The notes under the pieces: generated by a model
Seen by the model: the letters and a program-made list of their open reading frames with translations, nothing else
What the model was told of the DNA's origin: nothing
The model's database searches: none
NCBI GenBank assembly: GCA_022181065.1
Contig: BQMY01000133.1
Location: forward strand, 1-36,564
Source: Melioribacteraceae bacterium
Lineage (GTDB): Bacteria > Bacteroidota > Ignavibacteria > Ignavibacteriales > Melioribacteraceae
Reading direction: 5' to 3'
Length of the DNA: 36,564 nucleotides
Part shown: piece after piece, positions 1 through 36,564 of the stretch
Position numbering within the stretch: position 1 is the stretch's first letter
Layout: each line of letters opens with the position of its first letter
Made by a program: the position numbers and the translations under genes

Positions 1-4
1 AATT

Positions 5-35
5 ACCCGAATAATTTCACGTTGTTCGGGTTTTT
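5..35 (+). terminator. Rho-independent terminator of a gene upstream of the window
   Basis: A 7-bp stem (ACCCGAA at 5-11 with TTCGGGT at 25-31) encloses a 13-nt loop and runs straight into a T tract at 31-35. This is the form of an intrinsic terminator read on +, so a + strand gene probably ends just left of the window. The loop is longer than ideal, but the GC core and T-run are clear. Confidence 0.65.
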
Positions 36-66
36 CATTTTAAAGACTTTATTTAGCTTTAGAGCG

Positions 67-87
67 CTCCGACTGACTAAGTCGGAG
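67..87. repeat. Perfect 8-bp stem-loop of unknown role
   Basis: CTCCGACT (67-74) and AGTCGGAG (80-87) are exact reverse complements around a 5-nt loop. No T-run follows on either strand, so it is not a standard terminator. It is much more GC-rich than its surroundings. It could be a REP-like dispersed palindrome, a transcript-end processing structure, or the second half of a tandem terminator. Confidence 0.4.
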
Positions 88-517
88 AGTGGTTAATATC
101 ATACCATATTTTTACCCTAACTCGAAAACATGTTTCGCACTTCACCCTTAAAATCAGAGCGATAATCAACTGAGAGATAAAATTCATTATCGCACGTGAA
201 TTCCGAAACCTTTATTAGTCAGTATTGACAGGAGTAAAATGAATTATCCAACATAGATTCCCCATTATTTAATACGGTTGGCTAATTCTAATTTAAAATG
301 ATAACGAAAAAGAAATATTCTTGTTCATAAATCTTTCAAACTATTTTAAACGATTTTTTAAAGTATTTTCAAAAAAATATCAACATATATTTTGACATTG
401 TTATCTTTATTACCTATTTTGACTATAGATAAATAAAAAATATAGATTATTTTATTTTTATAAAACGACTCAAGTTTTTATTTTTTATTTCGATAATTAG
501 ATATCTTAATGCTTTTA
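88..517. other. Non-coding AT-rich leader region
   Basis: I see no gene, tRNA or other RNA here. A 5-codon ORF at 239-256 has a good Shine-Dalgarno (AGGAG) but is too short to call. A sigma70-like pair, TTGACA at 392-397 and TATTTT at 415-420 with 17-bp spacing, could be an additional upstream promoter for the cytochrome gene. Such matches arise easily in AT-rich DNA. Confidence 0.4.
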
Positions 518-534
518 TTTGATTATAGATCAAA
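518..534 (+). promoter_or_regulatory. CRP/FNR-like palindrome upstream of the multiheme cytochrome
   Basis: TTTGAT (518-523) and ATCAAA (529-534) are perfect inverted half-sites resembling the FNR half-site TTGAT/ATCAA, but with a 5-nt rather than the canonical 4-nt spacer. The centre (about 526) lies 41 bp before a start point near 567 predicted from a TATATT -10 hexamer at 555-560. That is the class II activator position. The gene downstream is a nine-heme cytochrome, which suits oxygen or redox control. The palindrome is seen; the regulator is inferred. Confidence 0.4.
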
Positions 535-554
535 AACCCACAGTTAAATACAGA

Positions 555-560
555 TATATT
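555..560 (+). promoter_or_regulatory. Candidate -10 element of the cytochrome gene
   Basis: TATATT matches the sigma70 -10 consensus at five of six positions and lies 30 bp before the ATG. It has no good -35, as expected for an activator-dependent promoter with the palindrome at 518-534 in that place. A strong ribosome binding site (AAGGAG, 576-581) follows. Confidence 0.3.
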
Positions 561-589
561 AAACCTTTTATCTTTAAGGAGATAAAAAA

Positions 590-2569
590 ATGATTAAAAA
601 AATACTCTTTCTAGTCTCTTTCTTTGCAATCGCATTAACAAGTATGCAGGCGCAGGAATTATTTTTGGAACCTCACGGCGTTAATCCAAGAATGGTAGAT
701 GCTGATGATGGTGATTATTACGACAGAACATCAAGCGGTTTACACAATGTTGGTGTTGAGTCCCTGGTTTATCTGCGTGCCTTTATGGACGGAGCACAGT
801 TAAACTCTCCAGTCTGGAATATTCTTCAGGCTCCTGGCTCTTCATCTGCAGCTATCGGAGATTCTAAAGCAGTTGATACTTCAAATGTTTTAGTGAAGTT
901 TATCCCTGATATCAAGGGTACTTATAAAATCGAAGTAATGGCAGGCGGAATGACCGATACTGTAACATTAAATGCCGGTTTGTATCTTGGTGTTGAAGGT
1001 GGTGGCGTTTCTTGTAAAACTTGTCACTCTCAAGCATACGACAAATGGATGACTACAGGTCACTCTACTACTCTTAAAGAAGAGTTGGATGGTATGGGCA
1101 GCAGCCACTTCCAGTCATATTGTGTAGAATGTCATTCAACAGGATATGATGAAATGGCAGCGAATGACGGTTTTGATGATTTCGGCTTTGTATTCCCCGA
1201 TTCATTGTATGACGGTGGATATGATGACGCTGTAGCGATGTATCCTGATGCTATGAAAAGATCTGATGTACAGTGCGAATCTTGCCACGGTCCTGGTAGC
1301 GAACATTTGGGCGCGACAGCAGATTTCAAAATTGAATCTACTCTTGAATCTGACAACTGCGCGAAATGTCACAACTCTGGTACTCACCACGTGATTGCAG
1401 AACAGTGGAATTTCTCAATTCACGGTAGTGAAAATCATCTTTATTTTGGTGAAAACAGAGCTTCATGTACTCCTTGCCATAATGGTAAAGGCTTTGTTGA
1501 TTTCGTGAAAGGCGAAGAACAAGATGCTCCAGTTGCGGTTTCTATAACTTGTGCGACTTGCCATGATCCGCATGATCACGGAAATGACAACCAGCTCAGA
1601 CTTGTTACGGCAACTTTGATGGATGGTCATGAAGTTACAGAACTTGGTAAAGGCGGATTATGCTCAAACTGCCACAGATCAAGACGCGATGGTGTTGATT
1701 ATACTGCTAATTATCTTGACAACCTAAGCTCACGTTTTGGTCCACATCACGGTCCTCAGACTGAGATGTTAATTGGCGCGAATACTCCAACTTTCGGAAT
1801 GACAATTGCAAGCTCCCCTCATGATACAGCGATTGAAGATGGTTGTGTTGGATGCCATATGTATCCTAACGAAGTTGATGAAAATGACGAGGTATTATTA
1901 AGTGGTAACCACTCGTTCAGCATGGTTGACCAGGATGGAAACGACAACGTCGCAGCTTGTGAAGATTGCCATGGTACAATGGAAAGTTTCGACGAAAAGA
2001 AATTTTATGTAAACGGAAATGCCGACCTTGATGGTAACGGTACAGCCGAAGGTATGCAGCATGAAGTTCATGGTCTCCTCGACAAACTCGCTGAATTATT
2101 ACCTCCTTATGGCTCAACAGATATTAACACAATCGATTCGACATGGTCAGCTGATGAAGCCGTAGCTCTATACAACTACAAAAGTGTTGAAGAAGATAGA
2201 AGTTTTGGTGTTCACAACCCACAATTCATTGTTGGTATTCTAATTGCCTCAATTGAAAAACTTGGTGGAACTGTTGGCGTCGCCAGTGATGAAATTGTAA
2301 AACCAATGGAATTTGCTCTCAACCAGAACTATCCTAACCCGTTCAACCCAACCACAACTATCAGTTTCTCTATTGCGGAAAGAGCGAATGTTAGTCTTGT
2401 AGTTTATGATGCAATTGGTCGTACAATTGAAACTCTCGTAAGTGAAGTTAAAGAAGCCGGTAACTACGAAGTTACATGGAGCGCTGACAATTATTCATCA
2501 GGTGTTTACTTCTACAAACTTACAAGTGGAAACTTTGTTTCAACAAAGAAAATGCTTCTCGTGAAATAA
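590..2569 (+). CDS. Secreted nine-heme c-type cytochrome with a T9SS sorting domain
   Basis: The 659-residue product begins with a signal peptide (residues 1-22, ending MQAQ). A PKD/Ig-like segment follows at about 55-130. Nine CXXCH heme c motifs lie at residues 142, 178, 229, 257, 293, 321, 358, 419 and 457. Extra histidines spaced among them are possible distal ligands. A Ca-loop-like DLDGNG stretch lies near 479-484. The tail (about 573-659) is a type A T9SS sorting domain with NYPNPFNP and a lysine-rich end. The protein should cross the outer membrane and be displayed or released, so the hemes probably act in electron transfer at the cell surface. The heme-binding part looks like the cytochrome c554/multiheme family, but no catalytic signature is plain. 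AAGGAG lies 8 nt before the ATG. It is monocistronic, with its own terminator. Confidence 0.88.
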   Translation: MIKKILFLVSFFAIALTSMQAQELFLEPHGVNPRMVDADDGDYYDRTSSGLHNVGVESLVYLRAFMDGAQLNSPVWNILQAPGSSSAAIGDSKAVDTSNVLVKFIPDIKGTYKIEVMAGGMTDTVTLNAGLYLGVEGGGVSCKTCHSQAYDKWMTTGHSTTLKEELDGMGSSHFQSYCVECHSTGYDEMAANDGFDDFGFVFPDSLYDGGYDDAVAMYPDAMKRSDVQCESCHGPGSEHLGATADFKIESTLESDNCAKCHNSGTHHVIAEQWNFSIHGSENHLYFGENRASCTPCHNGKGFVDFVKGEEQDAPVAVSITCATCHDPHDHGNDNQLRLVTATLMDGHEVTELGKGGLCSNCHRSRRDGVDYTANYLDNLSSRFGPHHGPQTEMLIGANTPTFGMTIASSPHDTAIEDGCVGCHMYPNEVDENDEVLLSGNHSFSMVDQDGNDNVAACEDCHGTMESFDEKKFYVNGNADLDGNGTAEGMQHEVHGLLDKLAELLPPYGSTDINTIDSTWSADEAVALYNYKSVEEDRSFGVHNPQFIVGILIASIEKLGGTVGVASDEIVKPMEFALNQNYPNPFNPTTTISFSIAERANVSLVVYDAIGRTIETLVSEVKEAGNYEVTWSADNYSSGVYFYKLTSGNFVSTKKMLLVK

Positions 2570-2597
2570 TATTCAGATATAAATGCTAATGTATCAG

Positions 2598-2620
2598 GGC
2601 GGGTTTTTCCCGCCTTTTTT
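2598..2620 (+). terminator. Intrinsic terminator after the cytochrome gene
   Basis: GGCGGG (2598-2603) pairs with CCCGCC (2609-2614) around a TTTTT loop and is followed directly by six Ts (2615-2620). This is a strong Rho-independent terminator 28 bp after the stop codon. Confidence 0.92.
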
Positions 2621-2737
2621 ATTATTACACTTCTTAAATTATATAATCCGCTATAAAAATATCTTTCCACGCCAGAATAAAATTGTTTTCCCGCCCGCTG
2701 TAACTTAACTTTTCATTTCAATTACTCTGAGATTTCT

Positions 2738-3610
2738 GTGAATAGTAGTACAATCCGAAATATAATAACTTTATTGTTCCTCTCAATTATTTGGGGTAGT
2801 TCTTTCATCCTCATAAAAAAAGGACTTTTAGCTTTCGCTCCTGATCACGTAGGAACCTTACGAATCACATTCGCGTATCTGGTATTACTTCCCGTTGCGC
2901 TTAAATACCTCAGAAAATATTTCCGGGAATACTGGTGGAAATTTTTGCTATTAGGATTAGTATCGAACCTTATCCCGGCAATATTATTCGCTCTCGCGGA
3001 GACCGGTTTATCAAGTTCCGTTACCGGGATACTCAATTCTCTTACACCAATTTTCACACTGATTGTCGGAGGATTGTTTTTTAGTATCACTTTCGAGAAG
3101 AAAAAAATTCTGGGTCTGACTTTGGGTTTGATCGGCTCAATAATTCTTACTTTTGTAGGTAGTGCCGGCTCCCTTGGAAATTTTAATTATTATGTAATTT
3201 ATGTGTTGATCGCTACTATTTGTTATGGCTTCGGCGGCAATATGGTCAAGAGTTTCTTCCCGAAACTTAACTCATTAATTTTCACTTCATTAGCCGTTTT
3301 TTTTGTTGGCCCAATTTCAATCTTCTATTTAATATTGACAAACGCTTACCAATCACTTAACCATGAGTACGCATATTCAAGCCTGTTCTATATTTTTGTT
3401 CTGGGTGCGATTGGTACAGCGGCGGCATTGGTGATATTTAACAAACTGATTCAAAACACATCTGCAGTATTCGCGTCAACCGTAACATACCTGATACCAA
3501 TTGCTGCGGTTTTCTGGGGAATACTCGATGGTGAAGTCCTCTACCCTGCTCATGCGGTGGGTACACTATTTATCATTAGTGGTGTTTATTTCGTAAATAA
3601 AAACCGTTAA
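2738..3610 (+). CDS. EamA/DMT-family inner-membrane transporter
   Basis: This 290-residue, highly hydrophobic protein has about ten predicted membrane segments. They form two EamA repeats (about residues 9-140 and 150-287), the layout of the drug/metabolite transporter superfamily. The first helix carries the typical FLSIIWGSSFILIKKG pattern. Family members export amino acids, metabolites or drugs; the substrate cannot be read from sequence. The start used is GTG at 2738 with only a weak upstream purine stretch, so the exact start is uncertain. The stop codon abuts the stop codon of the convergent patatin gene with no bases between, and no terminator is visible on either side. Confidence 0.85.
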   Translation: MNSSTIRNIITLLFLSIIWGSSFILIKKGLLAFAPDHVGTLRITFAYLVLLPVALKYLRKYFREYWWKFLLLGLVSNLIPAILFALAETGLSSSVTGILNSLTPIFTLIVGGLFFSITFEKKKILGLTLGLIGSIILTFVGSAGSLGNFNYYVIYVLIATICYGFGGNMVKSFFPKLNSLIFTSLAVFFVGPISIFYLILTNAYQSLNHEYAYSSLFYIFVLGAIGTAAALVIFNKLIQNTSAVFASTVTYLIPIAAVFWGILDGEVLYPAHAVGTLFIISGVYFVNKNR

Positions 3611-6055
3611 TTAGAATTTATATCCGGCGCTAAAATAGTAAATCATTCTGTGTTTACCGGGATTAAACGAGCTTTTATCCCCGCTTGCCGCGGTGAATTG
3701 AACCGGACCAATAATTGAGTCAAACATTAACGCAATTCCGGCACCACTTATAGGCTGACCCACAATCTGCTGTGAGGGAGGGCCAAGGTTATAGTCAAAA
3801 CCAATATTACCCAGAAGCTTCAGGAATATATCCTTTTTATAAGCGAATACATATTCGAAACGTGCTATTAGAAACCGACTCCCGTAAGTCTGGTAGTAAT
3901 CGTAACCGACAAAACTTTCAGGACCACCTATATTAAACCACTTATATTGTGGTGTGTCACGCCACTGCAGCAAAAAATCACCACCAAGCATGAATGTATG
4001 GTCGTCAGATATCGTCGTATAATATTTTACACCAACCGCGGCTTTAGAATATCCGATATCACTTCCCAGCCGAGTAGAACTGATTTCGGTATCCGCTTTC
4101 AGTAAAATACCATTTTTTGGGACAAGTGTGTCATCCAGCCTATCCAGTAATAGAGAGAACGTAACAAGATGCAGATTATCACGCCAAGTCGGGAATACTA
4201 TATTATCTACCTCCGAAGCTATATCAGCGGAGATATTCATCCATTCAAAAGAAAACCCCATTTCGAAAATCCAATCCTTTTTAACCGGTATTCCGGCTCC
4301 CACCGTAAATGCCCACGCTCTATCTTTGTATTGGGCAAACTTCTTCCCTGCTTCATCGTAAACACTTATTGGTATATTTTTGTAATATCCGGAAATAAAT
4401 GGATAAATCGAGATATCAATCGATCGTGACGGATAATAAATTTTGGAAGATATTTTACTAAGTCCGGCAAATTGAAGTTCAGTTTCAGTTCTCAATCCCG
4501 AAAGCAAAAATGATGTAGTTTCTATACTTACAGCCCCAACAAGCTGATGGAAATCATTGTATCTGAATCCCAGTTGTGCCTTCCTCATCGGGTTTTCTTC
4601 AATATTAACAGTAAGGTCAATTCCTCCTGTCTCTTTAGCTTTCGCTTTATAGGTTACAGTTTTGAAGTACCCCAGTCCGTACAAAGTATTGATCTTTGTT
4701 TCAATAATTTCTGTATTGAATTTATCGCCCGGTTTTATATTAAGATTCGAGTATATAAATGAGAAATCAAGCGTTCTGTTCCCATTTATTTGTACTGCCT
4801 CGATCACAGGATAAGTAAAGGGCTCTGCGGATAGATCGATAATTACTTTCCCGCCGGGGAGAAGATATGAGCTATATTTAATATTTTTGTATTCCTTTAA
4901 AAGAAGTAAATCCTCTATCGAATTGTCAAGTTTTTCTTTCTCAAAAAAATCCCCCTCTCTTAATCCCAAATCGGTCAGAATTTTTGATTCGTTCAAACTT
5001 TTATCGGTCTTTATGTTGATTACAGCAATTTCCTTTCCGGTAAGATCAGAGGATCGTTTTCTTGTCGGCCAACTGTCTATTAGTTTCTTAAGCGATTTAA
5101 GATATTCAATATTTTTATATGCGGCAATTCTGCCTCTGTTGATAATTTCCGGAATGATCTGCGGATCAAAATCCATCAGTGACAAACCATCAGTTTGTTC
5201 TTCAATATATATATCACTCAATTCAATGTTTTCCAATAACCTGAAATTCCTCGGTATCTCGGTCGTGCGATCTATCACATCGAGCAGGTTGGAATAATCG
5301 TCTTTAGTTTTTTCGGGATATACCAGATTTAATCCAATTACTATATCAGCCCCCATATCTCGCACCACATCAACCGGGAAGTTATTCAGAACACCACCAT
5401 CAATCAGTAATTTCCCTTCATATTCCACAGGTGCGAAAACAGTAGGAATTGACATTGTGCTCCTCAGGGCTGTCGCAAGCGAACCTTTATTAAGTATCAC
5501 TTCTTTGCCGGTAATCAGATCAACAGCAACACATCTGAAAGGAGTTGGCAGGTCATCAAATGACTCAAGATCATCAAACCCATAAGTTAAACTGGAAAAT
5601 ATCAGACTCACCTTCTGCCCCATTATAAGTCCGCTGGGCAATACCGGGGTGATACCATCCAGAGCAAACTCAACCTGATAACGGCCTGTATTTTTTTTCT
5701 CAAAATATGGCATTAAACGACGCGAAGGTTTATCGGTAAAAATATCATTCCAATTTGTCCGCAAAGTTATATTTATCAATTCGGGAACCGAATACCCTAC
5801 CGAGTACAAACCACCTACAATACCTCCCATGGAAGTACCCGCCACATAATCTACCGGAATCTCCAGAGAATCGATTACTTCAAGTACTCCAAGATGAGCA
5901 AATCCAAGCGCCGCGCCGCCGGCGAGGGCGATACCAATTTTCGGACGTTCAGAATAGTTCTCAAATCGTTGAAATGAGTCCTCAATATTTTTAGCAACAT
6001 CGTTCTGAGCTAAAATAAAAATCGGTAAACACAGGAAAAGCAGAAGCTTTTTCAT
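3611..6055 (-). CDS. Patatin-like phospholipase fused to POTRA and Omp85 barrel (PlpD/FplA-like)
   Basis: The 814-residue protein has a signal peptide (residues 1-17). A patatin domain follows at about 38-335, with the glycine-rich oxyanion segment at 41-51, the nucleophile elbow GTSMG (Ser75) and the DGG dyad (Asp219). The usual basic residue after the oxyanion glycines is replaced by Ala-Leu. A POTRA-like stretch (about 345-500) and a C-terminal BamA/D15-type beta-barrel (about 505-814, ending in phenylalanine) complete it. This is the architecture of type Vd autotransporters: an outer-membrane barrel presenting a lipase. In this phylum such fusions usually stay intact, and whether the lipase faces out or into the periplasm is open. 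It is the last gene of the phosphatase/kinase operon, 11 bp after the kinase stop. Confidence 0.88.
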   Translation of the reverse strand: MKKLLLFLCLPIFILAQNDVAKNIEDSFQRFENYSERPKIGIALAGGAALGFAHLGVLEVIDSLEIPVDYVAGTSMGGIVGGLYSVGYSVPELINITLRTNWNDIFTDKPSRRLMPYFEKKNTGRYQVEFALDGITPVLPSGLIMGQKVSLIFSSLTYGFDDLESFDDLPTPFRCVAVDLITGKEVILNKGSLATALRSTMSIPTVFAPVEYEGKLLIDGGVLNNFPVDVVRDMGADIVIGLNLVYPEKTKDDYSNLLDVIDRTTEIPRNFRLLENIELSDIYIEEQTDGLSLMDFDPQIIPEIINRGRIAAYKNIEYLKSLKKLIDSWPTRKRSSDLTGKEIAVINIKTDKSLNESKILTDLGLREGDFFEKEKLDNSIEDLLLLKEYKNIKYSSYLLPGGKVIIDLSAEPFTYPVIEAVQINGNRTLDFSFIYSNLNIKPGDKFNTEIIETKINTLYGLGYFKTVTYKAKAKETGGIDLTVNIEENPMRKAQLGFRYNDFHQLVGAVSIETTSFLLSGLRTETELQFAGLSKISSKIYYPSRSIDISIYPFISGYYKNIPISVYDEAGKKFAQYKDRAWAFTVGAGIPVKKDWIFEMGFSFEWMNISADIASEVDNIVFPTWRDNLHLVTFSLLLDRLDDTLVPKNGILLKADTEISSTRLGSDIGYSKAAVGVKYYTTISDDHTFMLGGDFLLQWRDTPQYKWFNIGGPESFVGYDYYQTYGSRFLIARFEYVFAYKKDIFLKLLGNIGFDYNLGPPSQQIVGQPISGAGIALMFDSIIGPVQFTAASGDKSSFNPGKHRMIYYFSAGYKF

Positions 6056-6066
6056 ATAATTTTGAT

Positions 6067-6909
6067 CTATAGATAAAAGTTTATAAGTGAATTTACCTGA
6101 GATGAATATCCCGGTCCGAATAGATTAAGATGATTAAGGATGTGATATAATTTATACAAGTTTTCTCGTTCCGAATATCCTGGAAGCAACGGAAAAGTTT
6201 CATTATATGCTCTATAAAAGTCGCTGCCAAAAGAACCGAACAATTTGGTCATTGCCAAATCCGCTTCCCTGTCTCCATAATAGACCGCAGGATCAATAAG
6301 AACCGGTGCCCCCGCGCTATCAACCAAATAATTGCCACTCCACAGATCCCCGTGAAGAAGTGACGGGACAATATTAACATCGTCAATAAGTGGAATACAT
6401 ATTTTTTCCAATTTATCTATTTTGTTTAGCAGTGAACTATCCGCAAAACCGTTTTTAACTGCCAATTTTGCCTGAAAACGAATTCGGTATTGAAAGAAAA
6501 AATCAGTCCATTTTTCTGATTGGTTATTTATTTGTGGTGTAGAACCAATGAAATTATCTGCGGTGAAACCATAAAGTTCTGATCTATATTGATGCAGATG
6601 CGCGAATGCTCTGCCGAAATTTTCCCAAAACCCTTTTACCGGAATACCCTGTTCAATATATTCCAAAATCAGCAGATCGGAATCATGATAAATTACTTCC
6701 GGTATCCTGATTACGGAAGCTTTTGCCAACTCCGATAGTCCTTCGTACTCAGCTTTAATCATTTCAACTTTACCTGAATAGGACTTGACAAAATAGATAT
6801 CCCCATACTGAGTTTTAGCAATAACCGAATCTCCGATACAACCGCCACCAACCGAATGAATTTTATCAATTGGGCAACCCAAAACTGTTGATAATTTTTC
6901 CGTTCTCAT
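6067..6909 (-). CDS. Fructosamine/ketosamine-3-kinase family protein
   Basis: The 280-residue protein is a member of the fructosamine-kinase family, which has the aminoglycoside-phosphotransferase fold. It has a glycine-rich nucleotide loop (residues 20-27), Lys42 in YFVKSY, the hinge LEYIEQG, the catalytic HGDLWSGN motif (186-193, Asp188) and the metal-binding DPA (206-208). These enzymes phosphorylate ketosamine adducts on proteins or free amines at the 3-OH, which destabilises the glycation. Bacterial members generally prefer ribulosamines and erythrulosamines. It overlaps the upstream phosphatase gene by 4 bp (ATGA), implying translational coupling. Length is close to the usual 285-290. 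Substrate is inferred from the family. Confidence 0.88.
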   Translation of the reverse strand: MRTEKLSTVLGCPIDKIHSVGGGCIGDSVIAKTQYGDIYFVKSYSGKVEMIKAEYEGLSELAKASVIRIPEVIYHDSDLLILEYIEQGIPVKGFWENFGRAFAHLHQYRSELYGFTADNFIGSTPQINNQSEKWTDFFFQYRIRFQAKLAVKNGFADSSLLNKIDKLEKICIPLIDDVNIVPSLLHGDLWSGNYLVDSAGAPVLIDPAVYYGDREADLAMTKLFGSFGSDFYRAYNETFPLLPGYSERENLYKLYHILNHLNLFGPGYSSQVNSLINFYL

Positions 6910-7391
6910 TTTAGTTCCGGATTGTTCCTAACCAGATGATCAAGGAAGTTTTTACAGGCGTCTTCAAGGAGATCAAGGACTAACTCAAATCCTTCGGGAC
7001 CACCGTAATAAGGGTCAGGTACAGAATTATAGTTATAACTGTCGCCATTGAAAGAAGTCATTTTTACAATCTTATTTTTCAGAACGGAATCGACATTAAA
7101 TGATTTTAACGCTGATACATTGTCCTCATCCATTGCGACTATATAATCAAATCTGGTAAAATCTTCAGGCAGAACGGGACGGGATATTGAAGTTAAATCA
7201 TATCCTCTTTTTACGGCATGAGTCTGCATTCTTCTATCAGCCTGTTCACCCTCATGATAATCGAGAATGCCCGCACTGTCAATAAATATCTTTGAATTAA
7301 GTTGTGCATCCGAAACTACTTTTTTCATTACGGCTTCAGCGGATGGTGACCTGCAGATATTACCCAGACAAACAAAAAGTATATTTAGCAT
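6906..7391 (-). CDS. Low-molecular-weight protein-tyrosine-phosphatase family
   Basis: With the ATG at 7391 the product is 161 residues. It starts one residue before the typical first beta-strand and carries the P-loop C8-L-G-N-I-C-R14-S (CX5R) and the general acid in DPYYGG (Asp126). A longer reading from a TTG at 7424 adds 11 residues not expected in the family, so the ATG is preferred; it follows a CGGGAA purine stretch. The enzyme uses a phosphocysteine intermediate to hydrolyse phosphotyrosine or small phosphoesters. Its stop overlaps the start of the fructosamine-kinase gene. That pairing recurs in bacteria and suggests action on sugar-phosphate or ribulosamine-phosphate adducts rather than on phosphotyrosine signalling. 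Confidence 0.88.
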   Translation of the reverse strand: MLNILFVCLGNICRSPSAEAVMKKVVSDAQLNSKIFIDSAGILDYHEGEQADRRMQTHAVKRGYDLTSISRPVLPEDFTRFDYIVAMDEDNVSALKSFNVDSVLKNKIVKMTSFNGDSYNYNSVPDPYYGGPEGFELVLDLLEDACKNFLDHLVRNNPELK

Positions 7392-7463
7392 AATTTCCCG
7401 GATTTTGTAAAAGCTCTGTTTCAATACAAAAATAAACTACAAGAATGTATTAATCTATTAAAA

Positions 7464-9110
7464 TCAATCAAGTAATATTTTGCTCTGCTCTTTAAGTTCT
7501 CTATTGAGAATTCTGTCATTCTCAGAATAATCAATAGGAACATCAATTAGATGAACACCACCCTGTAAGTGGCATTTTTCAAGCAGTGGGATCAATTCAT
7601 CAGCAGCGGATATTTTATGACCGAAGGCTCCATAACTTTCAGCATACTTCACAAAGTCAGGGTTTCCAATATCGAGACCAAAATCGTCAAATTCCATCTT
7701 CGCCTGTTTCCATTTTATCATACCATAAGCGTCATCACGGAGAAGCAGAATAATGAGATTCATTTTTAATCTCACCGCTGTTTCCAGCTCCTGCGAATTC
7801 ATCATGAAACCACCATCACCACTAATCGCGATTACTCTTCTGTCGGGGAATACCAGATGTGCTGCCATCGCGGAAGGAAGTCCCGCGCCCATAGTTGCGA
7901 GCGCGTTATCCAGCAGTACAGTATTTGGAAGATGCGCTTTATAATTCCTTGAAAACCATATTTTATACATACCATTATCCAAGGCTATTATCCCGTCAGA
8001 AGGCATAAATTTTCTAACATCATTTACAAGTCTTTGCGGAAGTATCGGGAATCTGTCATCATTTTTATCAATGTCAAAGTGCTGATCTATAGCATCTTTT
8101 ACCTTTAAGAAGTGAGTAAAATCCCAATGTGATTGTTTTTCCAGTTTTGTTGTAATTTGCCAGATAGAATTGGCTATATCACCAACCACCTCAACTTGCG
8201 GAAAGTAAACCGGGTCAACTTCCGCCGATGAAAAGTTGATGTGAATAACCTTAAATCCATCCCTCTCCATAAAAAATGGCGGTTTTTCTACAACATCATG
8301 CCCCACATTTATAACCAGATCACTTTTAATGACAGCCGTGTGTAAAAAATCAGCATCAGATAAAGCGGCGTTACCCAAAAACAGCTCATCTCTTTCATCA
8401 AGCACACCCTTTCCCATTTGTGTGCTAAAAAACGGAATACCTGTTAAATCAACAAACTTGCGCAACATTTTCGCGGTAAGTTTTCTGTTCGCGCCCGCAC
8501 CGATCAAAAGCAAAGGGGATTTGGATTCCTTTATTATATCAACAGCTCTTGTGATTGCTTTTTCTTCCGCAACAGGTCTTCTCATCAAACTTTTATTGAT
8601 GACATCCGAGGATGTTTCTTCAGCCGCAATATCCTCCGGTAGTTCGAGATGTCCGGCACCTGGTCTTTCCTCTTCTATAATCCTGAAAACTTCCCTTATT
8701 CTTGAAGGAATTGCGTCCCCGCTAACAATTTGCTTCGTATATTTTGTAATCGGCTGCATCATCTGAACAACATCCAGTATCTGAAATCTCCCCTGCTTGC
8801 TGCTCTTCACAGGCTTCTGACCCGTAATCATCAGCATCGGCATTGCCCCAAGCTGTGCGTATGCAGCAGCTGTCACCAAATTAGTGGCACCCGGTCCCAG
8901 GGTGGAGAGACAGACTCCTGCCCTGCCGGTAAGCCGTCCATATGTAGCGGCCATAAATCCGGCAGCTTGTTCATGCCTGCAAAGTATCAGTTTAATTGAT
9001 GATTTTCTTAACGATTCAAGCAGATCAAGATTTTCTTCTCCGGGTATTCCGAAGATATACTCAACACCCTCTTGTTCGAGGCATTTAACAAACAGATCCG
9101 AGGCCTTCAT
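7464..9110 (-). CDS. Acetolactate-synthase-like ThDP-dependent enzyme (large subunit type)
   Basis: The 548-residue enzyme (ATG at 9110, MKASDLF) has the three-domain layout of ThDP enzymes. The N-terminal pyrimidine-binding domain carries the catalytic Glu in RHEQAAGF (Glu47). A central Rossmann-like domain follows. The C-terminal ThDP-binding domain has GDGG at 431-434 and a downstream Asn for metal. Members with the IPGEENLDLLESL signature are annotated as acetolactate synthase: two pyruvates to 2-acetolactate and CO2. No regulatory small subunit (ilvN) or other branched-chain gene is adjacent, so a catabolic AlsS-type or other 2-oxoacid role is possible. A TTG at 9122 would extend it by four residues. 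GGAAAAG lies just before the ATG and supports the shorter form. Confidence 0.85.
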   Translation of the reverse strand: MKASDLFVKCLEQEGVEYIFGIPGEENLDLLESLRKSSIKLILCRHEQAAGFMAATYGRLTGRAGVCLSTLGPGATNLVTAAAYAQLGAMPMLMITGQKPVKSSKQGRFQILDVVQMMQPITKYTKQIVSGDAIPSRIREVFRIIEEERPGAGHLELPEDIAAEETSSDVINKSLMRRPVAEEKAITRAVDIIKESKSPLLLIGAGANRKLTAKMLRKFVDLTGIPFFSTQMGKGVLDERDELFLGNAALSDADFLHTAVIKSDLVINVGHDVVEKPPFFMERDGFKVIHINFSSAEVDPVYFPQVEVVGDIANSIWQITTKLEKQSHWDFTHFLKVKDAIDQHFDIDKNDDRFPILPQRLVNDVRKFMPSDGIIALDNGMYKIWFSRNYKAHLPNTVLLDNALATMGAGLPSAMAAHLVFPDRRVIAISGDGGFMMNSQELETAVRLKMNLIILLLRDDAYGMIKWKQAKMEFDDFGLDIGNPDFVKYAESYGAFGHKISAADELIPLLEKCHLQGGVHLIDVPIDYSENDRILNRELKEQSKILLD

Positions 9111-9190
9111 AATCTTTTCCAATTAGTAAATAATACTTAATGTAGGATTTTTACTGCGAAATTCAAAACACACATTGTACTAACGCCATA

Positions 9191-9217
9191 TATAAAAAAA
9201 CCACCAAAACGGTGGTT
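9191..9217 (-). terminator. Intrinsic terminator of the OmpA-family operon
   Basis: Read on -, a 7-bp stem (9211-9217 with 9199-9205) closes a 5-nt loop and is followed by seven Ts (9194-9200). It lies 24 bp after the OmpA-family stop codon and separates that operon from the acetolactate-synthase-like gene downstream. Confidence 0.88.
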
Positions 9218-9241
9218 CTTTCAATTCAATATTTTCTTATG

Positions 9242-10657
9242 TTACATTTCAGGAGTAATAACGACATCAATTCGTCTGTTTTTCTCTCTCCCGGCTTCGT
9301 TTTCATTATTCGCGATTGGTCTGGCTTCACCATAACCGATGGCGAAAATTTTGTTGCTGGTATCTTTGAGATTAGCTTTAAGATACTGCATAACCGCGTC
9401 AGCTCTTTTCTGGGAAAGTTCCGAGTTAACTTCTTCCCTGCCTTGTGAATCCGTATGTCCTTCAACTGTTACAGTAGCGTTCTGGAATTTTTCAATCGAC
9501 TTCTGAACCCTGCTCAGTACATCAAAATGTTGTGGACCAATAATAGAACTACCAACACTAAATTTAAGGCTTACCAGTCTGATCGTTACTTTCTCCGCAT
9601 CTCGCAGTACAATTGCTTCCCGCTCGAGGAATAGGTCTTCAATTTCATTAACTCTTCGTTTGAATTCTTCAATCAGTTTAACCTTTTCATTAAGCTCGGA
9701 TTTCTCCGCAACGACGGTTCCCAATCTGGTTTCATACTCTCTTAACTGAGAGCGCAGATCACTATTTTCAGCCAGCAGTTTATCTGTTCGGGAAACATAA
9801 TTATTCAACTCTTCTATCAAACCATTGGTAGCCGCGTCAAGACCTTCATCAAATTTAACTTTGTAACTGATCTGTTCTCCAACTCGTTTTAATGGTGATT
9901 CAACTTCAAGAAGAAGTTCTTCTCTTGAAAGGTCTTTGTCATTTATTTCAATTATCTTCGATTTTATAAAAAACGCGTGATTAGTTTCGTATTTCGATTC
10001 TTCAGTTAATTCATCAGCATACTCTGTATTATAACGATCAGCCTCAAGTTCTTTTTCCGCGTTTGATATCAATGTTTTTGCTCGTTCCAGAGTCTTGGGC
10101 GCGTAGGATGAAACATCCTCTTCATCTGCTTGTTTGAGGAGATTCCACACTTCCTGAAGATGAATCACCTTGATCGCATTTAATTCAGATTTCCGATAGA
10201 GCTTTTCTGATTCAAAGCCATATTCACGCGCATCATTCAGATCACTCTCTTCAATAGCTGTAGCGGCGTCTCTGAATCTTTTTTCGGCGTCTTCCCAGTC
10301 ATTAGGGGCATTAACCGCAGCATCTACCTTCTGAGCGTCTTCTCTTGCTTTTAATGTATTTATAAACGTATTCCGACTAATATTAGCCTTTGCTATGGAT
10401 GTTGAGAGGAACTTCTTTGCTTCGTTGATCTCTTTCGTAATGTCATTGAGATCGTCTCCCTGTTTCAGCATCTCTTCTGCATCTCTGTATGTTTCCATTC
10501 CGCTTTCATAAAAATTGGGCGAAAGAAGAGGCGCATTCTCTTTTTTTGCTTCAGCGATAATCAGTTCAAGATCTTTGAATAATCGTTCACGATAATCCTG
10601 AGAGAATAAAACGGTTACAATCAAAAGATAAAAAACAACAATTTTAGAAAAATTCAT
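9242..10657 (-). CDS. OmpA-family peptidoglycan-associated outer-membrane protein
   Basis: The 471-residue protein has a signal peptide (about residues 1-20, ending LFSQ). A long helical, charged region (about 22-345) rich in Glu/Lys/Ala includes a DUF4398-like start and a coiled coil around 285-345. A C-terminal OmpA domain (about 355-471) follows, with VEGHTDSQG and the AVMQYL and NRRIDVVI segments that bind diaminopimelate in peptidoglycan. It probably tethers the envelope to the cell wall. There is no eight-stranded OmpA barrel and no lipobox, so membrane attachment is unclear. It is the last gene of a three-gene operon, 15 bp after the PPC-domain gene, and ends at a strong terminator. 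Confidence 0.85.
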   Translation of the reverse strand: MNFSKIVVFYLLIVTVLFSQDYRERLFKDLELIIAEAKKENAPLLSPNFYESGMETYRDAEEMLKQGDDLNDITKEINEAKKFLSTSIAKANISRNTFINTLKAREDAQKVDAAVNAPNDWEDAEKRFRDAATAIEESDLNDAREYGFESEKLYRKSELNAIKVIHLQEVWNLLKQADEEDVSSYAPKTLERAKTLISNAEKELEADRYNTEYADELTEESKYETNHAFFIKSKIIEINDKDLSREELLLEVESPLKRVGEQISYKVKFDEGLDAATNGLIEELNNYVSRTDKLLAENSDLRSQLREYETRLGTVVAEKSELNEKVKLIEEFKRRVNEIEDLFLEREAIVLRDAEKVTIRLVSLKFSVGSSIIGPQHFDVLSRVQKSIEKFQNATVTVEGHTDSQGREEVNSELSQKRADAVMQYLKANLKDTSNKIFAIGYGEARPIANNENEAGREKNRRIDVVITPEM

Positions 10658-10672
10658 TCGTTCCTCTGCCCG

Positions 10673-11488
10673 TTATTTTGTATTTATAAAAACCATTTCA
10701 AGAGAATAATCACTATTCCCTTCGGTTGAAAAATCATTTAATTTCAATATTACTGCAATTCTGCCCGCTTCAGTTTTTTTAGAATATTCAACTTTTTTTT
10801 GTTTGAAATCTTCTATTGGCTGCCAATCACTTTTATATTCGTTCCAGCCTTCTCCAAGGCAAGACTGTAATTTCAATCTCGACTCTATATATTTTTTTTC
10901 AGCCTCAGCTTTATCACTATTTGAAAGAATAACAGTGTTATAAGAGCCGTCGTTACCGTCAATAAAGGCATCTTCTGTATCACTTATTTTGTAAAGGGTA
11001 TCATTTTCCTGAAGAAAAAGAAAATAAGCGTCTGAATGTTTAATCACATATTGCAATTCATCGCAAAACTCTTTTTCAGGCTCTTTCAATGCCGCGCTAT
11101 CGGCAAAAGCGTATTGATAGAAATAGTTTCCTCTTGAATTCGCGGTACCAATTATATAAACATAATATTCACCGGTTTCGGGAATTGATGTTTTGATAGA
11201 GGCAAAACCTGTACCCTGCGACTGATTTTCCATAAGATTTTCTTTTCCGGGAGTTACCAGAATTATAGATGGATTGAACTCCTCTGAAAAAACAGAAAAA
11301 TAAACAAATTCACCCTTGTTCAGATAGACCTGAAACCCGTCATACCTGCCAAACTCTTTCTTGTAGGAATCACTCTCTTCCAGTTTTCCCTGAACCATAT
11401 CATATTCAATATAATTTGCAGGTTGTTGCGCTGTTACTGAAACAAAAGTAACTATCCAAATGGATATTGCTAATAAAATATTTCTCAT
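10673..11488 (-). CDS. Secreted protein with a PPC-like beta-sandwich domain
   Basis: The 271-residue protein has a signal peptide (1-21, ending VTAQ). Residues about 25-130 match the pattern of bacterial pre-peptidase C-terminal (PPC) domains: a start with an extended loop, a central FNPSIILVTPG, and a closing GEYYVYI strand. The remaining half (about 135-271) is beta-rich and unrecognised. PPC domains usually accompany secreted peptidases or act in substrate binding; here the peptidase is encoded separately, just upstream. The ATG directly follows the stop codon of the peptidase-like gene with no gap, suggesting coupled translation. Function is unknown. Confidence 0.7.
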   Translation of the reverse strand: MRNILLAISIWIVTFVSVTAQQPANYIEYDMVQGKLEESDSYKKEFGRYDGFQVYLNKGEFVYFSVFSEEFNPSIILVTPGKENLMENQSQGTGFASIKTSIPETGEYYVYIIGTANSRGNYFYQYAFADSAALKEPEKEFCDELQYVIKHSDAYFLFLQENDTLYKISDTEDAFIDGNDGSYNTVILSNSDKAEAEKKYIESRLKLQSCLGEGWNEYKSDWQPIEDFKQKKVEYSKKTEAGRIAVILKLNDFSTEGNSDYSLEMVFINTK

Positions 11489-12316
11489 TTATTGACCAAT
11501 TTTATATCCGGAAATTTTATAATCTACTTTCTCGTTTGCGTCACCGCTAATTATCTCATCAGGATCTGTAACCCTGACCACCATTACTTCGTTGATTCTA
11601 TCTACTGGAACAACATCGTCGCCCAAACCGTTTGTACCTTTCTGACTCGACCAGTAAACCACGTGCAATTCTTCATTTTCATCAACGTACCAGCCAAGAA
11701 ATATAACAGAATGCCCGCCACCATTGTTCCAGCTGATATTCATGAAATCACCCGACTGAGCATCCTCCGGATTTATAACTTCACCGGCGTTAAAATATTG
11801 CACAAGCGCAAAATGATTACCATAACCGTCGGCATTCCAGTTTCCCCAGAATTTTATTTTATCCTCTCTCCTTCCACCATCTTTCTCCTGCATCCGCAGA
11901 AGTTCTTCACGCTCTTTGCTGATCGATGTCTCTTTTCCCTCAAGATAGGAATTAAGTCCTTCAATAAATGCTGAAAAAGAAGCACCGCTGCAATAACTTG
12001 TTTTGCGAGCCGGATCCACCAGAGGACAACTGCCGAGCTTCAAAGAATATCCTATTGGTGATTCGGGTGGATCAGCCTTAATCCCGATAAAATATCCACC
12101 ACCTTCAGGAGCTGATTTCTGAACAGCATCTATCCCCTTCAGGACATCAAGATTAAAGCCCGAAGTGTATTTACTAAATATTTCAAAATGAGAAAAATGA
12201 TGTTCCCCGTTCGAAATATCAGCATCATTCAATTTTGTTTTTAGTTTGTCTCCCACTGCCGAATAAATAATAGCTGATGATAACAACAAAAATACAAGAG
12301 TGACTATCTTCTTCAA
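11489..12316 (-). CDS. Putative secreted papain-fold (NlpC/CHAP-like) cysteine hydrolase
   Basis: I read this as 275 residues from a TTG at 12316. That start gives a clean signal peptide beginning MKKIVTL and has GGGAAAAG about 5 nt upstream. An extension from a TTG at 12370 would add 18 residues and give an atypical N-terminus. Cys109 in SYCSGASF sits at the start of a helix, and His202 in GGGHSVIFLGW lies on a strand after a 'SGDFM' segment. A polar Ser-Ser-Gln / Thr-Asn stretch follows near 223-229. This is the Cys-His-polar order of the NlpC/P60-CHAP superfamily, but with a longer insertion between Cys and His than usual. It is probably a cell-wall amidase/peptidase or a peptide hydrolase in the periplasm. 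Family assignment is by motif only. Confidence 0.55.
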   Translation of the reverse strand: MKKIVTLVFLLLSSAIIYSAVGDKLKTKLNDADISNGEHHFSHFEIFSKYTSGFNLDVLKGIDAVQKSAPEGGGYFIGIKADPPESPIGYSLKLGSCPLVDPARKTSYCSGASFSAFIEGLNSYLEGKETSISKEREELLRMQEKDGGRREDKIKFWGNWNADGYGNHFALVQYFNAGEVINPEDAQSGDFMNISWNNGGGHSVIFLGWYVDENEELHVVYWSSQKGTNGLGDDVVPVDRINEVMVVRVTDPDEIISGDANEKVDYKISGYKIGQ

Positions 12317-12452
12317 AGCTTTTCCCGGTCTGTTTTTATTCAAGATAACAAGATAATGATATTTCGACAATTTTGTTACAACTACAAGGTTTAATTCTTT
12401 ATTGCAAATTATTCAATGTTTTTAAAAAGATATAAAAATCCCTGTTAAATTA

Positions 12453-12505
12453 TTTTTAACTTTTACAATTTTCAGGAAATCAATAACTTGTAAAATTGTT
12501 AAAAA
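12453..12505. promoter_or_regulatory. Imperfect inverted repeat in the divergent promoter region
   Basis: TTTTTAAC followed by TTTTACAA (12453-12468) mirrors TTGTAAAA followed by TTGTTAAAAA (12488-12505). The arms are complementary apart from a 2-nt bulge, around a 19-nt centre. It lies 34 bp before the ATG of the sugar transporter, in the 222-bp gap (12317-12538) between divergent genes. It could be an operator for a sugar-responsive repressor or a leader hairpin. The AT-rich content makes chance palindromes likely. Confidence 0.3.
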
Positions 12506-12538
12506 CTCACTCAACAAGAACAATTAAACAGGTTAACC

Positions 12539-13810
12539 ATGCTTGAAATTCAAAAAAAATTATCGAACTCATTTTACGCTATACTCAGCTTGCCGGCGAC
12601 AGCGATGGGGTTTGCGCTTTCCGTACAAATTTCCGCTTTGAGTTGGATTATGACAACGGAATACGGTCTCGATCTTCATGAAGTCGGGATTGTTTGGTCC
12701 GCAGGACCAATCGCCGGTATAATCGGACAATTATTATTTGGCGTAATTAGTGACAAGGCCTGGTTCTGGGGCGGCAGAAGACGTCCATTTATCCTTATGG
12801 GAGGAACTCTTGCGGCACTTAGCCTAATAGCCTTGCCAAACCTTGGTGTAATTGCCGATGTGTTTGGTACAACTGATATCATAATGGTCGCAATTGTTGT
12901 AGCGTTAACACTCGATTTATCTATCAATATAAGCTTTAACCCTACCCGCTCGCTGATTACCGACGTCACTCCTGACGGAACGCCTCGTACTAAGGGATAT
13001 ACATGGATGCAGACAATCTCCGGTACTTTTGGTGTGCTGGCATATGCCATTGGCGCGATCCTCGGAAATTATGTACTCATTTATTTTGGTGTTATTCTGG
13101 TACTTGCATTTTCCGTTTTGCCGATGTTATTTATTTCCGAGCCGAAAGTTTTAGGCAAATATGATGATGATGATTCGGAACAAACTGATCAGGTTGTAAA
13201 AAAAGAAACAGAATGGGCTGAATTTATTAAGGTATTTCTGGCAAACGCCTTTTCGTGGATTGGCGTTCAAACGATGTTTGTTTACATGATAGGATATGTA
13301 AATCAATACCTCTCTCCTGTTGATAATGATGATACAGGCATGATAATATCTGTTTCGTTTTTAATACTCAACGCTGTAGGAGCCTTACTTCCTGCATTTG
13401 TGCTTGAACCATTGACTGAAAAAATTGGTCGTGTTAAAACACACTATATTGCACTCGCTTTTATGGCTGCGGGATATGCCGGAATTGTCTTTTTTGGAAT
13501 GGACAGATATATAGTTTTCGGTCTGATGGCAGTTGCGGGTATCGGTTGGGCAGCGATTGTAAGTTTGCCTTTTGCTATCATGTCAGAAAAGATCAACCAG
13601 ACTAAAATGGGTCTGTTCATGGGCATCTTTAATCTTTCAATAGTTCTACCCCAATTATTTGTTTCACTCCAGATTGGCGCGTGGGTAGAAGCCGCTGAAA
13701 ATAAAAACCTGATATTTATAATCGCGGCGGTATCACTTGCGGTGTCCTCGATACTATGGGCGTTGGTTAAGGAAGCAAAATCGATTGAGAAGGATATTGG
13801 AGTTGAATAA
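12539..13810 (+). CDS. MFS transporter, SLC45/sucrose-symporter-like
   Basis: The 423-residue protein has about twelve membrane segments in two six-helix halves joined by a charged loop (about residues 200-222, rich in Asp, Glu and Lys). The loop between helices 2 and 3 carries a motif-A variant with a run of three arginines (GRRRPFI, 79-85) after SDKAWFW, as in SLC45 and GPH-type sugar:cation symporters. The N-terminal ALSVQISALSWI segment also fits that family. It probably imports a sugar or glycoside with protons or sodium. No sugar-cleaving enzyme is adjacent, so the substrate is unknown. The ribosome binding site is weak. Transcription is separate from the divergent peptidase operon. Confidence 0.8.
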   Translation: MLEIQKKLSNSFYAILSLPATAMGFALSVQISALSWIMTTEYGLDLHEVGIVWSAGPIAGIIGQLLFGVISDKAWFWGGRRRPFILMGGTLAALSLIALPNLGVIADVFGTTDIIMVAIVVALTLDLSINISFNPTRSLITDVTPDGTPRTKGYTWMQTISGTFGVLAYAIGAILGNYVLIYFGVILVLAFSVLPMLFISEPKVLGKYDDDDSEQTDQVVKKETEWAEFIKVFLANAFSWIGVQTMFVYMIGYVNQYLSPVDNDDTGMIISVSFLILNAVGALLPAFVLEPLTEKIGRVKTHYIALAFMAAGYAGIVFFGMDRYIVFGLMAVAGIGWAAIVSLPFAIMSEKINQTKMGLFMGIFNLSIVLPQLFVSLQIGAWVEAAENKNLIFIIAAVSLAVSSILWALVKEAKSIEKDIGVE

Positions 13811-13827
13811 TTAAATCAAATATTTTC

Positions 13828-13856
13828 TTGATTTGTTATTACGATAAGAATACATT
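13828..13856 (+). promoter_or_regulatory. Candidate sigma70-like promoter for smpB-tyrS-pdaD
   Basis: TTGATT (13828-13833) and TACATT (13851-13856) are separated by exactly 17 bp, 36 bp before the likely smpB start. The -35 hexamer also overlaps an AT-rich 7-bp stem (13813-13819 with 13828-13834) that could act as a weak terminator for the transporter gene. The match is moderate, and promoter rules in this phylum differ from those of E. coli. Confidence 0.3.
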
Positions 13857-13891
13857 TAGTGGTTTAACATTTTTTGATTTACAGGATTATT

Positions 13892-14332
13892 TTGAAACTT
13901 ATTACTCAAAATAGAAAAGCAAGATACGAATACCATATTCTGGAAACTTATGAAGCCGGTATATCCCTTGTAGGAACTGAGGTAAAATCGTTGAGGAATA
14001 ATAAAGTCAATCTCACCGATGCATACGCACAGTTGCGAAATGGTGAAGTATGGCTTGTAAAAGCTCACATCAATGTTTATGACCATGGAAACATTCAGAA
14101 CCATGATCCCGAACGGCAACGCAAACTATTGCTGCACAAATCTGAAATCAGAAAACTTAAAAAAGCTATTGATGAAAAAGGTAACTCTCTTATTCCGCTG
14201 AGCCTCTACTTTAAAGATGGAAAAATCAAAGTGGAATTGGCTGTTGCGAAAGGCAAGAAGTTACATGATAAGAGAAAAGATATTGCTGAAAAAGATATGA
14301 AAAGAGAAATTCAGCGTAAAATAAAAATTTAA
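13892..14332 (+). CDS. smpB: SsrA-binding protein SmpB
   Basis: SmpB binds tmRNA and brings it to stalled ribosomes for trans-translation. The protein is 146 residues when started at TTG 13892 (MKLITQNRKARYEY), which is where the family normally begins; AGGA lies about 5 nt before it. An in-frame TTG at 13874 would add six residues with no family match. Hallmarks are the N-terminal NRKARYEYHI, the GTEVKSLR strand, KAHINVY, the LLLHK/EI segment and the basic tail GKKLHDKRKDIAEKD. The C-terminal tail ends in KIKI. It leads a + strand cluster with tyrS (14 bp downstream) and pdaD. No ssrA gene is visible in the window. Confidence 0.95.
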   Translation: MKLITQNRKARYEYHILETYEAGISLVGTEVKSLRNNKVNLTDAYAQLRNGEVWLVKAHINVYDHGNIQNHDPERQRKLLLHKSEIRKLKKAIDEKGNSLIPLSLYFKDGKIKVELAVAKGKKLHDKRKDIAEKDMKREIQRKIKI

Positions 14333-14346
14333 GGAGTTTTATTGTT

Positions 14347-15573
14347 TTGACTGATTTTGTAAAATTTCCTCCTGTAAACGAACAGCTAGACCTTATAAAA
14401 AGAGGCACTTCAGAAATTATACCGATTGAAGAGCTTGAGAATAAACTTAAAAAGTCCGGAGAAACCGGTAAACCACTGAATATTAAATTGGGCTGTGATC
14501 CAACACGTCCTGATCTTCATCTGGGGCACTCTGTAGTTTTAAGGAAATTGGCTCAATTCCAGCAATTAGGACATCAGGCTATTCTAATTATTGGTGATTT
14601 TACCGCCATGATTGGTGATCCATCGGGCAGGAACTCTACTCGCCCGCCCCTCACATATGAACAGAGCCGGGAAAACGCGCAATCGTATATCGAACAAGCA
14701 GCAAAAATACTCGATAAGGACAGAACAAAAATCGTTTATAACGGTGAATGGTTATCCCCGATGAATTTTCAGGATGTCATTAAGCTTGCTTCAAAATATA
14801 CCGTTGCAAGAATGATTGAGAGAGATGATTTCACCAAACGATTCAAAGGCGGAATACCTATAAGCTTGCACGAGTTTTTATATCCTCTCGCTCAGGCAAT
14901 GGATTCAGTCGCCATTGAAAGTGATGTTGAGCTGGGCGGAACCGACCAGAAATTCAACCTCCTCGTTGGAAGAGATATTCAGCGGGAATCGGGTATGGAA
15001 CCTCAGGTTATACTTACAATGCCACTTTTGGTTGGTACTGACGGTACAGAAAAAATGAGTAAATCATACGATAATTACATCGGTATCCATGATGAGCCAA
15101 AAGATATATTTGGTAAAACCCTTTCAATCCCGGATAATCTCATATATAACTATTACGAACTTGCCACTGATATCACAAATGAAGAATTAACAAATATCAA
15201 GGCACAGCTTGAAGACAGCTCAATAAATCCTCGTAACATAAAACGCGCTCTGGCTCGCAAACTTGTTGAGATGTATCACGACGCTGATGCGGCTCAAAAA
15301 GCAGAAGAAGAATTCGATAAGATATTTATCAATAAAGGCACTCCGGATGACATTCCGGAATTAAAACTTGACAATGTGTCGAATATCAGTATAATTGATT
15401 TAATAATGGAAGCAAAATTTGCACCTTCAAAAGGTGAAGCCCGTCGCTTAATTCAGCAAGGTGGTGTTTCACTCGATGGTGATAAAATTACAGACTTTAA
15501 AGCAGAAATAACCCTTAAATCAGAAATGATACTTAAGGTGGGAAAAAGAAAATTCACTAAAATCATTATTTAG
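14347..15573 (+). CDS. tyrS: Tyrosyl-tRNA synthetase
   Basis: This 408-residue class I aminoacyl-tRNA synthetase charges tRNA-Tyr. The HIGH-type motif is HLGH (residues 58-61) in PDLHLGHSVV, the signature loop is KMSKS (236-240), and VELGGTDQKFN (about 194-204) is the tyrosine-pocket segment. A C-terminal S4 RNA-binding domain lies at about 345-405 (SKGEARRLIQQGG). KMSKS and the length place it in the shorter TyrZ-like branch rather than the E. coli TyrS branch. The start is TTG at 14347, with a strong AAGGAG at 14331-14336 overlapping the end of the smpB stop region. No T-box leader fits in the short gap. Confidence 0.96.
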   Translation: MTDFVKFPPVNEQLDLIKRGTSEIIPIEELENKLKKSGETGKPLNIKLGCDPTRPDLHLGHSVVLRKLAQFQQLGHQAILIIGDFTAMIGDPSGRNSTRPPLTYEQSRENAQSYIEQAAKILDKDRTKIVYNGEWLSPMNFQDVIKLASKYTVARMIERDDFTKRFKGGIPISLHEFLYPLAQAMDSVAIESDVELGGTDQKFNLLVGRDIQRESGMEPQVILTMPLLVGTDGTEKMSKSYDNYIGIHDEPKDIFGKTLSIPDNLIYNYYELATDITNEELTNIKAQLEDSSINPRNIKRALARKLVEMYHDADAAQKAEEEFDKIFINKGTPDDIPELKLDNVSNISIIDLIMEAKFAPSKGEARRLIQQGGVSLDGDKITDFKAEITLKSEMILKVGKRKFTKIII

Positions 15574-15585
15574 CAGGAGAATAAA

Positions 15586-16131
15586 TTGTACGTACCAAAA
15601 AATTTATTTTTCACAAAAGGGGTTGGAAGACATAAAGAGTATTTAGCCTCATTTGAGTTGGCGCTTAGAGATGCGAAAATTGAAAAATTTAATCTTGTAA
15701 GTGTTAGCAGTATTTACCCCATTGGGTGTAAAAAAATTACTGTTGAAAAAGGGCTTGAACATCTTGTACCCGGTCAGATTGTACATGCCGTTATGGCAAG
15801 AAACGCTACAAATGAACCGAACAGACAAATTGCCTCTTCAATCGGTGTGGCTCTTCCAAAGGATAAATCTCGCTACGGATATTTATCTGAGCATCATCCT
15901 TTTGGGCAAAATGAAAAAGTTGCAGGTGATTATGCCGAAGATCTGGCGGCTTCTATGCTGGCAACAACTCTCGGAATTGATTTTAATCCAAACGAAGCCT
16001 GGAACGAAAAAGAGCAGGTATTTAAAATGTCTGGTGAAATAGTTAACACATTTAACATTACACAATCCGCGCGTGGCGAGAAAAACGGGCTGTGGACTAC
16101 AACCGTGGCTGCCGCTATCTTGCTTCCCTGA
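15586..16131 (+). CDS. pdaD: Pyruvoyl-dependent arginine decarboxylase
   Basis: The 181-residue proenzyme converts arginine to agmatine, the first step of one route to putrescine and spermidine. It should self-cleave between Ser41 and Ser42 in [11 protein letters not shown], giving a small beta subunit and an alpha subunit capped by a pyruvoyl group derived from Ser42. Other family features are the [18 protein letters not shown] block with a conserved Glu (about residues 89-106) and a closing TTTVAAA strand. The family is frequent in archaea, Chlorobi and Bacteroidetes-related bacteria. The start is TTG at 15586, preceded by CAGGAGA. It follows tyrS by 12 bp. No agmatine-processing gene is nearby. 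Confidence 0.93.
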
Positions 16132-16135
16132 TTTT

Positions 16136-17536
16136 TTAGTCCCCTTTTTTCAGGGGACTTACTTTATCAATAATATAGAAAATCAATCCAAAGATCATCC
16201 CGACTATCATCGGTTCAAGATCATATAAAGTGGTATCGTTTAAGTACACCTCTCGAATCGCATACCATACAATACCTGCTGATACTGATGTAATCATTTG
16301 AGGAAATACAAGTTTTTTCCTGATAGCAAACTTTGGGTAATATGAAGCTATTATAGGAAATATCAGCCCGGGAATGCAGATGCTTCCGAATACATACCAT
16401 ATTTGTATTACTGATTCAAAATAAATTGACATTAAAACAGCTATTAGAGAAGATAAACCCAAACCATATTTGATATATCTGTTACTTTTAGTTTTTTCAT
16501 TCTCTTTTTTTCGGAGAGAACCAAAAACATCCTTGCCAAAAGTAACGCCACTCAAAAACAAAAAACTGTTCAGAGTTGACATGATGGTCGCGAACAGAGC
16601 CGCGAAAAATAATCCTTTTAAGCCCGGAACAAGTATCTGTTCAGCAAGCATCGGGAAAGAAAGTACCGGGTTTTCCAGATCCGGTATTGCTGCCCTCGAA
16701 TATAGTCCGGTAACAGTTGTTAAAAAATCAAAAAGCGCCCAAAATGCGACTGAGATTACGAGTCCCCATTTAGCTGTTTTTTCTGTTTTAGCCGCATAGC
16801 ACCTCTGATGAAAACCGGGATCGGCGAAAGTCCAGAGAGCAATTAAAAACCATACAAGCAAAAAGAGTGGTGATGAACCACCGGTAAGTTCAAGATGAGT
16901 TGGAGGAAGTTTCTCACTTAAAAACTCAAACCCTCCGAAGCTGAAATAAGCCGTAACCACAATGATTATAAAACCGGCAAACATAACAAAAAACTCAATT
17001 GCGTCTGTGATGATATCCGCTTTGTATCCTCCTTTGATCAAATAAGCTATCGAAAGGAAAAGGCTGATCAATATTGAGAAGAAAAGAGGAATATCAAAAA
17101 GAAGTGAAACAAGATTCCCCATCATGAGAAGATAAGGCGCAGGTGAAACTAGTATAAAAATCAAAACTGCGGCCGCGACACCTGCTCTCTTGCCAAATGA
17201 TTGATGAATTTTATCCGGAATTGTAAGAAGCGAGGATTTTCTAATTTTTTCGGCAAAAAAGAACGCGAATAATATTGCGAATATATAATAGGGTAACCCC
17301 TGCGTCACCCAACTGAATATACCATAATAGTAAGTAAACTCACCTACCCCCAGAATTCCACCATACCAGGTAGCCACGTTGGTTAATACAAAAAGGAAAA
17401 GTCCCAATTTTCGTCCAGAGAGAATATAATCCTCCTGGTTGTCAGTGGTATTCCTTCCCGCATAAAACCCGGCTGATACAATCACAACAAAGAATAAAAC
17501 AATAACTATAAAATCAAGATTCGCTAAAGTAACCAT
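16136..17536 (-). CDS. Na+/solute symporter (SSS family), candidate thiamine transporter
   Basis: The 466-residue membrane protein has about 12-13 hydrophobic segments and sodium:solute symporter (SSF) features: an N-terminal AGRNT...DYILSGRKLG loop (about residues 27-45), NVATWYGGILGVGEFTYYYG, and a Pro-His-Gln-Arg-like segment (DPGFHQRCYAAKT, about 243-255). SSS proteins couple uptake of sugars, pantothenate, proline and other small solutes to sodium. It is the third gene behind a TPP riboswitch, and its start lies 23 bp inside the thiamine pyrophosphokinase gene, so thiamine or a precursor is the most probable substrate. Predicted thiamine-linked SSS members (ThiV) exist in other bacteria and archaea. 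Family assignment is firm; substrate is inferred from context. Confidence 0.85.
   Translation of the reverse strand: MVTLANLDFIVIVLFFVVIVSAGFYAGRNTTDNQEDYILSGRKLGLFLFVLTNVATWYGGILGVGEFTYYYGIFSWVTQGLPYYIFAILFAFFFAEKIRKSSLLTIPDKIHQSFGKRAGVAAAVLIFILVSPAPYLLMMGNLVSLLFDIPLFFSILISLFLSIAYLIKGGYKADIITDAIEFFVMFAGFIIIVVTAYFSFGGFEFLSEKLPPTHLELTGGSSPLFLLVWFLIALWTFADPGFHQRCYAAKTEKTAKWGLVISVAFWALFDFLTTVTGLYSRAAIPDLENPVLSFPMLAEQILVPGLKGLFFAALFATIMSTLNSFLFLSGVTFGKDVFGSLRKKENEKTKSNRYIKYGLGLSSLIAVLMSIYFESVIQIWYVFGSICIPGLIFPIIASYYPKFAIRKKLVFPQMITSVSAGIVWYAIREVYLNDTTLYDLEPMIVGMIFGLIFYIIDKVSPLKKGD
16138..16159. other. Stem-loop between convergent pdaD and symporter genes
   Basis: AGTCCCCT (16138-16145) and AGGGGACT (16152-16159) form a perfect 8-bp stem with a 6-nt loop. 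It overlaps the stop codon of the symporter gene and begins 6 bp after the pdaD stop. Neither strand has a T-run in the right place, so it is at best an atypical bidirectional transcript-end structure. Confidence 0.4.
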
Positions 17537-18179
17537 TTTTCTCTATTGCGCGAAGTTCTCTGATAACAAATATTTTTCCACCCTCAATCTCGATATTGAC
17601 TTTGTTTCCTGTGGCTACATTACTGGTACTCTCTCTTACTCCAAACTGTAATGTTTCCTTTTTCAAGGGGTACTTGAATCCTTCTGTGGTAATGTGTGTT
17701 TCGCCGTCGAAACCGTATAGAGAAATAGTTTCACCCGGTAAAGTGGTATAGTTCACAGACCCTTCTCGTACTTCAAGGAGTGACTTCTGATGTGTGATGA
17801 AAACTTTTATCATGTCATAAAATTTGAGCGCAATTCCGAGATTACAAAATGTGTGATCGAGCCGGTCACCCGTCGCGCCGGTAAGTACAACCTCCTCAAT
17901 TCCTTCCGAAATAGCATATTTAAGGGCTTTTTCAACATCTGTATCATCCTGTCGCTCAAGATGAATCACCTCGGATTTACCATTATAATAATGAAGCACC
18001 GTCTGATCAGCCGAATCGAAATCACCGATGATGATATTTGGTGTAATTTTTAGTCTGAATAAAGAATTTACACCGCCGTCCGCGGCAATGATATATTCAA
18101 ATCCAACTGATTGAAAAAAATGGAGATCCGAAAGTTTTGGCGGATCTCCGTTTGCAACTATAATTGCGCGTTTTTTCAT
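17514..18179 (-). CDS. thiN: Thiamine pyrophosphokinase
   Basis: The 221-residue enzyme transfers pyrophosphate from ATP to thiamine, giving thiamine diphosphate. Family motifs are AADGGVNSLF (about residues 33-42), the acidic GDFDSAD block (52-58), the QDDTDVEKAL nucleotide site (96-105) and GATGDRLDHTFCN (about 119-131). The C-terminal beta domain includes the thiamine-contact region VRESTSNVA. Its ATG overlaps the TonB receptor stop codon by one base (TAATG), and its 3' end overlaps the symporter start. The three genes are therefore one tightly coupled unit under the TPP riboswitch. This fits salvage of external thiamine rather than synthesis. Confidence 0.94.
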   Translation of the reverse strand: MKKRAIIVANGDPPKLSDLHFFQSVGFEYIIAADGGVNSLFRLKITPNIIIGDFDSADQTVLHYYNGKSEVIHLERQDDTDVEKALKYAISEGIEEVVLTGATGDRLDHTFCNLGIALKFYDMIKVFITHQKSLLEVREGSVNYTTLPGETISLYGFDGETHITTEGFKYPLKKETLQFGVRESTSNVATGNKVNIEIEGGKIFVIRELRAIEKNGYFSES

Positions 18180-20656
18180 TATAATCCTACTTCAATACCC
18201 GCGTTAAAATGTCTTTCCGGACCAGGGAAGAAATCACCACCAACTCCATATGCGGCGTATAGCTCATCAAATAGGTTGACTAATCTGCAATATACCTTGA
18301 CCTCACGAAAAACAGGCTTCAGTTCAAAGCTATATGAAGCGAAGAAATTAGCTGTAGTATATGCTTCAACTTTATTATCTGTATAACTTGTTAATCCCGG
18401 GTAAAGATTGTTTAACACTCCAAGCTTCTCATCATAGTTATCAGTATAGTAGCTTCCAACGTATCTTAGCGCGATCTGAGAATAAAAACCACTGTAAGTA
18501 AATTTGGCAATCGCGTTTAAGGTTATATCAGGGAAACCGGCAATTTTATTATCCGCGAGATTTATATCAGCTACTCCCGAATCATACCCTACAAAAGTTT
18601 TACCTTCTTTTATATAATTGTTACTGTAACTTCCGTTGACTATAAACTCAAGTGTTGATGTAGGCTTAACCGATGCCGAAAGTTCAATTCCGCTATGAAT
18701 GGTACGTTCTACATTACCTGTTACCGGCTGTCCAAATCTGTCAAGTTGACCATTTTTCACAATCTCATCATCAAATGACATAAAAAACATATTTAAGTTA
18801 CTTGAAAGAAGTTCGGAACTGTACGAAGCACCAAGTTCAAAACTGTTCATAGTTTCCGGACTTACAATCGGATCGTCAAAGTTATAGGTTCCATCTGAAT
18901 TTTTATTAAACTGTGGATCAGCGCCTCCACCCGATTCAGCAGCATCGTAATAGTTTTTTAATCTTGGTTCTCTTGTAACGGTAGCCAATGCAAAGTAACT
19001 ACTGACATTATCATCAAATTTGTAGTTGATCCCAAATCGTGGATTAAAGAACGTATTGCTCAAACTAAATTCATTGTTCAGATATTTTTCATTTTCAATT
19101 TTGTAATTATGATGCGCCAATTGAATTTCAGCAAGAATATTCACCTGTTCATTTAATTGATATTCTTCATGCGCGTAAAGAGTGAATATATCTTTGCCAC
19201 CCTCGTAGTAGTAATATCTGTAATCCACAGGTACACCTGAGGGTATTCCTTCCGCGTAATTGATACTTCCCCAATGAACAGAATTATGGACTCTAATTTC
19301 GCCACCCAAAATCAGATTACCATTCTTGTGTTGTATATTCACCCTTGGAATCCAGCCATACTGTTTATTTTCTACCATAGCGCGAATTAATACGTTGCTC
19401 ATGTAAAGATTGTCAGGGTCACCACTTATGGCGAATCCATTTGAAGGTGTTAAACGAAAATATGAGTAAGGTGCCCATGAACCGTCATAATCAAAAAATC
19501 CCTTTCCAATAATTAGAAATAGCGCCGAGTTAATTTTGACATTTTCGTTTAATCTGTATTCATTAAGCAGTTCGTAATGAGGTTGTGAAAAGTTTTCCTT
19601 TTCTTCAGGTCGTCTGTCAACTGAAAAGAAATTGGTTCCCTCACCTGACCAATAGGAATAATTTTTTTTTCTCAGATCACGATTTTCAATATGACTCTTC
19701 GGCAAACCTGTGTAAACCAGTCCATCCGCAACGGGACCACCAAACAGGTTTATCTGTGTTGTAAGGTTTTCATCATATCTCACAGCAGAAAAATGATAGG
19801 ACTTGAAATCCACCCAGTTATAATCACGATATCCGCTTGAAAGAGTCTGAGAAATTCTGGCATAGAACGAATACTTTTTATCCACAAGTCCGCTCGAAAA
19901 ACTTGCTGAATATTTACGTGTATTGTAGCTACCAATCATTGAGCCGAACTTGAGCCTTGGTTTATCGCTAAATGGTGAAGTTATTATATTGATGGAACCC
20001 CCAATTGCGGGATATCCTGTTACACCGGAGCCGGCTCCTCTCTGAACCTGGATAATGCCGGTACTGCTGAGCAAGTCGGGCATGTCAAGCCAGTATAAAT
20101 TGTGATCTTCAGGATCATTCTGAGGAATACCATTGACCGAAATAGAAAGTCTTCTCTGGTCAAACCCCCTGATACTGAGATAGTTGTATCCTAACCCGGC
20201 TCCACCCTCACTATAAAAAGTAGTTGAAGGTAATGTACTAAGGAATTCAGGAATATCCTGGTTTACATAAGTTTTCCTGATTTCTTCATTCTCTATTTTA
20301 GAAAATGTCATCGGTGTGATACCTTCCTGCCCAAGTGTCGCTTCTACAAGAACGGTCTGACTGGAGATTATTTCACTCTCCATTCTGATTACCTTCTCAG
20401 ATAGTTGATTGTATTCTTCAATAGTTAAAACCACACTCTTGTACCCAAGATGGCTGAATTTAATAGTGCCCGTAAATGGTTTATCCTGCTGAAAAGTAAA
20501 ATTTCCTTGATGATTGGTGGCTGTGCCAATACTGTTTATTACAACATTGACCAATTCAAGAGGTTCGCCCGAAAGGTTTGTTACTCTTCCCTTAACTTCA
20601 TATTGCTGGGAAAAAAGCAGAATTGGGAATAATAATAAAAACAAAACAACACGCAT
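18179..20656 (-). CDS. TonB-dependent outer-membrane receptor, probably for thiamine
   Basis: The 825-residue protein has a signal peptide (about 1-17, ending LFSQ). A carboxypeptidase-regulatory-like domain follows (about 20-105, typical of this phylum), then a plug domain (about 115-235) with a YLSIRGFDQRRLSISVNGIPQND segment, and a 22-strand-type barrel to the C-terminus. Such receptors take up scarce large or vitamin-like ligands using TonB energy. The TPP riboswitch and terminator lie directly upstream, with AAGGAG 6 nt before the ATG, so expression should fall when TPP is plentiful. This matches the thiamine-regulated outer-membrane receptors predicted in Bacteroidetes. No TonB/ExbBD genes are in the window. 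Confidence 0.9.
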   Translation of the reverse strand: MRVVLFLLLFPILLFSQQYEVKGRVTNLSGEPLELVNVVINSIGTATNHQGNFTFQQDKPFTGTIKFSHLGYKSVVLTIEEYNQLSEKVIRMESEIISSQTVLVEATLGQEGITPMTFSKIENEEIRKTYVNQDIPEFLSTLPSTTFYSEGGAGLGYNYLSIRGFDQRRLSISVNGIPQNDPEDHNLYWLDMPDLLSSTGIIQVQRGAGSGVTGYPAIGGSINIITSPFSDKPRLKFGSMIGSYNTRKYSASFSSGLVDKKYSFYARISQTLSSGYRDYNWVDFKSYHFSAVRYDENLTTQINLFGGPVADGLVYTGLPKSHIENRDLRKKNYSYWSGEGTNFFSVDRRPEEKENFSQPHYELLNEYRLNENVKINSALFLIIGKGFFDYDGSWAPYSYFRLTPSNGFAISGDPDNLYMSNVLIRAMVENKQYGWIPRVNIQHKNGNLILGGEIRVHNSVHWGSINYAEGIPSGVPVDYRYYYYEGGKDIFTLYAHEEYQLNEQVNILAEIQLAHHNYKIENEKYLNNEFSLSNTFFNPRFGINYKFDDNVSSYFALATVTREPRLKNYYDAAESGGGADPQFNKNSDGTYNFDDPIVSPETMNSFELGASYSSELLSSNLNMFFMSFDDEIVKNGQLDRFGQPVTGNVERTIHSGIELSASVKPTSTLEFIVNGSYSNNYIKEGKTFVGYDSGVADINLADNKIAGFPDITLNAIAKFTYSGFYSQIALRYVGSYYTDNYDEKLGVLNNLYPGLTSYTDNKVEAYTTANFFASYSFELKPVFREVKVYCRLVNLFDELYAAYGVGGDFFPGPERHFNAGIEVGL

Positions 20657-20689
20657 TTTTAGCTCCTTATAATTATAAATTAAGGAAAT

Positions 20690-20714
20690 AAAAAAAGCCG
20701 TTTCAGGAAACGGC
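20690..20714 (-). terminator. Riboswitch-controlled intrinsic terminator
   Basis: Read on -, GCCGTTT (20708-20714) pairs with AAACGGC (20697-20703) around a 4-nt loop, followed by seven Ts (20690-20696). It stands between the TPP aptamer and the receptor gene. It is the expected expression platform: bound TPP favours termination before the thiamine operon. Confidence 0.9.
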
Positions 20715-20732
20715 CGCGTTTAAAACTCTAAC

Positions 20733-20815
20733 GCCATTTTCCTACGCTGGTATTACCCAGATCAGGTGAAAGGGTATTTTCTCAGCCGCTATTTTCTAGC
20801 AGCACCCCTAACAGC
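20733..20815 (-). promoter_or_regulatory. TPP (THI-box) riboswitch aptamer
   Basis: Read on -, the region has the conserved TPP aptamer blocks in order: GGGGTGC, GGCTGAGA, ACCCTTT-CACCTGATCTGGGTAAT in two adjoining pieces, and CCAGCGTAGGAAA. CTGATCTGG with GCTGAGA is the diagnostic TPP-binding core. The ends pair weakly as P1 (GCTGTT with AATGGC, including G-U pairs). The switch starts only about 40 bp after the transglycosylase stop codon, and no convincing terminator separates them, so its own promoter must lie in or near the 3' end of that gene unless transcription reads through. Confidence 0.96.
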
Positions 20816-20855
20816 TCTTTTTATTTCAACTGAACTAACTTAATAATTTGTTAAC

Positions 20856-23630
20856 TTAGTTCAAAATTTTCATCTTCATACCTATTTTAATTTTTGCTGT
20901 GGCAAGGTCATTCCATTCTTTCAATGAATCTACACTGGTATTATAATCTTTTGCGATTGTCCATAATGACTCCCCTCTTTCAACAACATGTACTTTACCG
21001 ATGAAAGGCTCTTCCGCTGGAGTTGGTTGAGGGGTACCTGGATAAATTATCAATTCCTGACCAACAACAATTCTACTCCCGGAAATATCATTCCATTCAC
21101 GAATATCAGATGCACGGATAAAGTATCGCTCAGCAATATGACCAAGAGTTTCATTCTTTTTCACAACATGTGTCAGCATTTTAGAGTCTTCTTTTGGTCT
21201 GAAAGTCTCTGCCGGACTTTTAGCCTTTTCACCAGTTGATGCTGCCACTGCTTCGGTAGGATCAACATTTGAATAGATGTTTAACTCCTGACCAATTTTT
21301 ATTTTATTATTGGCGAGATCATTCCATTTTCTGATGTTTCTTGAAGTTACCTTAAATTTCTCAGCAAGTTCAGAAACTGTATCATACTTTTTAACTGTGT
21401 ACCGAATCATGTTTGAGTTAATTACAGAGTTGTTATCACCGACCGAAGTAACTTTTTCATCACCATTTATAATCAGGGTCTTACCGGCTACTATTTTATT
21501 ACCCGATATGCTATTCCATCTTTTGATGTCATTAACCCCAACTCTGAACTTTTCAGCAATTTCACTTAATGAATCACCCTGCTTAATAATGTATTCTGTT
21601 TTTTTACCATCATTTTTCGGCTGATTACTGGCAACCCGGGTATCAACTTTACCGGTGAGAATTTTAAGATTTTTTCCCGCGATTATTTTATTACTGCGAA
21701 GGTTATTCCATTCGCGTATCTGACTTGATTTGACACCATAACGATAAGCGATTGTAGAAATTGATTCACCACGTCTGATTTTATGATTGATCCATTTTCC
21801 ATCGGAATTGGCATAAAGAATAGACATTTTATCAATTCGGTTAAGACTATCGAGTGCCCCGTAATATTTTTCTTTTTCTGTTGGAACGTATATTTTAAGC
21901 TCTTGCCCAACTCTGATACTGGAGGTATAAGGAAGATTATTCCAGTTACGTATATCAGAAACTCTTGTATCAAAAATCTCCGCAATATCAACAAGATTAT
22001 CACGCTTTTTAACTTTATAAACAACTTGCGCTTTATCTTCAGGAATAACAACTTCAGCAGCAGCAGTATTGTAAGTCTCTTCATATATCGCCCTGAAATC
22101 TTCGCCATTCCCATTTGTATTTACAATCAACTGATACGGTGCTGATCCGTCATCGTCGTCTTCTTCAACGGCGGGAAGTATATCTGTGTTCACAGCAAAG
22201 TCAATATCCTGAAACTTGCTGATCGGTATTTTTAGTTCAACATTCGGGTAAATACGCGATTTGGTTGAAATATTGTTAAACTTTGCAAGATGACTTAATT
22301 TCACTCCATATTTATGCGCTATTACTGATAAGCTCTCACCCGAACGCACCTTGTGAATGACAAATTGTAGTTTTGCTTCATCAGGAACACTTGAAAGATT
22401 CTCCACAAAGAAATCATAAGTACGTTTCGGTACTTTAAGGTCATAGCCTTCAGGTCTGTCTGGTGGAGTTGAATGCTGAATTAATTCAGGATTCATGTCC
22501 TTTAATTCATCAACAGATATACCGGCGCATTTTGCAAGTACATTAATATCAATCGCTTCTTCTATTTTATGGAATGTATAATCGTGAGCTTTTTCGTAAT
22601 TTATTTTTTCAAACCCGTATTTAGAAGGGTTACTACCGATCAGAGTAACCGCGATATACTGCGGTACGTAATTTCTGGTTTCTCGCGGAAGATATTTTCT
22701 TAACTTCCAAAAATCCTGCGAACCGGCTTTTCTAGCGGCGCGCTTTACTCTTGATTCGCCACAGTTATATGAAGCTATCGCCAGATACCAGTCATTAAGC
22801 GAGTAATACAAATCCCTGAGGTGCTGTGCAGCAGCTCTGGTTGCTTTTTCAGGATCTCTTCTTTCATCTGTGTAAAAATCTACATTAAGATCGTACATTC
22901 CACCGGTTGATTTCATAAATTGCCAAAGTCCTACCGCCCTCGCCCAAGAACGAGCTGACGGATTAAGTCCACTTTCAGGCATACTTAAAAATACCAGCTG
23001 CTGAGGTACTTTTTCTTCCGCGAAAATTCTTGCCATCATCGGAAAGTACTTGCCTGATCTTTCAAGCCACACTTCCATGTGTCGCCTTCCCCTGCCGGTA
23101 AAATATTCAATATATTTTTCTACATATCTGTTTACTTCTAACGGAAAATCACCTACAACAATTGTTTCGGTATTGGAAGGGATATCCTCTTCATCCTCAT
23201 CATATGTCAAATTGAGTTCAGGTATTTTCTTGGAGAGGAATTCTTCAAGAGCAAAAACCGAGGCGTTAGCAGGCAATTCATCGAGCGAATTGATATAACG
23301 CTGATAAGCTTCCAGAATTGCGCTTTCCAGTTCAACATAGGCCTCATTTTCATCAATGTCCGGATAGTAACTCAACTTACTGATAGTATTAAGCGAATTG
23401 TTGTAGGAGTTTAATGCACTGTCAATTTGGTTTTCATTTTGATATTTTAACGCATCCAGATAATTTATACGAGCTTCTTCCAGTAGATCTCCAACAATCA
23501 CGGAGGGATTTACCACCGCAACAGAATCTGCGCCAAAACTGTCATCCGAACCCACAAACGGTTCAAAATAGGAACAACCCGTAAATGAAAACAAAACTAA
23601 TACAAACAGTATCCCGGCTCTTTTTCTCAC
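20856..23630 (-). CDS. MltD-like lytic transglycosylase lipoprotein with seven LysM domains
   Basis: The 924-residue protein begins with a lipoprotein signal (FSFTGC, lipobox Cys19). After a helical region (about 45-200) comes an SLT/GEWL-fold lytic transglycosylase domain (about 200-345) with catalytic Glu219 in [13 protein letters not shown] and the [10 protein letters not shown] motif. Seven LysM peptidoglycan-binding repeats follow from about residue 423 to the end; each has a W/F-N-N/D-x-I/L core and an IxxGQxLxI finish. Typical MltD has two or three LysM repeats, so this array is long. It cleaves glycan strands, forming 1,6-anhydromuramic ends, for wall remodelling. It is monocistronic in appearance, with the thiamine operon downstream. 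Confidence 0.93.
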
Positions 23631-23749
23631 ACTCTCCTCAACATTTTAATTTGTTTCAAATATAACTCAGACTTCAATATTTATCAAGTGATTTATTAAG
23701 TAAGTCTCTTTAATTATTTATTTACAATACTTTAGCTTTAAATTATACC

Positions 23750-25294
23750 TTACAAGGGTATATTACAATGCTTCTTACGGGGATTTTTGTCAACCTTTGT
23801 TTTTAACAACTGAAAAGCGTTTATAATCTTTTTCCTGCTTTCCGAAGGTTTAATTACATCATCAACGTACCCTCTCTCAGCAGCAATATAAGGGTTTGCA
23901 AATTTTTCGATATACTCTGATAGCTTTTCATCAAGTTTCTTTTGAGGATCATCACTTTCCCCAATTTCTTTTTTGAAGATTATTTCCACAGCGCCTTTGG
24001 GACCCATAACGGCAATTTCCGCACTAGGCCACGCAAAATTAAAATCACCTCTGATGTGTTTCGAGTTCATAACATCATAAGCACCGCCGTAGGCTTTTCG
24101 GGTAATAATTGTAACTTTAGGAACGGTAGCCTCACAAAACGCAAATAGAAGTTTTGAACCATGCCGAATGATACCATTCCATTCCTGATCCGTTCCCGGT
24201 AGAAATCCCGGAACATCTTCCAATACAAGCAATGGAATGTTAAACGCGTCGCAAAACCTGATAAATCGAGCACCCTTATTCGAGGAGTTAATATCAAGGA
24301 CGCCGGCGAGAACTGCTGGCTGATTGGCAACAATACCCACAGCTACACCGCCAACTCTCGCGAATCCAACAAGGATGTTCTGAGCATAATTGGCGTGGAC
24401 TTCCAAAAATTCAGAATCATCAACCAGTAGCTTTATTACTTCATGCATATCATAAGGTTTGTTTGGGCTATCTGGTACGATTGAATTCAGGGCGTTAACT
24501 GTTAAATCCTGATTGAAATCAAAGTTTCTTTCAGGTGGAGTATCCTTCCAGTTTAATGGCAGATAACTCATAAGTTTTCGCAGATGTTCGAACAGTTCAA
24601 TTTCACTTTCATATGCAAAATGGGCAACACCACTTTTGGATGAATGCGTTTCTGCACCACCGAGGTCTTCAAAAGTTACATCTTCATGAGTGACAGTTTT
24701 GACCACATTCGGGCCGGTCACGAACATGTGACTTGTATTTTTCACCATAAATACGAAATCTGTTATCGCGGGTGAATAAACAGCACCACCGGCACAAGGT
24801 CCGAGTATTGCCGAAATCTGGGGTATAACACCTGAAACAAGTGTATTACGCAGAAATATATCGGCGTAACCTCCCAAACTCACAACACCTTCCTGTATTC
24901 TCGCTCCGCCGGAATCATTCAAACCGATAACAGGTACACCAACCTTTTCAGCCATATCCATTATTTTACATATTTTTTCAGCGTGAGCTTCTGACAGAGA
25001 TCCACCAAATACAGTAAAATCCTGACTGAATACGGCAACCGGTCTCCCTTCTATCCGGGCAAAACCCGTTATAACTCCATCGCCCATTATTTTCTGCTTT
25101 TCTAATCCAAAATCGCTTGAACGATGCTTTACAAACATATCTATTTCATCAAAACTACCCTCATCAACCAGCAGTCTGATTCTTTCTCGCGCGGTTAATT
25201 TTCCCTTGTCATGCTGTGATTTAATCTTCTTCTCACCACCGCCGAGCAGTGCTTTTTTTCTTAATTCATCCAATTTTTTAAATTTTTCTTCCAT
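23750..25294 (-). CDS. pccB: Acyl-CoA carboxylase beta subunit (propionyl-CoA carboxylase type)
   Basis: The 514-residue carboxyltransferase subunit transfers carboxybiotin CO2 to an acyl-CoA, in this clade usually propionyl-CoA to methylmalonyl-CoA. It shows the two crotonase-fold halves: N-terminal [29 protein letters not shown], and oxyanion-type SGGARIQEG and [16 protein letters not shown]; then C-terminal [22 protein letters not shown] and [10 protein letters not shown]. The length is that of stand-alone PccB/MmdA subunits. The biotin carboxylase and carrier subunits are not in the window, so an alternative as methylmalonyl-CoA decarboxylase alpha or another acyl-CoA carboxylase stays open. 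It stands alone, with 119 and 132 bp gaps on either side. Confidence 0.88.
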
Positions 25295-25426
25295 GGTTTT
25301 CCGATAATTATTTTGAATAATAATTTTAATTGGAATAAAGGAGGATATGTACTCTAAAAGATAAGAATTAATACAGTAAAATACACCAAAAGACTTAATT
25401 TTGATGTCAATTTTTAATATATAGGT

Positions 25427-26068
25427 TTAAAAAAGAAATGGGTTGTTAACTTTTTCATGACCTATTGTTGAAGAGTCCCCATGCCCGGGATAAACCACAG
25501 TATTATCCGGTAGTGAAAATAGTTTTGTTTTAATTGAATTAACGAGAGTTTTAAGGTTCCCGCCCCACAAGTCGGTTCTACCAATACCCTCAAGAAATAA
25601 AACATCTCCGGTAATACAAAATTCACTCTCGGGAAAATATATAGAATACTCACCCGGAGTGTGACCGGGCGTAAATAGAAATACCATTTTATCGTTACCA
25701 AGACTAAGATTAGTCTCTTCTGTTATATAATGATCAGGCAATGGCGATTTTTCGACAGACACTCCAAATGCTGCTGCCTGCTTTTCCATTTCCTCAATTA
25801 AAAACAGATCTTTTTCGGGAGCATAAAAAGGAGCGCCATAACTATTTTTGACAAACGCGTTTCCAAAAATATGATCGATATGGCAATGTGTATTTATGTG
25901 GTATTTTATAATCAGATTTGATTTTTCGATAAATGATCTTAATTCTTCCTGCTCATAACGCTCTAGACAACCGGGATCAATGATGGCAGCCTCCTTTGTC
26001 TCACTATACCAGATCAAATAGGTATTTTCCTGAAACGGACTGAATACAAAAATTTTAACATTCAGCAT
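25427..26068 (-). CDS. MBL-fold metallo-hydrolase (glyoxalase II/YcbL-like)
   Basis: The 213-residue cytosolic protein has the complete metallo-beta-lactamase metal site: H61-x-H63-x-D65-H66 in THCHIDH, His136 in GHTPGE, Asp155 in TGDVLF and His196 in YPGHG. Family members hydrolyse thioesters such as S-lactoylglutathione or related small substrates. The short length, without the C-terminal glyoxalase II helical domain, points to the YcbL type. It follows aroC by 2 bp, so the two are probably co-transcribed, though no functional link is evident. Confidence 0.87.
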   Translation of the reverse strand: MLNVKIFVFSPFQENTYLIWYSETKEAAIIDPGCLERYEQEELRSFIEKSNLIIKYHINTHCHIDHIFGNAFVKNSYGAPFYAPEKDLFLIEEMEKQAAAFGVSVEKSPLPDHYITEETNLSLGNDKMVFLFTPGHTPGEYSIYFPESEFCITGDVLFLEGIGRTDLWGGNLKTLVNSIKTKLFSLPDNTVVYPGHGDSSTIGHEKVNNPFLF

Positions 26069-26070
26069 AA

Positions 26071-27285
26071 CTACCCCTTGAAATTCCTTTCTAATCGTGT
26101 TTCCAAATCAAGTTTATAATTTTCGAAACGTTCCTTGATCTCTTCAAAAGAGTCTCCGCCAAACTTTTGTATTACAAAACCTGCTATTGACCAAGCCAAC
26201 ATCGACTCCATTATTACAGCACATGCGGGTACTGCAACAAAATCGCTCCTCTCTCTTCTTGCTTCGATCTCGTTCATGGTTGCCAGGTCAACGGTTCCTA
26301 TCGGAGACATAAGTGTAGCGATCGGTTTCATAGCTGCCCGGACAATAATAGGTAATCCTGTTGAGATACCACCTTCTATTCCTCCGGCTCTGTTTGATTT
26401 CCTGCTAAACATTTTGCCATCTTTTATTATTTCGTCGTGTGATTCTGATCCGAAAATTTCCGCGGATAAAAACCCGCTACCTATTTCCACACCTTTGATA
26501 GCATTAATCGACATAATTGATGCCGCAATTTCGGTATCCATTTTTGTATCGTAATGCACAAATGAGCCAAGACCCGCAGGTACTCCGGTCGCAAATGCTA
26601 CCATCGTCCCGCCGAGGGTATCACCATTCTTCTTTGCAACTTTGATTTTTTCTACAATTTTTTCTTCCTGAGTCTGTTCAAGCACCCTGACTTTACTTTT
26701 ATCAGCTTTATACGCTATTTCAACCGCGTTCAAATCTTCAGGAATATCATTATCTAATAACTGATGATAAAATGAGTTCTCGGGGTATATTCCACCAATA
26801 CTTTCAACATAACTCCCAACATAAATACCTAAATTTTCTAACATTTTGCGAGGGACTGAACATGCTGCGACTCTTGCGGCTGTTTCACGCGCGCTCGAAC
26901 GTTCAATTGAATTTCGTATATCTTCAAGATTATATTTTGTAGCCCCAACAAGATCGGCATGCCCAGGTCTCGGAATTGTAATTTTCTCGATATCTTTCGG
27001 CATGTCACTCTCCGGAGACATCTTGTCTGTCCAGTTTTCCCAGTCCCTGTTCTGTATATACATCGATACCGGTGAGCCCAGCGTTTTTTTGAATCTGATA
27101 CCACCAGTAATCTCGGCTTTATCAGTTTCAATTTTCATTCTGCCGCCACGACCATAACCAAGTTGTCGTCTGGCAAGATGCGAATTTATATACTCATTTG
27201 GTATTTCTACATTAGAGGGCATCCCCTCAACAATCGCTGTCAAACCTTTTCCGTGCGATTCACCGGCTGTCAAAAATCTAATCAT
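26071..27285 (-). CDS. aroC: Chorismate synthase
   Basis: The 404-residue enzyme removes phosphate from EPSP to form chorismate, the last shared step of aromatic amino acid synthesis, using reduced FMN. Signatures are GESHGKGL (residues 8-15), the RRQLGYGRGGRMKIE stretch (about 40-54), RPGHADL (about 100-106) with the conserved His, and SSARETAARVAA (about 124-135). The C-terminal GGIEGGISTG segment is also present. The length is that of the longer class of AroC. A 142-bp non-coding gap upstream should hold its promoter. I saw no clear element there beyond an AT-rich 5-bp hairpin. Confidence 0.96.
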   Translation of the reverse strand: MIRFLTAGESHGKGLTAIVEGMPSNVEIPNEYINSHLARRQLGYGRGGRMKIETDKAEITGGIRFKKTLGSPVSMYIQNRDWENWTDKMSPESDMPKDIEKITIPRPGHADLVGATKYNLEDIRNSIERSSARETAARVAACSVPRKMLENLGIYVGSYVESIGGIYPENSFYHQLLDNDIPEDLNAVEIAYKADKSKVRVLEQTQEEKIVEKIKVAKKNGDTLGGTMVAFATGVPAGLGSFVHYDTKMDTEIAASIMSINAIKGVEIGSGFLSAEIFGSESHDEIIKDGKMFSRKSNRAGGIEGGISTGLPIIVRAAMKPIATLMSPIGTVDLATMNEIEARRERSDFVAVPACAVIMESMLAWSIAGFVIQKFGGDSFEEIKERFENYKLDLETRLERNFKG

Positions 27286-27426
27286 AATTCCGGGATATTA
27301 TTAAATAAAAAGGACTATTCCTGCATTTTTAACCGCTGAATATACAAGTTTTTTTCTTGTTAATCTATTCAATACCACGATTAAATTTTTATGCCTGAAT
27401 AGCCCCTGAATAAAATTGGCTAATTA

Positions 27427-28926
27427 TTAATCTGGAACATCAATTCCGACAAATCTGGTAGCTCCCTGTGAATCCATTACTTTCAGCAGAACAGCTTCAC
27501 CTTTATTACCTTCAATTATTTCTTCGAACATATCTACCGAGGTTACACTTTCCTTATTTGCTTCAATAACCACGAGTCCCTTGAATAATCGCTGATTAAA
27601 CGCCTTACTGAAATTCTCTACATCAGTTATTATAACGCCATTCTCAGTATCATACTTGGCGAGTTCGGCTTTTGTCATATCTTTAACTGTAAATCCGATA
27701 TCCTCAAAACTAAGCTCACGGAACTCAACTTTAGCCGGCTCTTTTTTCTCCTCTTTCTTTGTCACAGGTTCGGCGGCTTTATCTCCATCAGGTGCTTTCA
27801 GAGTAACCTGACTAATAACCTCTTCTCCATCCCTGTAAAGAAGCAGGTCAACTGAGGTGCCTGCGCGCTGACGGGCAACATAACTTTGAAGTTCATTCGG
27901 TGCGTTAACTTCTTTATCATCTATCTTCAGAATGATATCTCCCGGCTGTACATCAGCGTTCTGGGCAGCTCCATCAGGTACAAGCTCTTGAACCATCACA
28001 CCACGAGGTTTATCAAGTCCAACCGCTTTTGCTGTAGTAGCATCAACTTCCGAAATTGTAACACCGATATATCCTCGCTGAATCGTACCATAGGCAATCA
28101 AATCTTCAGCAACAGATCTCGCTAGATTTATCGGAATCGCAAAACCGTATCCAATATAACTTCCTGACATTCCGTTCGTTGCAATAGCTGTGTTTATGCC
28201 AATTACAGCACCATCCAGGTTCACAAGCGCACCACCCGAATTACCGGGGTTAATCGCGGCGTCTGTTTGAATAAAATACTCGACACCGGCTCTGTCATCA
28301 ATTATCTGCAAGCTTCTCCCCTTTGCGCTAACAATACCGGCGGTAACAGTTGACGCGAGTGATAAAGGGTTACCAATAGCCATTACCCACTCGCCAACAT
28401 TTATCTGATCGGAATCACCGAGGTATGCTTCCGGCAAATTATCAGCTTCAATTTTTATCACTGCCAGATCAGTTAGCGGATCAGTACCAACGACGGTAGC
28501 GTCATAATAGTTTTTATCATGCAATTTAACTTCTACCGAGTTCGCGTCTTCAACAACATGATTATTTGTCAATATATAACCGTCATCCGAGATAATAACC
28601 CCGCTACCGCCACTTTGCTGATTACGTGGAATATCTTCTCTGAACGGGAAGAAAAATCTGAATTTATCATCCATGCTGTTTTTGGGGCTCGAAACTACTC
28701 TGATTTGTACAATAGAAGGTGTAACCGTTTCCGCAACCTGAACAAACGCGTTATTGAATGATCTTAAATCTACCTGATTAACATTAACAGGTGATGATTT
28801 GGAACCCAACTGTACTTCTGCCAGACTTGGTCTAACCCATCCAAAACTGGAAACCAATACGGCGCCAAAAACGAAACCAACAAATAAAATTGTTAGCGTG
28901 CTCATCAAACCTTTGTTTTTCATCAC
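27427..28926 (-). CDS. Do/DegQ-family periplasmic serine protease
   Basis: The 499-residue HtrA-type protease/chaperone has an N-terminal membrane/signal segment (about 8-28). A trypsin-like domain follows with the triad His123 (NNHVVED), Asp153 (DPLTDLAVIKI) and Ser230 (INPGNSGG). PDZ1 lies at about 272-372, then a charged, Lys/Glu-rich linker (about 378-397), then a divergent PDZ2 (about 405-499). It degrades or refolds damaged envelope proteins. The N-terminal segment lacks a clear cleavage site, so the protein may remain membrane-anchored like DegS. It follows recO by 12 bp at the end of a five-gene same-strand run. Confidence 0.92.
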   Translation of the reverse strand: MMKNKGLMSTLTILFVGFVFGAVLVSSFGWVRPSLAEVQLGSKSSPVNVNQVDLRSFNNAFVQVAETVTPSIVQIRVVSSPKNSMDDKFRFFFPFREDIPRNQQSGGSGVIISDDGYILTNNHVVEDANSVEVKLHDKNYYDATVVGTDPLTDLAVIKIEADNLPEAYLGDSDQINVGEWVMAIGNPLSLASTVTAGIVSAKGRSLQIIDDRAGVEYFIQTDAAINPGNSGGALVNLDGAVIGINTAIATNGMSGSYIGYGFAIPINLARSVAEDLIAYGTIQRGYIGVTISEVDATTAKAVGLDKPRGVMVQELVPDGAAQNADVQPGDIILKIDDKEVNAPNELQSYVARQRAGTSVDLLLYRDGEEVISQVTLKAPDGDKAAEPVTKKEEKKEPAKVEFRELSFEDIGFTVKDMTKAELAKYDTENGVIITDVENFSKAFNQRLFKGLVVIEANKESVTSVDMFEEIIEGNKGEAVLLKVMDSQGATRFVGIDVPD

Positions 28927-28938
28927 TATTCTCCTGGT

Positions 28939-29679
28939 CTAAAATAAACTTAATGTTTTTAGTCCCTTAAAATCCGGATTATGGAACATCAAATATCTTT
29001 CGAATAATTTAATCGACTTTTTGATTAAGTTTTGGTCAAATTTATTCGAATCACAATTTTTGATGTTTAGACAAAGTATCAGATTAAAAAGTTCCTCATC
29101 CATTTTTTCAAAGTAAGAATGATCTTTTCCACATTCTGAACAGTAAAAACCTGTGTGATAATTAAGATAAACAAATTTGCTATCAGACAGTTTTTTTCTG
29201 CAATCAATGCACTGCTCGAGGGGTAATTGATATCCTGATTCCTCTATAAAAAAAAGCAAGTACTTTGCGAACCGAAACTCAAAATCATCCGGTCTCTTAT
29301 CAAACAACTCAAGTATTTTTATCGTTCCTCGGTATAATCGCTCATTAAGTTCATGATCGAGAACCAGTTTTTCTATGAGTTCGAGTACTGCCGATGCATA
29401 TGTTACAAGCTCAAAGTTACTTTTGATATATGAGAAGTGGTTTAAAAGCTCTGCCTGGGTTATTAGTTGTATTTCCCTGTTCTCTTTATTGTAAAAAACG
29501 AGATCTGCCCGGTTCATAACATCAAGAATTGACCCGATTTTTGATTTGGAAGATTTTGCCCCTTTTACTATTCCGCTGAACTTCCCAAAATCTTTCGAAT
29601 AAACGGTGATTATTCTGCTTGAATCACCATGATCCAGTCGTTTTATTACAATACCTTCGGTTTTTACGATCTCGGGCAT
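28939..29679 (-). CDS. recO: DNA repair protein RecO
   Basis: The 246-residue protein mediates RecA loading with RecR during recombinational repair. It has the N-terminal OB-fold with the opening EGIVIKRLDHGDSSRIITVYS (about residues 8-28), a helical middle, and a four-cysteine zinc motif (Cys157, Cys160, Cys180, Cys183). Its ATG lies 2 bp after the mtnA stop, and degQ follows 12 bp later. The neighbours have no clear functional link to it. Confidence 0.93.
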   Translation of the reverse strand: MPEIVKTEGIVIKRLDHGDSSRIITVYSKDFGKFSGIVKGAKSSKSKIGSILDVMNRADLVFYNKENREIQLITQAELLNHFSYIKSNFELVTYASAVLELIEKLVLDHELNERLYRGTIKILELFDKRPDDFEFRFAKYLLFFIEESGYQLPLEQCIDCRKKLSDSKFVYLNYHTGFYCSECGKDHSYFEKMDEELFNLILCLNIKNCDSNKFDQNLIKKSIKLFERYLMFHNPDFKGLKTLSLF

Positions 29680-29681
29680 GC

Positions 29682-30683
29682 TTAAAAGTTATATGGTTTT
29701 CTATAAACTTTTTTATCGGTTATAATTCCGCTGATCAACTCGGATGGCGTTATATCAAACGCAGGTGACAGTACATCGTAATTATCGCGCGTTACCTGAG
29801 TGCCGGAGATCTGTCTAACTTCATCACCTGAGCGGAATTCAATTTTGATCTCTTTCCCCGAAGAGATATTGCGGTCGATAGTGGTTTCCGGAGCTGCTAT
29901 ATAAAACGGTATGCTATGATACTGACACATTATAGCTAGCTGATATGTACCTATCTTATTGGCTGAATCACCATTTGAGGCAATTCGGTCAGCACCGGTG
30001 ATAACAAGATCAACTTTTCCTTCCCGCATCAGGTATCCCGCCGCACCATCAGGATTTATAGCAAATGGAATTCCTGCTTTGTCAAGTTCAAAGGCTGTTA
30101 ATCTGCTACCCTGCAAAAGGGGTCTTGTCTCATCGGCATGTACAAACTTCACCAATCCATTATCAAAAGCGTTTTTAATCACATAAAAAGCCGTTCCACC
30201 ACCACCCGTTGCCAACTGGCCGGTATTGCAGTGGGTTAACACATTTTTAGGAGAATCGAAAATTTCCAGTCCGTTCGCTGCCATATTCTCGCATAACTCA
30301 ATATCTTCATTATGAATGTCCACAGCTTTCTTAATGAGAATTTGGTAAAGATCAGATGAAGAAGTATTTTCATCAAATGATTTTTTCATTTCGTCAAGCG
30401 CATAAAAAAGATTGACCGCGGTTGGACGCGTTGAAGCGAGTCTGTTAAACAGAGCGTGAAAACGTTCTTCAACATCACCGGTAAAATTCTTAAAACCTAT
30501 CGCAAGTCCATAACCGGCAGCAACCCCGATTGCCGGGGCACCTCGAACTTCCAGTCTTTCAATTGCAACTGCTATTCGTTCAGGGTCATCAGTAATAATA
30601 TACTCCTCAACCAGAGGAAGCTTGGTCTGGTCAAGGATATGTAATTTATCCCCAACAAGTTTGAGTGTAAAAAATTCTGACAT
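29682..30683 (-). CDS. mtnA: Methylthioribose-1-phosphate isomerase (MtnA/eIF2B family)
   Basis: Starting at the ATG at 30683, one base after the preceding stop, gives 333 residues. An upstream TTG at 30716 lies inside the kinase gene and is rejected. The enzyme isomerises an aldose-1-phosphate to its ketose. For MtnA this is methylthioribose-1-phosphate to methylthioribulose-1-phosphate in methionine salvage. Visible features are VRGAPAIG (about 47-54), catalytic Cys152 in THCNTGQLAT, DETRPLLQGSRLTA, catalytic Asp232 in TGADRIASNGD, and NKIGTYQLA. The preceding PfkB-family kinase may supply a sugar-1-phosphate. The related ribose-1,5-bisphosphate isomerase is an alternative, but the fit to MtnA is better. 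Confidence 0.9.
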   Translation of the reverse strand: MSEFFTLKLVGDKLHILDQTKLPLVEEYIITDDPERIAVAIERLEVRGAPAIGVAAGYGLAIGFKNFTGDVEERFHALFNRLASTRPTAVNLFYALDEMKKSFDENTSSSDLYQILIKKAVDIHNEDIELCENMAANGLEIFDSPKNVLTHCNTGQLATGGGGTAFYVIKNAFDNGLVKFVHADETRPLLQGSRLTAFELDKAGIPFAINPDGAAGYLMREGKVDLVITGADRIASNGDSANKIGTYQLAIMCQYHSIPFYIAAPETTIDRNISSGKEIKIEFRSGDEVRQISGTQVTRDNYDVLSPAFDITPSELISGIITDKKVYRKPYNF

Positions 30684-30684
30684 A

Positions 30685-31590
30685 TTAAAACTGTGCCATT
30701 TTTTTGAATGCCTCAAATCTCTCGTTAATTTTTCCTTCGGTTAAATCCTCAATACCGCCTGTACTGAATTGCTCAACGCTAAATGATGCCAGTACACTTC
30801 CATACACAACGGCTGTTTTCATATTCTCGTAAGTAATATCACCTGTTTTGAGGAGATATCCGGCGAAACCACCTGCAAACGTATCACCCGCACCTGTGGG
30901 ATCGTGCAATTCTTCTATAGGAAATGCCGGCGCGGAGAAAATATCTTCATTATGGAATAACATTGCGCCATGCTCACCTTTTTTGATTATCAGGTACTTC
31001 GGACCTGTTTTAAGGATCATTTTGGCAGCTTTAATAAGATTATTCTCATCGGCGAGCATTTTTGCTTCTGAATCGTTTATGATCAGCACATCAATTTTAT
31101 TTATTACTTCCTTGAGCTCCTGATTACGGATATTGATCCACAAATTCATTGTATCGCAGATAACCAATTCAGGATTTTCTATCTGTTCCAAAACATTTAA
31201 CTGTAGAACCGGGTCTATGTTACCCAACAAAACGACCTTGCTTTTTTTCTGTGATTCAGGGATTACAGGATTAAAATTCTCAAATACATTCAGATCTGTG
31301 TAATTTGTATCGCGGTCGATAAAGTTTTCGAGATATACTCCACCCCACCGGAATGTTTTACCCCCCTTAATTATCTGCAATCCTTCAAGATTGATATCAT
31401 ATTTATTGAATAAATCTATATGTTCCTTTGGAAAATCTTCGCCAACAACACCAACCATGTGGATAGGTTTAGTAAAGTATGAAGCGGCAATTGAAATAAA
31501 AGTATTCGAACCTCCCAAAGCTCCTTCAACTTTTGCTTTCGGGGTTTCAACATCATCAAGCGCGATAGAACCTACAACAAGTAAACTCAA
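30685..31590 (-). CDS. PfkB-family sugar/nucleoside kinase
   Basis: This 301-residue ribokinase-fold enzyme has the N-terminal GALGGSNTFISIAASYF substrate segment (about residues 23-39), the internal NDSEAKML motif (172-179), and the C-terminal PfkB signature DPTGAGDTF (230-238, catalytic Asp236) followed by AGGFAGYL. Members phosphorylate ribose, adenosine, fructose and related compounds. It is followed one base later by mtnA, so a linked role on 5-methylthioribose, 5-deoxyribose, ribose-1-phosphate or nucleosides is likely. The exact substrate cannot be read. Neither mtnP/mtnN nor the later salvage genes appear in the window. Confidence 0.85.
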   Translation of the reverse strand: MSLLVVGSIALDDVETPKAKVEGALGGSNTFISIAASYFTKPIHMVGVVGEDFPKEHIDLFNKYDINLEGLQIIKGGKTFRWGGVYLENFIDRDTNYTDLNVFENFNPVIPESQKKSKVVLLGNIDPVLQLNVLEQIENPELVICDTMNLWINIRNQELKEVINKIDVLIINDSEAKMLADENNLIKAAKMILKTGPKYLIIKKGEHGAMLFHNEDIFSAPAFPIEELHDPTGAGDTFAGGFAGYLLKTGDITYENMKTAVVYGSVLASFSVEQFSTGGIEDLTEGKINERFEAFKKMAQF

Positions 31591-31652
31591 AGTAATCTCC
31601 TTAAAATAATTTAATCACAACATGTAAAGTTCGTTAAAATAACGGATAAAAT

Positions 31653-32111
31653 CTATATTTTGATTTTTACGAACTCCAGCAGCGATTTTTCGTTTGTAAA
31701 ATATTCATAAATCGTGTCAACCGATTTCCGCTGTCCCTGCCACGCCAGAAGTTTTTTTGCGGTATCCCGATCAACCCATTTATACTCGGAATGTTCATCC
31801 GAAAGTTTAATTTCCTCACTTTGAACAACCGCTACAAATACCGGGACCATACAAACGTGATCTTTGGTCGGTGAATAAAATGAGTTCATGTGTGGAACAA
31901 TATACATTTCGGAACAGGATAACCCCGTTTCTTCCTTAATTTCACGCAAAGCGGTTTCGTAACCTTTTTCGCCATCTTCAACTGAGCCGGTCACCATTTG
32001 CCACACACCGGCAAAGATTTCATCTTCTGCCCGCTTCAACAAAAGAAATTTTATTCCTTGATCTGTAATATTTACTATGTGCGCTTCGATCAGATATGAT
32101 AGAACTTCCAT
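31653..32111 (-). CDS. Nudix hydrolase
   Basis: With the ATG at 32111 the product is 152 residues, preceded by a perfect AGGGAG 3 nt away that overlaps the stop codon of the large outer-membrane gene. A TTG-type extension into that gene is not needed. The Nudix box GSVEDGE...REIKEETGL (G-x5-E-x7-REUxEExGU) is complete. Family members hydrolyse nucleoside diphosphate derivatives. Resemblance is closest to the dATP/dihydroneopterin triphosphate pyrophosphohydrolase (NudB) type by length and by the QMVTGSVE opening. The substrate is not certain. Confidence 0.86.
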   Translation of the reverse strand: MEVLSYLIEAHIVNITDQGIKFLLLKRAEDEIFAGVWQMVTGSVEDGEKGYETALREIKEETGLSCSEMYIVPHMNSFYSPTKDHVCMVPVFVAVVQSEEIKLSDEHSEYKWVDRDTAKKLLAWQGQRKSVDTIYEYFTNEKSLLEFVKIKI

Positions 32112-32118
32112 AAACTCC

Positions 32119-35100
32119 CTAAAAATATGCTCGTGCTTCTGCTTTAAATGTATGTATAAGTTTGCTGCCTGCCGGTGCCCTTCCATCGTAAGTCAATGAT
32201 GTCTGCAAGTTTGAGGCAACACGATAATCAAAATTTAGTCTTAAATAATAGTTTTTCCCAATGTAGTTCCCTCTCGTGATTTCAAAAGGAATTACGTTAT
32301 TTTCGGTATTGGCCGATATTTCAGTTCTTTCCGCTTCAAATCTTATGCGACCTTTACCGGCGAAAGAAAGATTTACTCTTAATATCTGAGTATTATTGTC
32401 AATTATGGTCGGAGTTACAGGATAAAAATCTTCCTGTCTTCCTGCTTTCACAACAAAACCGACTTCAAGGATATTTATCGGACGATAGGAAAAATCAGTC
32501 GAGATTTCATTACCGTCAACTGTTCTTGCGCGACCTGAGCTTGCGGGTGCTGTTACATTATCGATAGTGCTGGTAAATTCTGTCTGGTTTGTAATCTCTT
32601 TAACAAAACGATATTTCACTCTTACAGCATGTTCCTTGTAAAATCCTTTTTCCAGCCCCACACTATATTGATTAAGATTCTTTCTTTGAGTAAACCGGTA
32701 TCTTATAGAAAATTCGCTGCTGGTGCGGAACAAATACAAGTCATTCTGGAATGTATTTGAACCCCGCACCGTATTCGAATCACTGAGAAAATATTTAAGA
32801 TTCATCAGATATATTTTTTTTGTGTCGGTTTCCCTGCTTTTTTCTTCGATTCTCCAGTAGGTGTCGGTAGAAACCGGCGATAGTAATTTTCCGACAAAAG
32901 ATTTATCACCGAGCAATTTATCAAAACTGATATTCCAGCGGGTATTGGCTTTAAAATCGACTACCGGGAATAATTCATCTGTCGGAAGTGTTGTCTGTAT
33001 AAAATTCCCATCAAAGTTTGTCTGCTGAAATTCATTTTCATCAGCAACCCCATTGTTATTCAGGTCGCCAATGTAAAGATAGTTGCCTTGTCCCTGAGGA
33101 ACTCTTATAAAAACTTTTTCCAGTCTGGCAGCCCGCTGTGAAGTGGTTTCGTAGAATATTTCGCCGTTGATCGCTCTTTTCAGAAATTGTAGTTTGTTCT
33201 GGGTTCTGATAAGCACGGTTTCACTATTCAGGTTGCCAAGCGCCTTAAATTTTTCGGTATATTTTTTATCCCGAAGAGAGACTGATAGAGATGAACGCAC
33301 TTCCCTTATACCACTATATTGGAGAGTATAATTCTGAGTAATTGCCTCCGATTCTTTTTGCAAAATACCGTTTAATGGTGTTTGTTCAATTCTATTAGAG
33401 TACCTTATTCCAAACGTAAAACCATGTAACGAGTTAATGTTGAGATAAGGCCCGACCTCACTAAATTGAAGGGAGCTAATAAGTAGAGAATCACTATTCG
33501 GTTTTGTCTCTTTTTTATCTTCACAGTCAAAATCCACACCCGGTGTAAAATAACCAATTACGTAACCGATATTACCTGACTGTCTGTTCCAGTTACTTTT
33601 TCTGATACTCGATTTACTCTCTACATAATCAAATTTGTACTCGCCGCTAACTCCTTCGGTTTTCTGATAACTTACATTTGACAAATAGCGGTTAGATGTA
33701 AATCCTGTTCCTTTTTTCAAATAACCATACTTACCGTAAACATTTAGTTTATCTATCGGGTTTAACCTTATCTCAGCCTCCCTGAGAACTTCATCACCTG
33801 AAACCGAATTGTCAGTATTATAATCTCTGTCAAATTCCACTTCATTAAATCTGTCGAGAGAAGAATATCTGGCTTCCACAAGTCTATCTCGCAATTTAAA
33901 TCCCACTTTTCCAATTGAATTCCCGAATAATGTGATCTCTTTTGGCTTCATGTTTATGGCAATATTCCTGGCAAGACCGTTATTATCTTCATCATCTTTT
34001 TCCGAAATTGAGTTCCTGTCATATATAGAACCGGCAATTTCAGCGCTTAGAAGGATGTCCCTGAATGGTTCTGCCTCAACACGTATAACACCATTTTGTT
34101 TCAGTTCCGGCAATGGTAAAAGCCTGACCGGCAGATAATCGCCGTTTCCAATTCCTGCAAACCTGAAATTACCAACGCTAACGCGTTCATAATCACCAGA
34201 GTTAGTCCCCACAAAACTAAAATCAACTATATATATCGCCTCCGGATCCCCCGGTGTGTATTTATATAACTCATACGGTTCACCATTAAAAACAGTGTCA
34301 ATCCTGGAATAAATTCCGACGTTATTTCCCAGCGAATCAACTCCGCCTAACGATACCCCGTTCGTTGCGGCGGCCACTCTGTCATCCCCTGCCTGCTCCA
34401 ATACATCATAATCATCATCGGAAAGGATAAAATCAACCGGATTTCTTTCATCATCACCTTCACGGGCGTAAGTAAAACTAATTTTTAATCGGTCATCCCA
34501 AAATCCTGTAGATACGTTCCCTCCAAAAAAATTACGGGTGTACTTGCGGTCAGTATATTCAAATTCAATTGTAATTCTGCTGGCGGATGTGATCAATCTG
34601 TTGGCAGTAAAGGTAACTTCTGCGTTTGCGTATTCAATTATATAGTCGTTGTTTTCTCCTCGCTGCATCTCCGCGCCATCCAGGTAAACTCTTTCACTTC
34701 CGGCGATAATTATAATCTCTTTTTCACCATTTGCGCCTGTGATTCTGTAGGGTCCCTGAACACCATCACGACCGTTAAAACTATTTGAATTATATTTTCC
34801 TCGAGAAGCCGCGACTGAAGTCATGAGCCGATTATTCTCGTAAAAGAACTCCCCTTTCAAACCCTGGAGTTTTCGCTGTAATTTGCCGAACTCTCCATGA
34901 TTTTCGTTTAGCTCGTAATCCCCGAATGTTCCTATTGCATTGGGATGTCGTATCTCAATGAAAACTTTATCCAGTTCTTCAAGTCGTTCCGTGTTTCCTT
35001 CCGGCTGGATGGGTGTATTTTCATCTGTAAGGGCAGCTACGATTTCAATATTGTCACTAAGCTGACCCGAAAGCTGCAACCTCAAACCGCTATTAAGAGT

Positions 35101-35580
35101 GAAATCTTTCGTCGTTCCCACCGTGAATCCCCGAACAATTGTTCCGCTTTTTTGAAGTTTACTCCCGAATATATCATCAGAGGAATATTGCGAGTACGAT
35201 TCCCTGATTACAGAAATGGATAAACCGGTCTCCTCGTTATATTGCGTGACAAGCTCACGTTTTCTGATCACTTTTGTGAGTCCGAGTTTGAGGGTTTGAT
35301 ATTTTGCGACAAGAGTATCAAAAATTGAATATTTCACATCTTCTGACAAAGCGAAATATCCTTCATCACCAAATAGCTCATAAGCTGAGGAATTTAATAC
35401 GCTATCATTTAATGATAGTTCAAATGTTGCCGGGAGATAATTTGTCGCTGAAAGAAAGTATCTGTTTTTAAGGTCAACTTTAAAGGAATCAGTAACCGTA
35501 GTTATATTTGTGTAACCTTGCGAAAATACAAGTGCATTAAAGAATAACAGGATAAAAACAATTTTTCCGGAGGTGTTCAA
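32119..35580 (-). CDS. Large beta-rich outer-membrane protein, uncharacterised
   Basis: The 1153-residue protein has a signal peptide (about residues 1-20, ending LVFSQ). The rest alternates short aromatic- and arginine-rich strands with acidic turns. Sub-blocks are: SGTIVRGFTVGTTKDF (about 145-160); a stretch on modelling-like terms FIEIRHPNAIGTFGDYEL; QGLKGEFFYENNRL with a following SVAASRGKY; a sheet-like SERVYLDGAEMQRG block; and a late Ca-loop-like GDLNNNGVADENEFQ. It closes with a barrel-like C-terminus. The strand-loop layout with 'LQGLKGEF' resembles parts of the T9SS translocon protein SprA, but at half its length, so this is only a distant suggestion. I do not recognise the family. 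The ATG is well defined and the Nudix gene follows at once. Confidence 0.7.
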   Translation of the reverse strand: MNTSGKIVFILLFFNALVFSQGYTNITTVTDSFKVDLKNRYFLSATNYLPATFELSLNDSVLNSSAYELFGDEGYFALSEDVKYSIFDTLVAKYQTLKLGLTKVIRKRELVTQYNEETGLSISVIRESYSQYSSDDIFGSKLQKSGTIVRGFTVGTTKDFTLNSGLRLQLSGQLSDNIEIVAALTDENTPIQPEGNTERLEELDKVFIEIRHPNAIGTFGDYELNENHGEFGKLQRKLQGLKGEFFYENNRLMTSVAASRGKYNSNSFNGRDGVQGPYRITGANGEKEIIIIAGSERVYLDGAEMQRGENNDYIIEYANAEVTFTANRLITSASRITIEFEYTDRKYTRNFFGGNVSTGFWDDRLKISFTYAREGDDERNPVDFILSDDDYDVLEQAGDDRVAAATNGVSLGGVDSLGNNVGIYSRIDTVFNGEPYELYKYTPGDPEAIYIVDFSFVGTNSGDYERVSVGNFRFAGIGNGDYLPVRLLPLPELKQNGVIRVEAEPFRDILLSAEIAGSIYDRNSISEKDDEDNNGLARNIAINMKPKEITLFGNSIGKVGFKLRDRLVEARYSSLDRFNEVEFDRDYNTDNSVSGDEVLREAEIRLNPIDKLNVYGKYGYLKKGTGFTSNRYLSNVSYQKTEGVSGEYKFDYVESKSSIRKSNWNRQSGNIGYVIGYFTPGVDFDCEDKKETKPNSDSLLISSLQFSEVGPYLNINSLHGFTFGIRYSNRIEQTPLNGILQKESEAITQNYTLQYSGIREVRSSLSVSLRDKKYTEKFKALGNLNSETVLIRTQNKLQFLKRAINGEIFYETTSQRAARLEKVFIRVPQGQGNYLYIGDLNNNGVADENEFQQTNFDGNFIQTTLPTDELFPVVDFKANTRWNISFDKLLGDKSFVGKLLSPVSTDTYWRIEEKSRETDTKKIYLMNLKYFLSDSNTVRGSNTFQNDLYLFRTSSEFSIRYRFTQRKNLNQYSVGLEKGFYKEHAVRVKYRFVKEITNQTEFTSTIDNVTAPASSGRARTVDGNEISTDFSYRPINILEVGFVVKAGRQEDFYPVTPTIIDNNTQILRVNLSFAGKGRIRFEAERTEISANTENNVIPFEITRGNYIGKNYYLRLNFDYRVASNLQTSLTYDGRAPAGSKLIHTFKAEARAYF

Positions 35581-35661
35581 ACAGCCTTACAGGTAATTTT
35601 TAGTTGAATAAAATCTAAAGTTAAGATTCTATTCTTTCAAGGTCAAAATTGAAGTTGAAAA

Positions 35662-36564
35662 TCAATCTTCAGGATGATAGACAATATTACTGCCAATCCA
35701 GTTATGACCCTTGTTAAAATCAACTCCCATCATCTTGCCCTTACTGGTACGAAGCAGATTATTTACAAGTACCGGCTGGTCTTTCCACAACATCATCATT
35801 CTTATTTCTGCTTTGGAATAACCATCCGGAGTTTTCAGGATAGGTTTATATTCTACCTTTCTCTGGATAATATAATTTTGTGGTTCTGAAATGGACTCTA
35901 AATCTTTCTCAGAGATATCAATTTTTACACCACTGCCGGCAAATGAGTACAATGGTTTTAGTACATATTGCGATAGATCCGCTGATTTATAATCAAAATC
36001 TGATAAAAATTGGCATTCCGGACTGTACTGTGAGTTAAAAAACGGAAGCGTATGTTTACTGATTCTGAAAAACCAGTTCGGATGACCCAGCCATTTAACA
36101 TCGTATTCTCTGTGAAAATCAAACTGTGGTTTTTCTGATAAGTTATCAAGCTCATCAAAAATCACACGGTTATATATCCGTTTAATTTCTGTTTCTATAC
36201 CGTTATTATTGTAGTAAAGTTTATCTCCTCTCGATTTCAAATCGAATAGATTGACTGTTTTCACACCGGTATACTTTTCGGTCACATAAAAATCAATTCG
36301 CGTCTTCTGCTTTTCGGGATTGATTTCAAGCAGTATACATTCTGCAGGATCTTCATTATCCGTAAGGATATTACCTAAAAGTTTGACGTAGCTTTCAAAA
36401 TCATGGCCATTGAAATAGGCAGTATAACCCCCGGGTATTTCAAAAAACTCTCGATTTTTTTGGTCAAGAAATGCCTGATAAGCATAAAGAGATGGGAAGC
36501 CCTGCAATTCAATCAGTTGTGGGGTTAATTCGCCATCTTTCTCAACAATTCCAAAATCCAACTG
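35662..36564 (-). CDS. ATP-grasp-like protein, 5' end outside the window
   Basis: Codons run open to the window edge, where the reading enters as Gln-Leu-Asp-Phe, so the true start lies beyond 36564 and at least 300 residues are present. The opening VEKDGELTPQLIELQGFPSLYAYQ pattern and the C-terminal YVLKPLYSFAGSGVKI (a lysine and glycine-rich loop), the hinge IIQRKVEY and the acidic/basic AEIRMMMLW resemble the ATP-binding half of ATP-grasp enzymes such as glutathionylspermidine- or peptide-ligase relatives. The product could be a carboxylate-amine ligase with an unknown substrate. Family assignment is by pattern only. An 81-bp gap separates it from the large outer-membrane gene. Confidence 0.6.
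   Translation of the reverse strand, partial: QLDFGIVEKDGELTPQLIELQGFPSLYAYQAFLDQKNREFFEIPGGYTAYFNGHDFESYVKLLGNILTDNEDPAECILLEINPEKQKTRIDFYVTEKYTGVKTVNLFDLKSRGDKLYYNNNGIETEIKRIYNRVIFDELDNLSEKPQFDFHREYDVKWLGHPNWFFRISKHTLPFFNSQYSPECQFLSDFDYKSADLSQYVLKPLYSFAGSGVKIDISEKDLESISEPQNYIIQRKVEYKPILKTPDGYSKAEIRMMMLWKDQPVLVNNLLRTSKGKMMGVDFNKGHNWIGSNIVYHPED

What the first reader, a model, noticed from the sequence alone, without database searches (positions are those of the whole stretch)
16136..20815. TPP riboswitch operon pairs a TonB receptor and thiamine pyrophosphokinase with an SSS-family symporter
Seen: a complete TPP aptamer and terminator, then three coupled genes (1-bp and 23-bp overlaps) for a TonB receptor, ThiN and an SSS symporter. 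Known: Bacteroidetes thiamine salvage usually uses an outer-membrane receptor with the PnuT permease and a ThiN-type kinase; an SSS-family member (ThiV) has been predicted in other lineages. Inferred: here a sodium symporter takes the place of PnuT, giving an envelope-spanning thiamine route from outer membrane to TPP that appears little described in this group.
Basis: partly seen in the sequence, partly recalled or inferred. Interest (0 to 1): 0.75.

Follow-up and report, generated by a model that had tools for sequence, protein, structure and literature searches.

The report
Riboswitch-controlled thiamine import operon with symporter
This stretch is a vitamin B1 (thiamine) scavenging operon in which a sodium-symporter-type protein sits where related bacteria carry the thiamine permease PnuT, and that arrangement turns out to be the rule in a bacterial order that mostly seems unable to make the vitamin itself.

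Summary
The genome (rated 100% complete; Ignavibacteriales by its nearest named relatives) has no PnuC/PnuT-family match, no ThiC, no TMP-synthase match and one TPP riboswitch. In the order, 141 of 164 genomes have the symporter and 0 of 164 a PnuC-family gene over cut-off; in 114 the symporter lies 3.1-4.1 kb downstream of a riboswitch. In 395 genomes of the phylum, the symporter clade (114) and the PnuC family (157) never co-occur. In one family PnuT sits in the symporter's slot of the same operon, with sister receptors. So the symporter most likely imports thiamine, probably with sodium; transport, substrate and ion are untested. The architecture is not new in print: the same trio was reported in Caldithrix abyssi (PMC5317091), and other SSS proteins are known as thiamin/HMP transporters. 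New here are its order-wide spread, the exclusion of the PnuC family and the in-place exchange.

The parts
20722..20819 (-). TPP riboswitch aptamer (RF00059)
   Evidence: 71.6 bits, E 2.3e-12, model 1-105 of 105; the only TPP riboswitch match in the 4.9 Mb genome
20733..20742 (-). stretch that includes the 3' strand of stem P1 and can alternatively pair with the terminator's 5' arm (antiterminator)
   Evidence: duplex with 20706-20714 computed at -9.1 kcal/mol, nine pairs with one bulge; terminator hairpin -9.3; P1 duplex -5.6
20696..20715 (-). intrinsic-terminator-like hairpin followed by a T run
   Evidence: 8 pairs, loop of 4, tail TTTTTTATTT; terminator-like hairpin within 110 nt after the aptamer in 46 of 59 named loci that hold an aptamer, 1.4 expected from shuffles
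18179..20656 (-). TonB-dependent outer-membrane receptor, 825 aa (CarbopepD_reg_2, Plug, beta-barrel)
   Evidence: Pfam matches; among solved structures only one weak match, to a 93-residue chain called TonB-dependent receptor
17514..18179 (-). thiamine pyrophosphokinase ThiN, 221 aa; overlaps the receptor gene by 1 bp
   Evidence: PF04263 100.9 bits, PF04265 40.3 bits, TIGR01378 166.4 bits over cut-off 76.4; matches solved thiamine pyrophosphokinases
16136..17536 (-). SSS-family (PF00474) symporter, 466 aa, proposed inner-membrane thiamine importer; overlaps ThiN by 23 bp
   Evidence: PF00474 115.4 bits; AlphaFold model pLDDT 89.5, nearest solved fold human choline transporter CHT1, Z 39.1

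Best explanation
It is a single-transcript thiamine salvage system. The TonB-dependent receptor brings thiamine (or a thiamine phosphate) across the outer membrane (inferred). The SSS symporter carries free thiamine across the inner membrane, most likely driven by sodium (inferred). ThiN turns it into TPP (inferred from strong family membership). When TPP is plentiful it binds the leader RNA, P1 closes, the terminator forms and transcription stops; when TPP is scarce the P1 3' strand pairs with the terminator arm and the operon is read (the RNA anatomy is shown, the regulation is inferred). The symporter does the job that PnuT does in other Bacteroidota and replaces it gene for gene.
For: Anatomy and overlaps. 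Genome: 0 PnuC-family matches, 0 ThiC, 0 TMP-TENI matches at E 0.001 and one TPP riboswitch in a genome rated 100% complete, so the cell looks unable to make thiamine and this is its only riboswitch-marked route. Order: TPP riboswitch 146 of 164, symporter 141 of 164, PnuC family over cut-off 0 of 164, ThiC 6 of 164; in 114 genomes symporter and riboswitch lie on one contig, same strand, 3066-4090 bp apart, and among the 150 riboswitch places listed no genome has both on one contig but apart. Exclusion: 0 genomes shared between 114 with the symporter clade and 157 with the PnuC family, of 395; 45 expected. In-place exchange: riboswitch, receptor, ThiN, PnuC-family gene in that order in L258 and L259; the L258 receptor is sister (100/99) to the receptor of the symporter-type operon L097 of the same family, 61% identical. 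Residues, hand-read from the profile alignment: W57, Y83 (Y or F) and W380 fall on CHT1 W62, Y91 and W406, which line the choline site (counts); thiamine also bears a quaternary nitrogen (general knowledge). S320 and T321 fall on the CHT1 Na2 pair S346/S347.
Against: No transport, binding or expression data exist for this protein. Three of the six aromatic residues around choline in CHT1 are not kept (W141 falls on S131, W254 on D239, Y67 in a gap). W57, Y83 and D239 are also present in the sister clade without ThiN, and W235 and W380 also in 5 and 4 of 7 outgroup SSS rows, so no single residue marks thiamine. CHT proteins are near neighbours of other SSS proteins of this genome too. PnuC-family presence is not proof of PnuT: only 7 of 20 fetched PnuC loci have ThiN nearby. 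Presence and absence across a phylum are not independent. Two of 80 named loci (L222, L241) carry the symporter with no ThiN match in about 6 kb on either side. ThiBPQ, ThiT, ThiXYZ, YkoEDC, CytX and ThiW were not searched for.
Confidence: 0.82

Rival explanations
1. The symporter imports a thiamine precursor (HMP or a degradation product), like ThiV in SAR11, and not thiamine itself.
For: ThiV/SSSP of SAR11 is an SSS protein under a TPP riboswitch and the likely carrier of the HMP uptake measured in the organism (PMC11452348).
Against: HMP is useless without the TMP synthase (general knowledge); no TMP-TENI match at E 0.001 in the own genome, and in the order the 10 strong matches (59.7-214.3 bits) lie in 7 of 164 genomes. 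The gene partner is ThiN. A PnuC-family gene takes its slot in relatives. The TM3 aspartate reported for HMP/thiamin symporters in PMC11452348 has no evident counterpart: residues 112-150 hold one acidic residue, D148.
Confidence: 0.07
2. The symporter carries an unrelated solute (for example choline or another organic cation) and is only co-transcribed.
For: Closest solved relatives are choline transporters, human CHT1 and bacterial sfCHT; SSS substrates are diverse; a sister clade lies away from ThiN, with a CDP-alcohol phosphatidyltransferase gene next door in the four loci where that neighbour was scanned.
Against: Conserved overlap with ThiN and place in the operon; exclusion with the PnuC family; in-place exchange; three of the six aromatic residues around choline in CHT1 are missing.
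Confidence: 0.09
3. The symporter clade and the PnuC family avoid each other only because of shared ancestry, not because they do the same job.
For: Most families hold only one type, and 13 of 20 fetched PnuC loci have no ThiN nearby, so some may be nicotinamide riboside transporters.
Against: Two families (f10, f32) hold ThiN-linked symporters in some genomes and PnuC-family genes in others, and in f10 the exchange is in one operon slot with sister receptors.
Confidence: 0.12

Closest known systems
TPP riboswitch, TonB receptor, sodium-solute symporter and thiamin pyrophosphokinase locus of Caldithrix abyssi (Cabys_3975-3977; PMC5317091, passages seen)
   Same: Same three gene kinds behind a TPP riboswitch, read there as a thiamine transport locus in a likely thiamine auxotroph.
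   Different: One genome of another lineage; the passages credit the receptor with transport and do not discuss the symporter as a PnuT replacement. Whether its symporter belongs to the same clade was not tested.
OMthi / PnuT / tnr3 thiamine acquisition operons of gut Bacteroidetes (PMC5613172, passages seen)
   Same: TPP riboswitch, TonB-dependent receptor, inner-membrane transporter and a thiamine-to-TPP enzyme gene.
   Different: Inner-membrane transporter is PnuT (PF04973) there and an SSS protein (PF00474) here; 109 of the gut Bacteroidetes genomes surveyed there also hold a biosynthetic operon.
ThiV / SSSP (SAR11, Methylobacillus, algae; PMC11452348 passages and section 18, PMC4260697 passages)
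   Same: SSS-family protein under a TPP riboswitch.
   Different: HMP is the likely substrate in SAR11; other members lie with biosynthesis genes; the TM3 aspartate signature was not seen here. A tree with ThiV sequences could not be built.
Dur31 / SSSQ, fungal SSS thiamin transporter (PMC5997356, start of abstract and passages seen)
   Same: An SSS protein reported as a thiamin transporter and regulated by a TPP riboswitch, so the fold can carry thiamin.
   Different: Eukaryotic, no TonB receptor; sequence relation to this clade not tested.
CHT choline transporters (human CHT1, PMC11589582; bacterial sfCHT, PMC13220886; passages seen)
   Same: Closest solved structures (Z 39.1, 19% identity); W62, Y91 and W406 of the choline site and the Na2 hydroxyl pair have counterparts.
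   Different: W141 and W254 fall on S131 and D239, and Y67 in a gap; TM1 loop two residues shorter in the profile alignment.

Membership tests
TPP riboswitch (RF00059) | Covariance-model score above gathering threshold, full-length aptamer | tested here: met
   71.6 bits against 54.3, model 1-105
Transcription-terminating TPP switch | Terminator hairpin mutually exclusive with an antiterminator that uses the P1 3' strand | tested here: met
   Terminator 20715-20696; alternative duplex 20742-20733 with 20714-20706. Sequence level only; switching was not measured
Thiamine pyrophosphokinase ThiN | TPK catalytic and thiamine-binding domains; equivalog model over cut-off | tested here: met
   PF04263, PF04265, TIGR01378 166.4 over 76.4 bits
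TonB-dependent receptor | Plug and TonB-dependent barrel domains | tested here: met
   PF07715 43.9 bits, PF00593 85 bits, both over cut-off
OMthi (BT2390-type thiamine receptor) | Orthology with BT2390 | not tested
   BT2390 sequence was not fetched
SSS / SLC5 family | PF00474 over cut-off, SSS (LeuT-type) fold | tested here: met
   115.4 bits against 22.8; model Z 39.1 to CHT1, 37.1 to SiaT
SSS / SLC5 family | Sodium site Na2: paired hydroxyl residues | tested here: met
   S320 in 70 of 70 and T or S at 321 in 70 of 70 ThiN-linked rows, on CHT1 S346/S347 by the alignment
SSS / SLC5 family | Sodium-dependent transport measured | not testable with these tools
   needs an uptake assay
PnuT (PnuC family, PF04973) | PF04973 domain | tested here: not met
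   symporter matches PF00474 only; no PF04973 match in the genome
PanF pantothenate symporter (TIGR02119) | Equivalog cut-off 328.05 bits | tested here: not met
   109.8 bits
PutP proline symporter (TIGR02121) | Equivalog cut-off 515.5 bits | tested here: not met
   86 bits
ThiV/SSSP HMP/thiamin symporter | Branches with ThiV/SSSP sequences | not tested
   no sequence known to be ThiV was obtained
ThiV/SSSP HMP/thiamin symporter | Tyrosine in TM2, aspartate in TM3, phenylalanine in TM6 (SiaT positions 78, 139, 254; PMC11452348) | tested here: inconclusive
   residues 112-150 hold no acidic residue but D148; Y83/Y84 and F242 exist, but no alignment to SiaT was printed, so positions are not certain
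CHT choline transporter | Aromatic residues around choline: W62, Y67, Y91, W141, W254, W406 | tested here: not met
   W57, Y83, W380 match three; W141 and W254 fall on S131 and D239, Y67 in a gap

The most novel reading that the evidence does not exclude
The ThiN-linked symporters are a separate family of thiamine-specific sodium symporters, neither ThiV/SSSP nor choline transporters, which hold the quaternary thiazolium with a partial choline-type aromatic cage (W57, Y83, W380) and an invariant aspartate (D239), and which have been exchanged with PnuT in one operon slot more than once. A sister clade away from ThiN lacks W235 and W380 and may carry something else.
Probability: 0.44. Interest if true: 0.6.

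Novelty: new member of a known kind. Interest (0 to 1): 0.46.

Why it matters
It names a likely thiamine importer for an order of environmental bacteria in which thiamine synthesis genes are rare and where family models say only 'sodium/solute symporter'. It offers a natural experiment, two unrelated inner-membrane carriers swapped inside one riboswitch operon, and residues (W57, W380, D239, W235) to test how an SSS protein might recognise thiamine. Genome-based predictions of vitamin B1 dependence that look only for PnuT, ThiT or ABC importers would miss these organisms.

Tried and rejected
Precursor (HMP) import: rejected as the main reading because the genome has no ThiC or TMP-TENI match. 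PanF/PutP identity: rejected by equivalog cut-offs. A second riboswitch-controlled transporter in the genome: one TPP riboswitch only. Six genomes of the order have a riboswitch place away from the symporter although another is linked (G137, G133, G078, G021, G022, G136); by coordinates those of G137, G133, G021, G022 and G136, and both of G138, lie within about 4 kb of strong ThiC and/or TMP-TENI matches, so they look biosynthetic; the one of G078, at a contig start, was not examined.

Plasmid search for a ThiV relative: 46 records, all under 60% identity; the highest-scoring one, on a Clostridioides difficile plasmid, has no thiamine gene among its annotated neighbours. Attempts to print an alignment to SiaT by way of two paralogues failed because other chains ranked higher. 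A scan of the symporter against the PADLOC library was beside the point and empty. In 20 TPK neighbourhoods and the shorter L298, from the 21 genomes whose symporter is not next to ThiN, no TPP riboswitch was found with model R1. Rfam found no riboswitch in 13 symporter loci, 12 of them without ThiN.

Rows dropped: four genomes with only weak SSS matches (E 1e-31 to 1e-39) were left out of the 118 to give 114. One search lists 150 riboswitch places and says more are not listed, so the linkage rests on 150 places from 143 of 146 genomes. Of 74 symporter genomes outside the order, 73 loci were fetched (G167, two fragments, was not). L146 and L158 (open at a contig end) are missing from the symporter tree of 99 rows. 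In that tree L241 and L245 were labelled 'linked' although no ThiN is seen in the stretches held; they were taken out of the residue counts (70 rows). The receptor tree labels L169 'SSS_operon' although its contig ends in ThiN. Model R1 was built from 22 aptamers of the order itself.
Full report
WHAT IS THERE. The window holds, on the minus strand, a TPP aptamer (20722-20819, 71.6 bits), a terminator-like hairpin (20715-20696) and three genes: TonB-dependent receptor (18179-20656), ThiN (17514-18179) and an SSS symporter (16136-17536). The leader has the parts of a terminating off-switch: 20742-20733, which includes the P1 3' strand, can pair with the terminator's 5' arm (20714-20706) at -9.1 kcal/mol, against -9.3 for the terminator hairpin and -5.6 for the P1 duplex. 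In 46 of 59 named relatives with an aptamer a terminator-like hairpin follows within 110 nt, against 1.4 expected from shuffles. That the switch acts this way is inferred.

WHOSE GENOME. Of the best 80 relatives of the symporter in named genomes, 55 bear Ignavibacteria-type titles (Ignavi-, Meliori-, Stygiobacter), 18 'Bacteroidetes/Bacteroidota bacterium' and 7 others, at up to 60% identity. The order is therefore taken to be Ignavibacteriales (inference; taxonomy entry).

THIAMINE METABOLISM OF THE CELL. One TPP riboswitch, no PnuC-family match, no ThiC, no TMP-TENI match at E 0.001. The same family searches rang in 10, 5, 13 and 11 of 14 control genomes. Six further SSS matches in the genome are at most 29% identical to this protein. 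So the cell looks like a thiamine auxotroph with this operon as its only riboswitch-marked route. ABC and ThiT importers were not searched.

THE ORDER. Of 164 genomes: TPP riboswitch in 146, symporter at E 1e-40 or better in 141, PnuC family over cut-off in 0, with 3 weak matches below it, ThiC in 6, TMP-TENI over cut-off in 9, of which 7 hold the 10 strong matches of 59.7-214.3 bits. In 114 genomes the symporter lies 3066-4090 bp downstream of a riboswitch on the same strand. In the other 27 with a symporter the two lie on different contigs or no riboswitch place is listed; in none do both lie on one contig but apart (150 listed places). Twelve genomes with a listed riboswitch have no symporter match at 1e-40.

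NAMED LOCI. Of the 80 named loci, 74 hold a ThiN match with the symporter and 70 the order receptor-ThiN-symporter on one strand; ThiN and symporter overlap in 67 of the 74, by 14 or 23 bp in 49. An aptamer was found in 59 of 80 with a model built from the order's own aptamers. Of the six without ThiN, four begin at or near a contig end; L222 and L241 (a WOR-3 MAG) are real exceptions.

THE PHYLUM. In 395 genomes sampled across the phylum, 118 have a symporter match at 1e-30; the scores break between 196.7 and 138.9 bits, and 114 genomes lie above the break. Of 73 loci fetched outside the order, 52 have ThiN in the stretch and 21 do not. A search of 80 fetched stretches gave 27 aptamers: seven in the extra stretches L164-L170 and 20 in symporter loci, all 20 with a receptor match, though in L092 the aptamer lies 2.5 kb above the receptor and in L123 the receptor comes last. 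ThiN-symporter pairs with neither receptor match nor aptamer in the stretches held occur in families f21, f31, f32 and f47.

EXCLUSION AND EXCHANGE. PnuC-family genes over cut-off are in 157 of the 395 genomes. None of the 114 symporter genomes is among them, 45 expected if independent; the overlap is therefore also 0 for the 93 left after taking out the 21 of the ThiN-free clade. Lineages are not independent, so I put no weight on the p-value. More telling: families f10 and f32 hold ThiN-linked symporters in some genomes and PnuC-family genes in others (f6 also holds both types, but its symporter is of the ThiN-free clade). In f10, L258 and L259 carry riboswitch-receptor-ThiN-PnuC-family gene in the order in which L094, L095 and L097 carry riboswitch-receptor-ThiN-symporter. 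The receptor of L258 is sister to that of L097 (100/99, 61% identity), and L259 joins the two (96/91). The simplest reading is that the inner-membrane carrier was exchanged while receptor and kinase stayed. Against over-reading: only 7 of 20 fetched PnuC loci have ThiN nearby, five of them (f32) on the opposite strand, and the seven loci of f6 and f17 have none.

TWO SYMPORTER CLADES. In a tree of 99 rows, 20 of the 21 ThiN-free loci (L158 is not in the tree) form one clade with 100/100 support; L241, also without ThiN, lies elsewhere, at the base of the order's branch. In the four of these loci where the adjacent gene of about 180 aa was scanned (L112, L149, L151, L155) it is a CDP-alcohol phosphatidyltransferase. 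All 21 genomes have a TPK elsewhere. The clades differ at W76 (70 of 70 linked rows, 10 of 20 ThiN-free), W235 (65 of 70; Q in 20 of 20), W380 (70 of 70; 0 of 20) and position 131 (S/T/N in 70 of 70; I/V/L in 17 of 20). But W76, W235 and W380 also occur in 7, 5 and 4 of the 7 outgroup rows, while W57, Y58 and D239 are shared by both clades and absent from the outgroup rows. So the residues separate the two clades without proving what either carries.

MECHANISM. The AlphaFold model (pLDDT 89.5, pTM 0.88, 35 sequences) is nearest to human CHT1 (Z 39.1, rmsd 3.1, 461 aligned, 19% identity), then SiaT and SGLT1; profile search also puts CHT proteins first. As a control, two other SSS proteins of the same genome also have CHT or SGLT1 as best solved match, so nearness to CHT is not special to this one. 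In CHT1 six aromatic residues surround choline, W62, Y67, Y91, W141, W254 and W406 (PMC11589582). Hand-read from the alignment, W62, Y91, W141, W254 and W406 fall on W57, Y83, S131, D239 and W380, and Y67 in a gap: three of six kept. The Na2 hydroxyls S346/S347 fall on S320/T321, and of the Na3 residues D188 falls on D178 (D in 58, N in 12 of 70) and D349 on N323 (D in 30, N in 27 of 70). My reading, not shown: a sodium-driven importer whose partial aromatic cage plus D239 suits thiamine's quaternary thiazolium.

LITERATURE. Seen in passages: Caldithrix abyssi has a TPP riboswitch, TonB receptor, sodium-solute symporter and thiamin pyrophosphokinase at one locus (PMC5317091). Gut Bacteroidetes use OMthi and PnuT (PMC5613172). 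ThiV/SSSP in SAR11 is the likely HMP symporter (PMC11452348, passages and section 18). Algal SSSF/SSSP/SSSQ are riboswitch-linked (PMC4260697). Fungal Dur31 is reported as a thiamin transporter of the SSS kind (PMC5997356). ThiV is listed among B1 transporters in a gut-genome survey (PMC6593275). Kryptonia genomes lack thiamine synthesis (PMC4737851). Passages of PMC12442306, PMC9530715 and PMC10409787 did not mention such an operon. Rodionov 2002 is known to me only by citation in these papers. In the listed results (lists capped at 10-20 rows, of up to 1,599 papers) I saw no title or abstract start on an SSS symporter replacing PnuT or on this operon in Ignavibacteriales; the library holds only open-licence papers.

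VERDICT. Observation confirmed; interpretation supported by comparative genomics, unproven in biochemistry. The operon kind is known and its symporter version is in print once; the order-wide spread with exclusion of the PnuC family and in-place exchange is the new part.

Noticed in passing
L112, L149, L151, L155 (symporter loci without ThiN): A sister clade of the symporter sits beside a CDP-alcohol phosphatidyltransferase gene and not ThiN, with Q at 235 and no Trp at 380; its substrate is unknown.
   Followed up: partly
L164, L165, L166, L167, L168, L170: A few Ignavibacteriales genomes carry a TPP riboswitch within about 4 kb of strong ThiC and/or TMP-TENI matches, the main sign of thiamine synthesis in the order.
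   Followed up: partly
L241 and L245: Relatives of the symporter (46% identity) occur in MAGs labelled candidate division WOR-3 and Neomarinimicrobiota, which suggests transfer between phyla or mis-binned contigs.
   Followed up: no
L123:4991-9653: One genome (family f51) has the riboswitch before ThiN-symporter with the receptor matches downstream, a different gene order.
   Followed up: no
L267, L270, L271, L272, L275: In family f32 PnuC-family genes lie close to a ThiN gene on the opposite strand, a PnuT-ThiN pairing without riboswitch match.
   Followed up: no
window 15586-16131 (+): A pyruvoyl-dependent arginine decarboxylase gene converges on the symporter gene, 4 bp between the two stop ends.
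   Followed up: no
window 20856-23630 (-): Upstream of the riboswitch on the same strand lies a transglycosylase gene with seven LysM stretches (924 aa).
   Followed up: no
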